Source: Thermodesulfobacterium geofontis OPF15 (GTDB lineage: Bacteria; Desulfobacterota; Thermodesulfobacteria; Thermodesulfobacteriales; Thermodesulfobacteriaceae). Taken from it: a DNA stretch of 64,000 bases. The stretch spans positions 806,001 to 870,000 of the forward strand of contig NC_015682.1 of NCBI RefSeq assembly GCF_000215975.1, read 5' to 3'. Within the stretch, counting starts at the first letter, position 1, and every line of letters begins with the position of its first letter. The notes beneath the pieces are model-generated. The model was not told the origin of the DNA. It saw only the letters and a list, made by a program, of their open reading frames with translations, and searched no databases. The translations under genes and the position numbers were made by a program. This document shows positions 1 through 64,000 of the stretch, piece by piece.

Positions 1-114
1 TTTTTAACAAACCTTGCCCTTCCCTACTTCAGGTCTTTAAGACATTTAGTATCGATACTACTAGATGTAGCTTTGAAACCTTACCTGAGAAAACTAAAAA
101 AGCTTGTTTGTTAA
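1..114 (+). CDS. possible C-terminal end of a gene running in from the left
   Basis: Frame 1 is open from the window edge to a TAA at 112-114, giving 37 residues rich in Leu, Arg and Lys and ending Lys-Lys-Leu-Val-Cys. The composition looks protein-like, but 37 codons is short enough to be open by chance. A 14-bp perfect palindrome (AGTAAAGCTTTACT, 114-127) overlaps the stop. No family is recognised. It lies in what appears to be an integrated element. Confidence 0.3.
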   Translation, partial: FLTNLALPYFRSLRHLVSILLDVALKPYLRKLKKLVC

Positions 115-150
115 GTAAAGCTTTACTAAAAATTTTAACAGGTTATAACA

Positions 151-197
151 AATCAAACCTAATCAAACCTAATCAAACTTAATCAAACTTATCAAAC
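151..197. repeat. tandem 10-bp direct repeat
   Basis: Four consecutive copies of a 10-mer AATCAAACYT (two ending CCT, two ending CTT) occupy 151-190, followed by a partial fifth copy (ATCAAAC). The period equals about one helical turn, so all copies face the same side of the DNA. It sits between the possible gene end at 114 and the 3' end of the outer-membrane protein gene. An iteron or operator role is possible but is only inferred. Confidence 0.8.
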
Positions 198-246
198 GGC
201 ATTTTCGGTAGAGTCTCATTAATTGTGTAAAAATACAATTCAGTTT

Positions 247-1041
247 TTAAAAGGTTATTCTTAACGTAGCACCAGTTTCAGTTGAATGGTTTTTAGGTTC
301 AATCCATCCATTTCCCAAACTATCATAAGAAATATCAGATTCTTTTATATTCCAATACTTAACATAAGGTCCACCTGATAGCTCAAAAGACTTAAAGTTT
401 CTTACAATACTTACACCAGCTCTTATTCCATAACCATCATCTTGAGTGTTTTTTATATCTTCATAAGACGCTGGATCAACATCACTTAAATATGATTTTA
501 CTTTTCCACGAATAAAGTAATCATACTCGGCATAGCCTTTAATTTTCCAGTTGGGATTAATGTAATATACTCCAGAAATTCCTATAGGTACATAAAAATA
601 TCTAATGGTTCTTTTATATCCTGAAGCACCTAAGTTTGTTTCTTTTCCAGATGAATCATCAGTAAGTTTGCGGTATCCAAAACCTACATAAGGCATGAAA
701 GAAATGTTTTTGTAAGGAAACCATTCAGCACCTAAGAGTAATCTTACCTCAAAAAGTCTATCTTTTATTCCATCCATATCACCTGATTCATCTGAAGAAT
801 AATCAACTCTTGACCAAGCATATTTAGCTTCAAGCCCTGAAACAAGGTTCCAACACTTGTTTAAAGGATATTTTAGATATCCCTCTCCAGCAATTCCATA
901 AAACCATCCTCTTTCTTTCATTACACCTGGTTCTTTGTAAGTGATATAACTCACATCAGGACCGAGGTTAACTTCATACTCAAAAGCATAAGAAATACTA
1001 AAAGATAGAAAAATCCAAAGTACTACTAAAAAAGATAACAC
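247..1041 (-). CDS. outer-membrane beta-barrel protein
   Basis: This 264-residue protein has an N-terminal signal peptide (about residues 1-19, cleavage expected after Ser-Tyr-Ala). The rest alternates hydrophobic and polar residues with many Tyr and Gly, and the chain ends in Arg-Ile-Thr-Phe; a terminal Phe is the usual BamA-recognised end of a beta-barrel. It probably sits in the outer membrane as a roughly 8-10 strand barrel, like the OmpW/OmpA-barrel class; the ligand is unknown. The start is the GTG in ATGTG, about 9 bases after a GAGGGG Shine-Dalgarno; the overlapping ATG is out of frame and soon stops. It lies on the proposed integrated element, so it may be acquired. Confidence 0.75.
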   Translation of the reverse strand: MLSFLVVLWIFLSFSISYAFEYEVNLGPDVSYITYKEPGVMKERGWFYGIAGEGYLKYPLNKCWNLVSGLEAKYAWSRVDYSSDESGDMDGIKDRLFEVRLLLGAEWFPYKNISFMPYVGFGYRKLTDDSSGKETNLGASGYKRTIRYFYVPIGISGVYYINPNWKIKGYAEYDYFIRGKVKSYLSDVDPASYEDIKNTQDDGYGIRAGVSIVRNFKSFELSGGPYVKYWNIKESDISYDSLGNGWIEPKNHSTETGATLRITF

Positions 1042-1090
1042 ATTCTATTCCCCTCTTGAAGTTATCTAATTTTGAAATCTACTATAATTT

Positions 1091-1335
1091 TTAAATTTTA
1101 TCAAATGATAATAGGTTTGCCAAAAATTTTAGTGTGGCTATTTCAAAAAACATTTACTTTTGGTTTTCCTACAAATGATCTTTAGATAAATATTTTCACT
1201 ACCTAAAGGCTCACCCGACCTTTAATTTTATTGAGCCAAATAAACCCTCTATTCTAAATCTATTCCCTCCCTACCTCTCCCCGGTTCTCCTTTGCTACCT
1301 TCCTTAAAGAATGCTTTATTTTCATTCTAAATGTC
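1091..1335 (-). pseudogene. decayed transposase C-terminus
   Basis: Minus-strand reading needs at least two frame changes to give a transposase-like tail. One frame (about 1335-1260) reads Lys-Ile-Lys-His-Ser-Leu-Arg-Lys; a shifted frame (1264-1211) reads NRFRIEGLFGSIKLKVG before a stop; a further frame (1153-1091) reads Glu-Ile-Ala-Thr-Leu-Lys-Phe-Leu-Ala-Asn. The R-x-EGLFG-x-IK block is typical of DDE transposases near the catalytic Glu. The gene is broken by frameshifts and stops, so this is a remnant. No terminal inverted repeats were identified. It supports a mobile-element origin for the region left of the tRNA fragment. Confidence 0.45.
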
Positions 1336-1345
1336 TCTTTAACTC

Positions 1346-1639
1346 TTATAACAGCTCACATCCAAGCTCTAAAACCCTCTGAATTATGTCTATCGCATCC
1401 ATGAGAACTTTTAAAAGCTTCTCATCCAAATTTTTAACTCTGAAGTCGCTAATCCTGTAGAGAAGGGGTAGGAAGGTTTTGTTGAGAAGCCAAAGCAAGC
1501 GTTTCTCTGTGAGGGGCGTCCCATTAAAGTTTGATACAACCATAAAGCTATGATAAGACTCTTTGCATATTTTTAAAGTCTTCCACACTTTTTGTTTTAG
1601 GTGTTTCTCCTCAAACCTCCCATCTAAAATTAGTATCAT
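1346..1639 (-). CDS. hypothetical protein, possibly part of a decayed element
   Basis: A 97-residue frame rich in Leu, Lys and Arg without signal peptide or recognisable motif. There is no convincing Shine-Dalgarno before the ATG. It lies directly upstream, on the same strand, of the decayed transposase tail, so it may be another piece of that broken gene rather than an independent protein. I do not recognise a family. Confidence 0.25.
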   Translation of the reverse strand: MILILDGRFEEKHLKQKVWKTLKICKESYHSFMVVSNFNGTPLTEKRLLWLLNKTFLPLLYRISDFRVKNLDEKLLKVLMDAIDIIQRVLELGCELL

Positions 1640-1882
1640 TACAAAAATATCATATAAACTAAAATTTTGAAACAGCCTCCAATTGTACTTGACAAAAATG
1701 AATGTGATGTTTTAATTGAACTTGTTAGAAAAGTTAGTGAAAATGCAAACTTGTGGCTGTGTTTACAAAAACTTTACCTCAACAGATACGGCTTTGTTTA
1801 ATCTGTATCTGTCGTCACTGTTGTCAGTCTCTTTTTTTTCGTTTTTGTTGTTTTTTCTTGTTTTCCTTTTGTTCATTTCCAC
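1640..1882. other. non-coding element end next to the tRNA fragment
   Basis: This 243-base stretch contains no convincing gene. It holds an 8-bp inverted repeat, ACAGATAC (1782-1789) and GTATCTGT (1805-1812), separated by 15 bases, then a long pyrimidine-rich tract (about 1826-1880). It abuts the tRNA-Asp fragment, where integrase arm sites would be expected if this is an integrated element. That role is inferred. Confidence 0.4.
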
Positions 1883-1925
1883 CTGTCACGCAGGAGGTCG
1901 CGGGTTCAAGTCCCGTCAGCCCCGC
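1883..1925 (+). pseudogene. 3' half of tRNA-Asp (GTC), likely displaced attachment site
   Basis: The sequence reproduces a bacterial tRNA-Asp from the anticodon loop CTGTCAC (1883-1889) through the 3' anticodon stem, variable loop, T-arm with GGTTCAAGTCC, and the acceptor strand CAGCCCCG (1917-1924). The matching 5' half is absent: the bases before 1883 cannot pair with the anticodon stem and belong to an unrelated pyrimidine-rich tract. No CCA is encoded. A break exactly at the anticodon loop is the usual boundary for tyrosine-recombinase integration, which leaves an intact tRNA at one end of the element and a 3' fragment at the other. The intact copy is expected beyond the left edge. Confidence 0.85.
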
Positions 1926-1941
1926 TTTTTATTTTTTCTAT

Positions 1942-2745
1942 ATGGCAAATTTTACTTTTTCCCTTAAAAAATTTTTTCTTTTTCTCTTTTATCCCTCAAG
2001 TTTAATCCTCATCTTTTTTCTTCTAATTTCTATCTATGTAATTCTTGATAAAAGAAAGGGTAGGAGAAGATTTTTACTCTTTTTAGCTATTTTCCTTTAT
2101 TATTTTTCTTCTACTCCCTTTTTGCCTTATTTTCTTTTAAAACAATTGGAAAAGAATTATTCTATTCCTCCAAAAGAAGAAATAGCAAAGGTTAAAAATG
2201 TAGTAGTTCTTACTGGAAGAATATACGGAGAAGAAACTCTTAGTCCTGAGGAAAGGTTTTCTAGAGAAACCTTAGTAAGATTTCTGAAGGCTTTAGAATT
2301 AAAAAAACAATATCCTGACAAAAAAATCATACTTTTAGGTGGCTCCTATGAGGATAAAAATAATAAAGGGGCATCCTATTTAAAAATGTTAGCTGAAAAT
2401 TTTGGTTTTGAAGTTGAAGCCCTTGATGTACCACTTGATACTATTACCAGCGCAAAAATTTTAAAAGAATATTTATTAAAAAATGAAAAAAATGTGAATT
2501 CACCCTTTTTACTTTTAACTTCTGCTTATCATCTTCCAAGAGCTTACTATCTTTTTAAAAAAGAAGGTTTAAATCCTATTCCTTATCCCACTAATTATAG
2601 TTATAAACTTTGTAAGCCCTCTTTTAGTATTTGGAAATTTTTACCTAATGATTTATATATTGATTTAACTAACAGAGCAACTCATGAATACTTAGCTTTA
2701 GGTTTTTACAAAATGAAATATTTTATTTTGGAGAAATTCAAATGA
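1942..2745 (+). CDS. DUF218 (YdcF/ElyC-like) membrane-anchored protein
   Basis: A 267-residue protein. Residues about 10-60 form two hydrophobic helices; the DUF218 domain follows, with Val-Val-Val-Leu-Thr-Gly-Arg at its start and Leu-Thr-Ser-Ala-Tyr-His-Leu-Pro-Arg near residue 195. Family members (SanA, ElyC, YdcF) act at the cell envelope, often in peptidoglycan or lipid-carrier metabolism; the exact activity here is unknown. The frame is open back to 1753, but that part translates the tRNA-Asp fragment, so the ATG at 1942 is chosen. Its stop overlaps the gmhA start (ATGA), so the two are probably co-translated. Confidence 0.75.
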   Translation: MANFTFSLKKFFLFLFYPSSLILIFFLLISIYVILDKRKGRRRFLLFLAIFLYYFSSTPFLPYFLLKQLEKNYSIPPKEEIAKVKNVVVLTGRIYGEETLSPEERFSRETLVRFLKALELKKQYPDKKIILLGGSYEDKNNKGASYLKMLAENFGFEVEALDVPLDTITSAKILKEYLLKNEKNVNSPFLLLTSAYHLPRAYYLFKKEGLNPIPYPTNYSYKLCKPSFSIWKFLPNDLYIDLTNRATHEYLALGFYKMKYFILEKFK

Positions 2746-3329
2746 AAAAGATAGATTTAAAAAAGAAAATTTTTAATATTTTAGAAACTTCAAGAGAAGT
2801 TCAAAAGAAATTTATAGAGCTTGAAACAGAAAAGATTATAGAAGTGGTTCTTCTTGCTAAAAAAGTTATTTCAAGAAATGGAAAAATTCTTATTTTTGGG
2901 AATGGAGGAAGTGCAGCGGATGCTCAGCATTTAGCTGCTGAGCTTGTTAATCGTTTTAAAAAAGAAAGAGCCCCTTTACCAGCAATTGCTTTAACTACAG
3001 ATACTTCAATTTTAACTGCTATAGCAAATGATTATGATTTTTCTCAAATTTTTTCTAAACAAATTTTAGCCTTAGGTAAAAAAGGAGATATGGCTCTTGG
3101 AATTAGTACCAGTGGAAAATCTTCTAATGTAATATCTGCTTTAAAGGTGGCTAAGGAAATAGGTTTATATACAGTGGGCTTAAGTGGAGGAGATGGAGGA
3201 TTAATGAAAGATGTATGTGATTATCTTATTTTAGTCCCAAGTTTTGAAACACCTCGTATTCAAGAGGGACATCTTTTATTTTTACATATCTTTTCTGAAC
3301 TTTTAGAAGAAATTATTTTTTCTCAATAA
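2742..3329 (+). CDS. gmhA: phosphoheptose (sedoheptulose 7-phosphate) isomerase
   Basis: This cytoplasmic enzyme converts sedoheptulose 7-phosphate to heptose 7-phosphate, the first step to ADP-heptose for the LPS inner core. The 195 residues match the family length. Visible motifs are GNGGSAADAQH (53-63) and STSGKS (122-127), which bind the phosphate sugar in the SIS fold, and TPRIQEGHLLFLH (170-182), which carries the Gln and His metal ligands. A GGAG site precedes the ATG, which overlaps the upstream stop by four bases. tsaD follows after two bases. It indicates an LPS-bearing outer membrane. Confidence 0.93.
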   Translation: MKKIDLKKKIFNILETSREVQKKFIELETEKIIEVVLLAKKVISRNGKILIFGNGGSAADAQHLAAELVNRFKKERAPLPAIALTTDTSILTAIANDYDFSQIFSKQILALGKKGDMALGISTSGKSSNVISALKVAKEIGLYTVGLSGGDGGLMKDVCDYLILVPSFETPRIQEGHLLFLHIFSELLEEIIFSQ

Positions 3330-3331
3330 AG

Positions 3332-4342
3332 ATGCTTCTTGCTATAGAAACTTCTTGTGATGAAACAGGAGTTGCCCTTTTTTCTGAAAAGGGGAATTTA
3401 ATAAAACATCTTCTTTATTCCCAAGTAGCTCTTCATTCTCCTTTTGGAGGTATAGTTCCTGAAATTGCTTCACGTAAACAATTAGAGGTTCTTTCTCCTC
3501 TTATAAAAAAATTAGTAGAAGAAACAAAAATTTCTATTCAAGAAATTAAGGGAGTATGTGTAACTTTTGGTCCTGGGCTTATAGGTTCAATTTTAGTAGG
3601 TGTTTCGTTAGCAAAGGCATTGTGTTTTGCTCTTAAAATTCCTCTCTTCGCAGTTGATCATTTACAAGCTCATCTCTTTTCTATATTTTTAGAAAGGGAA
3701 GTAAAATTTCCCTACATAGGACTTCTTGTTTCTGGTGGGCATACAGCTCTTTTTTTAGTAAATTCTTGGGAGGATTATAAACTTTTAGGACATACAAGAG
3801 ATGATGCAGCTGGAGAAGCCTTTGATAAAGTAGCTAAACTCCTTAATCTTTCTTATCCAGGAGGTCCTATTATAAGTAAACTTGCAGAAAAAGGGAATAG
3901 AAATGCTATTTCCTTCCCTAGACCGCTTTTAGAAGAAGATACTTTTGATTTTAGTTTTTCAGGGCTTAAAACAGCTGTCTTAAATTATTTAAAAACAAAT
4001 CCCCAGTATAAAATTGAGGATGTATGTGCAAGTTTTGAAGAGGCAGTTTGTGAAGTTCTAATAGAAAAAACCCTAAGGGCAGGTGAAAAACTAAATATTT
4101 CAAGAATTGTAGTTGTAGGAGGAGTAGCTTCCAATCAAAGATTAAGAAAATCTTTTGCTGAAAAGGCTCAACAAAAAGGGGTTGAGGTTTATTTTCCTTC
4201 TCCAGAATTTTGTACTGATAATGCTGCTATGGTGGGAATAGTGGGATATTACAAATGGAAAAATGGGCTTTATGATACTTTAGAAAAGGAACCCTATGCA
4301 AGGTCAATCTTTAAGAAATTTAATTTTCAAATTCAGCCTTGA
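3332..4342 (+). CDS. tsaD: tRNA N6-adenosine threonylcarbamoyltransferase TsaD
   Basis: TsaD transfers threonylcarbamoyl from threonylcarbamoyl-AMP to A37 of ANN-reading tRNAs. At 336 residues it is full length. The ASKHA fold opens with AIETSCDETG; the metal-binding pair is H110 and H114 in VDHLQAH, and SGGHTAL and GGVASN follow in the expected order. The start lies two bases after gmhA and has no clear Shine-Dalgarno, so translational coupling is likely. The last 23 bases overlap the convergent regulator gene. Confidence 0.95.
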   Translation: MLLAIETSCDETGVALFSEKGNLIKHLLYSQVALHSPFGGIVPEIASRKQLEVLSPLIKKLVEETKISIQEIKGVCVTFGPGLIGSILVGVSLAKALCFALKIPLFAVDHLQAHLFSIFLEREVKFPYIGLLVSGGHTALFLVNSWEDYKLLGHTRDDAAGEAFDKVAKLLNLSYPGGPIISKLAEKGNRNAISFPRPLLEEDTFDFSFSGLKTAVLNYLKTNPQYKIEDVCASFEEAVCEVLIEKTLRAGEKLNISRIVVVGGVASNQRLRKSFAEKAQQKGVEVYFPSPEFCTDNAAMVGIVGYYKWKNGLYDTLEKEPYARSIFKKFNFQIQP

Positions 4343-5702
4343 GATTAAATTCCTTTATTTTTTTCTGTAAATAAGCTCTTTCCAAACCTATTTCTCTTGC
4401 TGTTTTAGAAATATTTCCTCCGTATTCAAGAAGCTTTCTTTTTAAAAATTCCTTTTCAAAAAGGAGTTTAGCTAATCTGTAATTTTTTTCTTTAAACCAT
4501 GGCTCTGTATTTTCTTGCAAGCTTTCTTTCTTTTTTATTAAATTTTTAAAATCAGAAGGTAAATCTTTATAACTAATTTCAGAAGAAGAAGATATTATTA
4601 CTAATCTTTCTATAAAATTTTTAAGCTCCCTTACATTTCCTGGCCAATCATATTCCATTAAAGCTTCTAAGGCATCACTTTTAATAATTTTCTTCTCACA
4701 ACCTATCTTATAGCTAAATTCTTCTAAAAATTCTTCTACTAATATAGGAATATCTTCTTTTCTTTCTCTTAAAGGAGGAATAAAGATGGGGAAGACGTTT
4801 ATTCTAAAAAAGAGATCCTCTCTAAATTTTCCTTTTTGGATTTCTTTTAATAAATCCTTATTAGTGGCTGAAATTATTCTTACATCAATTTCTATAGATT
4901 TATTACTTCCTAAACGTTCAAATCTTTTTTCTTGTAAAACTCTTAATAATTTTGCTTGGGCATCAAGGCTTAAATCTCCTATTTCATCCAAAAAAAGGGT
5001 TCCTTTATGTGCTAATTCAAGCTTTCCTTTTTTAAAACTTTGAGCTCCTGTGAAAGCTCCTTTTTCATATCCAAAAAGTTCAGATTCTATAAGGGTTTCA
5101 GGAATAGCTGCACAATTTATTTCTACAAAAGCTTCTTTTGCTCTTTTTGAATATAAATGAATTAATTTTGCCACTATCTCTTTACCAACCCCAGATTCTC
5201 CCTGAATTAAAACAGTGGTATCTGTAGGAGCTGCTTTTAAAATAAGTTCTCTTATTTTTTGGATAGCAGGAGATACTCCAGAAAGTTTTACTTCTCCAAA
5301 AATGTTTTCTCTTAATCTTTTGTTTTCTTCTTCTAAGAGAGCTAACTTTAAAGCATTTTCTACAGTTACAATAACTCTTTCATAAGAAAGGGGTTTTTCA
5401 ATAAAATCAAAAGCCCCCATTTTGATTGCTTTTACTGCTGTCTCAATATTTCCATGCCCTGAAATTACTATAATTTGAACCTCTGGATAGGTTTTTTTGA
5501 TTTTTTCTAAAACCTCAAATCCATCTATATCTTTTAACCACAGATCAAGAAGAATGACCTTTGGTTGTTTAAAATTTATCTCTTTTAAAAGTTCCTTACC
5601 CCAAAGAAAACTTCTTACTTGAAAATTTTCATCTTTGAGAATATCTTCAAGGGTTTCAAGAATACCTTTTTCATCATCTAAAATCCAAATTTCACCCTTC
5701 AT
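4320..5702 (-). CDS. NtrC-family sigma-54-dependent response regulator
   Basis: A 460-residue activator with three parts: a receiver domain (1-120, phospho-acceptor D53 in LLDLWLKD, Lys in EKPLS near 104), an AAA+ sigma-54 activation domain (about 140-370, Walker A GESGVGKE at 168-175, GAFTGA loop at 215-220), and a Fis-type helix-turn-helix (about 420-455). The intact GAFTGA loop means it should remodel sigma-54 RNA polymerase. No histidine kinase gene is adjacent, so its partner is unknown. The mRNA is probably almost leaderless: a TTGACA/TATCAT promoter ends only 11 bases before the ATG. Confidence 0.93.
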   Translation of the reverse strand: MKGEIWILDDEKGILETLEDILKDENFQVRSFLWGKELLKEINFKQPKVILLDLWLKDIDGFEVLEKIKKTYPEVQIIVISGHGNIETAVKAIKMGAFDFIEKPLSYERVIVTVENALKLALLEEENKRLRENIFGEVKLSGVSPAIQKIRELILKAAPTDTTVLIQGESGVGKEIVAKLIHLYSKRAKEAFVEINCAAIPETLIESELFGYEKGAFTGAQSFKKGKLELAHKGTLFLDEIGDLSLDAQAKLLRVLQEKRFERLGSNKSIEIDVRIISATNKDLLKEIQKGKFREDLFFRINVFPIFIPPLRERKEDIPILVEEFLEEFSYKIGCEKKIIKSDALEALMEYDWPGNVRELKNFIERLVIISSSSEISYKDLPSDFKNLIKKKESLQENTEPWFKEKNYRLAKLLFEKEFLKRKLLEYGGNISKTAREIGLERAYLQKKIKEFNLKAEFEN

Positions 5703-5713
5703 TATAATTTAAA

Positions 5714-5741
5714 ATGATATTATTTTATGAATACTTGTCAA
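5714..5741 (-). promoter_or_regulatory. promoter of the NtrC-type regulator
   Basis: Read on the minus strand: TTGACA (5741-5736), a 16-base spacer, then TATCAT (5719-5714). The predicted transcription start is about five bases before the ATG whose first base is 5702, leaving no room for a Shine-Dalgarno. Confidence 0.65.
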
Positions 5742-5787
5742 CCTTATACTTCCATAGAGCTTTGTTAAAAAGGGTTGACAAAAAAAA

Positions 5788-5815
5788 TTAACATGTTAAC
5801 GTTAACCTTTAAAAT
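5788..5815 (+). promoter_or_regulatory. promoter of the bioY-receptor gene
   Basis: TTAACA (5788-5793), 16-base spacer, TAAAAT (5810-5815); predicted start near 5822. An alternative -35, TTGACA at 5775-5780, has no good -10 partner. The proposed BirA operator covers the -10 box and the start point, as expected for repression. Confidence 0.55.
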
Positions 5816-5831
5816 TAAAATTGGTTAACAA
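5799..5831. promoter_or_regulatory. BirA-type biotin operator
   Basis: Half-sites ACGTTAACC (5799-5807) and GGTTAACAA (5823-5831) are separated by exactly 15 bases. The known bacterial biotin operator is TTGTNAACC, 14-16 bases, GGTTNACAA; the right half fits and the left differs in its first two bases. Because it lies just before a bioY gene, repression by biotinyl-AMP-loaded BirA is the natural reading. birA is not in the window. Confidence 0.85.
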
Positions 5832-5836
5832 AATTT

Positions 5837-8212
5837 GTGGAGGGTTTAGTTATAGAAGCAAAAATTAAAAGAATAGCAATAGTAGATGTTATTTTGCCAA
5901 AAATTGAAAATAAAACTTTTGTTTTATTAAGAAACATTTTCTTAGTTTTAAGTTTTACTTTATTAACCGCAATTTCTGCTCAGTTAAAAATTGAGATTGG
6001 TCCGGTTCCAATTACAGGTCAAACTTTTGCAGTGTTACTTTGTGGAGCTTTGCTTGGAGCAAAAAGAGGTTTTTTATCTCAATTTTTTTATTTATTAGAA
6101 GGGTTAGCTGGAATTCCTTGGTTTGCTGGTGGAGGAGGAATTTCTTTTTTGGTTAGTCCATCTTTTGGCTACATTATTGGTTTTGTTTTAGCTGCTTTTG
6201 TAGTTGGGTTTTTGTGCGAAAGAGGTTTTGATAGAAGAATTACAACTGCAATTTTAGCAATGCTTGTTGGGAACATCTTAATCTATGCACCAGGGCTTTT
6301 ATGGTTGGCAAGATTTGTTGGTTGGGAAAAAGTATTAGCTTTTGGTCTTTATCCTTTCATAATTGGTGACATTCTTAAATTGCTTTTGGCAGCTTCAATC
6401 TTACCGTTAGGGTGGAGATTGCTTAAAAGAAAATATAGTGTTCTTTTTCTAATTTTGTTTTTAATTTGTACTCATCAAAGTGCTTTTTCTTCTGAAAAAC
6501 CTCTTTATACTTTGGAAAATGAAGAATCTGTCTATACTTTGGAAGAAGTAAAGGTTGTTTCTCCAGCAAAAGGTGCTGATCTTGAAAAAATAAGTCAAGA
6601 AGTAAAAGTGGTTAAAAAAGAAGAACTTTCAGAATTTGGTTTAAAGAAGGTTTTTTCAGCGCTTGAACTTAAAGAAAGAGGTACCTTTGGGGTTCAAGCT
6701 GACCTTTCTATTAGGGGAACAAGTTTTGAACAAAATTTGGTTGTTCTTGAAGGTATAAGAATTTCTGATCCTCAAACAGGGCATCATTTAATGAAATTAC
6801 CTTTAGAAGAAGACATTTTAGAAAGTTTAGAAATTCTTTCTGGAGGGGCAAGTGCTATTTATGGACCTGGAGGTTTTGGAGGTGCTATAAATTTCAATTT
6901 AGAACCATCCACTAAAGGATATAAAATTTTAGCTGAATACGGAAGTTATGATTACCAACATATATTTGGAAATTTTGGTTTTTCTACTTCTGAAATTCCA
7001 TTTAACTTAGTTTTTTCTCAAAAAAAATCAAATGGATTTATATGGAATAGAGATTTTGATATTAGAACTTTTAATCTATATAGCAAAGATGATAAAAAAA
7101 CTCTTTTTTACGGATTTCAAGAAAAAGATTTTGGAGCAAGAAATTTTTATATTACAAAATATGATACAGAATGGGAAAGTACAAAAACTCACTTATTTTT
7201 AGTTAAGAAAAATATATACAAAAATAACTGGTTTTTAGAGCCCACTTTACTTTATAGAATTAACTACGATTTATATCTTTTAGATAGAAAAAATCCAGAT
7301 TTTTATAAAAATACTCATAAATCTCAGGTTTTTCGCCTTAATTTTCCTTTAAGATATGAAAGAACTTATATGGATTATCTTTTGGGGGTAGAAGTTTCTT
7401 ATGAGACACTTGAGAGTTCAAGACTCGGTGATCATTTAAGGCAATCTACAGGATTTTATTTTTGGTTATATCCTAAAATAAGTTTACGATTTTTTCCGAG
7501 CTTTGGGATTCGTTATGATGTTATAACCCAAAATAAAGATATTTTTACTTATAATTTGGGATTTGCCTATCTTTTAAAGGAAGACCTAAAATTAAGAAGT
7601 TCTTTCAGTTTTTCCTATAGAATACCAAGTTTTACAGAATTTTATTATGATTCTCCTACTATTAAAGGAAATCCCTCCTTATCACCTGAAAAAGCTTATA
7701 ATATTTCTGTTGGATTTGACTATTACAAAAATAAAATCAATTTTTCTGGAACAGGTTTTTATAGGTACGGAAAGGATATTATAGACTGGATTAAAAAAGA
7801 AAACATAATTCAGGCTCAAAATATAGAAATTTTAAAAACCGTTGGATTTACCTTAGACAGTAACATAATTTTTAAAAATTTTAAACCCTTTATAAGTTAT
7901 ACCTATTTAAATCAAATAGCTGAAAAATTACCAAGTGCCCGTTATTCTGGAAGTTATTTAAGACACAATTTTATTTTAGGAATAATATATAACCTTCCTT
8001 GGCATTGGGAATTTTTTGGAAGTTTAAATTATAGAGAATATTACAAAAGAGATAAAATATTTTTGGTAGATTTAAAAATAAAGAAAAAATTTGGCAAAAA
8101 TCTAACTTATTCTTTTTGGATAAAAAATCTTTTGGATGAGGATTATAAAGAGATAGGAGAGGTCAAGGCACCTCCTCAATGGATAGGTATTAATTTAGAA
8201 ATAAGATTTTAA
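5837..8212 (+). CDS. BioY biotin transporter fused to a TonB-dependent receptor
   Basis: One uninterrupted 791-residue frame encodes two proteins end to end. Residues about 25-195 are a complete six-helix BioY, the biotin-binding S component of ECF transporters, with GPVPITGQTF and the Gly-rich region near 96-101. Residues about 195-218 look like a signal peptide (Lys-Arg-Lys, hydrophobic run, Ala-Phe-Ser). Residues about 219-791 are a small BtuB-like receptor: TonB-box-like VYTLEEVKVVS near 232-242, a plug with DLSIRGTSFEQN, then a 22-strand-type barrel ending in Arg-Phe. BioY should end in the cytoplasm, so the internal signal could act as a seventh helix and be cut by signal peptidase. An internal TTG at 6419 could separately start the receptor. 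GTG at 5837 is the only standard start but lacks an SD; GGAGGG (5839-5844) points instead to ATA at 5852. Confidence 0.88.
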   Translation: MEGLVIEAKIKRIAIVDVILPKIENKTFVLLRNIFLVLSFTLLTAISAQLKIEIGPVPITGQTFAVLLCGALLGAKRGFLSQFFYLLEGLAGIPWFAGGGGISFLVSPSFGYIIGFVLAAFVVGFLCERGFDRRITTAILAMLVGNILIYAPGLLWLARFVGWEKVLAFGLYPFIIGDILKLLLAASILPLGWRLLKRKYSVLFLILFLICTHQSAFSSEKPLYTLENEESVYTLEEVKVVSPAKGADLEKISQEVKVVKKEELSEFGLKKVFSALELKERGTFGVQADLSIRGTSFEQNLVVLEGIRISDPQTGHHLMKLPLEEDILESLEILSGGASAIYGPGGFGGAINFNLEPSTKGYKILAEYGSYDYQHIFGNFGFSTSEIPFNLVFSQKKSNGFIWNRDFDIRTFNLYSKDDKKTLFYGFQEKDFGARNFYITKYDTEWESTKTHLFLVKKNIYKNNWFLEPTLLYRINYDLYLLDRKNPDFYKNTHKSQVFRLNFPLRYERTYMDYLLGVEVSYETLESSRLGDHLRQSTGFYFWLYPKISLRFFPSFGIRYDVITQNKDIFTYNLGFAYLLKEDLKLRSSFSFSYRIPSFTEFYYDSPTIKGNPSLSPEKAYNISVGFDYYKNKINFSGTGFYRYGKDIIDWIKKENIIQAQNIEILKTVGFTLDSNIIFKNFKPFISYTYLNQIAEKLPSARYSGSYLRHNFILGIIYNLPWHWEFFGSLNYREYYKRDKIFLVDLKIKKKFGKNLTYSFWIKNLLDEDYKEIGEVKAPPQWIGINLEIRF
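5839..5844 (+). promoter_or_regulatory. Shine-Dalgarno that points to an ATA start
   Basis: GGAGGG is followed after seven bases by ATA (5852-5854), in frame with bioY and giving Glu-Ala-Lys-Ile-Lys as the next residues. No ATG, GTG or TTG lies at a usable distance. Either ATA is the start codon, or the ATG was altered by mutation or sequence error. Confidence 0.5.
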
Positions 8213-8334
8213 AGTTATGTTCCTATAAATAAAAAAGAAAAATCTCAAAAAATGATGTATTCAAGAAATATTTTAGTTTAATTCAGGATACTTATAAATT
8301 ATAAAAAATTTTTCAGAAATTTTTTTTAAAAAAC

Positions 8335-8362
8335 TTGACAAATATTTTTTATGATATATTTT
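8335..8362 (+). promoter_or_regulatory. promoter of speD
   Basis: TTGACA (8335-8340), 16-base spacer, TATTTT (8357-8362). It gives a leader of roughly 35 bases containing the strong site AGGGGGGA before the speD ATG. The rest of 8213-8334 is AT-rich and shows no other feature. Confidence 0.7.
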
Positions 8363-8403
8363 AAGAGCGGTCTTACATTAGTAATTTTAAAGGGGGGATA
8401 AAA

Positions 8404-8859
8404 ATGAAAAGCACAAAAAACATAGAAAAATTTGAATATGGTTTTGGTCAGCATCTCATTATTGATGGATATGGAGCTAATCGTGAAAAACTTATGGATC
8501 TCGATTTTATATATAATTTTTTAAGTAAATATCCAGAAGAAATTCAAATGACCAAAATAATGCCTCCTTATGTTTTTAAATATTACGCTCCTGTTCCTGA
8601 AGATTGGGGAATTTCTGGATTTGTAATTATTGCTGAAAGTCATATAAGTATTCATACCTTTCCAGAAAAATTATATTTAAGTGTAGATGTATTTTCTTGT
8701 AAGCCCTTTGATGTAGATAAAGCTATAAAAGACATTATAGAAATTTTTGAAATTAAAAAAAGTGAAATAAAGTTTTTTGATAGAGGCTTAGAATTTCCTC
8801 GTTCTATCAGAGCAGTTGAAAACTTTATTCGTATGGAAAGGAAGGATTTAATAATATAA
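8404..8859 (+). CDS. speD: S-adenosylmethionine decarboxylase proenzyme
   Basis: SpeD cleaves itself to form a pyruvoyl group and decarboxylates S-adenosylmethionine, giving the aminopropyl donor for spermidine-type polyamines. The 151 residues are close to the small prokaryotic form. The self-cleavage site is E78-S79 in AESHISIHT, and the conserved His (84) and Cys (99, in VFSCKPF) are in place. It has its own promoter and a strong Shine-Dalgarno, and heads the long same-strand array. speB follows after three bases; no spermidine synthase gene is in the window. Confidence 0.93.
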   Translation: MKSTKNIEKFEYGFGQHLIIDGYGANREKLMDLDFIYNFLSKYPEEIQMTKIMPPYVFKYYAPVPEDWGISGFVIIAESHISIHTFPEKLYLSVDVFSCKPFDVDKAIKDIIEIFEIKKSEIKFFDRGLEFPRSIRAVENFIRMERKDLII

Positions 8860-8862
8860 AAA

Positions 8863-9726
8863 ATGAAACTTACTTTTTTGGGGCTACCTGACCATCCCCA
8901 AGCAAGGGTAGCCCTAATTCCTGCTCCTTTAGAAATTACTACATCTTGGCAAAAAGGCACAAAAGAAGCACCTACAGAGATTCTCAAAGTTAGTCCCAAT
9001 TTAGAATTCTTTGATGAAGAAACAGAAATTGAACCCCAAGAAGTACTCGGTTTTTTTACTTATCCAGTACCTGAGCTACCTTTTGATATAAATACAGCTC
9101 TTGAAGAAATTTCAAAAAAAGTGAGAGAAACTTTAATAAAAAAGAGATTTCCTATAGTAATAGGAGGAGAACATACAGTTACCTTAGGAAGTATAAAAGC
9201 TTTAAAAGGATTTTATGAAAATTTAAAGATCCTTCATCTTGATGCGCATTTAGATTTAAGGGATGAATATTTAGGATGTAAAATTTCTCATGCAACTGTA
9301 ATAAGAAGAATATATGAAATGGGGATTCCTATTTTAAGTGTAGGGGTAAGAACACTTTGTAAAGAAGAATATGAATTTATAAAGGAAGTTAATTTTCCTC
9401 TTTTGTGGATGAAAGATCTTAGAGAAAATTGGGAGAAAAGTTTAAGAATTATAGAAGAGTTTATTAAAGAGGGTGATATTTATCTTTCTTTAGATATGGA
9501 TGTTTTTGATCCCTCTTTTGCTCCTGGAGTAGGAACTCCTGAACCTGGGGGAATAAACTGGTATGAATTTTTGCAAATTCTTAAATTAGTGGTTAGATAT
9601 AATTTAGTTGGAATGGATATAGTTGAAGTAAAGCCTAACTTAGGAAATGCTATTACAGAATATTTAGCAGCAAAAATAATTTTTAAAATTTCCTCTTATT
9701 TAGCAAAAAAATATGAAACTCTTTGA
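8863..9726 (+). CDS. speB: agmatinase-family ureohydrolase
   Basis: This manganese enzyme of the arginase/agmatinase family releases urea from agmatine or a derivative. The 287 residues carry the binuclear-metal ligands: H104 in GGEHTVTLG, D127, H129 and D131 in HLDAHLDLRD, and the two Asp of SLDMDVFDPS near 210. Being paired with speD, it may work on N1-aminopropylagmatine, as in Thermus and some other thermophiles, rather than on free agmatine; that is inference. The last 14 bases overlap the next gene. Confidence 0.9.
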   Translation: MKLTFLGLPDHPQARVALIPAPLEITTSWQKGTKEAPTEILKVSPNLEFFDEETEIEPQEVLGFFTYPVPELPFDINTALEEISKKVRETLIKKRFPIVIGGEHTVTLGSIKALKGFYENLKILHLDAHLDLRDEYLGCKISHATVIRRIYEMGIPILSVGVRTLCKEEYEFIKEVNFPLLWMKDLRENWEKSLRIIEEFIKEGDIYLSLDMDVFDPSFAPGVGTPEPGGINWYEFLQILKLVVRYNLVGMDIVEVKPNLGNAITEYLAAKIIFKISSYLAKKYETL

Positions 9727-10309
9727 AAAATACGCTAAACTTCTTTTTGAATCAGCTTTGTTAAAAAGAATACAAAGAACTGGATTTACTTATCTTGGAA
9801 CTGGAGGAGAAAATGTAGCTTCTCACTCCTTTGGAGTAATTTTTTGTGCTTGGATACTTTCAGAAATTTGTGAAAAAGAACTTAATAAAGAAAAACTTTT
9901 TAAAATGGCATTAATTCATGATTTAGCAGAAACAAGAATAGGAGATTTCAATGCAGTTAATAAAATATATAATAAAGCTGATGAAAAAAGGGCTTTAGAG
10001 GATGCCTTCTCTAATACTCCAATGAAGGAAGAAATTCTATCTCTTTGGGAAGAATATAGAGGCTTAAAAAGTTTAGAAGCCAAATTGGTTCATGATGCAG
10101 ATGTGGTTGATTTAATAATACAACTCAAAGAACAAAAAGACTTAAATAATCCCTATGCAGACAAATGGATCGAATATGCTAAAAGAAAACTTATTACAGA
10201 GGAAGCTAAAAAATTAGTTAAAGCCATTTTAAAAGTAGAATGGTGTTCTTGGTGGTTAGAATATTTTGTTAAAAATAATGAAAGAAGAAATCAAAGAAAA
10301 GATTCTTAA
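9713..10309 (+). CDS. HD-domain phosphohydrolase (YfbR-like)
   Basis: A 198-residue HD protein of the YfbR/HDDC2 kind, whose characterised members are 5'-deoxynucleotidases. The metal-binding set is visible: His in ENVASHSFG (near 38), HD in ALIHDLAETRIGD (near 69), and Asp in VHDADVVDL (near 129). It starts inside the end of speB and overlaps the next gene, so it belongs to the same transcript. The substrate here is not proven. Confidence 0.8.
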   Translation: MKLFEKYAKLLFESALLKRIQRTGFTYLGTGGENVASHSFGVIFCAWILSEICEKELNKEKLFKMALIHDLAETRIGDFNAVNKIYNKADEKRALEDAFSNTPMKEEILSLWEEYRGLKSLEAKLVHDADVVDLIIQLKEQKDLNNPYADKWIEYAKRKLITEEAKKLVKAILKVEWCSWWLEYFVKNNERRNQRKDS

Positions 10310-11276
10310 TTTATGCAATCTTTGTGGTAAATGTGTCCCTGTATGCCCGTCTTATAAGGTTTATAAAAAGGAATCCTTTTCTCCCAGAGGAAGATTATTT
10401 TTACTTTCCCACGAAATAGAACATAAAAGTTTTGAGTTTTGTCTTTTTTGTGAAAGATGTGAAAGGATTTGTCCTCACCATATAGGTTTCCCTACCTTTT
10501 ATCTTGAAAAGTTAAAAGAAAAAGAAAATCCCTTATTAACTTTTTTAAATCTTAACAATTTTATTAATTTAATAAATTTAAAAAAAGAATTGCCTACTAA
10601 AATTATGAAGGAAGAAGGAGATATTACAATATATTACTCCTGTGGTTTAAAGTATCTTTATCCTTCAGCTTTAGAAAGATTTGAAGAGATTCTTAAAAAG
10701 AGAGGGATATCTATAGGGGTGCCCAAAGGATTAGTTTGTTGTGGAGCAATATTTTTAAATCTTGGGCTTATTTCAAATTTAAAAGAAAATGCGCTTAAAA
10801 ATTTAGAAATATTAGAAAAAACAAAGGGCTACCTTATAATATTTTGTGCTACCTGTTTGTGGATGTTTAAAAAAATTTATCCTCAAGTTTTTAAAGATAC
10901 TAAATATGAAAAAGGCTTTATAGAACTTTCTAAAAGAGCTATTTCAGCTTATAACTATCTTTCTTTAAAAGCAGAAGACGAGCTTAAAATTTTGGAGGAG
11001 AAAAAATTAAGAGAAAATATTCTTTTTCACCTCCCTTGCCACTTGACAGAAGATTTTAATTTGGTAAAAAATAAGATAGAAACAAGAGATTTTTGTTGTG
11101 GCTCAGCAAAATTTTTTCTCTGGCTTAAAGGTTTTCAAAAGGAAAACAAAGGGTTGTGGGTTAAGAATTTAGAAAATATAGAGATTTTAGCTACTTTTTG
11201 TACAGGATGTTATCTAAATTTTAATGCGCTTTTAAAAAAGCCACCACTTATTCTTCACTGGTTAGAACTTTTATGA
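10278..11276 (+). CDS. GlpC/GlcF-type 4Fe-4S and CCG-domain protein
   Basis: A 332-residue soluble electron-transfer subunit. The N-terminus carries two ferredoxin-like clusters (CNLCGKCVPVCPS and CLFCERCERICPH). The C-terminal half has two CCG/cysteine-rich segments as in heterodisulfide reductase HdrB, LutA and GlcF: CCGAIFLNLG with CATC, and FCCGSA with FCTGC. It probably passes electrons between a dehydrogenase or heterodisulfide and a carrier; the partner is not visible. A TTG at 10266 is also in frame, but the ATG at 10278 gives a more normal start. It overlaps the HD gene before and the radical SAM gene after. Confidence 0.8.
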   Translation: MKEEIKEKILNLCNLCGKCVPVCPSYKVYKKESFSPRGRLFLLSHEIEHKSFEFCLFCERCERICPHHIGFPTFYLEKLKEKENPLLTFLNLNNFINLINLKKELPTKIMKEEGDITIYYSCGLKYLYPSALERFEEILKKRGISIGVPKGLVCCGAIFLNLGLISNLKENALKNLEILEKTKGYLIIFCATCLWMFKKIYPQVFKDTKYEKGFIELSKRAISAYNYLSLKAEDELKILEEKKLRENILFHLPCHLTEDFNLVKNKIETRDFCCGSAKFFLWLKGFQKENKGLWVKNLENIEILATFCTGCYLNFNALLKKPPLILHWLELL

Positions 11277-12199
11277 ATAAGTATCCCTCCTATTTAAATT
11301 TGCTTGATTCAGGGGAACTTGATAAAAGAATAGAAGTACTTTACGAAAAGTTATCTTCTTGCACCCTTTGTCCAAATGAATGTAAAGTGAATCGTTTGGA
11401 AGGGGAAAAAGGTATTTGTAAAGTTACTAATAAACCTATGGTTTCAAGTTATGGCCCTCATTTTGGTGAAGAAAGACCCCTTGTTGGAAAAAATGGTTCC
11501 GGAGCTATATTTTTTACTTATTGTAATTTATCTTGCGTTTATTGTCAAAATTGGGAAATAAGCCATTTAGGAGAAGGAGATATAATTGATGAAGAAGATC
11601 TTGCAAAAATTATGTTAATTTTACAGGTATGGGGATGTCATAATATAAACCTTGTTACCCCAACTCATCAAGTTCCTTTTATTGTAAAGGCAATAAAAAT
11701 AGCTGCTGAAAAGGGACTAATTTTACCTATTGTATATAATTGTGGAGGGTATGAATCTATAGAAACTTTAAAGCTTCTTGATGGAATAATAGATATTTAC
11801 ATGCCAGATATTAAATATATGGATGATAGTGTAGCTTTAAAACTTTCAAAAGTAAAGAATTATTCAAAGGTTGTTAAGGCTGCGGTTAAAGAAATGCATA
11901 GACAAGTAGGTGATTTAATTATAGAAAATGGAATTGCTAAAAGAGGATTAATTATAAGACATTTAGTTTTACCAGGAGACCTTTCTCAAACAGAAGAAGT
12001 GATTAAATTTATAAAAGAAGAAATTTCTCCACATACCTATTTTAATCTTATGGATCAGTATAGACCCTGTGGAGATGCATGGAAATATCCACCTCTTGAT
12101 AGAAAAATCACTAAAGAAGAGTGGGAAAGGGCATTAAAATTAGCTTATAAATATGGTCTTACAAGACTTGATGACAGAAGAGCACGTTTTTGGAACTAA
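11273..12199 (+). CDS. radical SAM protein, PflX-like
   Basis: A 308-residue member of COG1313 (PflX-type, related to pyruvate-formate-lyase activating enzymes). An N-terminal Cys-rich motif CTLCPNEC (30-37) precedes the radical SAM cluster motif C84-x3-C88-x2-C91 (YCNLSCVYCQ). The substrate of this family is not established. Its ATGA overlap with the previous stop and its 3' overlap with the phosphoesterase gene put it inside the operon. Confidence 0.85.
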   Translation: MNKYPSYLNLLDSGELDKRIEVLYEKLSSCTLCPNECKVNRLEGEKGICKVTNKPMVSSYGPHFGEERPLVGKNGSGAIFFTYCNLSCVYCQNWEISHLGEGDIIDEEDLAKIMLILQVWGCHNINLVTPTHQVPFIVKAIKIAAEKGLILPIVYNCGGYESIETLKLLDGIIDIYMPDIKYMDDSVALKLSKVKNYSKVVKAAVKEMHRQVGDLIIENGIAKRGLIIRHLVLPGDLSQTEEVIKFIKEEISPHTYFNLMDQYRPCGDAWKYPPLDRKITKEEWERALKLAYKYGLTRLDDRRARFWN

Positions 12200-12851
12200 T
12201 AAAGATTATAAAATTTTTGCTATTGGAGATATTCACGGTTGTTTGTGGAGTTTAGAAAAATTGCTCAATATTCTTCCTGTAAATTGGGGTAAGGATTTGG
12301 TTATATTCTTAGGAGACTACATTGATAGAGGCCCTGATCCTAAGGGAGTAATTGAAAAAATGTTAGAACTTAAAGAACTTTACGGAGATAAAATTATTCC
12401 TCTTAAAGGAAATCACGAGTGGATGTTTGAAAGATTTTTAAAAGGAATAGATGTAGACATATTTTTATATAATGGTGGAGGAGCAACCTTAAAAAGCTAT
12501 TATAAAGATGGAGAGCTTAAAATTCCAGAAGAGCATTTAAATTTTCTTAAGGAACTTAAGCTTTATTATGAAACAGAGGATTATATATTTGTTCATGCAG
12601 GATTAAGACCAGGGAAAAAATTAGAGGAGCAAAATGAAGAAGATCTCCTCTGGATAAGAGAAAGTTTTTATTTTTCCGAATATAAATTTCCTAAAACTAT
12701 AGTTTTTGGGCATACTCCATTTCCTATTCCTTTAATTTTAGATGATAGAATTGGAATTGATACAGGATGTGTATATGGTGGTAAACTTACTGCTATTGAA
12801 CTTCCATCAAAAAAAATATATCAAATTGATTGTGGAGGTGAGATAATATGA
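12171..12851 (+). CDS. PP1-type metallophosphoesterase
   Basis: A calcineurin-like phosphatase of about 226 residues, close to phage-lambda-type Ser/Thr protein phosphatases and Ap4A hydrolases. Metal-binding motifs appear in order: GDIHG, GDYIDRG, GNHE, and later His in FVHAG and GHTP. An upstream in-frame ATG at 12153 would add six residues; the ATG at 12171 is chosen but both lie inside the 3' end of the radical SAM gene. The substrate is not known. Confidence 0.82.
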   Translation: MTEEHVFGTNKDYKIFAIGDIHGCLWSLEKLLNILPVNWGKDLVIFLGDYIDRGPDPKGVIEKMLELKELYGDKIIPLKGNHEWMFERFLKGIDVDIFLYNGGGATLKSYYKDGELKIPEEHLNFLKELKLYYETEDYIFVHAGLRPGKKLEEQNEEDLLWIRESFYFSEYKFPKTIVFGHTPFPIPLILDDRIGIDTGCVYGGKLTAIELPSKKIYQIDCGGEII

Positions 12852-13342
12852 GTAAAGACGATGAGAGAAAAAGACTTTCCTGGAGAGAGATTGATAAACT
12901 AAGGGATAAGAGTGGATTTAGTAAAATAAGAAAAAAACTTGAAAGAGCTGAAAGAGACTTGCCTAAAAATGATTATAAATCCAAAGAAAAATATTTGAAA
13001 GAACTCGAAAAACTTTTTGTAGATAAAGAGACACTTGAAAAGCAAAATTTTATTGAAAATCTTCATAAAAATTATGGAACCAAAAATTTTAAAAAACTTG
13101 CTAAGGAGTTTATAGAAAAATATGGTATTCCTGATGACTGGAGAACCCTTCTTCTTTTTCTTGATCTCGATGACAGAACACTTGTGCTTTCGGCTTTAGA
13201 AAAGCTTAAAGAAGATTTTCCTAATAGAAATATTTCTGAAAAGCAAGGTATACTTTCTAAACTAAAAACCCTTGCTTTAACTTCTAAAGATGAGATTATA
13301 GGATTTGAAGTTGAAAAAGTCTTAAAAGAACTAACTCTTTAA
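12848..13342 (+). CDS. conserved hypothetical protein
   Basis: A 164-residue soluble, highly charged, mainly helical protein. The N-terminus has LSWREIDKLRD and a Lys/Arg-rich stretch, and the second half (Pro-Asp-Asp-Trp-Arg-Thr-Leu-Leu, then a helical bundle) looks like a small folded domain. I do not recognise a function. It is tied to its neighbours by overlapping start and stop codons on both sides (with the phosphoesterase and xerC/D). Confidence 0.6.
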   Translation: MSKDDERKRLSWREIDKLRDKSGFSKIRKKLERAERDLPKNDYKSKEKYLKELEKLFVDKETLEKQNFIENLHKNYGTKNFKKLAKEFIEKYGIPDDWRTLLLFLDLDDRTLVLSALEKLKEDFPNRNISEKQGILSKLKTLALTSKDEIIGFEVEKVLKELTL

Positions 13343-14220
13343 TGAAAGAACTTATAGAAGAATTTCTAAGTTATCTTGCGGGTGTTAAAAATTATTCCTA
13401 TAATACTTTACTGGCTTATCAAGCTGATTTAAAAGATTTTGCAGATTTTTGTGGTTCTTTGCCCTCAGAAGAAGAAGCTTTTCAAAAACTAAGAGAATAT
13501 TTAGAAAATTTAAAAAAGAAAGGATATAATCCTTTTAGCATAGCAAGAAAGATTTCAAGTTTAAGAAGCTTTTTCAAATTTTTAGAAGCAGAAAAGGGAT
13601 TTAATATAAGTTTTCTTTTATTTTTAGAATCTCCCAAGTTACCTTTCAGACTCCCTAAGGTATTAAGTTTAGAAGAGATTGAAAAACTTTTAAATTCTCC
13701 TGATATAAATAATCCTCTTGGATATAGAGATAGAACCATGCTTGAAGTGCTTTATGCTACAGGATTAAGGGTTTCAGAATTGGTAAATCTTAAATTTGAG
13801 AATTTAAATCTTGAGCTTGGTTTAGTTAGAGTTTTAGGTAAGGGTTCTAAGGAAAGACTTGTCCCTCTCGGAGATTATGCTTTGAAGTTTTTAAAAACCT
13901 ATTTAGAAAATGTGCGCCCCCAGTTGGCAAATGAAAAAAGTAAAAATTTTGTTTTTTTAAATAGAAGAGGAGCTCCTATTACGAGACAAAGATTTTGGCA
14001 GATAATAAAAGATTATGCCAAAAAATGCGGGCTTGAAGATAAAGTCACTCCTCATGTAATAAGGCATTCCTTTGCAACACATCTTTTACAAGGAGGTGCA
14101 GATCTTAGGGCTTTACAAATGATGCTTGGGCATAGTAGTTTAAGTACAACCCAAATCTATACTCATCTTGATTATAAAAAATTAAAAGAGGTCTATGAAA
14201 AACACCATCCCAGAGCTTAA
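13342..14220 (+). CDS. xer: tyrosine recombinase XerC/XerD
   Basis: A 292-residue recombinase of the chromosome-dimer resolution type. A SAM-like core-binding domain (about 1-95) is followed by the catalytic domain with R143 (ATGLRVSELV), a Lys in GKGSKERLVP (167-170), H238 and R241 (HVIRHSF), H264 (LGHSS) and the nucleophile Y273 (QIYTHLDY). All catalytic residues are present. Its operon setting with housekeeping genes argues for a core Xer protein and not a phage integrase; whether it is the XerC or XerD type cannot be told here. Confidence 0.9.
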   Translation: MKELIEEFLSYLAGVKNYSYNTLLAYQADLKDFADFCGSLPSEEEAFQKLREYLENLKKKGYNPFSIARKISSLRSFFKFLEAEKGFNISFLLFLESPKLPFRLPKVLSLEEIEKLLNSPDINNPLGYRDRTMLEVLYATGLRVSELVNLKFENLNLELGLVRVLGKGSKERLVPLGDYALKFLKTYLENVRPQLANEKSKNFVFLNRRGAPITRQRFWQIIKDYAKKCGLEDKVTPHVIRHSFATHLLQGGADLRALQMMLGHSSLSTTQIYTHLDYKKLKEVYEKHHPRA

Positions 14221-14229
14221 AAATAACTA

Positions 14230-15531
14230 ATGAAAAAAACTAAAATTGATCTTGAAGACTTTTTGAAAACTATTTTGCCTGATCAAAAACTTCTCAAATT
14301 TTTGTCTTTAGCCCGAGATATTTCTAAAAAAAGAAGAGAATTTTTATATTTTGCAGGAGGAGTAGTAAGAGATTATCTTCTTAAAAGGCTTTACAAAAAG
14401 AGAATACCCAAACCTAAGGATTTAGATTTAGTGTTGCAGGGAAACTTAAAAAGTTTTTTGAAAGAGCTCTTAGAAAAGGTAAAAGGGCAAATCCTTTTTG
14501 AATCTCAATTTTTGACTTATAAAGTAAAGATAAACTTAAATGGGAAAGAATTTTTAATAGATTTTATAACTGCAAGAAAAGAAATTTATGAGGATATTGC
14601 TAAGCTTCCCAAAGTTTTTGCCTCCCATTTTGAAGATGATATTTTACGAAGGGACTTTACTATAAATGCACTTATAATAGGTCTTTCTCCACCTTATGAA
14701 GGGGTCTTAATTGATTTAGTTGAAGGGGAAGAAGATCTTAAGAAGGGTTTAATAAAACCTCTTTATCTAAATTCTTTTGTAGATGATCCTACGAGGATTT
14801 TTAGAGGAATTAGATATAAGATTAGATTTGGATTCAATTTTTCTGAGGATTTTTTTCTGGCACTAAAGAAATGTTTTGAAAAATCTGCCTTAAAAAAACT
14901 TTCTGGAACAAGATTGGCAAATGAATTGAAACTTTATTTAACCAAGGAACCAGAGAAGAACTTAAAAAATCTTTTAATGACAACTTATGAGTTAAATCTT
15001 TTTGAAGAGGCAGAGCTTAAAATTAATAAGAAAAATTTTAATTCTTTAATAAGTCTTTTAAAAGAATTAAAGGGAGAAATATCTGAAAGGGAAAAAGAAA
15101 AAATTTTTCTATTTGGGCTTGTTGATTCTCGATTTTTAGAAAGTCTTTATAGATTAGGATTTCCAGATTCAGAAATAAAAGAGTTGATAAAATACAAAAA
15201 ATTAATTGAAGAAAATTTATCCAATTGGGAAAAGCTATCTCTCTGGGAAAAAATAAAAATCTTTGAAAAAATACCTTCTATTTATCTTTTGACCCTTGGG
15301 ATTTATTTTCCCAAAATAAAAAAAGATCTAATAAAATTTTTTAAAGAGTATAGAAAAGTAAAACCTGAGCTTACAGGAGAGGAATTAATAAAACTTGGTG
15401 TTAAAGAGGGAAAAGAAATAGGAGCTTTGCTTGAATTGATTAGAAAAGAAAAAATAGAAGGAAAAATAAAAAATGAAGAAGATGAAAAAAATTTAGTAAT
15501 TCAATTTCTCTTGAACAAATCTAAAAATTAA
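14230..15531 (+). CDS. cca: CCA-adding enzyme / poly(A) polymerase family protein
   Basis: A 433-residue class II nucleotidyltransferase. The N-terminal head domain shows GGVVRDYLL near 43-51 and the catalytic DLD near 65 with a basic insert, followed by DDILRRDFTINAL and DDPTRIFRGIRYKIRFGF (neck domain). The C-terminal half is helical and lacks an obvious HD motif. It probably adds or repairs the tRNA 3' CCA, which fits the tRNA fragment here lacking an encoded CCA; poly(A) polymerase activity is the alternative. Confidence 0.82.
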   Translation: MKKTKIDLEDFLKTILPDQKLLKFLSLARDISKKRREFLYFAGGVVRDYLLKRLYKKRIPKPKDLDLVLQGNLKSFLKELLEKVKGQILFESQFLTYKVKINLNGKEFLIDFITARKEIYEDIAKLPKVFASHFEDDILRRDFTINALIIGLSPPYEGVLIDLVEGEEDLKKGLIKPLYLNSFVDDPTRIFRGIRYKIRFGFNFSEDFFLALKKCFEKSALKKLSGTRLANELKLYLTKEPEKNLKNLLMTTYELNLFEEAELKINKKNFNSLISLLKELKGEISEREKEKIFLFGLVDSRFLESLYRLGFPDSEIKELIKYKKLIEENLSNWEKLSLWEKIKIFEKIPSIYLLTLGIYFPKIKKDLIKFFKEYRKVKPELTGEELIKLGVKEGKEIGALLELIRKEKIEGKIKNEEDEKNLVIQFLLNKSKN

Positions 15532-15570
15532 ATTAAAATTTACCGAATAATTTAAAAAACCTCTTTTTCA

Positions 15571-17001
15571 ATGAACGACTGGATTCAGGAATTAGAAAAG
15601 CATTTTCATGAAAGTTTAAAAGAAGTAAAACCTGGATCTATTATTTCAGGAAAGATAATCAAAATTTCTGAAAATTTTGCTTTTGTTGATATAGGTTTAA
15701 AAAAAGAAGCTCTTTTACCCATAGAGGAAATAAGGAATAAGGAAGGAGAATTTATTTTGAGTGAAGGAGATGAAATAGAAGCTTTAGTTATTGGAAAAGA
15801 ACCTCAAGAAGGATTTTATATTTTATCTTTTAAAAAACTAAGAGAAAAAAAATTATGGGAAGAATTAAAAGAAGCTTACAAAGAAAGGAGACCCATTGAA
15901 GTAAAGGTTTTGGCTTTGAATAAGGGCGGTTATGAAGTAGAATTTGACTTTCTTCTAAAGGGCTTTATGCCCTATTCTCAAGCCTTTTTTAGAGATAAAC
16001 CCGAAAATTTAGACTCTTTGATTGGAAAAAAGATAAAGGTTGAAATTTTAGAAATAAAAAACGAAAGTTTCATTGTTTCAAGAAAAAAATTTTTAGAAAA
16101 AGAATATCAAAGAAAAAAAGAATTTCTAATTAATAAGATTAAAGCTGGGAAGCCAATAGAAGGGATAGTAAAAAAGAAAGTAGAGGGTGGATTTTTAATT
16201 GAAATAGAAGAGGTTTTAACAGGTTATTTACCTTATAAAGAATTAGATTGGAAAAGAATTGATAATCCCTCTGAGTATTTTAAAATAGGTGAAAAAATTA
16301 AAGTTAAGGCTTTAAATTACGATCCTGTAAAAGAGAAATTAAAATTAAGCATTAAAGCCCTTCTTCCTGATCCTTGGGGAAGGGTTTCTCAAAAATATAA
16401 AGAGGGAGATATTGTAAAGGGAAAGATTACCCAAATTTTTGATTTTGGAGCCTTTATAGAACTTGAGCCAGGAATAGAAGGATTTATTCCTGTAAAAGAA
16501 ATAACTTGGAATAAAAAGGTTAAAATTGATGAAATACTTGAAAAAGGAGATGAAGTTTCTGCTTTAATTTTAGAAATAAAGCCTTCTGAAAGAAAAATAT
16601 TATTAAGTTTAAGAAAGCTTCAACCTGATCCTTGGATTTCTGCAAGCAAGAACTATAAATTAGGAGAAATTGTAGAAGGAGTAATAGAAAAGTTTTTACC
16701 TAATGGATTATTAATAGGTTTAACTCCAGAACTTACAGCATTTATGCCTTTAAAAGAGTTTTTAAAAGATCTAAAAGTATATAAATATAAAAAAGAGCTT
16801 ACAGAATTTGAGGGCTTTAAAGTGGGAGATAAAATAAAAGGAAAAATCATTAATATTGATGAAGAAAAGAGAAAAATTCAAATTTCCTATTTAAAATATT
16901 TAGAAGATTTGGAAAATAAAGAAATAGAAGATTATAAAATGCAGGCTAAAGAAACTACTTTTATAACTTTAGGAGAAATTTTTAAGAAAAAAATTAATTA
17001 A
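15571..17001 (+). CDS. rpsA: 30S ribosomal protein S1
   Basis: A 476-residue protein with five recognisable S1 RNA-binding domains, starting near residues 20, 105, 193, 275 and 360 (for example PGSIISGKI, KGKITQIFDFGAFIEL, EGVIEKF). S1 brings structured or SD-poor mRNAs to the ribosome. Five domains is fewer than the six of Escherichia coli S1. There is no Shine-Dalgarno before the ATG, a feature also known for E. coli rpsA, where S1 controls its own translation. sppA follows after 15 bases. Confidence 0.9.
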   Translation: MNDWIQELEKHFHESLKEVKPGSIISGKIIKISENFAFVDIGLKKEALLPIEEIRNKEGEFILSEGDEIEALVIGKEPQEGFYILSFKKLREKKLWEELKEAYKERRPIEVKVLALNKGGYEVEFDFLLKGFMPYSQAFFRDKPENLDSLIGKKIKVEILEIKNESFIVSRKKFLEKEYQRKKEFLINKIKAGKPIEGIVKKKVEGGFLIEIEEVLTGYLPYKELDWKRIDNPSEYFKIGEKIKVKALNYDPVKEKLKLSIKALLPDPWGRVSQKYKEGDIVKGKITQIFDFGAFIELEPGIEGFIPVKEITWNKKVKIDEILEKGDEVSALILEIKPSERKILLSLRKLQPDPWISASKNYKLGEIVEGVIEKFLPNGLLIGLTPELTAFMPLKEFLKDLKVYKYKKELTEFEGFKVGDKIKGKIINIDEEKRKIQISYLKYLEDLENKEIEDYKMQAKETTFITLGEIFKKKIN

Positions 17002-17016
17002 AAAGAGAGGAAATAA

Positions 17017-17883
17017 ATGAAAAGACCTTGGCTTGTTTATGGACTTGCTTTTATTGGAGGATTGGTTGTTTTTCTTGTTTTACTTAGCTTTCTTCTCTCT
17101 TTTATAATGTTTTTCAAAGAAAAAGATTTTGGGAAACCCCAAATTGGAGTACTTGAAATAAAAGGGGTTATTTTAGATGCAGAAGAATATCTTATGGCTA
17201 TTAATGCAATGGCAAAAGATAGAAGCATTAAAGCAATAGTAGTAAGGATAGACTCCCCTGGAGGATCAGTTGGAGCTTCTCAGGAGATTTTTGAAGAATT
17301 AAAGAAAACAAGAATGAAAAAACCTGTTATAGTTTCTATGGGAAGTGTAGCAGCTTCAGGAGGTCTTTATGTATCCCTTGGAGGAACTAAAATTTTTGCT
17401 TCTCCAGGAACAGTTACAGGAAGTATTGGTGTTGTTTTAGAAATACCCAATATAGAAAAACTTTTAAAAAAAGTTGGGGTTGAGACAGAAACTATAAAAA
17501 GCGGAGCTTATAAAGATACAGGTTCAATCTATAGACCCTTAACTCCTGAAGAAAAAGAATATTTAAGAGAAAAAGTGAAACTTATTCATGATCAATTTAT
17601 AAAAGCTATCTCAGAGGAAAGAAAAATTCCCATAGAAAAGGTTAAAGAATTTGCTGATGGAAGAATTTTTACTGGAGAAGAGGCTTTATCCTTAGGATTA
17701 GTGGATGAGCTTGGTAATTTTTGGGATGCAGTAAATGAAGCAAAAAAATTGGCTAAAATTACCGAAGCAAAACTTGTTTTTTTACCTAAGAAAAAAGGCT
17801 TTCTTTCTAAAATTTTAGAAGAAAAGGGTTCTTCAATTTTAGAATCTATTTTTCTTAAACCCTGGTATATAGCGGTAAATTAA
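17017..17883 (+). CDS. sppA: signal peptide peptidase SppA, short form
   Basis: A membrane-bound serine protease that degrades cleaved signal peptides. One N-terminal transmembrane helix (about 8-33) anchors a single protease domain. The Ser/Lys dyad is S114 in VAASGGLYVS and K166 in IKSGAYKD, matching the 36-kDa Bacillus-type form. At 288 residues it is a single-domain enzyme unlike the doubled E. coli protein. An AGAGGA site precedes the ATG; the next gene starts two bases after the stop. Confidence 0.9.
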   Translation: MKRPWLVYGLAFIGGLVVFLVLLSFLLSFIMFFKEKDFGKPQIGVLEIKGVILDAEEYLMAINAMAKDRSIKAIVVRIDSPGGSVGASQEIFEELKKTRMKKPVIVSMGSVAASGGLYVSLGGTKIFASPGTVTGSIGVVLEIPNIEKLLKKVGVETETIKSGAYKDTGSIYRPLTPEEKEYLREKVKLIHDQFIKAISEERKIPIEKVKEFADGRIFTGEEALSLGLVDELGNFWDAVNEAKKLAKITEAKLVFLPKKKGFLSKILEEKGSSILESIFLKPWYIAVN

Positions 17884-17885
17884 TT

Positions 17886-19094
17886 ATGACCAAAAAAGAA
17901 CTTGCTGAAAAATTAAGCTATAAATTTTCAGATATTGATAAAGAAGATCTTGAATATATTGTGGAGCTTTTTTTTGAAATTATAAAAGAGGAATTAAAGA
18001 AAGGGAACAGAGTAGAACTTAGAAACTTTGGAATTTTTACCTTAAAAAAGACTAAAGGCACAATTTTTCAAAATCCCAAAAATAACCAAAGGTATTATGT
18101 TAAAGAAAAATATAGAGTTTTATTTAAAATTGGCAAAGAATTTAAAAAAAGATTAAATACTCCTTTTTTAGCTTCTTTAGACCTTGGGACTCAAACCTTC
18201 AGGCTTTGTATAGGTAAAAAATTTAATGGAGATGCACTGTTTTTAATGAAAAAAAGAGAAAATGTTAGATTAGGAGAAGGTTTAGGTATAGAGGGTATAA
18301 TTTCTCCTTCAGCCTTTGTTAGAGGTTTAGAATGTTTAAAAAAATTTAGAGAGGAGCTTTCTAAATATGAAATTGAGAATTATAAAGCAATAGGCACAGA
18401 AGTTTTTAGAAAAGCTAAAAATGCTAAAGAGTTTATAGAGAAAGCTAAAGAAGAAACCGGTTTTGAAATTGAAGTAATTTCTCCTGAGAAGGAAGTAGAA
18501 TTATCATTGAAAGGAATTATTTGGGGATTAAAAATACTTCCTACAGAAATTAAAAATTTTGTTACTGTTGATGTTGGTGGAGGTTCTTCAGAGATTGCTT
18601 ATATTAATGATGGAGAAAGAAAATGGAGCAAAAGTATTGATCTTGGTGCTGTAGTTTTAAAAGAAATTTTTAATTTAAAGTATCCTTTAAATGTAAAAGT
18701 TTTAAGATCGCTTAGGGAGTATATAAGAGAAAAACTTTCTTCAGTTCCTACAGATCATCCTGAAGAAATAATTATTACAGGAGGGACAGCCTCTCTTCTT
18801 GGTGGGCTTGATCTTAAACTTAATCAATATATTCCCGAAAAATTACATGGACATAGGATTACCAAAGAAAATTTAGAAAAATTAATAAAAAAACTTTCCA
18901 ATTTTGATTTAGAAAGATTAAGAAGAGTAAGAGGAATGGAAGAAGGAAGGGAAGATATAGTGCTTCCTGGGGCTTTAATTTATTTAGAAATATTAGAACA
19001 TTTTAACAAAGAAAGTATGCTCCTTAATGAATATGGAATTTTAGAGGGAACTTTACTTTCTTTAATTGAGGATTATAATTTAGCAAAATTATAA
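17886..19094 (+). CDS. HU/IHF-like domain fused to a Ppx/GppA phosphatase
   Basis: Residues 1-91 form an HU/IHF-type DNA-binding domain: TKKELAEKL at the start, VELRNFGIFTL (43-53), and the arm with QNP (62-64) where HU usually has RNP. From residue 93 the ASKHA phosphatase begins (FLASLDLGTQTFRLCIG), with EVFRKAKN, the phosphate-binding DVGGGSSE and GGTASLLGGL. This half matches exopolyphosphatase/guanosine pentaphosphatase and stops without the C-terminal HD-like domain. No start codon lies between the halves, so a real 402-residue fusion is the simplest reading. It could tie polyphosphate or (p)ppGpp hydrolysis to the nucleoid; that is inference. Confidence 0.85.
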   Translation: MTKKELAEKLSYKFSDIDKEDLEYIVELFFEIIKEELKKGNRVELRNFGIFTLKKTKGTIFQNPKNNQRYYVKEKYRVLFKIGKEFKKRLNTPFLASLDLGTQTFRLCIGKKFNGDALFLMKKRENVRLGEGLGIEGIISPSAFVRGLECLKKFREELSKYEIENYKAIGTEVFRKAKNAKEFIEKAKEETGFEIEVISPEKEVELSLKGIIWGLKILPTEIKNFVTVDVGGGSSEIAYINDGERKWSKSIDLGAVVLKEIFNLKYPLNVKVLRSLREYIREKLSSVPTDHPEEIIITGGTASLLGGLDLKLNQYIPEKLHGHRITKENLEKLIKKLSNFDLERLRRVRGMEEGREDIVLPGALIYLEILEHFNKESMLLNEYGILEGTLLSLIEDYNLAKL

Positions 19095-19123
19095 AAAACC
19101 AATTTTAATTAAAGGGTTCACCT

Positions 19124-20593
19124 ATGCTTGAAATTCTTTATGAGGCTTATACTTTCGATGATGTATTATTAGTTCCTGCTTATTCTGAGGTTTTACCAAA
19201 AGATGTAGATGTATCCACCTATATTACTCCTAAAATCAAACTTAATATTCCCATACTTTCTGCTGCTATGGATACTGTTACAGAAAGCAGAATGGCGATA
19301 AGTATTGCAAGAGAGGGAGGATTAGGGGTTATTCATAGAAATATGAGTATAGAGGAGCAAGTAAAAGAAGTAGAGAAGGTTAAAAAGTCTGAAAGCGGAA
19401 TGATATATGACCCTGTAGTAGTAAATCCAGATACCCCAATAAAAGAAGTTTTAAAATTGATGGAAGAATTTAGAATCTCTGGAATACCTGTTGTTGAGGG
19501 ACCAGAAAGAAAACTTGTAGGAATTGTTACTAATAGAGATTTAAGATTTGAAACCAATTTTGAGAGACCAGTCAAAGAGGTAATGACTAAAGAGAATCTT
19601 ATTACTGCAAAGCCTGGGATTACCTTAGATGAAGCAGTTAAGATATTACATCACTACAAAATTGAAAAACTCTTAATTGTAGATGACAACTTTTGTTTAA
19701 AAGGTCTTATTACTATAAAGGATATAGAAAAGATTAAAAAATATCCTAATGCTTGTAAAGATGAACTTGGTAGACTAAGGGTTGGTGCAGCTATAGGAGT
19801 TGGGAAAAATAGACTTGAGCATGCAGAGGCACTTTTAAAAGCAGGCTGTGATGTACTTTTTATTGATTCTGCCCATGGACATACCAAAAATGTCATAGAA
19901 ACTATTATTGAAATAAAATATCATTTTCCCGATTGCCAATTGGTGGCAGGGAATGTAGCAACTGCTGAAGGAGCAGAGGCGCTTATTAAAGCAGGAGCTG
20001 ATGGAATAAAAGTAGGTGTTGGACCTGGGTCTATTTGTACTACAAGAATTGTTGCAGGTGCAGGGGTTCCTCAAATTACAGCTATCCATAATTGTGCTGT
20101 AGTTGCTGACAAATACGGAGTGCCTGTAATAGCTGATGGAGGAATAAGATTTTCAGGAGATATTACCAAAGCTATCGCTGCAGGTGCTCATGCAGTAATG
20201 ATAGGAAATCTTTTTGCAGGAACTGAAGAAGCCCCAGGGGAAACTATACTCTATGAAGGCAGGACTTATAAATTTTATAGAGGTATGGGTTCTCTTTCTG
20301 CTATGTTTAAATCTGGTGGAAGGGAAAGATATGGACAAGAAGCTGAAGATATATCTAAATTTGTTCCAGAGGGAGTAGAAGGAAAAGTTCCCTATAGAGG
20401 ACCAGTTTCTAACATGATTTATCAGCTTGTAGGGGGGCTTAAGTCAGGAATGGGATATTGTGGATGCAGAAATATTGAAGAATTGAGAAAGAAAGCGAAA
20501 TTTATAAAGATAACACAAGCAGGTTATAGAGAAAGCCATGTACACAGTGTTAGTATTTTAAAAGAAGCACCAAATTACTGGGTGGGAAAATAA
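19124..20593 (+). CDS. guaB: inosine-5'-monophosphate dehydrogenase
   Basis: GuaB oxidises IMP to XMP with NAD, the committed step to GMP. The 489-residue chain is typical: a TIM barrel interrupted by a CBS pair (about 95-205), catalytic C305 in [10 protein letters not shown], and the mobile flap with Arg-Tyr-Gly-Gln near 405. An AAGGG site precedes the ATG. It follows the HU-Ppx/GppA gene, so guanine nucleotide supply and a possible ppGpp/polyphosphate phosphatase share a transcript. Confidence 0.96.
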
Positions 20594-20594
20594 A

Positions 20595-21806
20595 ATGCCC
20601 TTATTTGAATGGCAAGGAAAATCAGTTACAGGAGAAATAAGAAGTGGTGTTTTAGATGCTCCTAATCAACAACTGGTTGAGGTCTATTTAAGACGCTTAA
20701 ACATAATTCCTATCAAAATCAAACCTAAAAAAGAAACTACTTTTGCTCTCTTTAGAAGAAAATCTGTATCAGGAAAAGATCTTACTACTTTTACACGTCA
20801 ATTTGCAGTGGTATTGGAGGCAGGGCTTCCAATTGTAAAAAGCCTTGAAGTTCTTGCAGAACAACAGAAAAATCCATATTTTAAAAATGTCCTCAAAGAA
20901 ATTAAATTAAAAGTAGAAACAGGAAGTAGTTTAAGTGATGCTATGGCAGAATATCCTAAAGTATTCGATAGTCTTTATGTTCATATGGTAAGATCTGGAG
21001 AAACAAGCGGAAATCTTGATGTGATATTAAAAAGATTAGCAGGCTATTTAGAAAGAATATTAAGTTTAAAATCAAAAATAAAACATGCTATGGTTTATCC
21101 CTCACTTATAGTAATAGTTACCATAGCTGTAATCTCAATTATTATGCTATTTGTTATTCCTAAGTTTGCAGAAATTTATGAAAGTGCAGGACAGGCTCTT
21201 CCTTTACCAACCCAAATTTTAATCAGTATTAGCAATAATTTTGGGAAAATTCTTATAGTTTTTATTATTTTATTAGCAGGACTAATCATAGGAATTAGAT
21301 ATTACCGAAATACAGAAATAGGAAGATATAATACAGATAAAATAATTTTTAGTCTTCCCCTTTTAGGAGAACTTTTTAAAAAAGCTGCTGTTGCAAGAGT
21401 GGCTCGTACTCTTGCAAATCTCATAGGGGGAGGAGTTCCTTTGTTGCCAGCCTTAACCATAGCAGGTGAAACTTCAGGAAATAAAGTTTTAGAGAAGGCT
21501 ATGGAGGAAGTAAGAATAAATGTATCTGCAGGTCAATCCCTTGCAGATCCTATGTTTTATACAGGAGTATTTCCTTATCTTTTAGTAGAAATGGTTAGAG
21601 TAGGAGAACTTACTGGTAGATTGGAAGATATGTTAAATAGAGTAGCTGACTTTTTTGAAGAAGAAGTGGATAGAATGGTTAATACTTTGTCAACTCTTAT
21701 AGAGCCTATACTTATAGTATTTCTTGGAATTGTAATAGGTGGTATTTTAATTTCTTTATATTTACCTATCTTCAAACTTGGAGAAGTAATAGGAGGAATG
21801 AAATAA
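20595..21806 (+). CDS. pilC: type IV pilus / type II secretion platform protein PilC/GspF
   Basis: A 403-residue inner-membrane platform protein. Two T2SSF domains (about 65-190 and 270-390) flank three transmembrane helices (near 170-190, 215-240 and 370-395). The first domain opens with FTRQFAVVLEAGLPIVKSL and the second with ARVARTLANLIGGGVPLLPAL. It couples the cytoplasmic ATPase to pilin assembly. No pilB or pilT is nearby, but pilin genes lie at 27289-28196 and could be clients. Confidence 0.92.
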   Translation: MPLFEWQGKSVTGEIRSGVLDAPNQQLVEVYLRRLNIIPIKIKPKKETTFALFRRKSVSGKDLTTFTRQFAVVLEAGLPIVKSLEVLAEQQKNPYFKNVLKEIKLKVETGSSLSDAMAEYPKVFDSLYVHMVRSGETSGNLDVILKRLAGYLERILSLKSKIKHAMVYPSLIVIVTIAVISIIMLFVIPKFAEIYESAGQALPLPTQILISISNNFGKILIVFIILLAGLIIGIRYYRNTEIGRYNTDKIIFSLPLLGELFKKAAVARVARTLANLIGGGVPLLPALTIAGETSGNKVLEKAMEEVRINVSAGQSLADPMFYTGVFPYLLVEMVRVGELTGRLEDMLNRVADFFEEEVDRMVNTLSTLIEPILIVFLGIVIGGILISLYLPIFKLGEVIGGMK

Positions 21807-21829
21807 TCTATTAGATAGGAAATGGGTGA

Positions 21830-22768
21830 ATGTTTAGAATATACAAATCTGAAAATGGTTTGCTTGTTCCTGCAGATAAACCCTCACCTCATACATGGGT
21901 TTGTCTTTTTAATCCCTCAGAAGAAGAAATTTCTTATATAGAACAAAAATTTAAAATCCTTCCAGAATTTTTAAGATATCCCTTGGATGAAGAAGAAAGA
22001 CCTCGCATAGAAAAGGAAGAACAACAGATTTTAATTATATTGAGAATTCCTGATGTAGTTTCAAAAGGTCTTTTTATAAGATACGAAACTATTCCCCTTG
22101 GTATCATTTTAACCGAAGAAAATATAATCACAGTTTGTTTAAAGGATCATCCTATATTTGAAGAATTTATAGCTATTGCTAATAAAAGCAAAACCTTTAA
22201 TTTAGCAAAACCAGTTTATTTTATTTTAAATTTCATCTTAGCTGTGACCTCTCTTTATATTAAACTTTTGCGTCAAATTGATAGAACTCTTGAAGAATAT
22301 GAAGAGGAGGTTTTTAGGGCTATTGAAAATGAGGAAATTATAAAAATGTTAAGTATTGAAAAAACACTTACCTATTTTAATACCTCCCTTCAAGGAAATG
22401 ACACAGTTCTTATCAAGATTCAAAGCGGAAGATATCTTCATTTAGCAGAGGAAGAAATGGAGCTTTTAGAAGATGTTCAGATTGAGAATAGACAAGCTAT
22501 AGAAATGACAAAAGTTTTTCTAAATATTATGGCAAATACAATGGATGCCTATACCTCAATAATTAATAACAATCTTAACTTAATTATGAAATTTTTAGCA
22601 AGTATTGCTATAATTCTTGCCATCCCTAATATTATTTACAGTATGTATGGAATGAATATTCCCTTACCTTTTCAGGGCTCTTCTTATGCCTTCTTTTTTG
22701 TTAATATTCTGACTTTTCTTTTATGTTTCTTTGTTTTCTTTGTCCTTCGCAAAAAAAGATATCTTTAA
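21830..22768 (+). CDS. corA: CorA-family divalent cation transporter
   Basis: A 312-residue inner-membrane channel for Mg2+ or related metals. A cytoplasmic funnel domain and a long helical stalk precede two C-terminal transmembrane helices; the selectivity motif YGMN (SMYGMNIPL, near 268) ends the first. The final basic run Arg-Lys-Lys-Arg is typical of the cytoplasmic tail. The GMN motif is complete, so transport is expected; Co2+ or Zn2+ are alternative substrates. Confidence 0.9.
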   Translation: MFRIYKSENGLLVPADKPSPHTWVCLFNPSEEEISYIEQKFKILPEFLRYPLDEEERPRIEKEEQQILIILRIPDVVSKGLFIRYETIPLGIILTEENIITVCLKDHPIFEEFIAIANKSKTFNLAKPVYFILNFILAVTSLYIKLLRQIDRTLEEYEEEVFRAIENEEIIKMLSIEKTLTYFNTSLQGNDTVLIKIQSGRYLHLAEEEMELLEDVQIENRQAIEMTKVFLNIMANTMDAYTSIINNNLNLIMKFLASIAIILAIPNIIYSMYGMNIPLPFQGSSYAFFFVNILTFLLCFFVFFVLRKKRYL

Positions 22769-22782
22769 AAAAGGGTATTTAA

Positions 22783-23529
22783 ATGGACCTTTTTGCGGCA
22801 TTTTTTCTTGGTCTAATTCAAGGATTAACAGAATTTCTTCCTATTTCAAGCACAGGGCACCTTATTTTGGTAGAAAAATTTTTTAATACCTTTACTTCTC
22901 TTTCCTTTGATGCTTTTATTCATCTTGGTTCATTTTTTGCGATAGTTAGTTATTTTTGGAAAGACCTAAGAGAAATTTGGAATTATAAATGGTTTATTTT
23001 GGTCTCAGCTTTCCCTGGTGCAATTGCAGGTTTTACTTTAGAACACATAGTAGAAACCTATTTAAGAACACCTTTTATAGTAGGGTTAGGATTAATAATT
23101 ATGAGTATTCCCATGATCTTAGGGGAGATTATGGGGAAAAAGAGCTCTGAAATTAAAGAGCTTAATTTTTTAAAAGCTTTTATTATAGGGGTTTTTCAAG
23201 CTTTAGCTCTTATTCCAGGAACATCAAGAAGTGGGATAACTATTTCAGCTGGGCTTTTGTTAGGACTTAAAAGAGAAGTTTCTGCCCGATACTCCTTTTT
23301 AGCAGGGGCACCTCTTATTCTTGGAGCAGGACTTTATGAAGGTATAAAGCTCTTTAAATCTTCCTTTATCCCTTTAGACCTTGCTTTAGTAGGTTTTTTT
23401 TCTTCAGGGGTTTTTAGCTTTTTAGCTATAGCTTTTTTAATCCCTTTTTTAAAGCGTCACTCCCTTTATCCCTTTGTAATTTACAGAATTCTGTTAGGCT
23501 TGCTCATAATATTTTACTTTGGAAGTTAA
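22783..23529 (+). CDS. uppP: undecaprenyl-diphosphatase
   Basis: UppP (BacA) dephosphorylates undecaprenyl pyrophosphate at the outer face of the inner membrane, recycling the lipid carrier for peptidoglycan and LPS. The 248-residue polytopic protein has both signature blocks: GLTEFLPISSTGHL near residues 14-27 and PGTSRSGITISAG near 146-158. An AAAGGG site lies before the ATG. Sharing the array with murA fits an envelope role. Confidence 0.95.
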   Translation: MDLFAAFFLGLIQGLTEFLPISSTGHLILVEKFFNTFTSLSFDAFIHLGSFFAIVSYFWKDLREIWNYKWFILVSAFPGAIAGFTLEHIVETYLRTPFIVGLGLIIMSIPMILGEIMGKKSSEIKELNFLKAFIIGVFQALALIPGTSRSGITISAGLLLGLKREVSARYSFLAGAPLILGAGLYEGIKLFKSSFIPLDLALVGFFSSGVFSFLAIAFLIPFLKRHSLYPFVIYRILLGLLIIFYFGS

Positions 23530-23535
23530 TAAATA

Positions 23536-24177
23536 ATGGCTGAGATTAAAAACCTTACCTTAGAAACAGAAGAAATTTCTATAAGAGGAGAAACTCTAAA
23601 AATTTTTCTTCCTGCAAAATTGGAAGAAATCTTTCAAGGAGACCCTTTTTTAGAAGTAGAAAAATTCCCCTTTTGGGCAAAGATTTGGGAAGCAAGTCTT
23701 GTTCTTGCTGATTATGTAGCAACCCTTGAGCCTCCCAAAAAAATTTTAGAACTTGGAGCAGGACTCGGAGTTCCAAGCCTTGTAGCTGCAAAGTTTGGAC
23801 ATGATGTTCTTGCCACAGATTATGAAGAACTTCCCCTTGAATTCATAAAACTTTCAGCTAAAGAAAATAATCTAAAGGTTAAAACAAAAATCTTAGATTG
23901 GAGAAATCCCGATCTTTCTCAAAAATTTGATTTAATAATAGGCTCAGAAATAGTTTTTAGAAAAAGCCTTTTTGAACCATTAATTGAACTTTTTAAAAAC
24001 TATCTTGAAGATGAAGGAGAAGTAATTTTATCCCATCCCTCAGAAAGAAAAAGGGTCTTAATTCCCTTTTTGTATGAAGCGCAAAAATATTTTAAAGTTT
24101 TAACAAGTATAAGAAGATTTAAAAGTAATGGAGAAGCTGTGGAAATAATTTTAAATAAACTTTTGAAAATTAAATGA
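23536..24177 (+). CDS. METTL-like SAM-dependent methyltransferase
   Basis: A 213-residue protein of the nicotinamide N-methyltransferase/METTL20 type (Methyltransf_16 group). The SAM-binding motif ILELGAGLGVPSL is near residues 70-82, and DLIIGSEIVF near 130-139 is the post-I motif typical of lysine methyltransferases of this group. The substrate is unknown; a protein lysine is plausible. Its stop overlaps the prmC start. Confidence 0.72.
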   Translation: MAEIKNLTLETEEISIRGETLKIFLPAKLEEIFQGDPFLEVEKFPFWAKIWEASLVLADYVATLEPPKKILELGAGLGVPSLVAAKFGHDVLATDYEELPLEFIKLSAKENNLKVKTKILDWRNPDLSQKFDLIIGSEIVFRKSLFEPLIELFKNYLEDEGEVILSHPSERKRVLIPFLYEAQKYFKVLTSIRRFKSNGEAVEIILNKLLKIK

Positions 24178-25034
24178 AGGTTTTATCTGCTCTTAAATAT
24201 GCAAAGGAAGTCCTTTCAGAAATAGAAAATGAGGAATATGCAAAATGGGAAGCCCTTCTTATTCTTTCCCATCTCTTAAATGTTCCTCCACTTAATGTTT
24301 ATTTATATCTTGATAAAGAAATTCCTCAAAAAAGTTTTTTAAAGATTCTTGAAGAAAGAAAAAAGAAAAAGCCCTTGCCCTATATTTTAAAAACCACCTA
24401 TTTTTGGGGAAGGAAGTTTTATATAGAGGAAGGTGTTTTAATTCCCAGACAGGATACAGAAATTTTAATTTCAGCTTTTTTAGAATTACCCTTAGAAAAA
24501 GGAAAAGTTCTTGAACTTGGAGTTGGGGCAGGTATAATTTCTATAACTCTTCTTCTTGAAAGAAAAGAATTAAAAGTTTTTGCTGTAGATATAGAGCCTA
24601 AGGCTTTAAAAATAACTAAGAAAAATGCTAAAACCTATGAAGTGGAAAAGAGACTTTTTTTAATTAAAGGAGATTGGTTTAGCCCGTTTTTAGAAAAACC
24701 TCTTTTTAATGCTATAGTCTCAAATCCACCCTATATCTCTTTTGAAGAATGGGAAACCCTTGGTGAAGAAGTGAGACTTTATGAACCAAAATCTGCCCTT
24801 GTTTCAGGAAAAGAAGGGACAGAATTTCAAGAAAAACTTTTAAAATTTGCTGATAAATATCTTTTAAAAGGTGGTTTTTTAATTTTTGAAATAGGATATA
24901 ATCAGGGAAAAAGAATAAGGGAGCTTTTAGATCTTTATAAATGGAATTACAAAATTTATAGAGATTTAAAAAATTACGAGAGGGTAGTTGTGGCATGGAA
25001 AGAAAATACATTATTAAAGGTAGAAAGCCTCTAA
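24174..25034 (+). CDS. prmC: release factor glutamine methyltransferase
   Basis: PrmC (HemK) methylates the Gln of the GGQ motif in release factors RF1 and RF2. The 286 residues have the helical N-terminal domain, the SAM motif LELGVGAGI (113-121) and the catalytic NPPY (184-187). It overlaps the preceding methyltransferase by four bases and murA by 40 bases. prfA is not in the window. Confidence 0.92.
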   Translation: MKVLSALKYAKEVLSEIENEEYAKWEALLILSHLLNVPPLNVYLYLDKEIPQKSFLKILEERKKKKPLPYILKTTYFWGRKFYIEEGVLIPRQDTEILISAFLELPLEKGKVLELGVGAGIISITLLLERKELKVFAVDIEPKALKITKKNAKTYEVEKRLFLIKGDWFSPFLEKPLFNAIVSNPPYISFEEWETLGEEVRLYEPKSALVSGKEGTEFQEKLLKFADKYLLKGGFLIFEIGYNQGKRIRELLDLYKWNYKIYRDLKNYERVVVAWKENTLLKVESL

Positions 25035-26263
25035 AGGGTGAGATAGAGGTAAGCGGAGCAAAAAATGCTTCTCTTCCTGCAATTTGTGCAACTCTTTTAG
25101 CTCCCGGACTTTATAAACTTAAAAATGTTCCTAAGGTTAGAGATGTTTTTAATATGCTAAAAATTATGGAGTCTCTTGGAGCGACTTATGAGTTTAAAAA
25201 AGATTATGTGGAAATAAATACAGAAAAAGTTGAAAGTGTTTTTATTCCTTATGAGCTTGCAAGTCAGATGAGAGCCTCTATTTTATTTCTTGGTGCTTTA
25301 GTTGGAGGTTTTAAATCTGCTATAGTTCCTATGCCTGGAGGATGTGCCATAGGAAAAAGACCTGTTGATTTTCATATAAAAGGGATTTCTCAACTTGGAG
25401 GAAATATACAACTTGAAAAGGGTAATTTAGTTGTTTCTGCAAAAAAACTTAAAGGCACTCAAATAGTTTTAGATTTTCCCTCAGTTACAGCTACAGAAAA
25501 TTTAATGATGGCAGCATGCCTTGCAGAAGGAGAAACTATTATTAAAAATTCAGCCAAAGAACCAGAGGTTATCTTTCTTGGAGAAATGTTAAAAAAAATG
25601 GGAGCAGAAATAAAGGGGCTTGGAGAAGATACTATTTATATTAAAGGAAAAAAGAAGCTTAAGCCTGTTAATATAGAAATTATTCCTGATAGAATTGAAG
25701 CTGGAACTTATCTTGTTTTAGGTGCCCTTATGGAAGAAAATGAGGTTGTAGTAAAAAATATAAAAAAGGAACATTTAAAAACTCCAATTCTTAAACTTGA
25801 AGAAATTGGAATAACCTTAGAAGATGTTGGTAAAGATGCTCTTAGAGTAAAGAGAGGAAGGATTTTAAATCCTGTAAAAATAATTACTGCTCCTTACCCT
25901 GGCTTTCCCACAGATTTACAGCCCTTTTTTACTATACTTTTAACTCAAGCTGAAGGAATATCCTTTATAACTGAAAATATTTTTGAAAATAGATTTCTTT
26001 ATGTATATGAATTAAAAAGGATGGGTGCAGAAATAGAAGTAGAAAATAGAACAGCTATTATAAAAGGTCCTACTCCTTTAATGGGTTCTCCTGTTAAGGC
26101 AACAGATTTGAGAGCAGGAGCAGCTCTTGTTTTAGCAGGGCTTATGGCTGAAAACACAACCACTGTCTATAATGTAGAATTTATAGAAAGGGGATACGAA
26201 AATTTTGTGGAAAAACTTCTTTCCCTTGGAGCTGATATAAAAGTGGAGGAAGATGAAAGTTAA
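24995..26263 (+). CDS. murA: UDP-N-acetylglucosamine 1-carboxyvinyltransferase
   Basis: MurA transfers enolpyruvate to UDP-GlcNAc, the first committed step of peptidoglycan synthesis. The 422 residues match the family; the active-site Cys is C117 in MPGGCAIGKRPVD, so the enzyme should be sensitive to fosfomycin. K22 and N23 in SGAKNASL are the conserved substrate-binding pair. The 40-base overlap with prmC is unusually long. holB starts within its last 11 bases. Confidence 0.95.
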   Translation: MERKYIIKGRKPLKGEIEVSGAKNASLPAICATLLAPGLYKLKNVPKVRDVFNMLKIMESLGATYEFKKDYVEINTEKVESVFIPYELASQMRASILFLGALVGGFKSAIVPMPGGCAIGKRPVDFHIKGISQLGGNIQLEKGNLVVSAKKLKGTQIVLDFPSVTATENLMMAACLAEGETIIKNSAKEPEVIFLGEMLKKMGAEIKGLGEDTIYIKGKKKLKPVNIEIIPDRIEAGTYLVLGALMEENEVVVKNIKKEHLKTPILKLEEIGITLEDVGKDALRVKRGRILNPVKIITAPYPGFPTDLQPFFTILLTQAEGISFITENIFENRFLYVYELKRMGAEIEVENRTAIIKGPTPLMGSPVKATDLRAGAALVLAGLMAENTTTVYNVEFIERGYENFVEKLLSLGADIKVEEDES

Positions 26264-27197
26264 AAATTTAAGAGAAATTTTAAAGCAAGAACCTGCAGTT
26301 AATCTTTTAAAACTTTCTCTTCAAAAAAATAGACTTTCCCATGCCTATCTTTTTACAGGTCCAAAAGGAGTAGGGAAAGAAACTACAGCTTGGGCTTTTT
26401 TGTTTCATCTTTTTTGCGAAAAAGATAAAGAAAATCCCTGTGGAGAGTGCAAAGCCTGTAAAAAAATAGAAAAAGAAATTCATCCTGATATACGTATTCT
26501 TTATCCTGAAAAAAAAGAAATTACCATTGGGCAAATTAGAGAAACTATATATTTTTTAAGATATAGACCTTTGGAGGCTGAATATAAGATTATTCTCATA
26601 AAAGAGGCAGATAAAATAAATTTAGAGGCAGGAAATGCTTTGCTTAAATCTTTAGAGGAGCCCCCACTTTATGCAATTTTTATTTTAATTTCTGAAAACT
26701 TTAGCAAGCTTTTACCCACTATAGTTTCTCGTTCTCAGATTGTTAGATTTAGAAGCCTTCCTACTGAAGTTATAAAAGAATTTTTAAAAAAGAAATATCT
26801 TTTTGAGGAAAAGGTGGCAGAAACTCTTGCTGAAATATCCTTTGGAAGCATTGGAAAAGCTGTTACTATTGCTGAAAAGGGTATTTTAGAAGAATTAAAT
26901 AGTTTTGTTAAAGCAGGTTTTTCAAATAGTCCTTTAAAAAGGTTTAAAGTAGCTGAAAGATTTTCAGGTTTTTTACCAGAGGTTTTGGATGAATTTTTTT
27001 ATGTTCTTAGCATTTGGGTTTGGAGATCCTATCTTAAAGAAAAAATAGATTATCCCTATCCTCAAGCCTTTCCTGAAGAAACCTTTAAAGGAGATCCCTA
27101 TTTAGCAATAAGAACTATTTATGAGGTAAAGAATGCCTTAGATTTTTATGTAAACCAAGAACTTGCCTTCTACCACCTTTTAAATACCCTTTTTTAA
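26253..27197 (+). CDS. holB: DNA polymerase III delta' subunit
   Basis: A clamp-loader AAA+ subunit of 314 residues. It has a Walker A motif (GPKGVGKET, about 36-44) and a four-Cys zinc module (C-x8-C-x2-C-x2-C in CEKDKENPCGECKACKK), followed by the sensor region SLEEPP and SRSQIVRF. E. coli delta' lacks a functional P-loop, so an intact one here could mean a tau/gamma-like ATPase activity, but the short length fits HolB better. A GGAGGA site precedes the ATG. Palindrome copy 1 directly follows the stop and could end the long operon. Confidence 0.88.
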   Translation: MKVKNLREILKQEPAVNLLKLSLQKNRLSHAYLFTGPKGVGKETTAWAFLFHLFCEKDKENPCGECKACKKIEKEIHPDIRILYPEKKEITIGQIRETIYFLRYRPLEAEYKIILIKEADKINLEAGNALLKSLEEPPLYAIFILISENFSKLLPTIVSRSQIVRFRSLPTEVIKEFLKKKYLFEEKVAETLAEISFGSIGKAVTIAEKGILEELNSFVKAGFSNSPLKRFKVAERFSGFLPEVLDEFFYVLSIWVWRSYLKEKIDYPYPQAFPEETFKGDPYLAIRTIYEVKNALDFYVNQELAFYHLLNTLF

Positions 27198-27199
27198 AT

Positions 27200-27218
27200 T
27201 ACCACTTCCGAAGTGGTA
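27200..27218. repeat. 19-bp palindrome, copy 1 (also hairpin terminator of holB)
   Basis: TACCACTTCCGAAGTGGTA has 9-bp arms around one base; here the pairing extends to 13 bp (about 27196-27222) and is followed by T residues, so it can also work as a Rho-independent terminator three bases after the holB stop. Eight bases further lies GGTTGCATAATTT (27227-27239), exactly as at copy 3. Confidence 0.9.
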
Positions 27219-27228
27219 ATTTTTAGGG

Positions 27229-27256
27229 TTGCATAATTTTAAGGTCGGGATATTTT
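27229..27256 (+). promoter_or_regulatory. candidate promoter of pilin 1
   Basis: TTGCAT (27229-27234), 16-base spacer, TATTTT (27251-27256), placed 20 bases after the centre of palindrome copy 1. The same TTGCAT-containing 13-mer stands at the same distance from copy 3, which suggests a regulator site plus promoter module. Confidence 0.45.
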
Positions 27257-27288
27257 TAAATTTTAAGAAAAAAAGAAGGAGAGAGCTT

Positions 27289-27663
27289 ATGAAAAAGAAA
27301 GCCTTTACCCTTACAGAGCTTATGATTGCACTTGCTGTTATGGCTATAATGGCAGCAATTGTTGTTTCAGTTTATAGAGGGTATGTAAGAAAGGCAGCTC
27401 GTTCAGCTCTACAAACAGACACAAGAAACTGCATAACCTGTGTTTCAGCAGAATTAGCAAGAATTGCCTTAACAGGTGGGAGTCCTAATTTTACCAATTG
27501 CACAAGTAGAATTTCCCGTTATACACAAAGTTGTAGTGTAAATCAACTAAGTGAAGAGATATATCAGTGCACCTGTTCTGGGACGGGCATAATATCTGGA
27601 AGCACTTGTATTCTTACTACCGAAAGCACAAGTTTTGAAGCAGGAAGTGTAAATTGTGAATAG
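27289..27663 (+). CDS. type IV pilin, cysteine-rich
   Basis: A 124-residue prepilin: basic leader MKKKA, then FTLTELMIALAVMAIM, the prepilin peptidase site and hydrophobic assembly helix with the conserved Glu at +5. The residue before the cut is Ala where Gly is almost universal. The globular part has about nine Cys (for example NCITCVS, CTCSG), so several disulfides are likely. The ATG at 27289 follows a GAAGGAGAG site; the frame is open upstream to 27229 but unsupported. It converges with pilin 2 and shares the terminator at 27762-27787. Confidence 0.88.
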   Translation: MKKKAFTLTELMIALAVMAIMAAIVVSVYRGYVRKAARSALQTDTRNCITCVSAELARIALTGGSPNFTNCTSRISRYTQSCSVNQLSEEIYQCTCSGTGIISGSTCILTTESTSFEAGSVNCE

Positions 27664-27757
27664 ATTTTACATTTTTAACCATTCCAGCAAGGATAGCAAG
27701 GATAGCTATAACTATAATTAACTCAATGAGGGTAAGTCCAGATTTACGTTTATGCAT
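27617..27757 (-). pseudogene. type IV pilin N-terminal remnant
   Basis: A 46-codon minus-strand frame begins MHKRKSGLTLIELIIVIAIL and keeps a perfect class III cleavage site (Gly before Leu-Thr-Leu-Ile-Glu), but after about 28 residues it runs into the antisense of pilin 1 and stops. There is no Shine-Dalgarno, and a terminator sits just upstream. It looks like the cut-off start of a third pilin gene left by a rearrangement; a short expressed peptide is unlikely. Confidence 0.75.
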
Positions 27758-27761
27758 AAAT

Positions 27762-27787
27762 AAAAACGGGGCAAAAGCCCCGTTTTT
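27762..27787. terminator. bidirectional Rho-independent terminator
   Basis: AAAAACGGGGC, loop AAAA, GCCCCGTTTTT: a perfect 11-bp stem with A and T tracts on both sides. It lies between the convergent pilin 1 and pilin 2 genes and can stop transcription from either side. Confidence 0.95.
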
Positions 27788-27806
27788 ATAGAGTATTATT
27801 AACTTC

Positions 27807-28196
27807 TTACTGTCTTGTTGGTGGTGTACAAACTACATCTTGTGTAGTTGAATTATAATTACATGTTACCTGCCAATTTGTGTTATCAGTTAATGTTCCT
27901 TTTACAGTTGTACTAAGATCATTACATGTTGGTTTGGGGTCGAAACTTATGGAAGAAATATATCGAGTTGGGTTAGTAACATCTTTACATGAATCAAGTT
28001 TACTAGTATCAGCACCAGGATCTGATGCACATTGAGCCATTGCTTCTTGTACACATGCCCTTGCGAAGGTCATAAGTTCTTTTGCTTGAGCTTTTCTAAT
28101 ATAAGACCTATAAGCTGTTAAGGCGATAGCTGCTAAGATGGCAATGATAGCGATAACAACCATTAACTCAACTAAAGTAAATCCTTTTTTTCTCAT
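27807..28196 (-). CDS. pilA: type IV major-pilin-like protein
   Basis: A 129-residue prepilin with the canonical leader MRKKG, cut before [20 protein letters not shown], and conserved Glu at +5. The globular part has six Cys and ends in a C-terminal disulfide-loop-like segment ([15 protein letters not shown]). An AAGGAGGT site precedes the ATG. It should be processed by PilD and assembled through PilC; no other pilus genes are next to it. It is the only pilin here with a fully standard cleavage site and intact reading frame, so it is the best major pilin candidate. Confidence 0.92.
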
Positions 28197-28295
28197 AAAT
28201 TACACCTCCTTTTTATTAATTTTATTAAATTTTGTTACCTTTTCCCATCTCTCATTTTCCCTATTTATCACCCCCTTTTCATTCATTTTTAATTA

Positions 28296-28313
28296 GGTAA
28301 AATTTATTTTACC
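28296..28313. promoter_or_regulatory. inverted repeat over the pilA promoter
   Basis: GGTAAAATTTATTTTACC is a perfect 8-2-8 inverted repeat. It covers the -10 box of the predicted pilA promoter, so it could be a repressor operator. Confidence 0.5.
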
Positions 28314-28335
28314 ATTAAATTTATTAAAAAGTCAA
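28306..28335 (-). promoter_or_regulatory. pilA promoter
   Basis: On the minus strand TTGACT (28335-28330), 18-base spacer, TAAAAT (28311-28306). It gives a leader of about 100 bases to pilA. No sigma-54 -24/-12 pair was found here although many pilA genes use one. Confidence 0.55.
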
Positions 28336-28345
28336 GTATTCAAGT

Positions 28346-28867
28346 TCAACAATTTAAGACTTTTAAAGTATTTTCCTCTAATTGCCCTCTTTCCTTTAAA
28401 TACCTTATAATTCTTCCAATGGTTGAAGCAGAAGGAGGATTTAAATTTTTTTCTTTACAAAACCTATCACAAAGGGTTTTAAGGATATCTTTTCCAACAT
28501 GGGGATGGGCTTTTCTATATTCCAAAATGAAATTTATTATCTCAGGATGCCATTTTTTCTTCCTTTTTACCAAAAAGATTTTAGGAATTAAAGCTTCTAA
28601 ATCTCCTCCACTTTCTTTCCATCTCTTTTTCCATCTATAAATAGTAGCCTTTGAAATCTTAAAGGTATTCATGGTTAATTTAGTTCCATATTTTTCATGA
28701 AAACTAATGACCTTCCATCTAAAAAGAATAGCCTCTCTTAATTTCTGATTTCCAATAGATTCAATTAGCTCTTCTTCCTTTCCCTGATAATTTACTTTCC
28801 TTACCCTTAAAATTACTCTTATCTTATTTCTTTTTCTTTCAAATTTCTTTAAAATTTCTCTTTGCAT
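28346..28867 (-). pseudogene. truncated IS481/IS3-like transposase, N-terminal part
   Basis: A 173-residue frame with a helix-turn-helix of the homeodomain-like transposase type: WKVISFHEKYG, ISKATIYRWKKRW, then HPEIINFILEYRKAHPHVGK and SASTIGRIIRYLK. This is the two-HTH N-terminal region of IS481-type enzymes. The frame stops at about the point where the DDE integrase-core domain should begin, and no such domain follows, so it cannot be an active transposase. There is no Shine-Dalgarno. It could instead survive as a DNA-binding repressor, but decay is more likely. Confidence 0.7.
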
Positions 28868-28953
28868 AAAAAAACCAAATTTTTACATACTAAACCCATA
28901 TACTAATTTTATTTATTTAATATCGGCAAAATTTTCCAAAACTTTAACCCTCC

Positions 28954-28972
28954 TACCACTTCGGAAGTGGTA
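28954..28972. repeat. 19-bp palindrome, copy 2
   Basis: TACCACTTCGGAAGTGGTA, with central G; pairing extends one base each side (28953-28973). Its centre is 25 bases from that of copy 3, so the two sites form a close pair. Confidence 0.9.
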
Positions 28973-28978
28973 GAAAAT

Positions 28979-29018
28979 TACCACTTCCGAAGTGGTAGTG
29001 TTTGTGGTTGCATAATTT
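28979..29018. repeat. palindrome copy 3 plus conserved 13-mer
   Basis: TACCACTTCCGAAGTGGTA (28979-28997) is followed after eight variable bases by GGTTGCATAATTT (29006-29018), the same arrangement and orientation as at 27200-27239. With copy 1 it flanks the whole pilin island as a direct repeat. Confidence 0.9.
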
Positions 29019-29049
29019 GGATTGTAATTTAAACTAATTTCAAAAGGCT

Positions 29050-29538
29050 ATGGCTTATAAATGGTTGCCACCATCAAAGACACATAAACCACTTTGGGAG
29101 GGTATAATGGTAGAAAAAATACCTTTAGAAAATGGTTTAATTTTAGAAATCTGGAATTATTCAAGAAAAATTGCTGGGGATAGATGGTTAGTTGGATTTC
29201 TTGCTCAAATTGGAATTACTCCCTCTGAAAAAGATTTTTCTAATTCCGATTATTATCAGAAATTTTTAGAAAAAACTGATGGAAAAGTTTATTATCGCTA
29301 TAGAAAGGAGAGGCACTTTGTTCCTGAAGATTCAGTTTCAACCATATATTCAAATATAAAAGAAAATTTTTTAAAAGCAGCTCTTCCTTATCTTTCCCAT
29401 CCTGATTTTAAAGAAAGGCTTCTTAAACATGAAGTAAAGCAATTTGAAAAACAAATTGATTGGGAAGAGGAAATAAGGAGAAAGGACGAAGAAACAGAAA
29501 AACTGGAAGAACTTTGGAAAGATAAAAAAATTTTCTAA
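29050..29538 (+). CDS. hypothetical protein
   Basis: A 162-residue soluble protein of unknown function. It contains Lys-Ile-Ala-Gly-Asp-Arg-Trp-Leu-Val-Gly near residues 39-48, a pattern I associate with uncharacterised deltaproteobacterial proteins, and ends in a highly charged helix. Two starts are possible: the ATG at 29050 with weak SD, or the ATG at 29107 after a strong GGGAGGG site. The upstream residues Lys-Thr-His-Lys-Pro-Leu-Trp-Glu look conserved-like, so the longer form is given. It lies just after palindrome copy 3 and 15 bases before apgM. Confidence 0.6.
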   Translation: MAYKWLPPSKTHKPLWEGIMVEKIPLENGLILEIWNYSRKIAGDRWLVGFLAQIGITPSEKDFSNSDYYQKFLEKTDGKVYYRYRKERHFVPEDSVSTIYSNIKENFLKAALPYLSHPDFKERLLKHEVKQFEKQIDWEEEIRRKDEETEKLEELWKDKKIF

Positions 29539-29553
29539 CTAAAGGGTGCTCTA

Positions 29554-30777
29554 ATGGATATCTTAAAAAGCCTTCTTAAAAAAAGTGATTCTAAAATTCT
29601 TTTAATTGTCCTTGATGGAATAGGTGATCTTCCTCTTAAAAATGGCAAAACCCCTCTTGAATCTGCTAAAACTCCTAATTTAGATTTTTTAGCTAAAAAA
29701 TCAGCCCTTGGGCTTCATATCCCTGTTGATTATGGAATTACTCCAGGAAGTGGTCCAGGGCATCTTGGTATTTTTGGATACGATCCTCTAAAAATAAACA
29801 TAGGAAGAGGAGTGCTTGAAGCTTTGGGAGTGGGGATTGAGCTTAAAGAAACAGATGTAGCTATAAGGGGAAATTTTGCCACAGTTAAATATGAAAATGG
29901 AATCCCTATTGTAGTAGATAGAAGAGCAGGAAGAATTCCTACAGAAGAAAATAAAAGGCTTATAAATTATCTTTCCTCTCATATTTCAAAAATAGAAGAT
30001 GCTCAAGTAATTCTTCAATCCGGCAGAGAACATAGATTTGTAGTAGTTTTTAGATTTCCCTATAAAGTATCTTCTGAAGTAGAAACTATAAATGATACAG
30101 ATCCTCAAACTATTTGGAAACCACCTTTAAAACCTGAAGGAAAAGGAGAAATAGCTGAAAAAGTTTCAAGAATTGCAGAAACCTTTTCTCAAAAAGTAGC
30201 AGAACTATTAAAAAATGAGCCTAAAGCAAATTATGCCTTATTAAGAGGTTTTTCAGTTAGACCTGATCTTGAAACCTTTGAAGAAAAATTTGGATTAAAA
30301 GCTTGTTGTATTGCTACCTATCCAATGTATAAGGGTCTTGCAAGCCTTGTGGGAATGAAAATAATTAATTTTGAAGGAGAAACTATTAAAGATGAAATAG
30401 AAACTTTAAAAAGGGAATGGCAAAATTTTGACTTTTTCTTTTTACATATTAAAAAAACTGATTCAGCAGGAGAAGACGGGAATTTTGAATTAAAAACAAA
30501 AATAATAGAGGAATTTGATAGGTTTTTACCTGAAATTTTAGCTCTTAATCCCTCAGTTCTTTGCATAACTGGGGATCACTCAACACCTTGTATTTTAAAA
30601 GCTCATTCTTGGCATTCAGTTCCAGTTCTTATTTACTCTCCTTATGTGCTTGGAGGGACTTCAGAAAGATTTACAGAAAGAGAAGCCCTTAAAGGAGAGC
30701 TTGGAATATTTTATGCTTATAAACTTATGCCTCTTCTTTTAGCTCATGCAGGAAAACTAAAAAAATACGGAGCCTAA
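29554..30777 (+). CDS. apgM: cofactor-independent phosphoglycerate mutase, archaeal type
   Basis: A 407-residue alkaline-phosphatase-fold enzyme interconverting 3- and 2-phosphoglycerate. LLIVLDGIGDLPL at the N-terminus and TPGSGPGHLGIFGYD near 67-81 hold the first metal ligands and the phosphoserine region; THPD-type ligands follow as TGDHSTPC and AHSWHSVPVLI near 340-355. The archaeal form also occurs in Thermodesulfobacteria, Aquificota and other anaerobes. Palindrome copy 4 starts five bases after the stop. Confidence 0.9.
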   Translation: MDILKSLLKKSDSKILLIVLDGIGDLPLKNGKTPLESAKTPNLDFLAKKSALGLHIPVDYGITPGSGPGHLGIFGYDPLKINIGRGVLEALGVGIELKETDVAIRGNFATVKYENGIPIVVDRRAGRIPTEENKRLINYLSSHISKIEDAQVILQSGREHRFVVVFRFPYKVSSEVETINDTDPQTIWKPPLKPEGKGEIAEKVSRIAETFSQKVAELLKNEPKANYALLRGFSVRPDLETFEEKFGLKACCIATYPMYKGLASLVGMKIINFEGETIKDEIETLKREWQNFDFFFLHIKKTDSAGEDGNFELKTKIIEEFDRFLPEILALNPSVLCITGDHSTPCILKAHSWHSVPVLIYSPYVLGGTSERFTEREALKGELGIFYAYKLMPLLLAHAGKLKKYGA

Positions 30778-30781
30778 ACTC

Positions 30782-30800
30782 TACCACTTCGGAAGTGGTA
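30782..30800. repeat. 19-bp palindrome, copy 4
   Basis: TACCACTTCGGAAGTGGTA (with flanking C and G, 30781-30801) lies between apgM and exbB, 28 bases from its centre to the exbB -35 box. The 13-mer GGTTGCATAATTT is absent here. Confidence 0.9.
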
Positions 30801-30818
30801 GATAGACAAAAAAGGTTC

Positions 30819-30846
30819 TTGACAAAAGTTTATTTTGTATTAATTA
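30819..30846 (+). promoter_or_regulatory. promoter of exbB-exbD-tonB
   Basis: A clear TTGACA (30819-30824) with a weaker -10, TAATTA (30841-30846), after 16 bases. A TACAAT near 30860 is an alternative -10 with a poor -35. Confidence 0.45.
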
Positions 30847-30897
30847 GTTCTAAAAATGCTACAATTTTAATATTTTTGTAAAAATAGGTGAAAAAAT

Positions 30898-31332
30898 ATG
30901 GAATATTTAAAACTTATAATTGACTATGGAATTATAGGATTTCTTTTATTTCTTAGTGTTGTTTCTATTGCTATAGCTATAGAAAGAATAGGGTATTATA
31001 AAAAGGTTGATGTTCTTAAGTTTTCAAGTCCTAAGGAATTAGAAGCAGATTTAACAAAGGGGCTTTATATTATTGCAACTATTGGGGCTAATGCTCCTTA
31101 TATTGGACTTCTCGGAACTGTTCTTGGAATTATGCTTACCTTCTATACCATAGGACAAGAAGGACTAATTGATAGTAAAAAGATAATGGTAGGGCTTGCT
31201 CTTGCTCTTAAAGCTACTGCAGTAGGGCTTTTTGTAGCTATTCCTTCTGTTGCTCTTTATAATTATCTTTTAAGAAGGGTAAAAGAAAAAATTGCCCTTT
31301 GGGAAGTAAAGAATGGAAGAAAAGGAATTTAA
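30898..31332 (+). CDS. exbB: ExbB/TolQ-family proton channel subunit
   Basis: A 144-residue short ExbB. Transmembrane helices lie near residues 9-27, 55-80 and 95-120, with IATIGANAPYIGLLGTVLGIM and LALKATAVGLFVAIPSVALYN as the family signature. With ExbD it uses the proton gradient to drive TonB. It overlaps exbD by 20 bases. This system could power the BioY-linked receptor at 5837-8212 and others elsewhere. Confidence 0.92.
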   Translation: MEYLKLIIDYGIIGFLLFLSVVSIAIAIERIGYYKKVDVLKFSSPKELEADLTKGLYIIATIGANAPYIGLLGTVLGIMLTFYTIGQEGLIDSKKIMVGLALALKATAVGLFVAIPSVALYNYLLRRVKEKIALWEVKNGRKGI

Positions 31333-31693
31333 TTATATTAATGTAATTCCTCTTGTTGATATAATGCTTGTTCTTTTAACTATTGTTCTTGTTACTGCTA
31401 CATTTATTGTTCAAGGAAGTATCCCTGTTAAGCTTCCTTCAGCTAAATATGCCGAATCTGAAAATATAAGAAGTTTTCAAATAACTATTAATAAAGATGG
31501 GGAGATTTTTTTTGAAAATAAAAAAATAGGGCTTGAAGAGCTGGAAAGTGTTATTAAAAGCATAGATAGAGATTCTCAGATTTCCATCTTTGCTGACAAA
31601 TCTGCCAAGGTCCAAAGTTTAATATCTGTGCTTGATATATTAAAAAAGTATGATTTTAAGAAAGCAACTATAAAGACAGAGCTTATAAGATGA
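31313..31693 (+). CDS. exbD: ExbD/TolR-family protein
   Basis: A 126-residue protein with one N-terminal transmembrane helix (about 11-33) carrying the conserved proton-relay Asp (D17 in VIPLVDIMLVLL), followed by a periplasmic TolR-like domain. It overlaps exbB and tonB at both ends, giving a fixed three-gene module. Confidence 0.92.
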   Translation: MEEKEFNYINVIPLVDIMLVLLTIVLVTATFIVQGSIPVKLPSAKYAESENIRSFQITINKDGEIFFENKKIGLEELESVIKSIDRDSQISIFADKSAKVQSLISVLDILKKYDFKKATIKTELIR

Positions 31694-32508
31694 TTAAGCT
31701 AAAAGAATTTTTTATTTCTTTTTTTATTCATTTCTTTTTTATTTTAAGTTTTATAGTTTTATTTAGGTTAAATTGTGAATCTTCAGCAAAATATGTTGAG
31801 ATAGATTTGTCTTTAATAAATCTTGCTAAGCTTTCAGAGGGAACTTCTAAAGTTGAGAAAGGACTTGATACAAAATTAGAGAAAAGATTACAAGCAAAAG
31901 CTCAACCAAAAGCTATTTCTTATCCTCCTGAAGAGTTTAAAAGCCCTGCTAAAGAAGTTAAAGAGAGTTCTTTTTCTGAAAATAGGGAAATAAAAGAAGT
32001 AAAAGAGATAAATGAAGTAAAAGAAATAGCAAATAAAGGAGTTGATGAGGGAGGATCTGAAAGAGAAAAGGGGATTAAAAATATTAGTATGATTAAAGGT
32101 GGTGGAAGTGGTTATGTAGGAGGGTCTGATAATAGAAATGTTGAAGGTAGCGATGGAGGAAAGGGGGATTTAGGAGGAAAGGGGAATTTGGGTGAGTTAG
32201 AGAAGCTTAGGGAGAAGTTTTTGATAGAGAAACTTTCTTTTATTTCTCAGATTATTCAAAATAATATTACCTATCCTTATATTGCTCGTAAGATGGGTTG
32301 GGAAGGAAAGGTTTTAATATCTTTTGTTCTTACAAAAGACGGTAAAATTAGTTTTTTAACTATAGAAAAATCTTCAGGATACAAGGTGCTTGATGAAAAT
32401 GCTATAGATACAATTAAAAAAGTTTCAAAATATTTTCCTCAGCCTCCGCTTGATGTAAAAATAAAAATTCCCATCTCCTATAAACTTCATACTTCAAATA
32501 TTGACTAA
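31690..32508 (+). CDS. tonB: TonB protein with Lys/Glu and Gly-rich spacer
   Basis: A 272-residue TonB. An N-terminal membrane anchor (about 8-26) includes the conserved Ser-x3-His pattern (FISFFIHFF). The periplasmic spacer is Lys/Glu repeats (KEVKEINEVKEI, near 95-115) and then Gly-rich (GGGSGYVGG), not the usual Pro-Glu/Pro-Lys. The C-terminal TonB domain (about 180-272) includes ITYPYIARKMGWEGKVLISF and SSGYKVLDENA. It contacts the TonB box of outer-membrane receptors. Confidence 0.88.
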   Translation: MIKLKEFFISFFIHFFFILSFIVLFRLNCESSAKYVEIDLSLINLAKLSEGTSKVEKGLDTKLEKRLQAKAQPKAISYPPEEFKSPAKEVKESSFSENREIKEVKEINEVKEIANKGVDEGGSEREKGIKNISMIKGGGSGYVGGSDNRNVEGSDGGKGDLGGKGNLGELEKLREKFLIEKLSFISQIIQNNITYPYIARKMGWEGKVLISFVLTKDGKISFLTIEKSSGYKVLDENAIDTIKKVSKYFPQPPLDVKIKIPISYKLHTSNID

Positions 32509-32529
32509 TTGAGTAAAATTAGGTAATAT
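32501..32529 (+). promoter_or_regulatory. promoter of the CGGC-domain gene
   Basis: TTGACT (32501-32506, overlapping the tonB stop), 17-base spacer, TAATAT (32524-32529). A strong AAGGAGGTG site follows before the ATG at 32569. Confidence 0.65.
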
Positions 32530-32568
32530 AAACTAAAAACCTTTGAATTTTAAAGAAGGAGGTGTTTT

Positions 32569-32946
32569 ATGAAAAAAATTGTACTAGTTAAATGTAATAT
32601 GATTAGTAGTCAAAATTTGTGCCCAGGTGATGCAAAGTGTTTTGTTGCTTTTATGCGTAAAGAGGGTGAATTTGAGAGATATAAAAATGATGATGCTCAT
32701 ATTATTGGAATTGTTGATTGCGGAGGATGTGAAGGAAATGCAAATAGAGTTGTTTGTAGTTTAGCCCTTTTAAAACTTCAGTTAGCTGCATTAAATGAAA
32801 AACCGGATGTAGTTCATGTAGGAACATGTATTATGAAATTCTGTAAAAGAAAGGATGACCTTATAGCTGCTATTAAGGAAAAAGCAGGGGTAGAGGTTGT
32901 TGAAGGAACCCATCCTTATGCCCCACCTACTGTTTTTGGAAGCTAA
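32569..32946 (+). CDS. CGGC-domain protein
   Basis: A 125-residue cytoplasmic protein named for its CGGC motif, here VDCGGCEGN near residues 50-58. Further Cys are in CNM (9), LCPGDAKC (18-25), CSL, and TCIMKFC near 89-95, so a metal or Fe-S site is likely. Family function is not established. It has its own promoter and strong Shine-Dalgarno, unlike most genes around it, which suggests good or regulated expression. It ends 20 bases into the convergent DUF488 gene. Confidence 0.85.
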   Translation: MKKIVLVKCNMISSQNLCPGDAKCFVAFMRKEGEFERYKNDDAHIIGIVDCGGCEGNANRVVCSLALLKLQLAALNEKPDVVHVGTCIMKFCKRKDDLIAAIKEKAGVEVVEGTHPYAPPTVFGS

Positions 32947-33382
32947 TTAAAGGAATTGAAATAGTTTTTGGTTTCCAGATTTTACCTTTTTCGATAATAT
33001 GTAAAACTTCAATTTCCTTTTCTTCTAATGCTTTTGCTATAAATCTTCTGTGACACCTCCAGGGGAACTTTTCTGCACATATAATACAGGTTAAATCATT
33101 TTTAGCAATTTCTATTAATTTTTCTAAAGCACTTTTAAAATTAGAAGTCTTCATATAATTCTCATAATTTTCTATTCTGTAGCCTCCAAGGTCTTCCAGA
33201 TGATAATAGGAAATACTATTTTCAAATAAAATTTTTATTAAATTTTCTTTTTTAAAATGAGGAAATCTTTGAGAGGTTGGCCATCTTCTTACATCAGCTA
33301 TAGCTTTAATTTGATAAAATTTTAAAATTTCAAGAAACTCTTCCTCACTTCTATTAGAAGTTCCAAGAGTATAAATAATCAT
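32927..33382 (-). CDS. DUF488 family protein
   Basis: A 151-residue protein with the family pattern: YTLGTSNRSEEEF at the N-terminus, IADVRRWPTSQRFPHF (29-44), and the C-terminal CAEKFPWRCHRRFIAKAL with two Cys and the Cys-His-Arg motif. DUF488 is widespread and uncharacterised; a nucleic acid or nucleotide role has been suggested. It is downstream of the flavin reductase gene on the same strand. Confidence 0.85.
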   Translation of the reverse strand: MIIYTLGTSNRSEEEFLEILKFYQIKAIADVRRWPTSQRFPHFKKENLIKILFENSISYYHLEDLGGYRIENYENYMKTSNFKSALEKLIEIAKNDLTCIICAEKFPWRCHRRFIAKALEEKEIEVLHIIEKGKIWKPKTISIPLISFQKQ

Positions 33383-33389
33383 TTAAAAT

Positions 33390-33908
33390 TTATTTTGGAA
33401 AATAAAGTTTTTTTGAAGAAAAGGTAAAAGCCTTACCACCTTTATGAAGAGGAAGCCTCCAAAATTCCTTATATCCATATTCATCAAAATCTGAAGCCTC
33501 CCAATGTTTAACTTCCCCTATATAAAACATAACTTCACCTACTTCAATCTCTTTTATTACCTTACATTCAAGATTGGCAAGGGCATTCTCAATTAAAGGA
33601 ACATTTAAAACTTTACCTGGTTTAATTTTTATATCAAAGACTTCAACTTTATTAACATTTTCTCCGCTTGTGGTACCTACTTTCCATATAAGATCAATAT
33701 CTTCTGTTATATTTACAGAAAATTCCTTGTATTTCTGAATAAGTTTGTGGGTAAAATGCTCTTTATCACAAGCAAAACCTAATGCTGGTATATCTTCTGC
33801 AATAGGGGTTATCCAAGAACAAGCCATAAAATTAATTTCATTATTTTTTACCTTTCCGCTACCTATAATGACAACAGGTCTTGGATGCAAAGTTCTATAA
33901 AATTTCAT
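33390..33908 (-). CDS. flavin reductase family protein
   Basis: A 172-residue FMN-binding split-barrel protein. The N-terminus TLHPRPVVIIGSG and the middle NFMACSWITPIAEDIPALGFA fit the flavoredoxin/HpaC-like family of anaerobes. It probably binds FMN and moves electrons from NAD(P)H or reduced carriers to an unknown acceptor. A GGAGGGG site precedes the ATG. Confidence 0.85.
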   Translation of the reverse strand: MKFYRTLHPRPVVIIGSGKVKNNEINFMACSWITPIAEDIPALGFACDKEHFTHKLIQKYKEFSVNITEDIDLIWKVGTTSGENVNKVEVFDIKIKPGKVLNVPLIENALANLECKVIKEIEVGEVMFYIGEVKHWEASDFDEYGYKEFWRLPLHKGGKAFTFSSKKLYFPK

Positions 33909-33966
33909 AACCCCTCCTTTAGGAATTTTTAGAATTTTTTAAATATTAACATTAAATTTTTTATTT

Positions 33967-34788
33967 TTATAGAGTAGTCTGATTTTCAGAAAGAGTTTTA
34001 TTTTCTTGAAAAATTTGCTCTTGTGGAGATATTTCTTCAGTTTTATTTTCTTCGGAGGGTTGGGGTTCAGCTTCTTCTGTTACCTCTTTATATTCTTCTT
34101 TGATTATTCCTCTCTTTTTCATTATAAAATAAATAAGTTTAGCTCTTTTTTGAACATAGGAGCTCGGGTTTAAAGGATTATATTTTATTGGATTAGGTAA
34201 AACTGCAGCTAAAAGAGCAGATTCCCAAGGATTAAGTTCTAAAGATGGTTTACCAAAATAATGCCTACTTGCAGCTTCAATTCCAAAAATGCCTTCTCCC
34301 CATTCAGCAACATTAAGATACAATTCAAGAATGCGATTTTTAGGGAGAGTTTTTTCTAAGCGAAAAGTAATTATAGCTTCTTGAATTTTTCTTATTGGAT
34401 TTTTTGAGGGGTTTAAAAATAGATTTTTAGCAAGTTGTTGAGAAATAGTGCTTCCTCCATATTTTAGCTTTCCTGCTTTTATGTTTTTTTCTACAGCAAG
34501 CATAATGGCATCAAGATCAAATCCTTCATGATAATAAAATTTGTCATCTTCTGCAATAAGCACTGCCTTTTTTAAATAAGGAGAAATTTTATTTAAAGGA
34601 ACCCAAATTTGTTTAATTTTTACTTTTTTTCCTTCCCTTTCCCATTGCTTTAAACGATATTTCATCATAGCTGTCATTTTCGGGTTTTCTTTTTTTAAAT
34701 AGGAAATAGGGATTAACATAGGATAGATAAAGGTGTACAGAAAAATAATCAAAAATAAAATAGCAATTAAGGTTTTTAAAATTTTCAT
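33967..34788 (-). CDS. mtgA: monofunctional peptidoglycan transglycosylase
   Basis: A GT51 glycosyltransferase that polymerises glycan strands from lipid II. One N-terminal membrane helix (about 5-25) is followed by the catalytic domain with AEDDKFYYHEGFD (first Glu/Asp site), GGSTISQQLAKNLFL, and LNVAEWGEGIFGIEAAS. All GT51 motifs are present and no transpeptidase domain follows. The last 35 residues are Glu/Gln/Thr-rich and probably disordered, an addition to the usual family length. Confidence 0.93.
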   Translation of the reverse strand: MKILKTLIAILFLIIFLYTFIYPMLIPISYLKKENPKMTAMMKYRLKQWEREGKKVKIKQIWVPLNKISPYLKKAVLIAEDDKFYYHEGFDLDAIMLAVEKNIKAGKLKYGGSTISQQLAKNLFLNPSKNPIRKIQEAIITFRLEKTLPKNRILELYLNVAEWGEGIFGIEAASRHYFGKPSLELNPWESALLAAVLPNPIKYNPLNPSSYVQKRAKLIYFIMKKRGIIKEEYKEVTEEAEPQPSEENKTEEISPQEQIFQENKTLSENQTTL

Positions 34789-34810
34789 TTTTGAGCCTTA
34801 ACAAATTTAA

Positions 34811-35323
34811 CTAAGGAGATTTTGCTAATTGTGACCACTTTTCAGCGAGTTCATCTCTACGAGGTTTATATACAGCTTCATAAAAATATCTTTGTGAAAG
34901 TAAAACCCCTTTATCATAACTTTTTACGATTTCTATTGCCTCTTTCCAAGCTTCTTCAAATTTCCCTTTAAATCTATCTTCAATTTGTTTTTTAAAATCC
35001 TCAGGAGTTTGTAAATCATCTCCTATTAAGAAATACTTTCTATCTCCTAATTTTACACAGTAAGCCATCTCATCTCCTAATCTTTCTACAAAAATATTCT
35101 TTTCTATTTTTTCAATTTCTTCTTTTGGAAACTTGTGAATAAGCTTCCATTTAGGAAGCTTTATTTCTCCTCTTACTCCTTTCATGGATTTAAATCCCCT
35201 TTTTGCTGCAGCGTAGAAAATAGCTCTATTTAAACCAAAACTTTTTGCTTCCTCTAAAGAATAACCTAAAACATATGCTCTTGCAGCTTGTAAAGTTGCC
35301 ATTACTTGAAATCTTCCTATCAT
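34811..35323 (-). CDS. hypothetical protein next to the ligase
   Basis: A 170-residue soluble protein I do not recognise. The N-terminus, with ATLQAARAYVLGYSLEEAKS and Ala-Ala-Ala-Lys-Arg-Gly, looks like a helical nucleic-acid- or protein-binding segment; the rest is charged alpha/beta. It starts four bases after the stop of the DNA ligase-like gene, so the two are probably co-translated and may act together. AAGGAT precedes the ATG; a second in-frame ATG lies seven codons on. Confidence 0.65.
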   Translation of the reverse strand: MIGRFQVMATLQAARAYVLGYSLEEAKSFGLNRAIFYAAAKRGFKSMKGVRGEIKLPKWKLIHKFPKEEIEKIEKNIFVERLGDEMAYCVKLGDRKYFLIGDDLQTPEDFKKQIEDRFKGKFEEAWKEAIEIVKSYDKGVLLSQRYFYEAVYKPRRDELAEKWSQLAKSP

Positions 35324-35327
35324 TTTC

Positions 35328-35921
35328 TTATCCTTTTATTTTTCTCCAATGATGAGTTGCTATGGGAGCAGATTTAGAAATTAGATAAGGAGAATCAAGA
35401 TTTTTAATTACTATACCTTCAAACCCCATTTTTAGAGTTTCTCTTAAAGCAATTTCCCAATCTTCTAAAGGTTTATATTCTAAAAAATAAAAAGGCGGTT
35501 TCAATATTAATTCCCTTAAAAGCAATTTTCTTTCTCTTAATGGTTTATCTCCAATAAAAACACCATTTAAAAACACTATGTCAAATACGTAAATTATAGG
35601 TTTTGCCAAATTTGTTCTTGTCATTACAGAGGGGATACCCCTTCTTCCTTTCGTAGAATAAAGTTCGCTATCAAGTAATGTTCCTGGGGGAATTTCTTTT
35701 AAATAAGGAATTAAATAGGAAAGGTTTTTTGTCCAATTAGGATTTTTTTCTAATCTTCTTCCCCAAAATTCAACTCTTTCGTCTTTATATTTTATTATTT
35801 GCATTCTCCATCCATCTATTTTAGGTTCAAAAATCCACTCACCTTCCAATTCTTCCCCAAAATAAGGAATAGGTTGCATAGGAAAGATAGGAGAGATCTC
35901 CATATCTTTAAGATTTTTCAA
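35328..35921 (-). CDS. ATP-dependent DNA ligase, adenylation domain only
   Basis: A 197-residue nucleotidyltransferase. Motif I is EPKIDGWR (K34 or nearby as the adenylated Lys), motif III appears as TLLDSELY, motif IV as FEGIVIKN, and motif V as WRKIKG at the very end. The OB-fold that completes normal minimal ligases is missing: the chain stops right after motif V. It may need a partner subunit, be a broken ligase, or seal other substrates. Its start overlaps the thioesterase stop by 14 bases. Confidence 0.85.
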   Translation of the reverse strand: MKNLKDMEISPIFPMQPIPYFGEELEGEWIFEPKIDGWRMQIIKYKDERVEFWGRRLEKNPNWTKNLSYLIPYLKEIPPGTLLDSELYSTKGRRGIPSVMTRTNLAKPIIYVFDIVFLNGVFIGDKPLRERKLLLRELILKPPFYFLEYKPLEDWEIALRETLKMGFEGIVIKNLDSPYLISKSAPIATHHWRKIKG

Positions 35922-36327
35922 TTTTTTCCTTAATTATAAGTTTCCCTTCTGCTTCAGCTATTATAGTATCTTTGGAATCTTTTATTTGAGCTTTTGCTTG
36001 AATTAATTTTGATTTTATTTGTTCTGCAAATGCCTCTATTATAATTTTTTCTCCTACTTTTAAAGTTTTTCTATACCTTATTTTAATCTCCGCAGTAACA
36101 GTATAATATCCTAAAGAAATACCTGCATAAGCACAAGCCTCATCAAGAAGTGCTGCAATAATACCTCCATGAATAATTCCACTATAACCTTGGTATTCTT
36201 TATAAAGGATCATTTCTGCTTTTGCTTTCCCATTAGAAGAAATAAATTTTGCTTTTAAACCTTTAGGATTTTCTTTACCGCAAACAAAACAGTAATTGTC
36301 AATTCGTAATGTTTCTTCTTTTTCCAT
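35908..36327 (-). CDS. PaaI-type hotdog thioesterase
   Basis: A 139-residue acyl-CoA thioesterase of the hotdog fold. The active-site loop HGGIIAALLDEACAYAG (about 54-70) has the catalytic Asp/Glu on the central helix. An N-terminal CFVCGKENPKGL zinc-finger-like Cys pair is typical of the wider YiiD/PaaI group. The substrate is unknown. The predicted transcription start falls on the A of the ATG, so this mRNA is likely leaderless. Confidence 0.85.
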   Translation of the reverse strand: MEKEETLRIDNYCFVCGKENPKGLKAKFISSNGKAKAEMILYKEYQGYSGIIHGGIIAALLDEACAYAGISLGYYTVTAEIKIRYRKTLKVGEKIIIEAFAEQIKSKLIQAKAQIKDSKDTIIAEAEGKLIIKEKIEKS

Positions 36328-36333
36328 ATTATC

Positions 36334-36362
36334 TAATTAATTATAAATTAGATTTTTGTCAA
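36334..36362 (-). promoter_or_regulatory. promoter of the thioesterase-ligase operon
   Basis: On the minus strand TTGACA (36362-36357), 17-base spacer, TAATTA (36339-36334). Seven bases downstream is position 36327, the first base of the start codon; no Shine-Dalgarno is present. Confidence 0.6.
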
Positions 36363-36371
36363 TTAAATTAA

Positions 36372-37265
36372 TTAAAGAAAAAGTTCCTTAAGTGTTAACC
36401 ACTCTTTATTTATATCTTCTATTATTCTTTTCATTTCTGAAGAGGAAATTTCAAAAAGATTTAATATTTCTAAATCTTCTTCTGGGAGGATTTCCGGTTT
36501 TCTTTTATCAAATTCTTCAGGAGAGTTAAAATAGGAAAGAAGATTGGCAATATATATGCATTTTGTTTCTATACCATTGTTTTCACTTGTTACCGGATTA
36601 TGATGAGAGCTTATAAGTTTAATAAGCCTTTCAGGAAATGACCATGTCTTTGCAAGTTTTTCTCCTATTTCTACATGATCAGTTCCAAGGATTTCGCGTT
36701 CTTTTTGTAGCCCTGCCTTTCCTTTTTTATCAATATATAAATACTTCAGTATTTTCTTTCCAAACTCTCCTTCTCTTACAAGAAATTCCGCAATAACTGT
36801 TTTACCAAGGTCATGCACTATTCCTGCAGTAGCAACTTCAGAAATATTTTTAAGTTCACTTATTTCAGCAAGGATCCTTGCCCCAGTTCCTACTTTAAAA
36901 GAATGATCCTCAAGATGAGGAATAAATTGCCTACTTTTCCTTAATACAGGAAGTGTGAGGATAACTGCCCTTAAAACCTTTACTCCTAATAAAAGCAAAG
37001 CTTGTTCTATTGAAGTTATTCTACCAGAAAAACCAAAAACAGGAGAATTGGCAATCTTTAAAATTCTTATACAAAGATTTTTGTCTTTTTCTACTAACCT
37101 TGCTATTTCTTCAAAAGTTGTCTCTTCAATATTAATGGTTGAAAGTAATTTTATTACCTCTTCAGAAGGGATAAAAATTTTATTTAGTTCAAATTTTTCA
37201 AAATGTTTTAGTTTTCTTTGTAAATTTTCTAAATTTTGCTGAGAACTATTAAAAATGTTGTTCAT
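36372..37265 (-). CDS. HDOD-domain signalling protein
   Basis: A 297-residue protein with an HDOD domain (about 20-215). It shows IARLVEKDKNLCIRILKIANSPVF-type helices and a late HDLGKTV (near 149) that retains the HD pair, with His-Asn-Pro further on. HDOD proteins are mostly non-enzymatic scaffolds in signalling, stress and motility, but the surviving HD pair leaves open a metal-dependent phosphodiesterase. It is divergent from the DUF1284 operon. Confidence 0.85.
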   Translation of the reverse strand: MNNIFNSSQQNLENLQRKLKHFEKFELNKIFIPSEEVIKLLSTINIEETTFEEIARLVEKDKNLCIRILKIANSPVFGFSGRITSIEQALLLLGVKVLRAVILTLPVLRKSRQFIPHLEDHSFKVGTGARILAEISELKNISEVATAGIVHDLGKTVIAEFLVREGEFGKKILKYLYIDKKGKAGLQKEREILGTDHVEIGEKLAKTWSFPERLIKLISSHHNPVTSENNGIETKCIYIANLLSYFNSPEEFDKRKPEILPEEDLEILNLFEISSSEMKRIIEDINKEWLTLKELFL

Positions 37266-37382
37266 TTATATTTACACATTTAAATTTATGTTCAAAATTT
37301 TATTTGTATTTGAATTTATCGGCTATTTTTTTAAAAATTTTAATAATACTGCTATGTAGATTATTCTTAAATAAGTTTTAGG

Positions 37383-37394
37383 TATAATTATAAT
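37383..37394 (+). promoter_or_regulatory. -10 region of the 37434 operon
   Basis: Two overlapping TATAAT boxes (37383-37388 and 37389-37394), the first preceded by TTAGG. The -35 is weak (TTATTC, 37361-37366). A strong AGAGGAGGGG site leads to the ATG at 37434. The rest of 37266-37382 is AT-rich and featureless. Confidence 0.5.
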
Positions 37395-37433
37395 ATAAAA
37401 TTATTAAATTTAAGCATAAGAGGAGGGGATAAG

Positions 37434-38357
37434 ATGCTCAATTTAAGAGGGCATCATCTTATATGTTTAAATTTTTTTAAAGGAGAAGGATACGATGAGG
37501 TATTTATAAAAAATTTAGAAAAAATTCTAAGTAAAATGGAAAAAGAAAATATAAAAGTTGTAGAAGATTTTGATGATGTTTGTAAAAGCTGTCCTTATCT
37601 TAAAGATGATAAATGTCAGTATAAAGAAGGAGCTGAAGAAAAAATAAGGGAGCAAGATAAAGTTGCATTAGAATTGTTGAAGATAAAAGAAGGTGAAATA
37701 GTTAAATGGGAAGAAATAAAAAATAAACTTCCTGAAGTATTTTCTCAATGGTATGAAAGATATTGTTACGATTGTGATTGGCTAAAAGTATGTGAAACTC
37801 ATCAAATTTTTCAGGATTTATTTCAAGAAGTTCTTTCTCCAGATAAAAAAATACTATCTCTATTTCTTAAGGTTAGGAAAAGTTTTCCAGAGGTTAAAGA
37901 CTCAGTATCTTTACTTAAACCTTATGCCAATTTACATTTTGATCAAATTGAAGACAAAGTACCTTTTTTAAGCATGTATTATCAATTACATTTATATTCA
38001 CCTTCTTGGATTATAAAAAGAGATGAATTTGAAAGGATAATGGGATTTGAGCCAGATCTAATTTATAAAAGTCCAGAAAATACCTATATAATGTCAGTGA
38101 TTTATAATGTGGATAATTATGTAACAGAAGGAGCTATTGCTTATGGATTCTCAGAAGCACTTGCTTTAAGTAGAGGCATGATATTAACCTATGAGGAAGT
38201 TGATTTTATATGTTTTCAGAGAGGTTATGGAAAACAGCTTTTGCTTGCTCTTCAGCATGATCTCTTCCCAGGAATGGTTACCAAACTTTTTGTTGATAGA
38301 GAAGATATTCAGAGAAGAATAGATCATTTAAAAATGCTTTTGGGTTATGCATCCTAA
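37434..38357 (+). CDS. DUF1284 protein with C-terminal extension
   Basis: A 307-residue protein. Residues 1-135 match DUF1284: LRGHHLICLNFFKGEGY, then paired Cys in CKSCPYLKDDKC and CYDCDWLKVC, which look like an Fe-S or zinc site. The remaining ~170 residues are not part of that family; they include MSVIYNVDNYVTEGAIAYG and a final helical region and I do not recognise them. It opens a tight operon: the next gene overlaps by 11 bases. Function is unknown; a metal-binding regulatory or redox role is only a guess. Confidence 0.75.
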   Translation: MLNLRGHHLICLNFFKGEGYDEVFIKNLEKILSKMEKENIKVVEDFDDVCKSCPYLKDDKCQYKEGAEEKIREQDKVALELLKIKEGEIVKWEEIKNKLPEVFSQWYERYCYDCDWLKVCETHQIFQDLFQEVLSPDKKILSLFLKVRKSFPEVKDSVSLLKPYANLHFDQIEDKVPFLSMYYQLHLYSPSWIIKRDEFERIMGFEPDLIYKSPENTYIMSVIYNVDNYVTEGAIAYGFSEALALSRGMILTYEEVDFICFQRGYGKQLLLALQHDLFPGMVTKLFVDREDIQRRIDHLKMLLGYAS

Positions 38358-39267
38358 ACCCAAAATATTAATTAGTAGATGCTTTTTTGAACCAGTTCGT
38401 TATGACGGAGGAATTATATCAGATCCTTTTGTAGATAAATTAAAAAACTACATTGAGCCTATTACTTTTTGTCCAGAAGTGGTTTTAGGATTAGGAATTC
38501 CTCGCCCCCGAATTTTAATTGTTAAAATAAAAGCTACAGAAAGACTTATACAACCAGAAACTGGAAGAGATTTAACAGAAGATATGATAAAGGTTTGTGA
38601 GTCTGCTTTAACTGAGTTTAAAGAAGTAGATGGTTTTTTACTTAAAGCTAAATCACCCTCTTGCGGAGTTAAATCTACTAAGCTTTATCAAAATGATAAA
38701 GTTATTGGAAAAACAAGCGGATTTTTTGCAAGGCTTGTAGAAAAAAACTTCCCTCATTTACCATTAGAAGATGAGGGGCGTTTAAAAGATTTCAAAATTA
38801 GAGATCATTTTTTGATCCGTATTTTTGCTTTTGCTGAATTAAGAGAGCTACTCCAAGATCCCAGCCCTTCTAAATTAGTTAGCTTTCATACCCGATATAA
38901 ATATCTTCTTATGAGTTATAATCAATCAATTCTTAAAAAACTGGGACAAATTGTAGCCTCTCCTAATTCTTTTCAAGAAAAATTGTTGCTTTATAAAGAA
39001 TATTTTTATAAAGCCTTTCAGAGAAAGACCAATGTGCAAAGGCATATTAACACTTTGCAACATATTTTTGGACACCTTTCTAAAGGACTTACTCTTAAAG
39101 AAAAAAGACATTTTTTGGAATTACTAAAAAAGTTTGAGAAAGGGCTTGTAGAACTAATTACTCTACTTGAATTATTAAAAAGCTGGGCTATTCGTTTTGA
39201 AAAAGATTATTTACTTTTTCAAAGCTATTTTGAGCCATATCCAAGAGAATTATTACTTGATATTTAA
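38347..39267 (+). CDS. DUF523-DUF1722 protein (YbgA-like)
   Basis: A 306-residue two-domain protein. DUF523 (1-145) shows SRCFFEPVRYDGG, FCPEVVLGLGIPRPRI and LLKAKSPSCGV, with conserved Cys near 11, 42 and 100. DUF1722 (about 180-295) follows as a helical YbgA-type domain with Leu-Val-Ser-Phe-His-Thr-Arg-Tyr-Lys-Tyr. In other bacteria the pair often sits beside photolyase or repair genes. Here it precedes a Mre11-like nuclease, which fits a DNA-repair setting; the biochemical role is unknown. Confidence 0.85.
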   Translation: MHPKPKILISRCFFEPVRYDGGIISDPFVDKLKNYIEPITFCPEVVLGLGIPRPRILIVKIKATERLIQPETGRDLTEDMIKVCESALTEFKEVDGFLLKAKSPSCGVKSTKLYQNDKVIGKTSGFFARLVEKNFPHLPLEDEGRLKDFKIRDHFLIRIFAFAELRELLQDPSPSKLVSFHTRYKYLLMSYNQSILKKLGQIVASPNSFQEKLLLYKEYFYKAFQRKTNVQRHINTLQHIFGHLSKGLTLKEKRHFLELLKKFEKGLVELITLLELLKSWAIRFEKDYLLFQSYFEPYPRELLLDI

Positions 39268-39270
39268 AAT

Positions 39271-40338
39271 ATGAAAATACTTCACACAGCAGATCTTCAT
39301 TTAAAAGAATATGGAGATGAACGTTGGAAAACACTTCAAAAATTGATTGATATTGCAAAGAAAGAAAAAGTTGATCTTTTCGTAATATGTGGAGATCTCT
39401 TTGATAAAGAGTTTAAAGCTGAGCTTTTGCGATCTAAGATAAGAGAAATTTTTTCAGATAATAATTTTAAAATTCTATTACTTCCAGGAAATCACGATAA
39501 AGAAGCGTATGAAAGTGGTTTTTATTTTGGAGAAGATGTAATCCTTTTAAATAATCTCAATGAACCTTTTGAATACAAAAATGTAGTAATATGGGGATTG
39601 CCCTTTGAACCTATAGAAGGGGAAAAAGTTTTGGCTAAGCTTAATTCATTAACTAATAAATTAGCTTCAAATAAGATCAACATTTTGCTTTATCATGGAG
39701 AGTTACTGGATGCATCTTTTTCAAGAAAAGATTTTGGAAAAGAAGGAGAAGAAAGATATATGCCAGTAAAACTTTCTTATTTTAATGAATTAAATATTAA
39801 ATATGTACTTGCTGGGCATTTTCATTCAAGATTTGAAGTTTGGCAATTAGAAAATGGAGGGTATTTTATTTATCCAGGTTCTCCTATTTCAATAACAAAA
39901 AAAGAAATTGGAAGAAGAAAGGTTAATCTTTTTGAAATTGGGGAATCACCTAAGGAATACTCTCTTGATACACCCCATTTTGAAGAAATAACTATAAAAC
40001 TTGATCCATTTTTAGAAAGGGACCCTTTAGAAATAATAAACGAAAGCCTTGTAAATGTTCATCATCAGGCAAAAATTATTTTAACCATTAAAGGATACAT
40101 TAATAGTAGAAAAATTAAAAAAAATGAATTAGAACTCACAGAAGAAATAAAAAGATTTGTTAAGAATAAATATTTAGTTGAAGAACTTAAAATAGAATTT
40201 AAAGATCTTTATAAAATTTTTGAAAAAGGCCTTTTTATAAAATTTATAAAAAAGCTTGAAAAGCTTCCTTATGAAGAAGAAAAAAAGAAACAAATGTGTG
40301 AAATTTTAATAAGGGCAATGTTAGAGGCAGAATTGTGA
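39271..40338 (+). CDS. Mre11/SbcD-like exonuclease (YhaO-like)
   Basis: A 355-residue metallophosphoesterase nuclease. The five motifs are present: TADLHL (6-11), CGDLFD, PGNHD, YHGEL and AGHFHSRFE. The C-terminal 110 residues form the capping and ATPase-binding part. Its gene overlaps the Rad50-like gene by four bases, the usual SbcDC/YhaO-YhaN arrangement, so the two proteins should form a complex acting on DNA ends. SbcD itself or a YhaO homologue are both possible; the partner's shape favours YhaO. Confidence 0.9.
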   Translation: MKILHTADLHLKEYGDERWKTLQKLIDIAKKEKVDLFVICGDLFDKEFKAELLRSKIREIFSDNNFKILLLPGNHDKEAYESGFYFGEDVILLNNLNEPFEYKNVVIWGLPFEPIEGEKVLAKLNSLTNKLASNKINILLYHGELLDASFSRKDFGKEGEERYMPVKLSYFNELNIKYVLAGHFHSRFEVWQLENGGYFIYPGSPISITKKEIGRRKVNLFEIGESPKEYSLDTPHFEEITIKLDPFLERDPLEIINESLVNVHHQAKIILTIKGYINSRKIKKNELELTEEIKRFVKNKYLVEELKIEFKDLYKIFEKGLFIKFIKKLEKLPYEEEKKKQMCEILIRAMLEAEL

Positions 40339-42668
40339 AAATAAAAGAATTCTTAATAAATCGCTACGGTCCTTTAAAAATTAAAAAACCAATCTTATTG
40401 GATAATTTTAATTTAATTTGGGGAAAAAATGAAGAAGGAAAAACACTTACCATAGAGGCACTTATCAAATTATTGATAGGAGAGGATATTAAAAATTTTG
40501 AAAATATAAACAGAATAGAAGAAAAACCAGAAGGATACGTAATTATAAAAGATTCAAATGGTAAAGAAATTAAATTTCCAGAAAAAAAGAAAAAGTCTAA
40601 TTTACTCCAATTTACCAATTTGACTTCTCAAGAATTTCGTAACATTTTTATAATAAGAAACAGTGACCTCTCAATTTCTAAGGAAAGCGAATTTTATACC
40701 AATATAACTGGTAGACTTACAGGTTTAAGAACTAATGAAATTTACAAAATAAAAAATAAGTTGCTTGAAATAGGTAACTTAACACCAAGCGGTGAGTTCA
40801 AAGATGATAAACCTGAAAAATTGAAATCAAAATTAAAAGAGGCACGAGAGTTGTTAGAAAAAATCCTGCAATTGGAAAATAAAATTCAAGAAAACAGATT
40901 TGATCAATTAGAAAAAGATTTAATAAAGTTAAAAGAGGAGATAGAAAAAATTGATAAAAAACTTGAAATTTTAGAAATTGCAAGGAAAAGAGAAAAATAT
41001 GAGATTGGGAAAAAAGCACTTGAGAAATTGAAAGAATCTCTTGAAAAATTAAAGGATTTAGAAAATTACAATGATAAGGATTGGGAATTATGGAAAGATT
41101 GTGAAAAGGTAATAAAGGAATATATATCTCAAAAAGAGGATGAATTAAAGAAACTTAAAGAAAAAGAGATTGAACAAAAAGAGATAAATGAAGAATTGAA
41201 TGCAATAGAAAGAGATTTTAGGATTTTTGAAGAAAAAAAGAAGAAAATAAATAGTCAGATCTTACCTGAGCTGATAAATTACCGATACGAAAGTGAAAAA
41301 ATTGTCCAACAAAAAGTGAAAGATAAATTCTTTACCTATTTAGGAATATTTTCCATAGTTTTATTAGTTATAGCTTTGATTGGAATTGTTTTTAATCCAT
41401 CATTATTGTTTTATGTTTTGATTTTTAATTTTTTGATTATAGCATTAATTTCAGGATTTTTTAAGTTTCAATTTATTAAAAACAAAGCCCAACTTGCAGA
41501 AAAATTCGAAAAAATTAGATTTTCCTTTTTAGAATTGGGTATGGGAGCAGAGAATATAGAGAAAATATTTATTAATCTGAAGAAAATTGAAGAAGATTAT
41601 AAAAAAATAAGCGAAAAACTTAGAGAATTGGAAATAGAAAAAAGAAAAATTGATGAGGAAATAAAAAATTTGAAAGAAATAAAAATTCTAGAAATAGAGA
41701 AAAAGATTCAAAAAGCAAAAGAAAATATTGAAGAAATAAAAAAGAGATCAAAGGATGAGACTTTAGAAAAATATCAAGAAAAACTTAAATTGAAAAAAGA
41801 GCTTGAAAATTTTATAGGAGAAGAAAAAAGTATATTGAGGACTCATTTTGGAGAAAAGTTTAAGAAATTAGAAGATAATATTGTATATTGGGAAGAGGAA
41901 ATAAAAAAACTTGAAAAATATGCAGATAAAGAAGTAAGTGTAAAATACAATGAAACTGAGGAAGAAGCTTTAAAAAACAAAAAAAGAGAGCTTGAAGAAA
42001 AAGCGAAAGAATTGATTAATAAATTAGAAAATTTTAAAGAAAAAATGAAAGAAATAGAGAAAGAAGTTAATAAAGTTTTAAATTTTGATGAATATTTGTA
42101 TTGCAATACTTTAGTAGACTTAAAAAAGCTTAAAGAAAGGTTAAAAGAATTTGTAGAAGATAATGAAAATAGACGAGCTATTGTGTTAGAAGTTAAAAAA
42201 ATTCTTGAAGAAATAGAAAATGAAGAAATTCAAAAAATTTCTGAACTTTTTGGAAGAGATAGTGATATATCTAAATATTTTGCTGAGATTACAGAAGGAA
42301 AGTATGAAGAGGTCATTTTTGATGAAGAAACAAAAAAAATTAAGGTTAAGCTTAAGGAAGGCACTTTATTGGAGCCTGAAAAATTATCAGGTGGTGCTTA
42401 TGATCAGTTATATTTTTCTATTCGTCTTGCTCTTGGGGAAAAGCTTTTAAAAGAAAATAAAGGTTTTTTTATTTTGGATGATCCTTTTATAAAGTCTGAT
42501 CCATATAGATTAAGAAAACAAATTGAAATGTTAAAGAAGATTTCCAAATTGGGATGGCAAATCATTTATTTTTCTGCAAAAGGAGAAGTAAAGGAAATTT
42601 TAGATGAAGAAATTAAAAAGGGAACTATCAAATATATTGAAATTCAGGAAGTATTAGCTCAGCTTTAA
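40335..42668 (+). CDS. Rad50/SbcC-like ATPase with membrane hairpin (YhaN-like)
   Basis: A 777-residue ABC-type ATPase. The P-loop is GKNEEGKT (near 31-38); long coiled coils rich in Glu/Lys fill 150-320 and 385-640; the signature LSGGAYDQL and Walker B FFILDDPF are near 680-715. At about 333-380, where Rad50 has its zinc hook, there are two adjacent hydrophobic helices and no Cys-x2-Cys. This is the YhaN layout and suggests that the coiled-coil tip is inserted in the membrane. GTG is the start, overlapping the nuclease stop. Confidence 0.9.
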   Translation: MKIKEFLINRYGPLKIKKPILLDNFNLIWGKNEEGKTLTIEALIKLLIGEDIKNFENINRIEEKPEGYVIIKDSNGKEIKFPEKKKKSNLLQFTNLTSQEFRNIFIIRNSDLSISKESEFYTNITGRLTGLRTNEIYKIKNKLLEIGNLTPSGEFKDDKPEKLKSKLKEARELLEKILQLENKIQENRFDQLEKDLIKLKEEIEKIDKKLEILEIARKREKYEIGKKALEKLKESLEKLKDLENYNDKDWELWKDCEKVIKEYISQKEDELKKLKEKEIEQKEINEELNAIERDFRIFEEKKKKINSQILPELINYRYESEKIVQQKVKDKFFTYLGIFSIVLLVIALIGIVFNPSLLFYVLIFNFLIIALISGFFKFQFIKNKAQLAEKFEKIRFSFLELGMGAENIEKIFINLKKIEEDYKKISEKLRELEIEKRKIDEEIKNLKEIKILEIEKKIQKAKENIEEIKKRSKDETLEKYQEKLKLKKELENFIGEEKSILRTHFGEKFKKLEDNIVYWEEEIKKLEKYADKEVSVKYNETEEEALKNKKRELEEKAKELINKLENFKEKMKEIEKEVNKVLNFDEYLYCNTLVDLKKLKERLKEFVEDNENRRAIVLEVKKILEEIENEEIQKISELFGRDSDISKYFAEITEGKYEEVIFDEETKKIKVKLKEGTLLEPEKLSGGAYDQLYFSIRLALGEKLLKENKGFFILDDPFIKSDPYRLRKQIEMLKKISKLGWQIIYFSAKGEVKEILDEEIKKGTIKYIEIQEVLAQL

Positions 42669-42751
42669 AGTCTTCTCAACTTAACTTGTATATAAATTTT
42701 ATCTTGGTAAATTTTTATCTAAGATATAGCTAAAAATAAAGAGGGATAAAG

Positions 42752-44092
42752 ATGAACAAAGAATTAATTGAAGTTTTATTAGAAATGGGATGGATTAAAA
42801 AAGCACTTAAAGGAACAAGTTTTTTAGAAGAGTCTGAAAGAATTGAGATGTTAGAAAAAATATTTAATAAGTGTGTCGAAGATGGGTTACTTTATAAAGC
42901 TAAAATGATATTAGAAATGCTTCCAGATTCAAAAAAGAAAGAAGGTTTAGAAAAAATATGCGAAAGATGTATAGGAATGGGATTAATTGATGAGGCAGAA
43001 AGATTAGCAAATATGCTTCATAAGGAGTTAACTGTAGAAGATTTAGAAAGAATGTTGATAAAATGTATTGAGGAAGGATGGATTCCTAAGGTTAGAAGAA
43101 TAATAGAACTTCTTCCAGAATTTAAAAGAATAGAATTATTGGAAAGGATTTTGACCCAGCAGGAATGGATTGAAAAAATAGTTAGAAAAAGTGTTGAAGA
43201 GGCTTGGGCTTCTGAATTAAAAGAAATTGCAGAACTTCTTCCTGAGGATAAAAAAAGGAATTGGTTGGAAAAAATTTTATTAACAACCGAATGGTTAGAA
43301 AAGGCATTAGCGAAATGTTTTGAAGGGGATTCTATTCCAAAAATAAGAAAAGTTGTAGAACTTCTTCCAGAACCTAATAGAACAGAAGGTTTGGAGAAAA
43401 TACTTATAAGGTGTATTAATAAGGGATGGATTTTGCAAGCGAAACAAACTGCTCAACTTCTTCCAGAGCCTAATAGAACAAAAGGTTTAGAGATGATATT
43501 AGAAAAATGTATTGATGAGGGGTGGATTTGTAAAGCAAAAGAAATAGCTGAAATGTTCCCAGAACCTGAAAGGACTAATAAATTAGAGAAAATTTTGGAA
43601 AAATGTGTTAAAGAGGGATGGATTTTTGAAGCAGAAGAAATGTCAAAATTACTTCAAAGAGGACTCTCTATAGAGGAATTAGAAAATATGTTAAAAAAAT
43701 GTGTAGAAAATGGATGGATTGATGAAGCAGAAAGGGTAGCAAAATTAATGGGAAGAAAGTTAACAATAGAGGAATTAGAAAAAATATTAATAAGGTGTGT
43801 GGAGGGAGGATGGATTTATAAAGCTAAAAGAATAATAGCCTATTTTTTGGAATTAAAAAGAATTGAGGGATTGGAAAAGGTTTTGGTAAAGTGTGCTGAA
43901 AACGGATGGATTTTTGAAGTTAAGAGAATAATTGATGTTTTACCGGAACCTAAAAAAATTGAAGGATTAGAAAAAGCTTTAATTTCTTGCTTAAAAACAC
44001 AAGAAGGTTTTGTTCAAGCTAAAGAAATTGCCAAACTTTTTCCAGAACCATTAAAAACTCAATATCTTGAAACACTGAAAGAAACAGAATAG
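42752..44092 (+). CDS. alpha-solenoid protein of 32-residue repeats
   Basis: A 446-residue protein made almost wholly of about 12 tandem repeats. The unit is 32 residues: Leu 7 and 11, Cys 14, Gly-Trp-Ile 18-20, Ala 23, Leu 29-30 and Pro-Glu 31-32 (e.g. GLEKILIRCINKGWILQAK). Two repeats in the middle (near 120-205) carry ten extra residues with Glu-Trp-Ile/Leu-Glu-Lys. Each unit should form two antiparallel helices, as in TPR (34) or PPR (35, or 31 in S-type) solenoids, but the length and the Cys/Gly-Trp pattern match neither. There is no signal peptide. AGAGGGA precedes the ATG. It follows the Rad50-like gene by 83 bases; the ligand may be RNA, DNA or protein. Confidence 0.85.
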   Translation: MNKELIEVLLEMGWIKKALKGTSFLEESERIEMLEKIFNKCVEDGLLYKAKMILEMLPDSKKKEGLEKICERCIGMGLIDEAERLANMLHKELTVEDLERMLIKCIEEGWIPKVRRIIELLPEFKRIELLERILTQQEWIEKIVRKSVEEAWASELKEIAELLPEDKKRNWLEKILLTTEWLEKALAKCFEGDSIPKIRKVVELLPEPNRTEGLEKILIRCINKGWILQAKQTAQLLPEPNRTKGLEMILEKCIDEGWICKAKEIAEMFPEPERTNKLEKILEKCVKEGWIFEAEEMSKLLQRGLSIEELENMLKKCVENGWIDEAERVAKLMGRKLTIEELEKILIRCVEGGWIYKAKRIIAYFLELKRIEGLEKVLVKCAENGWIFEVKRIIDVLPEPKKIEGLEKALISCLKTQEGFVQAKEIAKLFPEPLKTQYLETLKETE

Positions 44093-44221
44093 ATAAATTT
44101 TAAAATTATTTTTGGGCTTTTTCTTTAAGTTGAAACCAGTCTTTATTTGCAAGAACAACAGAAGTCTGAATTTGTGACAGATCATATTTAAATCCCTTTA
44201 ATTTGAATTATAATTTATTTT
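44093..44221. other. intergenic, nothing recognised
   Basis: AT-rich sequence between the repeat protein and the HAD hydrolase gene. I see no clear terminator hairpin or promoter. Confidence 0.4.
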
Positions 44222-44875
44222 ATGATAAAAATTCCAAAGGTAAAGGTAATTTCTTTTGATGTAGATGGAACTCTTGTGCCAACTGGATTTGTTGATGCAG
44301 TATGGCTCGAAGGTATACCCTCTCTTTATGCTCAAAAACATAAAATAAGTTTTGATGAGGCTTATCAAATAGTAACTCAAGCTTATAATGAAGTAGGAGA
44401 TCATAGAATAGAATGGTATTATCTGGATTACTGGATAAAACGATTTGATCTTGATACAACAAAAGAAGAATTGTTTAATAAATATAAACACAAGGTAAAA
44501 ATTTATGAAGATGTTGAGCCAATTATAAAATTACTTAAAAAATACTATAAAATTATAATTTGTTCTAACGCAGAAAAAGATTTTATTTTATTTCAATTAA
44601 AGCCTATTTTACATCATTTTCATCATATATTTTCTGCAACATCAGATTTTAAAGAGGTGAAAAAATCGAAAGAATTTTATGGAAAGATCTGCGAACTTCT
44701 TAAAGTTAAACCTGAAGAAGTTATTCATATAGGGGATCACCTGATTTTTGATTATTTAAATCCGAAAGAGATCGGTATAAATGCGTTTTTAATGAATAGG
44801 AATCAACATAAAGTTGAATTGAGAATACCTGTAATGAATAATTTAGAAGAAATTTTAAAGTTCCTAAATTATTAA
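44222..44875 (+). CDS. HAD-family hydrolase
   Basis: A 217-residue phosphatase. Motif I is SFDVDGTLV (near 9-17, nucleophile Asp), motif II IICSNAEKD, motif III the Lys in EVKKSKEFYG, and motif IV IHIGDHLIFDYLNPKEIG. A helical cap sits between motifs I and II. The substrate is unknown; phosphoglycolate or a nucleotide phosphate would be typical. It ends one base before the convergent amphi-Trp gene. Confidence 0.85.
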   Translation: MIKIPKVKVISFDVDGTLVPTGFVDAVWLEGIPSLYAQKHKISFDEAYQIVTQAYNEVGDHRIEWYYLDYWIKRFDLDTTKEELFNKYKHKVKIYEDVEPIIKLLKKYYKIIICSNAEKDFILFQLKPILHHFHHIFSATSDFKEVKKSKEFYGKICELLKVKPEEVIHIGDHLIFDYLNPKEIGINAFLMNRNQHKVELRIPVMNNLEEILKFLNY

Positions 44876-45103
44876 TTATTTTTTATACCATTTCAATTCC
44901 CATTCCATAATACATTTAATTTTTCCATCAGCTTCTTCTTTTTCTTTGTATTCAATTTCAACTTCCACATCACTGGGAGCTTCAATTTTTAAGTCACCGA
45001 TACTCATATATCCACTTTTCATATCCATTGAAATTTGGTTCAATAAAGCTGATAAAGAATCCCGATCAAAATAAAGCTTAATTTCCTTTTTCATTTCTCC
45101 CAT
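44876..45103 (-). CDS. amphi-Trp domain protein
   Basis: A 75-residue protein. An amphipathic first half (Tyr-Phe-Asp-Arg-Asp-Ser-Leu-Ser-Ala-Leu-Leu) precedes a beta-rich Glu-rich half ending in the Trp-containing MEWELKWYKK that gives the family its name. Function is not established; relatives are found mainly in archaea and halophilic or anaerobic bacteria. A strong AGGAGGAGG site lies six bases before the ATG. Confidence 0.8.
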   Translation of the reverse strand: MGEMKKEIKLYFDRDSLSALLNQISMDMKSGYMSIGDLKIEAPSDVEVEIEYKEKEEADGKIKCIMEWELKWYKK

Positions 45104-45179
45104 TTTTATCCTCCTCCTTTAGGTTTTTATTTATATATCATCAATTTAAAATCCGAAAAGAAGAATTAAAATAAATTGT

Positions 45180-46103
45180 ATGGATTTTAAATTAGATATA
45201 GACAAAATATTAAATTCTCTATCTCATTATTTACATGGAAAAGCTAAGGCCTTAAAGCTTTCTATTATTGCTCTTTTGGCAGATGGACACCTTCTTATTG
45301 AAGATCTTCCTGGTATAGGTAAAACAACCCTTGCTATTGCTCTTGCAAGATGCTTTGGGCTTGATTTTGCAAGAATTCAAGCAACTTCTGACCTTCTTCC
45401 TTCTGATATTACAGGGATATCTATTTATAATAAAAATACTGGAGAATTTGAATTTCATAAAGGACCGATTTTTAATAATATTGTTCTTGTAGATGAAATA
45501 AATAGAGCTACTCCAAAAACACAAAGTGCCCTTTTGGAAGCTATGGGAGAAAAACAAGTTACAGTAGAAGGAAGAACCTATAAACTTCCTCAGCCCTTTT
45601 TTGTTATTGCTACTCAAAATCCGATAGAGCTTTATGGAACTTTTCCTCTTCCTGAAGCTCAGCTTGATAGATTTATTATGAAAATATCTATAGGATATCC
45701 TCCCAGATTTGCAGAAAAGGAAATTTTAAAAGGGGGAAGTAAAAGAGAAGAGCTACATGAGATTAAACCTTTTCTTTCTAAGGAGGAACTTATTTCTATA
45801 CAAAAAGAAGTAAAAGAGGTTTATCTCTCTGATAAAATTATTGATTACATTTTGGATATTATTGAGGCAACAAGAAAGAATGAGTATCTTTATGCAGGGC
45901 TTTCTACAAGAGGTGCACTTGCAATAGTTGCTACTGCTAAAGCAAATGCTTATCTTAATAAAAGAGATTATGTAATTCCAGAAGATATAAAAGAACTTGC
46001 AGAATTTGTTATAACTCATAGAGTTATATTTAAAGAAGAATACGAAGGAAACAAAAGGGAGATAATAAGATCTTTATTAGAAAGTATAAAAACACCAGTT
46101 TAA
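45180..46103 (+). CDS. MoxR-family AAA+ ATPase
   Basis: A 307-residue AAA_3 ATPase: Walker A LPGIGKTTLA (near 41-50), FARIQATSDLLPSDITG, Walker B VLVDEINRATPKTQSALLEAM, and sensor ATQNPIE. MoxR proteins act as chaperones for protein complexes, usually with partners encoded beside them. Here the partners are a DUF58 protein and a membrane transglutaminase, a recurring trio. The ATG has no SD, and a TAAAAT box ends eight bases upstream, so it may be leaderless, though the -35 is poor. Confidence 0.92.
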   Translation: MDFKLDIDKILNSLSHYLHGKAKALKLSIIALLADGHLLIEDLPGIGKTTLAIALARCFGLDFARIQATSDLLPSDITGISIYNKNTGEFEFHKGPIFNNIVLVDEINRATPKTQSALLEAMGEKQVTVEGRTYKLPQPFFVIATQNPIELYGTFPLPEAQLDRFIMKISIGYPPRFAEKEILKGGSKREELHEIKPFLSKEELISIQKEVKEVYLSDKIIDYILDIIEATRKNEYLYAGLSTRGALAIVATAKANAYLNKRDYVIPEDIKELAEFVITHRVIFKEEYEGNKREIIRSLLESIKTPV

Positions 46104-46960
46104 TTAAACTAACTAAAGCAGGTTGGCTGTATATTGTTGTTACCTTAGCTCTTGGGGTTGCTTCTGTAAATACAGGAAATAACCTTCTTTATTTAATTAC
46201 TTCGGCTTTCCTAAGTTTTATGCTACTTGCAGGGGTTTTTGGAAAAAGAAATGTAGAAGCTTTGGATGTAGAAATATCCTTTCCAGAGGAAATTTATGCT
46301 AATAAGGAGGCTTTTATAAATGTAAAAATTATAAATAAGAAAAAATTTTTTCCTGCTTTTTTAATAAGGATATTAATAAAGGATTTTGATATTTCCTATC
46401 TATTTCCCTATTTTGAAAGGGAAGCAAATTCTATCTTAAAAATAAAACCTAACAAAAGGGGAATTCAAACTTTTAAGGAAATTTATATTGCCTCTGTTTT
46501 TCCCTTTAATTTTTTTATAAGATGGAAAAAAATTAATAAAATCTTTTCTTTTACAGTTTTTCCAGAGCCTAAAATTTGTGAGTTCCTTTTTTACCAAGAT
46601 AGAAAAAATAAAGGAGAAATGGAAACAAACAAATCAGGCTGGGAAGGAGATCTTTTATCTATTAAAGATTATATAGAAGGAACACCTGTAAAATACATTC
46701 ACTGGAAGGCAACCGCTAAAACAGACAAGCTGAAAGTAAAAGAATTTTCAGAATTTAAAAACCAACCTATGATAATAGATTTTGAAAAAATAAATCTTCC
46801 TGAAAAAGAGCTAAAATTAAGTTGTATAACCTATTTAATACTTGAGATGATGAAAAAGGGAGTACCTATAGGATTAAAAATAAAAGATAAATTTTATAAA
46901 CCAAGCCTTTCTTATAACCATAAGATAGCTCTTCTTACTGAACTTGCTTTATATGAATAA
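46070..46960 (+). CDS. DUF58 protein, start codon uncertain
   Basis: The first ATG in frame is at 46220, but the frame is open upstream and encodes the usual N-terminus of the family: Lys-Ala-Gly-Trp-Leu-Tyr-Ile-Val-Val and two membrane helices including VNTGNNLLYLITSAFLSF. So the true start lies earlier, within the moxR 3' end. No ATG, GTG or TTG is available there. GGGAG (46057-46061) stands eight bases before an in-frame ATC (46070), used here; ATT at 46076 is another option. The C-terminal DUF58 block includes DYIEGTPVKYIHWKATAKTD. The protein is about 296 residues and should be membrane-anchored beside MoxR. Confidence 0.75.
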   Translation: MFIRKYKNTSLIKLTKAGWLYIVVTLALGVASVNTGNNLLYLITSAFLSFMLLAGVFGKRNVEALDVEISFPEEIYANKEAFINVKIINKKKFFPAFLIRILIKDFDISYLFPYFEREANSILKIKPNKRGIQTFKEIYIASVFPFNFFIRWKKINKIFSFTVFPEPKICEFLFYQDRKNKGEMETNKSGWEGDLLSIKDYIEGTPVKYIHWKATAKTDKLKVKEFSEFKNQPMIIDFEKINLPEKELKLSCITYLILEMMKKGVPIGLKIKDKFYKPSLSYNHKIALLTELALYE

Positions 46961-48887
46961 AGAAGAAAAAATTTATAAAGTAGAAAGCGCGGTTAAAATA
47001 TTTACTTATTCTACAGGATTTCTTTCTTTTGTTATTCTTTTTGGGAAAATTTCTTTTTCTTTTTATTTCTTTTCTTTCCTTCTCTTTTTAGTATCCATTT
47101 ATCTGGAATATCAAAAAATTCATATAAAGAGGGCATTTATTAATATATCTGCTATTTTATTGGTAGTCCTTAAGTTTTATGATGTAAGCTTAGAAACAAT
47201 TCTTTATCGTTCTCTTGAAGTTTTACTTTTTTTACTTTCTCTCAAATTTCTTGAAGAAAAAAAGTTTAGAGATTATATGCAGATTTATCTTATTTCTGTA
47301 CTTATTCTTGCAGGAAGTACTTTAATTTCCTTTGATATCATTTTCTTAGTTTATTTATTTCTTTATATCCTTATTTTAAACATTTCCATAATCCTTTTGA
47401 CTTACTCTTCTCAAGATAGAGAAATTAGTTTATCAGAAAAGGTGCTGGTAAAAATATTTTTAAAAACAAGTTTTATACCACTTTTAGCTATACCCTTTAC
47501 AGCATTCTTTTTCATTATTTTACCGAGAGCAGATTTCCCTATTTTTGGATTATTAGATAAATCCGCTAAGGCTAAAACAGGTTTTTCAGAAAATGTAAGA
47601 TTGGGAGAAGTATTTGAAATTCAAGAAAATAATAGTGTAATTTTCAGGGCAAAAACAAAAAAATTAAAAGATGAGCTTTTATATTGGAGAGGAATTACTC
47701 TTAATTTTTTTGATGGAAAAACTTGGATATCTATTAAACCTAAAAAAATTCAGAATGAAATAATTTTAAAAGGATTACCAGTAGTTCAGGTAATTTATTT
47801 AGAGCCTTATGGAGATAGATATTTATTTGGTTTAGATAAACCTTATAGTATTGATTATCAGTATGGCTTTACGAGACCTTCTCAATTAAGCGATTTTACT
47901 TTTAATTTGCCTAATCCTATTTTTTCAAGAATAAGATATAAAGTAATCTCAATTTTAACCGAAGTAATTCCTGAAAAAGATATTAATAAAGAAATTTATT
48001 TACAAATTCCTCAAAATATTTCTTCAAAAATGCAAAATCTTGCTTTATCTCTTAAAGGTAAAAATGATGAAGAGACTGCAATTAAAATCCTTAAATTTTT
48101 AAAATATGGAAATTATAGATACTCTCTTAAAGATCTTCCTATTTCAGCAAATCCTTTAGAGGATTTTTTGTTTAAATATAAATATGGTAATTGTGAATAT
48201 TTTGCCTCTTCTATGGCTATTTTATTAAGATTAAATGGCATACCAGCAAGACTTATTGCCGGATATAAAGGCGGTATTTATAATGAAATAGGTGGATATT
48301 ATTTGGTTAGAGAAAGCGATGCACATGTATGGGTTGAAGCCTTTATAAAAGACAAAGGTTGGGTAAGATATGATCCTACTCCGTCCTTAAGTGCTCCCTT
48401 AAAAGAAAAGAATACCTTTTCTAAACTCAGGCTTATATTGGAAACTATCAATTATTATTACATAAATTTTGTCTTAAATTACGATTTTAAAAAGCAAGTA
48501 GCTCTGCTTAGAAGTATCTCAAACCTTACTAAAATACCAAAGCCTGAAATTAATAAAAAACTCTTACTTTTATTTTTAGGTTTTATTTTGATAACAGGTT
48601 TTGTAGGATTTATTTTAGCTAAAAATTTAAGGTTTTTTAAAAAACTAAAAGATGAAGAAAAATTAATTAGAGAGTTTTTAAAAATTTTAGAAACTAAGGG
48701 CTATAAAAAAAATGAAACAGAGGGTCTTGAGGAATTTGTTTTAAAGATAAAAGAGGATAAAATGAAAGCTTATGCCTTAAATTTTGTTAAAATCTTTGAG
48801 GAAAGCTATTATAAGGATAAGCCTTTTAATAAAGAAAAACTTAATAAATTAAGAAAGATTCTCAATGAGATAAAAAATTCCTCTTAA
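46953..48887 (+). CDS. transglutaminase-like membrane protein (TgpA type)
   Basis: A 644-residue protein. Several N-terminal transmembrane helices (about 15-200, DUF3488-type) lead to a periplasmic transglutaminase domain with Cys in YGNCEYFASSMA (near 412), His in DAHVWVEAF (near 455) and Asp in YDPTPS (near 471), so the Cys-His-Asp triad is complete. A last membrane helix (about 545-565) precedes a small DUF4129-like C-terminal domain. Family members act on envelope proteins, possibly as peptide cross-linkers or proteases. The ATG at 46953 is preferred to the TTG at 46944. Confidence 0.88.
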   Translation: MNKEEKIYKVESAVKIFTYSTGFLSFVILFGKISFSFYFFSFLLFLVSIYLEYQKIHIKRAFINISAILLVVLKFYDVSLETILYRSLEVLLFLLSLKFLEEKKFRDYMQIYLISVLILAGSTLISFDIIFLVYLFLYILILNISIILLTYSSQDREISLSEKVLVKIFLKTSFIPLLAIPFTAFFFIILPRADFPIFGLLDKSAKAKTGFSENVRLGEVFEIQENNSVIFRAKTKKLKDELLYWRGITLNFFDGKTWISIKPKKIQNEIILKGLPVVQVIYLEPYGDRYLFGLDKPYSIDYQYGFTRPSQLSDFTFNLPNPIFSRIRYKVISILTEVIPEKDINKEIYLQIPQNISSKMQNLALSLKGKNDEETAIKILKFLKYGNYRYSLKDLPISANPLEDFLFKYKYGNCEYFASSMAILLRLNGIPARLIAGYKGGIYNEIGGYYLVRESDAHVWVEAFIKDKGWVRYDPTPSLSAPLKEKNTFSKLRLILETINYYYINFVLNYDFKKQVALLRSISNLTKIPKPEINKKLLLLFLGFILITGFVGFILAKNLRFFKKLKDEEKLIREFLKILETKGYKKNETEGLEEFVLKIKEDKMKAYALNFVKIFEESYYKDKPFNKEKLNKLRKILNEIKNSS

Positions 48888-48892
48888 AAATT

Positions 48893-49966
48893 TTATTCAT
48901 TCTTTTTTTCTTTGAAATATTCTGAAGAGGGGAGTAAGGGTTCTCCTTTTAATTTCTTTTCTCCAATTTCTTTTACAGTTTTTTCAATAAGAAGAAATCT
49001 TTCAGGGGAGCTAGGATGGGTGGCAAGGAAAACATCACTTATTGCACTGGGGAATTCTACTGCCATACGTCTCCAAATATCTACAGCATTATCTATATTA
49101 TATCCTCCTCTTGCAGCAATATAAGTTCCTACATAATCTGCTTCTTTTTCAAATTCTTTAGAATAAACAAGAGCTCCCAATTGTTGAAATGTTCCTTGTG
49201 TATCAACTCCTGTGGTTACTGCAATTAAAATATCTATAAGAGAGCCTAAAATAACATTTCCCATTTTTTTAGTAATATGTCCCATAACATGATGAGCAAG
49301 CTCATGACCTAATACTAAAGCAAGTTCTTCATCTGATTGAATAAATCTCATTAATCCAGTAGTAACATAAACTTTTCCTTCTGGTGCAGCCCAAGCATTT
49401 ATAGATTCATGAAAAACAAGTTCAACCTCATAATCACAACCCTCGACAGAATCCATATTTAGCTCAATTGTTTCTCCATTTCTTTCTATAAGTAATTTTA
49501 AATTTTTAGAATTTTTCATAATTTCTTTTGCAGATCGAATATCTTTTATCTCTTTATCATTTATTTTTAAAATCTTGTCATTTACTTTTAAACCAGCTTT
49601 GAAAGCAGGAGAATTTTGATGTACATACCATACAGTTGGTTTGTCATTTAAAACAAATTTTTCTGTTAATATTTTTATATCTTCCTCTTTATACATTTCT
49701 TTGTTATGTATTTCAAATCCATAAACCGGTCTTACAGTTTTTTTACAAAGCGGAGCTGATCCAGTTATAAGATTATACCAGATATTATTAAGTCTTTCTT
49801 TTCTTTCAAAATAAGTAAAAAGGGCTATTTTTCTTTGCTTAAGTCTTTCTGCTTCTATTACTTCTTTTGGAATTTGTGGAATTTCTTTTATAGAAGGTGC
49901 ACATCCAGAAATTAAGATTGTTAGAATAAAAATAATTAAATTAATTATCTTTATTTTTTTTCTCAT
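48893..49966 (-). CDS. M48 family zinc metalloprotease lipoprotein with PDZ domain
   Basis: A 357-residue lipoprotein. The lipobox ILISGC places the acylated Cys at 22. Residues about 90-170 form a PDZ-like domain (VHQNSPAFKAGLKVNDKILKIND). The M48 peptidase follows with HELAHHVMGH (near 225; zinc His and Glu) and a second Glu in EFEKEADYVGTY. It resembles BepA/LoiP quality-control proteases of the outer membrane, but the internal PDZ before the peptidase is unusual for them. It overlaps the upstream binding-protein gene by four bases. Confidence 0.88.
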   Translation of the reverse strand: MRKKIKIINLIIFILTILISGCAPSIKEIPQIPKEVIEAERLKQRKIALFTYFERKERLNNIWYNLITGSAPLCKKTVRPVYGFEIHNKEMYKEEDIKILTEKFVLNDKPTVWYVHQNSPAFKAGLKVNDKILKINDKEIKDIRSAKEIMKNSKNLKLLIERNGETIELNMDSVEGCDYEVELVFHESINAWAAPEGKVYVTTGLMRFIQSDEELALVLGHELAHHVMGHITKKMGNVILGSLIDILIAVTTGVDTQGTFQQLGALVYSKEFEKEADYVGTYIAARGGYNIDNAVDIWRRMAVEFPSAISDVFLATHPSSPERFLLIEKTVKEIGEKKLKGEPLLPSSEYFKEKKNE

Positions 49967-50796
49967 CTTTTGTGAGGAACAAATCCATATTTAGCATAAA
50001 TTTCTTGGGCTTCCGAAGATTTAATAAATTCTAAAAATTTTTTAGCATTTTCTGGATGAGGGGCATTATTAAGAATAGTAATGTAGTAATTTACCTTATC
50101 TCTTTGATCAAATTCTTCTCCAACCTCAACCATATCAACGGGTAATCCTTGATTTTTAGCATATATTACTTCAGTTGCCCAAACTGGACCTACATCAGCA
50201 GTATCTTTAACAATTCTTAAAGGTGTTTCTCTATGATGAACCAAAGTAAAAATAGTTGTTCCTTCAGCTCTTTTTTCTTCCATAATTCTATGAACAAACT
50301 CTTCCCCACCAGCTTTTTTATACATTTCTATAATATAACGGGTTATATCCTCGAGAGGACCAGGTTGAGAAATTCTCACCTCATCTCTGGCAAGATCCTT
50401 TACATCTTTTATTCCTAATGGATTACCTTTTCGGACCATTAATACAATTCTATTATGAAGATAGACAAAATATTCTTTAATCAATCCCCTTTTTAAAAGT
50501 TCTTGCATTGCCTCATTGCTAACTGCAGTATAAATATCAGGAGTAACTCTTATTTCCATATTTCCAAAACGGGCTCCTCCAGCAAGAATTTGTCTAAGCT
50601 CAAGTCCAGGTGGAAGAGTTTCATAAAAAATCTTTTTTATCTCAGGATATCTTTTTTGAAAAGCTGAAAGAAGTTCTTCCATCACCATAAATTGATTACC
50701 TGCCATAAATAAAATAAGATCTGCATCATTAAGATACTCTAAATTATGCAAATCCTCTCTATAATTTATAGGAATTTCAGGAAGTTCTGAACTCAT
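49963..50796 (-). CDS. ModA-like solute-binding protein without signal peptide
   Basis: A 277-residue type II periplasmic-binding-protein fold related to molybdate/tungstate-binding ModA: DLILFMAGNQFMVMEELLSAF at the first strand and helix, DIYTAVSNEAMQ, VLMVRKGNPLGIKDVKDLA, and the final PENAKKFLEFIKSSEAQEIYAKYGF. Yet the N-terminus MSSELPEIP has no signal sequence or lipobox, and the SD (AGAGGA) and promoter fix the start here. It therefore looks cytoplasmic. It is co-transcribed with the M48 protease and no permease genes are near. The ligand is unknown. Confidence 0.82.
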   Translation of the reverse strand: MSSELPEIPINYREDLHNLEYLNDADLILFMAGNQFMVMEELLSAFQKRYPEIKKIFYETLPPGLELRQILAGGARFGNMEIRVTPDIYTAVSNEAMQELLKRGLIKEYFVYLHNRIVLMVRKGNPLGIKDVKDLARDEVRISQPGPLEDITRYIIEMYKKAGGEEFVHRIMEEKRAEGTTIFTLVHHRETPLRIVKDTADVGPVWATEVIYAKNQGLPVDMVEVGEEFDQRDKVNYYITILNNAPHPENAKKFLEFIKSSEAQEIYAKYGFVPHKR

Positions 50797-50817
50797 TTTT
50801 ATGTCCTCTTTAAATAA

Positions 50818-50846
50818 TTTTTAAAATTAATCTTTTTAATTGTCAA
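50818..50846 (-). promoter_or_regulatory. promoter of the binding protein-M48 operon
   Basis: On the minus strand TTGACA (50846-50841), 17-base spacer, TAAAAA (50823-50818). It diverges from the trmJ promoter. Confidence 0.5.
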
Positions 50847-50867
50847 GTTTTTTAAAAAATCAAAAAA

Positions 50868-50896
50868 TTGACAAGGAATTAAAGATATAGTAATTT
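50868..50896 (+). promoter_or_regulatory. trmJ promoter
   Basis: TTGACA (50868-50873), 17-base spacer, TAATTT (50891-50896). The start would be at about 50903, only three bases before the ATG at 50906, so the mRNA is probably leaderless. Confidence 0.6.
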
Positions 50897-50905
50897 AAAT
50901 AATAA

Positions 50906-51727
50906 ATGCAAGTTCGTCCTGTTGCTGAGCCTGTCAAGGCAAATCTTTCAAATATAGCAGTTGTTCTTGTCAATCCTATTTATAGTGAAAATATTGGTTC
51001 TACTGCAAGAGCTTGTGCAAACTTTGGGATTTCTGATCTTATTCTTGTTAACCCAGAACCTTTAGAAGAAGAAAAAATGAAGGCTATGGCAACAAAATCA
51101 GGCATTCCTATTTTAGAAAAAATGAAAATTTTTAATGATCTTCCAACTGCTTTAAAAAATTTTAATTATGTGATTGGAACTACAGCAAGACTTGGAAAAC
51201 ATAGATTAGTTTATCACACTCCAAAGGAGATAGCTCCTTATATATGTGAACTTTCAATAAATAACAAAATCGCTCTCCTTTTTGGAAATGAAAGATTTGG
51301 TCTTTCTAATGAAGAATTATCTTATTGTGATGATGTTATTACTATACCTACTACAGAAAAGGCATCTTTAAATGTTTCTCAAGCAGTAGTTATAATTCTT
51401 TATGAAATTTTTCAAGCTGCAAGTATTCCAAAAATCCCTAAACCACAACTCGCAACTTTTGAAGAATTAAATATTATGTATGCTATAATTGAAAAAACAT
51501 TGGAGTCCATAGATTACATACCTCATAATAATAAAATTTTATGGTTTACCAATATAAAAAGATTTCTTTCAAGACTTGAGCTTACTTCAAGAGAAGTGAA
51601 AATTATACAAGGATTTTGTAGAAAGCTTCTTTGGGCATTAGGTAAAAAACTTAATCTTTCTTTTCCAAAAGAGCAACCACTTCAAAATGATAGGTCTGAG
51701 GAAACATATCAAAAAGACAAAGTTTAA
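50906..51727 (+). CDS. trmJ: tRNA 2'-O-methyltransferase TrmJ-like
   Basis: A 273-residue SPOUT methyltransferase that methylates the 2'-OH at tRNA position 32. Motif 1 is VLVNPIYSENIGSTARACANFG (near 23-44), motif 2 LLFGNERFGLSNEEL, and motif 3 IPTTEKASLNVSQAVVI. The C-terminal helical tail of about 95 residues (from residue 175) is typical of TrmJ. There is no Shine-Dalgarno. The last 77 bases overlap the convergent RlmD-type gene. Confidence 0.88.
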   Translation: MQVRPVAEPVKANLSNIAVVLVNPIYSENIGSTARACANFGISDLILVNPEPLEEEKMKAMATKSGIPILEKMKIFNDLPTALKNFNYVIGTTARLGKHRLVYHTPKEIAPYICELSINNKIALLFGNERFGLSNEELSYCDDVITIPTTEKASLNVSQAVVIILYEIFQAASIPKIPKPQLATFEELNIMYAIIEKTLESIDYIPHNNKILWFTNIKRFLSRLELTSREVKIIQGFCRKLLWALGKKLNLSFPKEQPLQNDRSEETYQKDKV

Positions 51728-52949
51728 TAAGTTGATAATTAAGATTTTTTAAAATTAACAAGTCTCTTACTAAAGTTGGAGCATCACAAGAAATATATAT
51801 AATATATTTTTTAGCAACCTCAGGAAGTAGTCTCATCAATTCTTTACATCCTCCTCTTGGGGGATCAAGAAGTACCAAATCAAATTCTTCTCCCTCTTTT
51901 ACAGCGGAATAGAGTGCTTCTATAGCACTCATATTTCTTAAATCAAGTCTTCCATTTAGCTTTGCTTTTTCAGCTGTATAAAGACCATCTTCTATTGCTC
52001 TCAAATCTGTATCAACTCCTAAAAGTTTTTTAGCTTCTCTTTTTAATACAAAAGGAAAAAGGAAATTTCCCATTCCTGCATGAAGATCAAGTACTTTTTC
52101 AAAGGAAAGATCCCAAGACCTTAAAGTTTCCATAATAGCACAATTAATTTCCCAATTTGCTTGAACAAAAACCCCAGGTTGAACATAATAAAGGATCTCA
52201 TCTATATTTTTGAACACCCTTCTTCCACCGTAAGAACTATCTTCTGGAAAAGGTCCGTCAGGACGTCTTCCTTTCATCCAATAAAAAATTGCTTTTAATT
52301 CTTTTATTTTTAACATTCCTTCTAAATCTTCTTTCTGGGGTTTTAGTATGGTCCAAAAAATTAAAGTAACTTTATTTTCCTCTGGGGAAGTTTCAATTTT
52401 TACTCTTTTGCTATAATAAGAAAGCTTTATCCAAGAAGGAGTTTCATAAAGCTGAGAAAGAACTTTGTTAAGTATTTCTTCACCTAATAAACATTTTTCA
52501 ATTTTTAAAACCTCATGAGTTTTTCTTTTCACAAATCCCATTTTAAAATTTTCATTTTCCACATGAAATCTTAAACGGTTTCTATAATAAAATTCCTTAG
52601 AAGAAGGAACAACCCTTTCTAAAGGTATTTCTTCTTTCCAACCGAGTCTTTTAAAGACATCAAAAAGCATTTCTTTTTTTATTTCAATTTGGAGAGGATA
52701 AATAACGTGCTGAAGTTGACAACCTCCACAAGTTCCATAATAAATACAAGGTGCCTCTCTTCTATAAGGAGAAGCTTCCAAAATCTTTTCTACCTCAGCT
52801 TCTACATAATCTCCATAATCTTTTTTTATTCTTATTTGTAAAATTTCTTCAGGTAGAACATAAGGAATAAAAACTATTTTACCATTTGGAAGACGGGCAA
52901 GTCCATTTCCACCAAAAATAATCTTTTCAACCTTTACGATCCTTTGCAT
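51651..52949 (-). CDS. RlmD/TrmA-family m5U RNA methyltransferase
   Basis: A 432-residue enzyme that makes 5-methyluridine in 23S rRNA or tRNA. It has a TRAM domain (about 1-55), a 4Fe-4S motif CIYYGTCGGCQLQ (near 63-75) with a further Cys near 155, the SAM motif VLDLHAGMGNF near 293, LLDPPRGG, and the catalytic ISCDAPTLVRDL near 390. The Fe-S cluster sets it with RlmD or RlmCD-like enzymes; the target position cannot be told from sequence alone. It converges on trmJ with a 77-base overlap. Confidence 0.88.
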   Translation of the reverse strand: MQRIVKVEKIIFGGNGLARLPNGKIVFIPYVLPEEILQIRIKKDYGDYVEAEVEKILEASPYRREAPCIYYGTCGGCQLQHVIYPLQIEIKKEMLFDVFKRLGWKEEIPLERVVPSSKEFYYRNRLRFHVENENFKMGFVKRKTHEVLKIEKCLLGEEILNKVLSQLYETPSWIKLSYYSKRVKIETSPEENKVTLIFWTILKPQKEDLEGMLKIKELKAIFYWMKGRRPDGPFPEDSSYGGRRVFKNIDEILYYVQPGVFVQANWEINCAIMETLRSWDLSFEKVLDLHAGMGNFLFPFVLKREAKKLLGVDTDLRAIEDGLYTAEKAKLNGRLDLRNMSAIEALYSAVKEGEEFDLVLLDPPRGGCKELMRLLPEVAKKYIIYISCDAPTLVRDLLILKNLNYQLIKLCLFDMFPQTYHFEVVALLEKKD

Positions 52950-53089
52950 AGCTTTTAAAATATAATTTTAGTTAAATTTTTGCCAAGTAATAGATTTTTT
53001 CTTTATTCTCTTGAATTTTTCATTCCTGTTAATTAAAATTAAATTATAAATACTTAATTTTCATTTAAATATCAAAAGAGGTCTAATTT

Positions 53090-56000
53090 ATGAAATATGT
53101 AGGTCTTGATGTTGGTTCAGGAACAGCAAAAATTGCTGTTCTTGATGAAAATAAAAATATTTTATTTTGGAAATATGAAAGAACGAATGGACAACCCATA
53201 GAAACTGCTGAAAGATTTTTATCTTTAGTAGAAAAAGAATTTAATTACGAGCTTTCTGGTATAACTTGTACAGGAACTGCAGGAAAGACTATATCTCAAA
53301 TACTCGGATGTGCCTTTGTAAATGAAGTAATGGCTCATGCTAAAGCTGCAACTTTTTTCTATCCCCAAGTTAAAACTATCATAGATATAGGTGGAGAAGA
53401 CTCTAAATTAATCTTTATAACTCATGAAAGGGGAATTCCAGAAATTGAAGATTTTGCCTTAAATACCCTTTGTGCAGCAGGAACAGGCTCTTTCTTAGAG
53501 CAACAAGCAGCAAGACTCGGTTATACTATAGAAGAATTTTCTCAAATCGCTTTGAAAGCTAAAAATATTCCAAGAATTGCCGGAAGATGTACAGTTTTTG
53601 CTAAATCAGATATGATACATCTTCAACAAGCAGCTGTTCCTGATGAAGAAATAGTAGCAGGATTATGCTATGCAATTATCAGGAACCTTAAAAGTAATCT
53701 TGCTAAAGGGAAAGAGGTTTTACCTCCTCTTATATTTCAAGGAGGAGTAGCTGCAAATTTAGGAGTAAGAAAAGCTGTAAAGGAAATTTTTGGACTCAAA
53801 GATGAAGAATTAATAATACCGGAACATTATAGAATAATGGGAGCAATTGGAGCAGCTCTTTATGGACTGGAAGGAAAAGCATTTTCTGGGTATAAAGGTT
53901 CTGAAATTCTTAGAGCCTATTTAAGAGAAAGAGTCTTTAATCCTCCAAGACATCCTGTTTTGGTTCCTTTCAAATCCTTAGAAATATCCGAGAAATTAGC
54001 TGAAAAATATGAAAAAAGAGTTTACATAGAAATACCGCAGGAAGAATTTGAGGTTTATTTAGGAATTGATGTGGGATCCGTTAGTACAAAACTTGTTGCT
54101 ATCGATGAAAAAGGAAATCTTCTTGCAAAGATATACATGCTTCATCATGGAAAGCCTTTAGAGAGTATAAAGCAAGGACTTCTTGAATTAAGAGAAAAAT
54201 TACCTCCTAAGGTTAAAGTTAAGGGCGTAGGAACTACTGGTTCAGGAAGATATTTAACTGGTGATTTTGTAGGTGCAGATGTAATAAGAAATGAAATAAC
54301 AGCTCAGGCTTATGGTGCACTTTTTATTGATCCTGAGGTTGATACTATTTTTGAAATAGGAGGACAAGATTCTAAGTATATTTATCTTGACAAAGGAACT
54401 ATTTCCAATTTTGCTATGAATAAAGCTTGTGCAGCAGGAACAGGTTCCTTCTTACAAGAACAGGCAGTAAAATTAGGAATACCTATTGAGGAATTTGGTG
54501 ATATAGCTTTAAAAAGCAATTCTCCTCTTAAACTCGGAGAAAGATGTACTGTTTTTATGCAATCAGATCTTCTCCATTATCAACAACAGGGACTACCTAA
54601 GGAAGATCTTATAGCAGGTCTTTGTTACGCTATTGTCTATAACTATTTAAATAAAGTTGTAGAAGATAGGAAGATAGGTAATAAAATCTTTTTCCAAGGA
54701 GCTGTTGCCTTTAATAAAGGTGTAGTTGCTGCATTTGAAAAGGTTCTTGGAAAACCAGTTATTGTGCCTCCTCATCATGAAGTTACGGGAGCAATTGGGG
54801 CAGCTCTTTTAGCAAAAGAAGAAGTTAAAGGTGAAACCAGGTTTAAAGGATTTGATTTAGTAAAGGTTAAATACCATATTAAAGCTTTTGAATGTAAAGG
54901 ATGTCCAAATCAATGTGAGATACATCAGGTTAGTATAGAAGGAGGGAAGCCCTATTATTATGGAGGAAGATGTGAAAAATATGAATTGGACTACAGAAAA
55001 GCACCTTCCCATATTCCTAACTTGACCTTAGAGAGAGAAGAAAAGCTTTTATCTTATGTTAAACCTGTAGAGAGTGATTTTTCTGAAGGTAAAGTTATAG
55101 GGATCCCAAGAATTTTGCAATTTTATGAATGGCTACCTCTTTTTGCTACTTTCTTTCAAGAATTAGGATATAAGGTAATTTTGTCTCCTCCCACATCTAA
55201 ACAAATTATCAAAAAAGGTTGCGAATTAACACCAGCTGAACCCTGTTTTCCAATAAAAATTGCTATAGGACATTTAAATGCTCTTTTAGAGTTAGGAGTA
55301 AAAAACATTTTTTTACCTCAAATAACAGATCTTCCACCTGAACATCCAGCTCTTGAAGTAGGTAAAGTTTGTCCCTATGTACAAAGCGTTCCTTGGATAA
55401 GTCCTGCAGCTTTTAAATTTTCAGAATTAAAAGTTAATCTTATTAATCCAGTTCTACACCTTGGGAGGAGAGGTATTGTCTTAAATGAAGAAATTAAAAA
55501 TTTAGCTAATCTTTTAGGAGAGCCTATTGAAAAAGTTAAAAAAGCTTGGAAATTAGGAGAAGAAGCTCAAAAAGATTTTCATCATTTTCTAAAACAAAGA
55601 GGGAAAGAAATTCTTGAAAACTTTAAAGACCAAATAATTTTAGTTATAGTTGGGAGACCTTATAATGCCTTTGATACAGGTGCCAATCTTGGAATCCATT
55701 ATAAAATAAGAAAATTAGGATTAGTGGGGCTACCCGTAGATATGTTACCTTTAGAAGAAGTAGAGAATCTTTCTTTCTTAGAGGGAATGTATTGGGAATA
55801 TGGGCAAAGATTTTTACTTGCAGCTCATATAATTAGAAAAACACCCAATTTATTTCCTATATACTTTACCAATTTTTCCTGCGGTCCAGATTCTTTTATT
55901 GAACATTTCTTTGAAGATCTTTTGGGTGAAAAACCTTTTATTGAAATAGAAGTTGATGAGCATAGTGCCGAAGCAGGAGTAGTCACAAGACTTGAAGCCT

Positions 56001-57277
56001 TTGTAGATAGTATCAAGAATAAAGTTAGGTATTTCGATATTCATAAACCCTTTGAGATTTTAAAAGCTTATCCTTCAAATAACAGAACTGTATATATTCC
56101 TTACATGTGTGATCATGCTGTAGCTTTTGCTGCAGCTTTTAGAGCCTGTGGAGTAAATGCACAAGTTTTACCAGAACCAGATGAAGAAAGTTTAGAATTG
56201 GGAAGAAAATTTACCTCTGGTAAAGAGTGTTATCCTACAATTTTAACTACAGGTGATCTTATAAAACTTATTAATTCTCCTGATTTTAATCCTGAAAAAA
56301 GCATTTTCTTTATGCCTGATAGCGGAGGACCTTGCAGATTTGGTCAATACAATAGACTTCATAAAAAAATTCTTAAAGATCTTGGTATAAATATGCCAGT
56401 TTATTCTTTACAACAGGATATGAAATTTTATGAAGATTTAGATATTTTGGGAAGGACTTTTATGAAAATTGCTTGGCAAGGTATTGTAGCTGTAGATATT
56501 TTAGATAAGCTTTTTAGAGAAACAAGACCCTACGCCCTAAATAAAAAAGAAGTTGAAGCACTTTACTGGGAATCTCTTAAAAAAATAGAAAAAACAGTAG
56601 AAGAAAAAGGGAATATGATAGAGACACTTTTAGAAATAAAGGAAGCCTTTAAAAATATAAAAGTTAAAGAAGAAAAAAAACCTGTTGTGGGAGTGGTAGG
56701 AGAAATTTATGTTAGAAATAATAGATTTGCTAATGAAAATTTATATAGATTTTTAGAAGACCTTGGACTTGAAGTATGGCTTCCTCCTATTACCGAATGG
56801 ATATATTTTATAAATTATACTTCTAAAAGATGGGCTAAAAAATTGGGATGGTTTAGAACAGTCTTAAGATATATAATAGAATCTCAGTATCTTAAATGGG
56901 AAGAAAAGAAATTTATAAATCTTGTCAAAGATGTTCTTAATATGGCAGAAGATTTAGATGTAGAAGAGCTTATGAAATTGACTAAAAAATATGTTCATCC
57001 AGAATTTGAAGGAGGGGAAGTTCTTCTTTCAGTAGGAAAAGCTGTAGAATATTTAAGTCATGGAGCATCAGGTATAATAAATGTCATTCCCTTTGCCTGT
57101 ATGCCAGGAAATGTAGTATCTGCTATTTTAAAAAAAATAAAAGAAGAGGAAGGTATAAGGTTTCCAACTTTAACTGTTCCTTGTGATGGGCAGAAATCCT
57201 TAGGAACCAAAATGAGGGTTGAAGCCTTTGTAGAACAGGTTAAAGAATTTTTTAATAGTAAGAAAGCAAAATTTTAA
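53090..57277 (+). CDS. giant acyl-CoA dehydratase activase-related protein
   Basis: A 1395-residue multidomain Fe-S protein. Two complete BadF/HgdC-type activase (ASKHA) domains occupy about 1-265 and 320-590; each has a DVGS phosphate loop, IGGEDSK or IGGQDSK, LCAAGTGSFL/ACAAGTGSFL with the cluster Cys, and GRCTVF-x2-SD. A Cys-rich linker (ECKGCPNQCE, near 600-610) leads to DUF2229 and HgdB-like parts (about 670-1395) with CEL-TPAEPCFP, CGPDSF, GKECYPT, GGPCRFGQY and CMPGNVVS. Such proteins are common in strict anaerobes, but their substrate is unknown; they probably use ATP to push electrons to a hard-to-reduce site. It stands alone on its own transcript. Confidence 0.9.
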   Translation: MKYVGLDVGSGTAKIAVLDENKNILFWKYERTNGQPIETAERFLSLVEKEFNYELSGITCTGTAGKTISQILGCAFVNEVMAHAKAATFFYPQVKTIIDIGGEDSKLIFITHERGIPEIEDFALNTLCAAGTGSFLEQQAARLGYTIEEFSQIALKAKNIPRIAGRCTVFAKSDMIHLQQAAVPDEEIVAGLCYAIIRNLKSNLAKGKEVLPPLIFQGGVAANLGVRKAVKEIFGLKDEELIIPEHYRIMGAIGAALYGLEGKAFSGYKGSEILRAYLRERVFNPPRHPVLVPFKSLEISEKLAEKYEKRVYIEIPQEEFEVYLGIDVGSVSTKLVAIDEKGNLLAKIYMLHHGKPLESIKQGLLELREKLPPKVKVKGVGTTGSGRYLTGDFVGADVIRNEITAQAYGALFIDPEVDTIFEIGGQDSKYIYLDKGTISNFAMNKACAAGTGSFLQEQAVKLGIPIEEFGDIALKSNSPLKLGERCTVFMQSDLLHYQQQGLPKEDLIAGLCYAIVYNYLNKVVEDRKIGNKIFFQGAVAFNKGVVAAFEKVLGKPVIVPPHHEVTGAIGAALLAKEEVKGETRFKGFDLVKVKYHIKAFECKGCPNQCEIHQVSIEGGKPYYYGGRCEKYELDYRKAPSHIPNLTLEREEKLLSYVKPVESDFSEGKVIGIPRILQFYEWLPLFATFFQELGYKVILSPPTSKQIIKKGCELTPAEPCFPIKIAIGHLNALLELGVKNIFLPQITDLPPEHPALEVGKVCPYVQSVPWISPAAFKFSELKVNLINPVLHLGRRGIVLNEEIKNLANLLGEPIEKVKKAWKLGEEAQKDFHHFLKQRGKEILENFKDQIILVIVGRPYNAFDTGANLGIHYKIRKLGLVGLPVDMLPLEEVENLSFLEGMYWEYGQRFLLAAHIIRKTPNLFPIYFTNFSCGPDSFIEHFFEDLLGEKPFIEIEVDEHSAEAGVVTRLEAFVDSIKNKVRYFDIHKPFEILKAYPSNNRTVYIPYMCDHAVAFAAAFRACGVNAQVLPEPDEESLELGRKFTSGKECYPTILTTGDLIKLINSPDFNPEKSIFFMPDSGGPCRFGQYNRLHKKILKDLGINMPVYSLQQDMKFYEDLDILGRTFMKIAWQGIVAVDILDKLFRETRPYALNKKEVEALYWESLKKIEKTVEEKGNMIETLLEIKEAFKNIKVKEEKKPVVGVVGEIYVRNNRFANENLYRFLEDLGLEVWLPPITEWIYFINYTSKRWAKKLGWFRTVLRYIIESQYLKWEEKKFINLVKDVLNMAEDLDVEELMKLTKKYVHPEFEGGEVLLSVGKAVEYLSHGASGIINVIPFACMPGNVVSAILKKIKEEEGIRFPTLTVPCDGQKSLGTKMRVEAFVEQVKEFFNSKKAKF

Positions 57278-57293
57278 AAAAACTTAAATTAAA

Positions 57294-57321
57294 TTGTATT
57301 TTTGCCGTAATATTCTATAAT
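57294..57321 (+). promoter_or_regulatory. promoter of the Fo ATP synthase operon
   Basis: TTGTAT (57294-57299), 16-base spacer, perfect TATAAT (57316-57321). It lies 65 bases before the TTG start of the first gene. Confidence 0.65.
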
Positions 57322-57385
57322 ATAGCCGATTTTATAAATTTTTAATAGTTGATTTTTATAAAAAAACAAGTTAAATACAATTAAC

Positions 57386-57655
57386 TTGGAAAAGAAAAAA
57401 GATAGTACTTTTAAATTTTTATTTAGTGTTTTAGTTGAAAGTTTTAGTATTGGTATCGCAGTTATTGCCTCTATTATAGCAGGGGCTATTATTGGTTGGT
57501 TAATAGATGAAAAGGTATTTAAAGGAAAATATTTTCCTTGGATTACTACCATATTTATTATTTTCGGGGCAATAGGAGGGATAAAAAATCTTATTTGGTA
57601 TAGTAAAAAGAGATTAAAAGAAGTTTCTAAAGATGAAAAACAAAATAGATCATAA
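57386..57655 (+). CDS. atpZ: AtpZ/AtpI-like small membrane protein
   Basis: An 89-residue protein with two transmembrane helices (about 22-40 and 50-70) around the GAIIGWLIDEKVF loop, the AtpZ/AtpQ pattern (F0F1-ATPase_gene1 family). These proteins help ATP synthase assembly or Mg2+ supply. The start is TTG and has no clear Shine-Dalgarno. It overlaps the next gene by 23 bases. Confidence 0.82.
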   Translation: MEKKKDSTFKFLFSVLVESFSIGIAVIASIIAGAIIGWLIDEKVFKGKYFPWITTIFIIFGAIGGIKNLIWYSKKRLKEVSKDEKQNRS

Positions 57656-58043
57656 AGTTTTTATTAGAAATTTAGAATTTTCTATTTTTATTTTTTCTAT
57701 TATCTTTATTTTTCTATCCTTTTTAATCTTAAGAGATTTAAAATATATTTTTTCTTTAATAGCAGGAATTGGGATTGCTTATCTTAATCTTCGATCTACT
57801 AAAAAGGATGGTATAAAAATTTTGGAAGGGGTTAAAAATGGACTTTCTCCAGAGAGAGGTATTTTTCTCTATATGAGCAAATTTTATCTTAGACTTTTGG
57901 CTACTGGCATTCTTCTTTTCTTCTTTATAAAAATAGTAAAATTAAATCCCATTTTTATATTATTAGGGCTATTTTTAGTATACTTTGAATTGATAATAAT
58001 AGCCTTAAGAAACTTATATTTTAGAAAATTAGAAATTATTTAG
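57633..58043 (+). CDS. atpI: ATP synthase subunit I-like membrane protein
   Basis: A 136-residue protein with four transmembrane helices (about 15-32, 36-50, 83-100 and 105-125), positioned between atpZ and atpB as AtpI usually is. Its sequence has few conserved signatures, so the call rests on topology and place. AtpI helps assemble the c-ring. Confidence 0.72.
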   Translation: MKNKIDHKVFIRNLEFSIFIFSIIFIFLSFLILRDLKYIFSLIAGIGIAYLNLRSTKKDGIKILEGVKNGLSPERGIFLYMSKFYLRLLATGILLFFFIKIVKLNPIFILLGLFLVYFELIIIALRNLYFRKLEII

Positions 58044-58057
58044 AGAGGAGGGTAAAG

Positions 58058-58810
58058 ATGGAGCACCCTATTTTATTTTTATGTTTAATTTTAGAAAAAC
58101 TTGGTATTCCTTCTGGATGGATTTATTATGAGGAGGCAGATAAGTATGGAATTTTAGCTAAAGTTTTTGCACCACATATGGTTCATAGTTATTTTGTTTG
58201 TTTACTTTTAATTATATTGGCGCTTTTAGGAACAAGAAAAAAAGAATTTATACCTAAAGGTGCTCAAAATTTTTGGGAATTTACTTTGGAAACTCTCTAT
58301 AATTATACTAAAGATAATGTACCTCATGGAGAAGGACATACTCCTAATATAGTGCCTTTTGTTTTTCCTTTAATTGTATTTTTTGCTCTTTACATTCTTT
58401 TTTGTAACCTTTTAGGTCTTATCCCTGGTTTTATGTCTCCCACTGCTAATATTAATGTAACTCTGGGTCTTACTTTAATAACTATTGTGTACTATCATTT
58501 ATTAGGATTGAGATACAAAGGACTTAAGTATTTTAAAGATTTCTTAGGCCCTATTCCTTGGCTAATCCCTTTAATGGCTCCTGCAGAAATATTTGCCCAT
58601 ATTGGAAGAATTATTTCTCTTTCTGTCCGTCTTTTTGGAAATTTAGTCTCTAAAGAAATTCTTTTAGGAATATTAACTATGTTAGCAGGAAAGTTTTTTG
58701 CACCTTTACCAGTTATGATTTTAGGTGTTTTGGTTTCCTTTGTGCAAATGTTAATTTTTATAACTTTAAGTATGGCTTATTTTGCTGGAGCTGTTCAGGA
58801 GCATCATTAA
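58058..58810 (+). CDS. atpB: ATP synthase Fo subunit a
   Basis: A 250-residue, multi-helix subunit forming the proton half-channels. The essential Arg is in SLSVRLFGN (near 193), followed by the conserved helix MLIFITLSMAYFAGAV. FWEFTLETLYNYTKDN is the typical cytoplasmic or early-helix block. An AGAGGAGGG site precedes the ATG. Only Fo genes a and c are here; subunit b and F1 must lie elsewhere. Confidence 0.93.
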   Translation: MEHPILFLCLILEKLGIPSGWIYYEEADKYGILAKVFAPHMVHSYFVCLLLIILALLGTRKKEFIPKGAQNFWEFTLETLYNYTKDNVPHGEGHTPNIVPFVFPLIVFFALYILFCNLLGLIPGFMSPTANINVTLGLTLITIVYYHLLGLRYKGLKYFKDFLGPIPWLIPLMAPAEIFAHIGRIISLSVRLFGNLVSKEILLGILTMLAGKFFAPLPVMILGVLVSFVQMLIFITLSMAYFAGAVQEHH

Positions 58811-58815
58811 AAAGA

Positions 58816-58850
58816 ATTTTTACCAGGGGGTATTTCCTTCTGGTAAAAAT
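58816..58850 (+). promoter_or_regulatory. intercistronic hairpin between atpB and atpE
   Basis: ATTTTTACCAG (58816-58826) pairs with CTGGTAAAAAT (58840-58850): an 11-bp stem with a 13-base loop. It is not followed by a T run strong enough for full termination. It may stabilise or separate the atpE message, which must be made in excess for the c-ring. Confidence 0.7.
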
Positions 58851-58881
58851 ATTATTTTAAAAATTTTAAAAAGGAGGTTGA

Positions 58882-59256
<375 letters not shown>

Positions 59257-59280
59257 GAAAATTTAAAATATCAAATCTCT

Positions 59281-59320
59281 AAAAGGCCATAGGGTGAAAA
59301 AAACCTTATGGCCTTTTTTC
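59281..59320 (+). terminator. Rho-independent terminator after atpE
   Basis: AAAAGGCCATAGGG pairs with CCTTATGGCCTTTT around a TGAAAAAAA loop and is followed by a T run. It ends the Fo operon, showing that no F1 genes are co-transcribed. Confidence 0.93.
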
Positions 59321-59336
59321 TTAATAAATTTAAAAA

Positions 59337-60869
59337 ATGCTTTCTAAAGCTTTAAGTTTTACTATCTTAGGTATTGAAGCCTTTCCAGTAGAAGTAGAGG
59401 TAGATTTTGGTTTAGGACTTCCGGGAATTACTATTGTAGGCTTACCAGATAGTTCTATTAAGGAAAGTAGAGAAAGAATAAGATCTGCACTTAAAAATTC
59501 AGGGTTTCAATTTCCTATGAAAAAAATTACTATCAATCTTGCTCCAGCAGATTTAAAAAAAGAAGGAAGTGGTTTTGATCTGGCTATAGCTGTTGCTCTT
59601 TTATCTGGGATGGGAATAGTTTCTAAAGAAACACTTAATAAAAAGGCATTTTTAGGAGAATTAGCTTTAGACGGAAGAATAAAAAGCACAAAAGGTATAC
59701 TTCCTGCAGTAATAAAAGCTAAAGAATTAGGCTTAGATGAAATTATAATACCTTATGAAAATCTTAAAGAAGCTTCCTTAGTAAAAGAGTTTAAAATTAT
59801 AGGGGTAAAACACTTAAGAGAAGTTACAGATTATTTAAAAGGTATTTTTAATCCTCAGCAAGAAAATATTGAAGTTTTAGAAGATATGGAGTCTGAATTT
59901 GATATAGATTTTGCAGAAGTTTTGGGTCAAGAATTAGCTAAACGAGCTTTTGAAATATCTGCAGCAGGAGGGCATAATCTTTTAATGATTGGTCCTCCAG
60001 GAGCAGGAAAAACTATGCTTGCTCAAAGAATTCCTACCATTCTACCTCCTATGAGTTATGAGGAAGCTTTAGAAACAACTAAAATTTACTCAGTAGCTGG
60101 ACTCCTTTCTGCTGAAAAACCTTTTATTATAAATCGTCCTTTTAGAAATCCCCATTTTGGAATTTCAGAAGCAGGAATGATAGGAGGGGGAACACATCCT
60201 AAGCCAGGAGAAATAAGTCTTGCTCATAATGGAGTTTTATTCTTAGATGAATTTCCTGAATTCAGAAAAGATGTCATTGAAGCCCTAAGACAACCTTTAG
60301 AAGATGGTAAAGTTACTATTACCAGAGCAAGTTTTACCATAACCTATCCAGCAAAGTTTATGCTTGTTTGTGCTATGAATCCTTGTAGATGTGGTTATTA
60401 TGGACATCCTACTAAACCCTGTCAATGCACTTTTCAGGAAATAAAAAAATATAGAAGCAAACTTTCAGGTCCTATTATTGATAGAATTGATATTCATTTA
60501 GAGGTTCCTCCTGTAGAATTTAAAGATTTAATGAAAGAACCTATTAAAAGTTCTTTAGATTCTAAAACTATTCAAGAAAGAGTAATAAAAGCAAGAAAAA
60601 TTCAAGAAAGAAGATATGGCTCTCCTTTAAAGGTAAATGCAAGACTTAAACCTAAAGAAATAAAAAAATATTGTATTTTAGAACCAAAGGCGCAAGATTT
60701 TCTTGAAAAGGTGGCTAATAAATTTAATTTTTCAGCTCGCGCTTTGCATAAAATTTTAAAAGTATCTCGAACTATTGCAGATTTAGAAGAATCTGAGATA
60801 ATATTAAAACAACATATTGCAGAAGCTGTACAATATAGAATTTTAGAAAAACCATTATGGGAAAATTAG
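59337..60869 (+). CDS. comM: YifB/ComM-family Mg-chelatase-like ATPase
   Basis: A 510-residue AAA+ protein. The N-terminal Lon-protease-like fold domain (1-170, Gly-Leu-Pro-Asp-Ser-Ser-Ile-Lys-Glu-Ser-Arg) precedes the ATPase core with GPPGAGKTML (near 219-228), Walker B FLDEFPEF, and a Cys set CAMNPCRCGYYG...CQC. ComM acts as a hexameric branch-migration helicase in natural transformation. There is no Shine-Dalgarno. Its 3' end overlaps the next gene by 13 bases. Confidence 0.92.
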   Translation: MLSKALSFTILGIEAFPVEVEVDFGLGLPGITIVGLPDSSIKESRERIRSALKNSGFQFPMKKITINLAPADLKKEGSGFDLAIAVALLSGMGIVSKETLNKKAFLGELALDGRIKSTKGILPAVIKAKELGLDEIIIPYENLKEASLVKEFKIIGVKHLREVTDYLKGIFNPQQENIEVLEDMESEFDIDFAEVLGQELAKRAFEISAAGGHNLLMIGPPGAGKTMLAQRIPTILPPMSYEEALETTKIYSVAGLLSAEKPFIINRPFRNPHFGISEAGMIGGGTHPKPGEISLAHNGVLFLDEFPEFRKDVIEALRQPLEDGKVTITRASFTITYPAKFMLVCAMNPCRCGYYGHPTKPCQCTFQEIKKYRSKLSGPIIDRIDIHLEVPPVEFKDLMKEPIKSSLDSKTIQERVIKARKIQERRYGSPLKVNARLKPKEIKKYCILEPKAQDFLEKVANKFNFSARALHKILKVSRTIADLEESEIILKQHIAEAVQYRILEKPLWEN

Positions 60870-61453
60870 CCTTTAACGAAACTGTAAGAAATGCATCTTT
60901 ACCTCTGCTTTTACCTATAGTTAAAATATTAGCTTATCTGGGTATCCATCCTAATATTATAACTATAACTTGCCTTGTAGGTTTTATAATAAGTTCTATT
61001 TTTATTGCCTACGGAGAACTTTTATTTGGAGGGATTTTCTTATTTCTTTTTGCCCCTCTTGATGCAATAGATGGTTTACTTGCAAGATACTCTAAAAAAG
61101 TAACTCCCTTTGGAGCCTTTTTAGATTCTGTTCTTGATAGATATGGAGAAATTTTTTTGTTTCTCGCTTTTACCTATTATTTTTTAATTCAAAATTCCTT
61201 TGTTGGAGTTATTTTGAGTTTTTTAGCTATAACAGGCTCTTTAATGGTTAGTTATACAAGAGCAAGGGCAGAAGGAGTTGGTTTTGAATGTAAGGTCGGA
61301 ATTTTGACACGTTTTGAAAGGGTTACCCTTTTAATAATTGCTTTAATTTTTGATGTATGTATTCCTATTTTAATATTTATTGCCCTTTTTACTCATATTA
61401 CAGCTTTACAAAGAATAATGCATGTATACCGAATATATAGAACTGGAGGTTAA
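60857..61453 (+). CDS. CDP-alcohol phosphatidyltransferase
   Basis: A 198-residue membrane enzyme that joins a CDP-linked lipid or alcohol to an acceptor. The complete signature D72-G-x2-A-R-x8-G86-x3-D90-x3-D94 is present (DGLLARYSKKVTPFGAFLD), with about six helices. It may make phosphatidylinositol-phosphate-like, phosphatidylglycerol-phosphate or ether-lipid products; sequence alone does not decide. Confidence 0.87.
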   Translation: MGKLAFNETVRNASLPLLLPIVKILAYLGIHPNIITITCLVGFIISSIFIAYGELLFGGIFLFLFAPLDAIDGLLARYSKKVTPFGAFLDSVLDRYGEIFLFLAFTYYFLIQNSFVGVILSFLAITGSLMVSYTRARAEGVGFECKVGILTRFERVTLLIIALIFDVCIPILIFIALFTHITALQRIMHVYRIYRTGG

Positions 61454-61459
61454 TTTAAA

Positions 61460-61699
61460 ATGTGTTTAGCCTATCCTTATAAAATTATAGAAATAAAAAA
61501 TGAATGGACAGCAGTTGCCGAAATAGAAGGAGTAAAAACTGAAATTTCATTACATTTACTGCCTGAGCCTGTTAAAGAAGGAGATTGGGTATTAGTTCAT
61601 GTAGGGTTTGCTATACAAAAATTAAGTGAGAAAGAAGCTTTGGAGAGTTTAAGAGCCTGGGATGAATTACTCAAACAATCTCAATATTCTTTGGAATAA
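61460..61699 (+). CDS. hypC: hydrogenase maturation chaperone HypC
   Basis: A 79-residue protein that starts Met-Cys-Leu-Ala-Tyr-Pro; the Cys at position 2 is the essential ligand that carries the Fe(CN)2CO precursor together with HypD. The OB-fold body ends with the usual helix (LSEKEALESLRAWDEL). It overlaps hypD by 38 bases, which fits their complex. Confidence 0.95.
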   Translation: MCLAYPYKIIEIKNEWTAVAEIEGVKTEISLHLLPEPVKEGDWVLVHVGFAIQKLSEKEALESLRAWDELLKQSQYSLE

Positions 61700-62795
61700 A
61701 TTCAAAGACCCTGAAAGGGTCAAAAACTTAGTTAAACTTATTAAAAAGGAAGTAGAAAAATATGGTAAACCTATAAATATAATGGAATTCTGTGGAGGAC
61801 ATACTCATGTTATTTTAAGAAATGGTCTTGATGAACTTCTTAAGGGTTATATAAATTTCGTTCATGGACCAGGATGTCCTGTATGTGTAATTGCCTTAGA
61901 AAGATTAGATTTAGCTATAGAACTTGCTAAGATACCAGAGGTAATTTTATGTACATATGGAGACTTAATGAGAGTTCCTGGTTCAAATAGAATAAGCCTT
62001 CTTAAATTAAGAGCTGAAGGATATGAAATAAAGCCTGTTTCTTCAGCTCTTGAAGCTTTAAAACTTGCTATGGAAAATCCGCAAAAGAAAGTAATATTTT
62101 TTGCTATAGGATTTGAAACTACCTCACCTCATACAGCAGTGCTAATAAAACAAGCAAAGGAATTAGGAGTTAAAAATTTATGGGTAGTTTGTAATCATAT
62201 TTTAGCTTTAGTTGTGTTAGAATATCTTCTTCAAAGCGAAGAAAAACCTCTTATTGATGCCTTTATTGGACCTGGACATGTAAGCACCATTACAGGAAGT
62301 AGAGCCTATGAGCCTATAGTAAAAAAATATCAAACTCCTATAGTAATTTCTGGTTTTGAGCCTCTTGACCTTATTCAAGCTGTTTATTTAATAGCTAAAC
62401 AAATGAGAGAAGGTAGATGTGAAGTTGAGGTTCAATATACTCGTTCTGTTACTCCAGAGGGAAATATTAAAGCTAAGGAGTTTTTAAAAGAAGTATTTAA
62501 TATTAGAAAATCCTTTCCTTGGAGAGGATTAGGAGAGATTCCTTATAGTGCCTATGAAATAAAAGAGGAATATCAAAAATGGGACGGAGAAAAGTTTTTC
62601 AAAGTTTCTGTTAATTCTGGAAAAGAAAATCCTTTATGTCTTTGTGGAAAAGTAATAAAAGGTTTGAGTAAACCACCAGAATGTAGACTTTTTGGAAAAG
62701 TTTGCACTCCTCAAAATCCAATAGGTCCTTGTATGGTTTCTTCAGAAGGGGCTTGCTTGGCTTATTTCAAATATAGAAAAAATCTACAAAAATAA
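61662..62795 (+). CDS. hypD: hydrogenase maturation protein HypD
   Basis: A 377-residue Fe-S protein on which the Fe(CN)2CO group of [NiFe] hydrogenase is assembled. Key motifs: FCGGHTH (near 42-48), GPGCPVC (near 70-76), GFETTSPHTA, and the C-terminal cluster Cys set CLCGKVIKG...CRLFGKVCTPQNPIGPCMVSSEGAC. A convergent hydrogenase large subunit gene lies 50 bases on. hypE, hypF, hypA and hypB are not in the window. Confidence 0.95.
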   Translation: MNYSNNLNILWNKFKDPERVKNLVKLIKKEVEKYGKPINIMEFCGGHTHVILRNGLDELLKGYINFVHGPGCPVCVIALERLDLAIELAKIPEVILCTYGDLMRVPGSNRISLLKLRAEGYEIKPVSSALEALKLAMENPQKKVIFFAIGFETTSPHTAVLIKQAKELGVKNLWVVCNHILALVVLEYLLQSEEKPLIDAFIGPGHVSTITGSRAYEPIVKKYQTPIVISGFEPLDLIQAVYLIAKQMREGRCEVEVQYTRSVTPEGNIKAKEFLKEVFNIRKSFPWRGLGEIPYSAYEIKEEYQKWDGEKFFKVSVNSGKENPLCLCGKVIKGLSKPPECRLFGKVCTPQNPIGPCMVSSEGACLAYFKYRKNLQK

Positions 62796-62827
62796 AAAGG
62801 GGGCGCTTTTTGCGCCCCCCTTTTTTT
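62794..62827. terminator. bidirectional terminator between hypD and hydrogenase
   Basis: A GC-rich stem (GGGGGCGC with GCGCCCCC), loop TTTTT, flanked by an A run on the left and a T run on the right. It serves both converging genes. Confidence 0.95.
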
Positions 62828-62845
62828 ATTAGAGTTTTGTTTCTT

Positions 62846-64000
62846 TTAGAGAACTTTTATTCTCTTAATTTCTTTTCCTTTAGCATCAATGATATGAACA
62901 GCACAAGCTATACATGGGTCAAAGGAATGGATAGTTCTTAAAACTTCTAAGGGTTTTTCAGGATCTACAATTGGATGATTATCAACTAAGGCTGCTTCAT
63001 AAGGTCCCATTTTACCCTTAGCATCTCTTGGGCTTACGTTCCAGGTAGAAGGAACTACACACTGATAATTTTTAATCTTTCCATTTTCAATAACTACCCA
63101 ATGAGAAAGAGTTCCTCTTGGTGCTTCATGAAAACCAAATCCTTTAATTTCTCCAGCTGGGAATTTAGGTTCATTCCAAATAGAAAGATCTCCTTTAGCA
63201 ATATTTGCTTCTAAAAGATCAAGATGCTTTAAAGCAAGGTCACAAAGTACTGCAGCTCTAATTGCTCTTGCTAAATGTCTTCCAATAGTAGAATGGAAAG
63301 CATTTACATCTATATTGACACCGAGAGCCTTTGCTTTTTCAATAGAATAATTTACCCACTTCATAGTAGGTTCATGTTTAGAGGCAATGCCTGCTAATAC
63401 CTGAGCTACAGGACCAACCTGCATAGGTTCACCTTTGAAACGAGGAGCCTTAGACCAGCTATATTTACCATCAGGATTAAAATCAGTATAGTTAGGAACT
63501 GTTTCACCCTGCCATGGATGTCTTGGTCCAGTGTCTTTATACCATGAGTGTATAACATCTTCTGTTACATTATCTCTAAAGTATGGATCATTAAAGCTCT
63601 TAATCGGTGTAAAGGTACCAAGGTCTCTATTAAAGATAGTTCCACCAGGAAGATCAAATTGAGTTCCCTTTGTATCAAGAGGCATATCAGGAACAGCTAA
63701 GTAATTGGGAACACCTCCTCCAATCTTAGTCCATTCTTTATAAAGACAACCAACTGCAATAACATCATTAAGATAAACCTTTTGAACAAAATCTTTTACC
63801 TGTAATAATACTTCACGAGCAAGGTCTAGTCTTTCCATATTTAAAGCTGCTTCTTCATTTGGATCAATAGCTAAGGCTATACCACCTACTGCTAAAGTTT
63901 GAATATTAGGATTTTTTCCACCAAAAATAGCTACTGCTTTATTAGGTAAGAATTGATATTCAAGAGCAGAAAGATAATGAGCAACAGCCATTAAATTAGC
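62846..64000 (-). CDS. [NiFe] hydrogenase large subunit, C-terminal part
   Basis: At least 384 residues of a group 1-type uptake hydrogenase large subunit; the frame continues beyond the right edge (Ala-Asn-Leu precede the Met at 63991), so about 190 N-terminal residues including the first Cys-x2-Cys are missing from view. The C-terminal NiFe ligands are in DPCIACAVH, and 15 residues (Ile-Ile-Asp-Ala to Val-Leu) follow the His, the piece removed by a maturation endopeptidase. EAPRGTLSHW and Gly-Arg-His motifs are also typical. The small subunit gene should lie to the right. Confidence 0.95.
   Translation of the reverse strand, partial: ANLMAVAHYLSALEYQFLPNKAVAIFGGKNPNIQTLAVGGIALAIDPNEEAALNMERLDLAREVLLQVKDFVQKVYLNDVIAVGCLYKEWTKIGGGVPNYLAVPDMPLDTKGTQFDLPGGTIFNRDLGTFTPIKSFNDPYFRDNVTEDVIHSWYKDTGPRHPWQGETVPNYTDFNPDGKYSWSKAPRFKGEPMQVGPVAQVLAGIASKHEPTMKWVNYSIEKAKALGVNIDVNAFHSTIGRHLARAIRAAVLCDLALKHLDLLEANIAKGDLSIWNEPKFPAGEIKGFGFHEAPRGTLSHWVVIENGKIKNYQCVVPSTWNVSPRDAKGKMGPYEAALVDNHPIVDPEKPLEVLRTIHSFDPCIACAVHIIDAKGKEIKRIKVL

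Follow-up and report, generated by a model that had tools for sequence, protein, structure and literature searches.

A single reading frame joining BioY to a TonB-dependent receptor in Thermodesulfobacterium geofontis, probably an outer-membrane receptor for biotin

In the genome of Thermodesulfobacterium geofontis OPF15, one contig of 1,634,377 bases, a single open frame starts with BioY, passes through a signal peptide and finishes with a TonB-dependent receptor. It lies in the window, the 64,000-nucleotide stretch of DNA analysed here (806001–870000 of the contig), begins with GTG and runs for 791 amino acids with zero internal stops in its translation. The features of the locus, in window coordinates, are:

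5799–5831, no strand assigned: palindromic BirA-type operator box, ACGTTAACC-N15-GGTTAACAA, 5 bases 5′ of the GTG (position weight matrix)
5837–8212, plus strand: fused gene, BioY + signal peptide + TonB-dependent receptor, 791 aa (open reading frame, Pfam)
5837–6433, plus strand: BioY part, residues 1–199, helices to about residue 197, exact start uncertain (PF02632, AlphaFold, match to 4dve)
6419–6490, plus strand: internal signal peptide, residues 195–218, LLKRKYSVLFLILFLICTHQSAFS, predicted cut AFS↓SE (alignment with standalone receptors, AlphaFold helix)
6491–8209, plus strand: mature receptor part, residues 219–791 (BLAST to standalone receptors; BtuB-like fold)
6581–6886, plus strand: Plug domain, residues 249–350 (PF07715, E 6.2e-11)
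6947–8131, plus strand: beta-barrel, residues 371–765 as delimited by Pfam (PF00593, E 2.7e-22; AlphaFold strands to the terminal Phe)

The initial annotation had proposed, from the nucleotide sequence alone, that one frame of 791 codons holds a complete BioY, a signal peptide and a complete receptor, and Pfam and AlphaFold agree on this arrangement. A chance open frame is ruled out and the frame is real, because both halves are intact homologues, the receptor half matches a standalone orthologue at 76% identity, and its dN/dS against two unfused relatives is 0.14–0.16. No ribosome-binding site precedes GTG 5837 and GGAGGG lies directly 3′ of it; the true BioY start may be downstream of this codon, or the message may be leaderless.

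PF02632 matches residues 54–191 of the BioY half (E 3.8e-43, 147 bits against a cut-off of 25) over model positions 1–137 of 140, and an AlphaFold model of residues 1–231 gives its helices pLDDT values mostly above 90. The best PDB match of this half is the biotin S component 4dve, the BioY of L. lactis (TM 0.76 on the target), and the six-helix fold of S components is found both in the model and in this match. Shared with 4dve and other BioY proteins, the S components of biotin ECF transporters, are the six helices and the conserved Asp and Lys of the last helix (here D178 and K181), and the motif PVPxTxQT is kept; known BioY proteins differ in lacking the signal peptide and complete receptor that extend the T. 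geofontis C-terminus. No dedicated EcfT/EcfA adjoins the fused gene, and BioY is probably either solitary or partnered by a metal-type EcfT/EcfA, because the sole EcfT of the genome lies within a cbiM/nikM-like metal cluster. The window BioY shares 34–38% identity with the bioY products of four congeners and ~42% with an Omnitrophota counterpart, so that a lateral arrival of bioY in T. geofontis is possible.

The two halves meet without a linker. Elsewhere in the family, BioYs carry a short basic tail soon after the last helix; in the window this tail, RLLKRK, is followed at once by the hydrophobic core VLFLILFLIC and then by the site SAFS↓SE, which in the alignment matches SALS↓SE of the standalone receptors in two relatives (G008 and G012). 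The basic KRK of the BioY tail doubles as the n-region of the signal peptide. In the AlphaFold model the chain breaks at residues 198–200 and continues as a separate helix, 201–219, corresponding to the signal peptide. An internal signal-peptide-like segment at about residues 195–218 had been predicted in the initial annotation and is upheld by the site and the helix; TTG 6419 is residue 195, as indicated there. A lipoprotein signal at LFLIC was considered and rejected, since position −1 is Ile. We infer a single precursor that would be cleaved after AFS, the predicted mature receptor beginning SSEKPLYTLENEE...

A competing account is that the frame yields two products, BioY with the receptor attached or degraded, and a receptor separately initiated at TTG 6419. 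This codon is the only plausible internal start and aligns within one codon of the receptor start in relatives; the signal peptide counted from it is well formed, and the calculated anti-SD duplex of −7.9 kcal/mol is like that of some neighbouring genes. However, the only marked run of purines, GGAG, sits 1 base upstream of the TTG and too near for normal initiation, TTG is a weak start codon, and bioY has no stop, which precludes coupled re-initiation. We consider separate initiation unlikely, though it is the likeliest of the alternatives.

The receptor half is likewise complete. Both Pfam domains score over their curated cut-offs (PF07715, 43 bits; PF00593, 81 bits), the barrel match reaches the final position of its profile, and the protein ends in ...LEIRF, with a terminal Phe; the signal peptide and terminal aromatic residue that mark a TonB-dependent receptor are both present, the former internally. 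By BLAST, this half is 48–77% identical to the standalone receptors of the family. The AlphaFold model is a plug-and-barrel (mean pLDDT 69, barrel mostly 70–90) that comes closest in fold to FepA, BtuB and other TonB-dependent transporters; size, plug, a 22-strand-type barrel and the terminal Phe are all shared with BtuB-type receptors. The receptor half shows no sign of decay after fusion and has stayed under purifying selection: dN/dS (NG86) is 0.16 and 0.14 against two unfused relatives and 0.13 between those relatives, and in the receptor tree the terminal branch leading to the window is as long as that of its sister ZAV-08 (0.18 each).

The search of related genomes for the same joint frame that the initial annotation suggested gave a negative result, the frame being absent from the other 13 of the 14 genomes of the genus searched, and bioY and the receptor gene are adjacent in no other genome of the genus. 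A BioY profile search of 395 genomes of the phylum, 86 of them with BioY above the cut-off, detected a frame longer than 355 aa only in the window; none of the other 85 BioY genomes had a receptor fusion, the second-longest BioY frame being 355 aa. Frames of 438–1636 aa in the phylum were rejected as BioY fusions, their matches being sub-threshold and just 44–46 residues long. A standalone receptor of ~590 aa, 59–76% identical, occurs in 11 of the 12 congeners of the first search and in five genomes of other genera of the family, and these receptors of relatives have their own start and their own signal peptide. In G008, G012 and G009 the receptor gene is located between the window's neighbours (a response regulator on one side, a 151-aa homologue of window 8404–8859 onward on the other); G002 and G004 retain this neighbourhood on one flank of the receptor. 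The receptor is old at this locus and bioY the newcomer, because relatives with a standalone receptor share the syntenic slot. In two relatives a DUF1284 gene is found just 5′ of the receptor, in the slot of the T. geofontis bioY (L033, ~6900–7240; L034, ~8470–8860); the DUF1284 gene of G012 is apparently broken by a stop.

The box at 5799–5831 scores 27.8 with a position weight matrix built from relatives' receptor promoters only; the runner-up in the window reaches 13.3, and no site in 30 random 64-kb sequences exceeds 19.0. The genome contains a single match to the pattern GTTAAC-N15..17-GGTTAAC. High-scoring boxes are located 5′ of the receptors of thirteen genomes (G001–G006, G009, G010, G013, G014, G020, G022 and G024); in G014 the box, ~60 bases before the receptor, was recovered across contigs 52 and 68, which overlap exactly (L076 end, L046 end), and for the G018 receptor the box lies inside the chosen frame, at its 5′ end. 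The only candidates in G008 and G012 are weak and far upstream, with the DUF1284 gene or its remnant in between. A box scoring 21.3 also lies ~60 bases before bioY in G001, G006 and G013, near-identical sequences that count as one event. Other candidate boxes, which relatives carry near moeA/porin, lactate permease and leuS, were not counted, being asymmetric or chance-like in sequence, and homology of the 5′ leaders of the fused gene and the ZAV-08 receptor gene beyond the box was rejected (local alignment 46.5 versus shuffles of up to 61).

For comparison, bioO of E. coli is TTGTAAACC-N16-GGTTTACAA. Two marks of a BirA regulon are found here, a promoter inverted repeat conserved in relatives and a host BirA with a DNA-binding domain; the latter combines PF08279, PF03099 and PF02237 in one protein and scores 60.6 bits with TIGR00122, slightly below the cut-off of 70. 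We infer that BirA binds the box at 5799–5831, because the box resembles E. coli bioO and boxes elsewhere adjoin birA.

No biotin synthase gene, bioB, scores over the curated cut-off in the T. geofontis genome, and the organism is apparently unable to make biotin. Of 41 genomes, 17 have the receptor, and 1 of these has bioB above the cut-off; of the 24 lacking the receptor, 18 do (Fisher p 1.6e-5, uncorrected for kinship); within the family alone the association has a Fisher p of 1.0e-3, likewise uncorrected. Receptor, BioY and bioB are all present in T. thermophilum (G001). Both BioY and bioB are absent from six receptor genomes (G002, G003, G004, G005, G008 and G009), which therefore would have another inner-membrane carrier or a receptor with a different substrate; receptor and BioY are not strictly tied. 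Membership of bioY in a bio operon was rejected for G001, G006, G010 and G013, where its neighbours encode a Kdo transferase and a laccase-like protein.

A GTDB search with the receptor alignment returned 71 loci, and in two independent lineages the receptor is associated with biotin genes. In a Candidatus Omnitrophota MAG (L104, JAPLLW010000011.1) birA with an HTH (1741–2700), a BirA-like box (2732), the receptor homologue (2785–4605) and bioY (4693–5259) are consecutive and separate, making 1741–5259 a candidate for a complete biotin uptake operon including its regulator. In an Elusimicrobia MAG (L139, 307–3579) birA with an HTH, a box, ATGTCAACC-N14-GGTTGACAA, and a TonB-dependent receptor homologue are consecutive. 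The L104 receptor is sister to those of the Thermodesulfobacteriaceae (95/89, on a long branch); that of L139 is a distant homologue. In the flanks examined, the Bacteroidota homologues had neither such a box nor bioY.

The link of the receptor to biotin, which was invisible in the initial annotation, thus emerges from the BirA-type box, the loss of bioB and the birA-box-receptor-bioY cluster of another phylum. The receptor is probably for biotin because of the BirA-type box, the general lack of bioB in receptor genomes and the L104 and L139 clusters; its likeliest substrate is biotin, or else a closely related precursor or conjugate. In T. geofontis this probable outer-membrane biotin receptor has become fused to BioY. 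That it carries some other substrate, such as B12, a siderophore or a sulphur compound, and that the fusion is accidental, seems improbable to us. The best named family is indeed the B12 receptor (TIGR01779, the BtuB equivalog), BtuB is among the nearest PDB proteins, and the receptor broadly resembles B12 and siderophore receptors. However, its 72.4 bits are far under the curated cut-off of 599.7, and B12-riboswitch control was rejected, as Rfam gives no cobalamin riboswitch match for the window or for the relatives' receptor loci; the receptor differs from BtuB in both respects and in its BirA-type box, and the boxes and the birA and bioY neighbours indicate biotin, the predicted substrate.

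Our preferred reading, which we hold to be reasonably likely, is that this one gene provides biotin import across two membranes, a BirA-repressed BioY and a TonB-dependent biotin receptor being made as one precursor that is cut by signal peptidase. On this reading, bioY has come to separate the receptor from its old BirA box and is joined in frame to the receptor's signal peptide. When biotin is plentiful, BirA with biotinyl-AMP would occupy the box at 5799–5831 and repress the fused gene; when it is scarce, BirA would leave the box and the fused gene would be made. Both termini of S components are cytoplasmic. The single polypeptide would be inserted co-translationally into the inner membrane with the C-terminus of BioY in the cytoplasm, the signal peptide would act as a seventh segment, signal peptidase would cleave after AFS, and the released receptor would be delivered to the outer membrane through the normal Bam pathway. 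On a broader claim we are evenly balanced: that TonB-dependent biotin receptors form a class under BirA control in several phyla, of which T. geofontis has a version made as a BioY polyprotein, cut by signal peptidase into inner- and outer-membrane products in a 1:1 ratio. On the best reading, the assignment of the receptor family to biotin is the more general finding and the fusion a rare variant of a single species.

A missed stop or a frameshift, with bioY and the receptor gene forming an ordinary two-gene operon, is very improbable. The fusion is known from a single sequence, and the two genes are separate in the Omnitrophota MAG. However, the genome was finished by JGI with ~3,740x Illumina and 37x 454 coverage (PMC3624685), and therefore an overlooked stop is unlikely. 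The lost stop codon that the initial annotation offered as an alternative is further disfavoured by the joint itself. BioY ends where other BioYs end, and the use of its KRK tail as n-region speaks against a stop merely missed: one in the same frame after the tail would remove the n-region, and the receptor would then lack a complete signal peptide, because the next in-frame start is TTG 6455, inside the hydrophobic core. There is no in-frame ATG or GTG between 6380 and 6530. That an uncleaved chain spans both membranes and passes biotin directly, as a single frame without a linker might suggest, is scarcely credible, given that the cut site is retained and that the barrel would have to reach the outer membrane with its N-terminus anchored in the inner one and just ~30 residues before the plug.

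Neither a TonB-dependent biotin receptor nor a BioY-receptor fusion turned up in a literature search, which was of partial coverage and is weak evidence of novelty. The closest mechanistic parallel known to us is fbcH of Bradyrhizobium, in which cytochrome b and cytochrome c1 are joined and cut by signal peptidase; here too a multi-helix inner-membrane protein is in frame with a signal peptide and an exported protein. Both fbcH products belong to one inner-membrane complex, whereas the second product of the T. geofontis fusion would be in the outer membrane, and the two systems are not homologous. If the fusion is as proposed, it is a natural polyprotein with products in different membranes, through which membrane insertion, signal-peptidase cutting and barrel targeting could be tested in one construct; it also supplies a Rosetta-stone (gene-fusion) argument for the function of a receptor family without a prior assignment.

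The crossing of the outer membrane by biotin is usually ascribed to porins. If the receptor carries biotin, active uptake across this membrane exists and the list of vitamins taken up through TonB, after B12 and thiamine, is extended; its gene would then be findable through a BirA-type box. In thiamine uptake by Bacteroides, OMthi and PnuT similarly link a TonB-dependent receptor for a small vitamin to an inner-membrane carrier (PMC6977713), but the vitamin and the carrier are different ones and the genes are separate. BirA regulons in Gram-positives include bioY as a target (PMC4016012, PMC6391492), and the biotin section of a paper on the Proteobacterial BirA regulon names no outer-membrane receptor (PMC5343134). 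The T. geofontis system has the inverted-repeat box, the BirA with an HTH and the bioY target in common with known BirA regulons and differs from them in the outer-membrane receptor as an additional predicted target. A second biotin ligase, which has no DNA-binding domain, was observed beside an apparent acetyl-CoA carboxylase carboxyltransferase gene (L063, G000:C1 ~1271000).

Follow-up and report, generated by a model that had tools for sequence, protein, structure and literature searches.

An open reading frame at positions 42752 to 44092 (plus strand, ATG to TAG) of the window, the 64,000-nucleotide stretch of the Thermodesulfobacterium geofontis OPF15 genome analysed here, encodes a 446-aa repeat protein. 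A first-pass annotation of the DNA had described a helical repeat outside the known families, had read its array as recently expanded and had suggested PPR-like RNA binding. What kind of repeat is this, how old is the array, and what does it bind? The published genome of this organism, which grows best at 83°C, is 1.6 Mb in size (PMC3624685). In the complete sequence of 1,634,377 bases, the protein is encoded by a single copy. Orthologues are present in 4 of 30 Thermodesulfobacteriaceae genomes: that of the window (G000, the reference for orthologue identities), G303 (80% identity), G297 (65%, another genus), and G310 (58%).

When the 446-aa protein was compared with itself, identity reached 36.5% at a lag of 32 residues, 26.7% at 64, and 22.6% at 96; no lag in 500 composition-matched shuffles exceeded 15.4%. 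Secondary peaks at lags of 42, 74, 84, and 106 are produced by ten-residue inserts. A 32-column profile places unit starts at aa 28, 60, 92, 134, 176, 208, 240, 272, 304, 336, and 368, all of which outscore the best shuffled segment, with the lowest scores in the two lengthened units. A further, degenerate unit starting at aa 400 reaches the listing threshold in the G310 orthologue only. The array contains nine regular 32-residue units, two units longer by ten residues, the degenerate last unit, and two caps:

42752 to 44092, plus strand: coding sequence of the repeat protein, an open reading frame of 446 aa with stop codon TAG (dN/dS ~0.13 against the closest orthologue; four orthologues without internal gap).
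42752 to 42832, plus strand: N-terminal cap (aa 1 to 27), half a unit, with GWI..A at aa 13 to 18.
42833 to 43120, plus strand: units 1 to 3 (aa 28 to 59, 60 to 91, and 92 to 123), 32 residues each (profile scan; helices in the models).
43121 to 43150, plus strand: ten-residue insert 1 (aa 124 to 133), which makes helix A of unit 4 longer and breaks it in two (in 4 of 4 orthologues).
43151 to 43246, plus strand: core of unit 4 (aa 134 to 165; profile scan).
43247 to 43276, plus strand: ten-residue insert 2 (aa 166 to 175), placed in unit 5 as insert 1 is in unit 4 (alignment, profile scan, and model).
43277 to 43372, plus strand: core of unit 5 (aa 176 to 207; profile scan).
43373 to 43948, plus strand: units 6 to 11 (aa 208 to 399), six units of exactly 32 residues (profile scan).
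43949 to 44047, plus strand: degenerate unit 12 (aa 400 to 432; profile scan).
44048 to 44089, plus strand: C-terminal cap helix PLKTQYLETLKETE (aa 433 to 446; orthologue alignment).

Units of exactly 32 residues, as claimed for the array, are therefore borne out for nine by both the lag of 32 and the profile scan, and the ten-residue inserts said to interrupt two adjacent units lie at aa 124 to 133 and 166 to 175. The proposed motif holds well in its first part. Counted over 36 regular units from the four orthologues, L7 occurs in 32, L11 in 29, C14 in 35, G18 in all 36, W19 in 30, I20 in 25, and A23 in 28. Its closing Leu-Leu-Pro-Glu is present in only about half of the units (L29 in 16, L30 in 24, P31 in 17, and E32 in 22). 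Units 2, 8, and 9 finish in a second loop type, LxR/K-xLTxEELE, versus LLPE-PxRTEGLE elsewhere. At the DNA level, a tandem array with a period of 96 spans 43367 to 43641.

The fold class can be predicted firmly. AlphaFold2 models, with a pLDDT of 86.2 (pTM 0.64) without an alignment and 90.7 (pTM 0.71) with the four sequences, consist of 29 helices and no strands, in an A/B helix order with a period of 32. In each regular unit, helix A comes first and is longer than helix B, and in the 42-residue units helix A is split in two; the region of insert 1 is modeled as three helices (aa 123 to 135, 137 to 149, and 153 to 161). Such a model corresponds to an alpha-solenoid of helix hairpins, of the same general kind as TPR and PPR arrays. 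Foldseek found 80 to 88 matches in the PDB at an E value of <0.001, with whole-length TM-scores of ~0.1 to 0.3. All of the matches listed are helical repeat proteins, among which PPRs are prominent (plant mitoribosome subunits, PPR-DYW, PPR10, and designed PPRs). Besides PPRs, Foldseek and VIA-align retrieved TPR proteins (OGT 1w3b, LGN, Tom70, and NatA), IFT-A, and Ton1535. The VIA-align matches, which include PPR subunits of the plastid RNA polymerase, designed PPRs, Ton1535, and the OGT TPR, reach Z scores of at most 9.7, and helical repeats can attain Z scores of up to ~13 through their common arrangement alone. With global TM-scores low and Z scores within that range, the predicted fold does not settle the repeat family.

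Sequence comparisons give the unit no established name. We found no coherent family match for the protein in Pfam, NCBIfam, PHROGs, PADLOC, or PDB sequences; no TPR, Sel1, HEAT, or ANK match in Pfam for the protein or its orthologues; and no PPR model among Pfam and NCBIfam matches at E values up to 5, nor for the orthologues at 0.01. Four Pfam profiles (DUF3045, OSCP, wHTH-PRTase_assc, and SMC_Nse1) score above their gathering thresholds, over 20 to 70 residues of longer or unrelated profiles and in shifting places. We rejected them because these scores sum many weak K/E/L-rich helix repeats and so reflect inflation by composition and repetition. Also discarded were an AbiEi match in NCBIfam (28 bits against a cutoff of 150) and weak PHROG and PADLOC matches. 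The best PDB profile match, rPPR5, has a nonsignificant E value of 0.13, and a literature search for such a 32-residue repeat found nothing. Thus, the claim of a helical repeat matching no known family is supported: the 32-residue unit is absent from every repeat catalogue searched, and no clear TPR, Sel1, or HEAT match emerged by sequence.

We compared the unit profile with the consensus sequences of named repeats. When positions 5 to 27 were scanned without gaps, PPR (P = 0.35), TPR (CTPR consensus; 0.48), Sel1 (0.57), HEAT (0.69), and ANK (0.13) behaved like shuffles. The unit shares the helix hairpin with TPR, and in the best register Trp4, Leu7, Tyr11, Gly15, Tyr17, and Ala20 of TPR correspond to L7, I10, C14, G18, I20, and A23. 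The unit is, however, 32 residues long rather than 34, has Leu at the position of the small Gly8, and has no equivalent of Pro32; the TPR pattern W4-L7-G8-Y11-A20-F24-A27-P32 over 34 residues was not found, although the best register of the CTPR consensus is the expected one. The stated mismatch of the Cys and Gly-Trp positions with TPR and PPR consequently holds for Cys14 and Trp19 but not throughout, as Gly18 (like Ala23) is in register with TPR Gly15 (and Ala20). PPR shares the helix-hairpin solenoid but is a 35-residue repeat; over all types, PPR periods range from 31 to 36 (PMC11514114), so that a period of exactly 32 falls inside this range and differs from 35.

The nearest sequence relative, by weak similarity that provides a lead rather than membership, appears to be the repeat of Ton1535, an all-helical protein from the thermophile Thermococcus onnurineus (PDB 3zpj). 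Its consensus, A..IA..IPD...RA.AL..IA..L...GD...A over ~33 residues, retrieves 3zpj at 1.6e-14. In the ungapped scan, P values were 0.030 for this consensus and 0.018 for a segment of the actual Ton1535 sequence, which is modest among seven comparisons. hhalign placed 3zpj in the expected register (P = 0.002; PPR, 0.27; TPR, 0.68). In HMMER searches, the two Ton1535 queries were the only ones to outscore all of their own shuffles. The unit registers coincide (L7, I10, L14, F20, V23, I26, and I27), and the Ton1535 loop IPD..R..AL resembles LPEP.RTEGL. In VIA-align, 3zpj ranks tenth, spanning the whole model with 260 aligned residues, an rmsd of 23.7, and a Z score of 8.8, below the ~13 that a common arrangement can reach.

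These comparisons raise the possibility that the protein belongs to a bacterial branch of the Ton1535-type repeat and shares the role of that family, a reading of its ancestry that we consider tentative and that is compatible with the scaffold role discussed below. The absolute scores are weak (hhalign probabilities of 14% with the single Ton1535 sequence and 2% with a profile of relatives from the same phylum, P = 0.026; HMMER E value of 0.3 in a tiny set), and the similarity is not significant at database scale. The consensus also matches TPR_12 and designed PPRs and may capture only general hairpin features. Ton1535 units exceed the present ones by one residue, are irregular, and have neither Cys14 nor Gly-Trp. 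The phylum relatives in that profile (loci L014 to L027) are long proteins containing ~33-residue IPDP-R-AL repeats whose loop and helix register are similar in the profile alignment; they differ in being much longer and irregular and in having a hydrophobic, membrane-like segment, and they have no significant match to the 32-residue unit. Five of these loci (L014, L015, L016, L018, and L019) contain open frames of 700 to 1,260 aa in which the repeats follow the hydrophobic segment.

The many PPR proteins among the best Foldseek matches, with rPPR5 as the top, nonsignificant PDB profile, would fit a nucleic-acid reader in which one base is contacted per unit and specificity is set by residues of helix A and the inter-unit loop; its groove could be lined by the Lys/Arg that most units have at positions 9 and 13. 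To locate code-like positions, we set variation between units against variation of the corresponding unit between orthologues. Most of the positions that are unit specific yet kept between genomes (21, 31, 1, 2, 6, and 22) lie in the two turns. Of the 36 units, 28 have Lys or Arg at position 9, the equivalent of PPR code position 5 by the inferred register, and positions 5, 8, 13, and 16 are nearly uniform (Glu, Glu, Lys/Arg, and Glu). Under the same register transfer, the repeat-to-repeat differences expected at PPR code positions 5 and 35 were not seen in the 32-residue units. The code-like variation that the first-pass annotation proposed to look for is therefore missing where it was expected: the code-equivalent positions are not the most variable, and the groove side is near-uniform. 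The protein is also net acidic, with 79 Lys and Arg versus 87 Asp and Glu and a pI of 5.5 (range, 5.25 to 6.12), and a PPR consensus scores no better than its own shuffles. RNA binding of the PPR type thus gained no positive evidence, and such a reader is unlikely; the structural resemblance does not decide function, since it is common to many protein-binding solenoids. We regard as very unlikely a PPR-independent family of thermophilic bacteria for modular nucleic-acid binding, in which the turns (positions 21 to 22 and 31 to position 2 of the next unit), not helix A, would do the reading.

Within the genomes searched, the protein is restricted to some Thermodesulfobacteriaceae. A single-sequence search of 297 genomes spread evenly over the phylum found it in no others; a profile search of 395 genomes, likewise spread, added no orthologue; and no relative was found among the phages and viral contigs searched. 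A short-peptide scan of 84,980 genomes, which reaches close relatives only, returned just two loci, both in this family. The profile search gave one match in G311 (E value of 9.5e-4) that resembled a decayed copy with six stops; it lies in another frame inside an intact 527-aa open reading frame, with no convincing DNA similarity, and we attribute it to chance. TPR/Sel1-like matches in actinobacterial plasmids were rejected at only 19 to 22% identity and E values of 0.01 to 0.05.

The four orthologues align over their full length with zero internal gaps, and unit number, unit order, and inserts are all kept. Between genomes, a corresponding unit is 54 to 80% identical, versus 34 to 39% for different units, which indicates that the array was complete before the four lineages split. 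With dS among the orthologues at ~0.8 to 1.8, these identities overturn the earlier reading of a recent expansion, and dN/dS values of 0.11 to 0.26 place the gene under purifying selection. Within the G310 orthologue, units 2 to 3 and 9 to 10 share 87% DNA identity over 159 nt (L008, 1696 to 1854 and 2428 to 2586), suggesting recent homogenization between units in that lineage, perhaps by intragenic gene conversion. Changes toward the protein's own commonest residue are slightly more frequent in G310 (14 of 48 G310-only changes) than in G297 (7 of 33), so that homogenization would account for at most part of the G310 divergence.

Horizontal transfer was suspected because G297, from another genus, is closer to G000 (65%) than the congeneric G310 is (58%). 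We rejected it: the housekeeping protein Era is 89, 82, and 78% identical to that of G000 in G303, G310, and G297, respectively, and silent distances follow the same species order (dS of 1.1 for G000-G310 and 1.7 for G000-G297). Moderate evidence, from dS values that are near saturation above 1, thus points to vertical descent with a faster, homogenizing G310 copy as the better fit. By Era, G311 is very near G303 and G000, and G100 is very near G297; as both G311 and G100 are without the repeat gene, vertical descent with several losses would fit this distribution.

How, then, might the solenoid be used? We think it probable, if by no means assured, that it is a cytosolic alpha-solenoid acting as a scaffold for protein-protein interactions. 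Some 12 helix-turn-helix units of 32 residues, two of them with an extended and split first helix, would stack with a half unit at the N terminus and a cap helix at the C terminus; the first helices would make up a concave, mixed-charge face (judged by register rather than coordinates) that grips one or more partner proteins. A cytosolic location is suggested by the sequence, in which neither a signal nor a membrane segment is evident. A role as a protein scaffold would agree with solenoids of the TPR kind, which mostly bind proteins. The C-terminal cap helix is a plausible docking site because conservation peaks at aa 431 to 444, where 13 of 14 residues are invariant in the four orthologues. 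TPR is by far the commonest solenoid kind in bacteria (PMC11514114). Two observations count against a scaffold: the top-scoring solved structures include several PPR proteins in complex with RNA, ribosomes, or RNA polymerase, and no partner is indicated by the gene neighbors, which differ for each orthologue (G000 and G303 alone have common downstream genes, those for a HAD hydrolase and a MoxR-type ATPase and the ones following).

The protein could instead be a nonspecific structural spacer without a specific partner, in which uniform Glu/Lys ladders stabilize helices at high temperature. The charged positions 5, 8, 9, 13, and 16 are near-identical in all units, and the absence of the gene from most close relatives implies that it is dispensable; but purifying selection, the unit-specific residues kept between orthologues, and the conserved cap make a mere spacer improbable. 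A protein-binding scaffold remains our preferred reading. On its own, the protein shows no new mechanism, and its kind, the helical solenoid, is already well known. It is, on the other hand, a very regular natural solenoid from a high-temperature bacterial family, with a unit new to the repeat databases searched. It adds a 32-residue family to the catalogue of repeats, one orthologue of which appears to show recent homogenization between units. A single sequence suffices for AlphaFold2 to fold the protein. It might also be put to use in design as a thermostable scaffold.

Two observations concern genes upstream in the window. Positions 38347 to 39267 encode a 2-thiouracil desulfurase domain and DUF1722 in one protein. 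Positions 39271 to 42668 encode a compact SbcDC- or YhaO/YhaN-like pair: a 355-aa metallophosphoesterase and, after it, a short SbcC/Rad50-like ATPase of 777 aa with an AAA_27 match just below the cutoff. An operon of this pair with the repeat gene was considered and rejected, as the pairing is not kept at orthologous loci. In G311 (L055, 4615 to 6059), where the repeat gene is absent, a 245-aa open reading frame that looks like a putative Cas6-type CRISPR endonuclease adjoins the HAD hydrolase gene, the orthologue of the one downstream of the repeat gene in the window.
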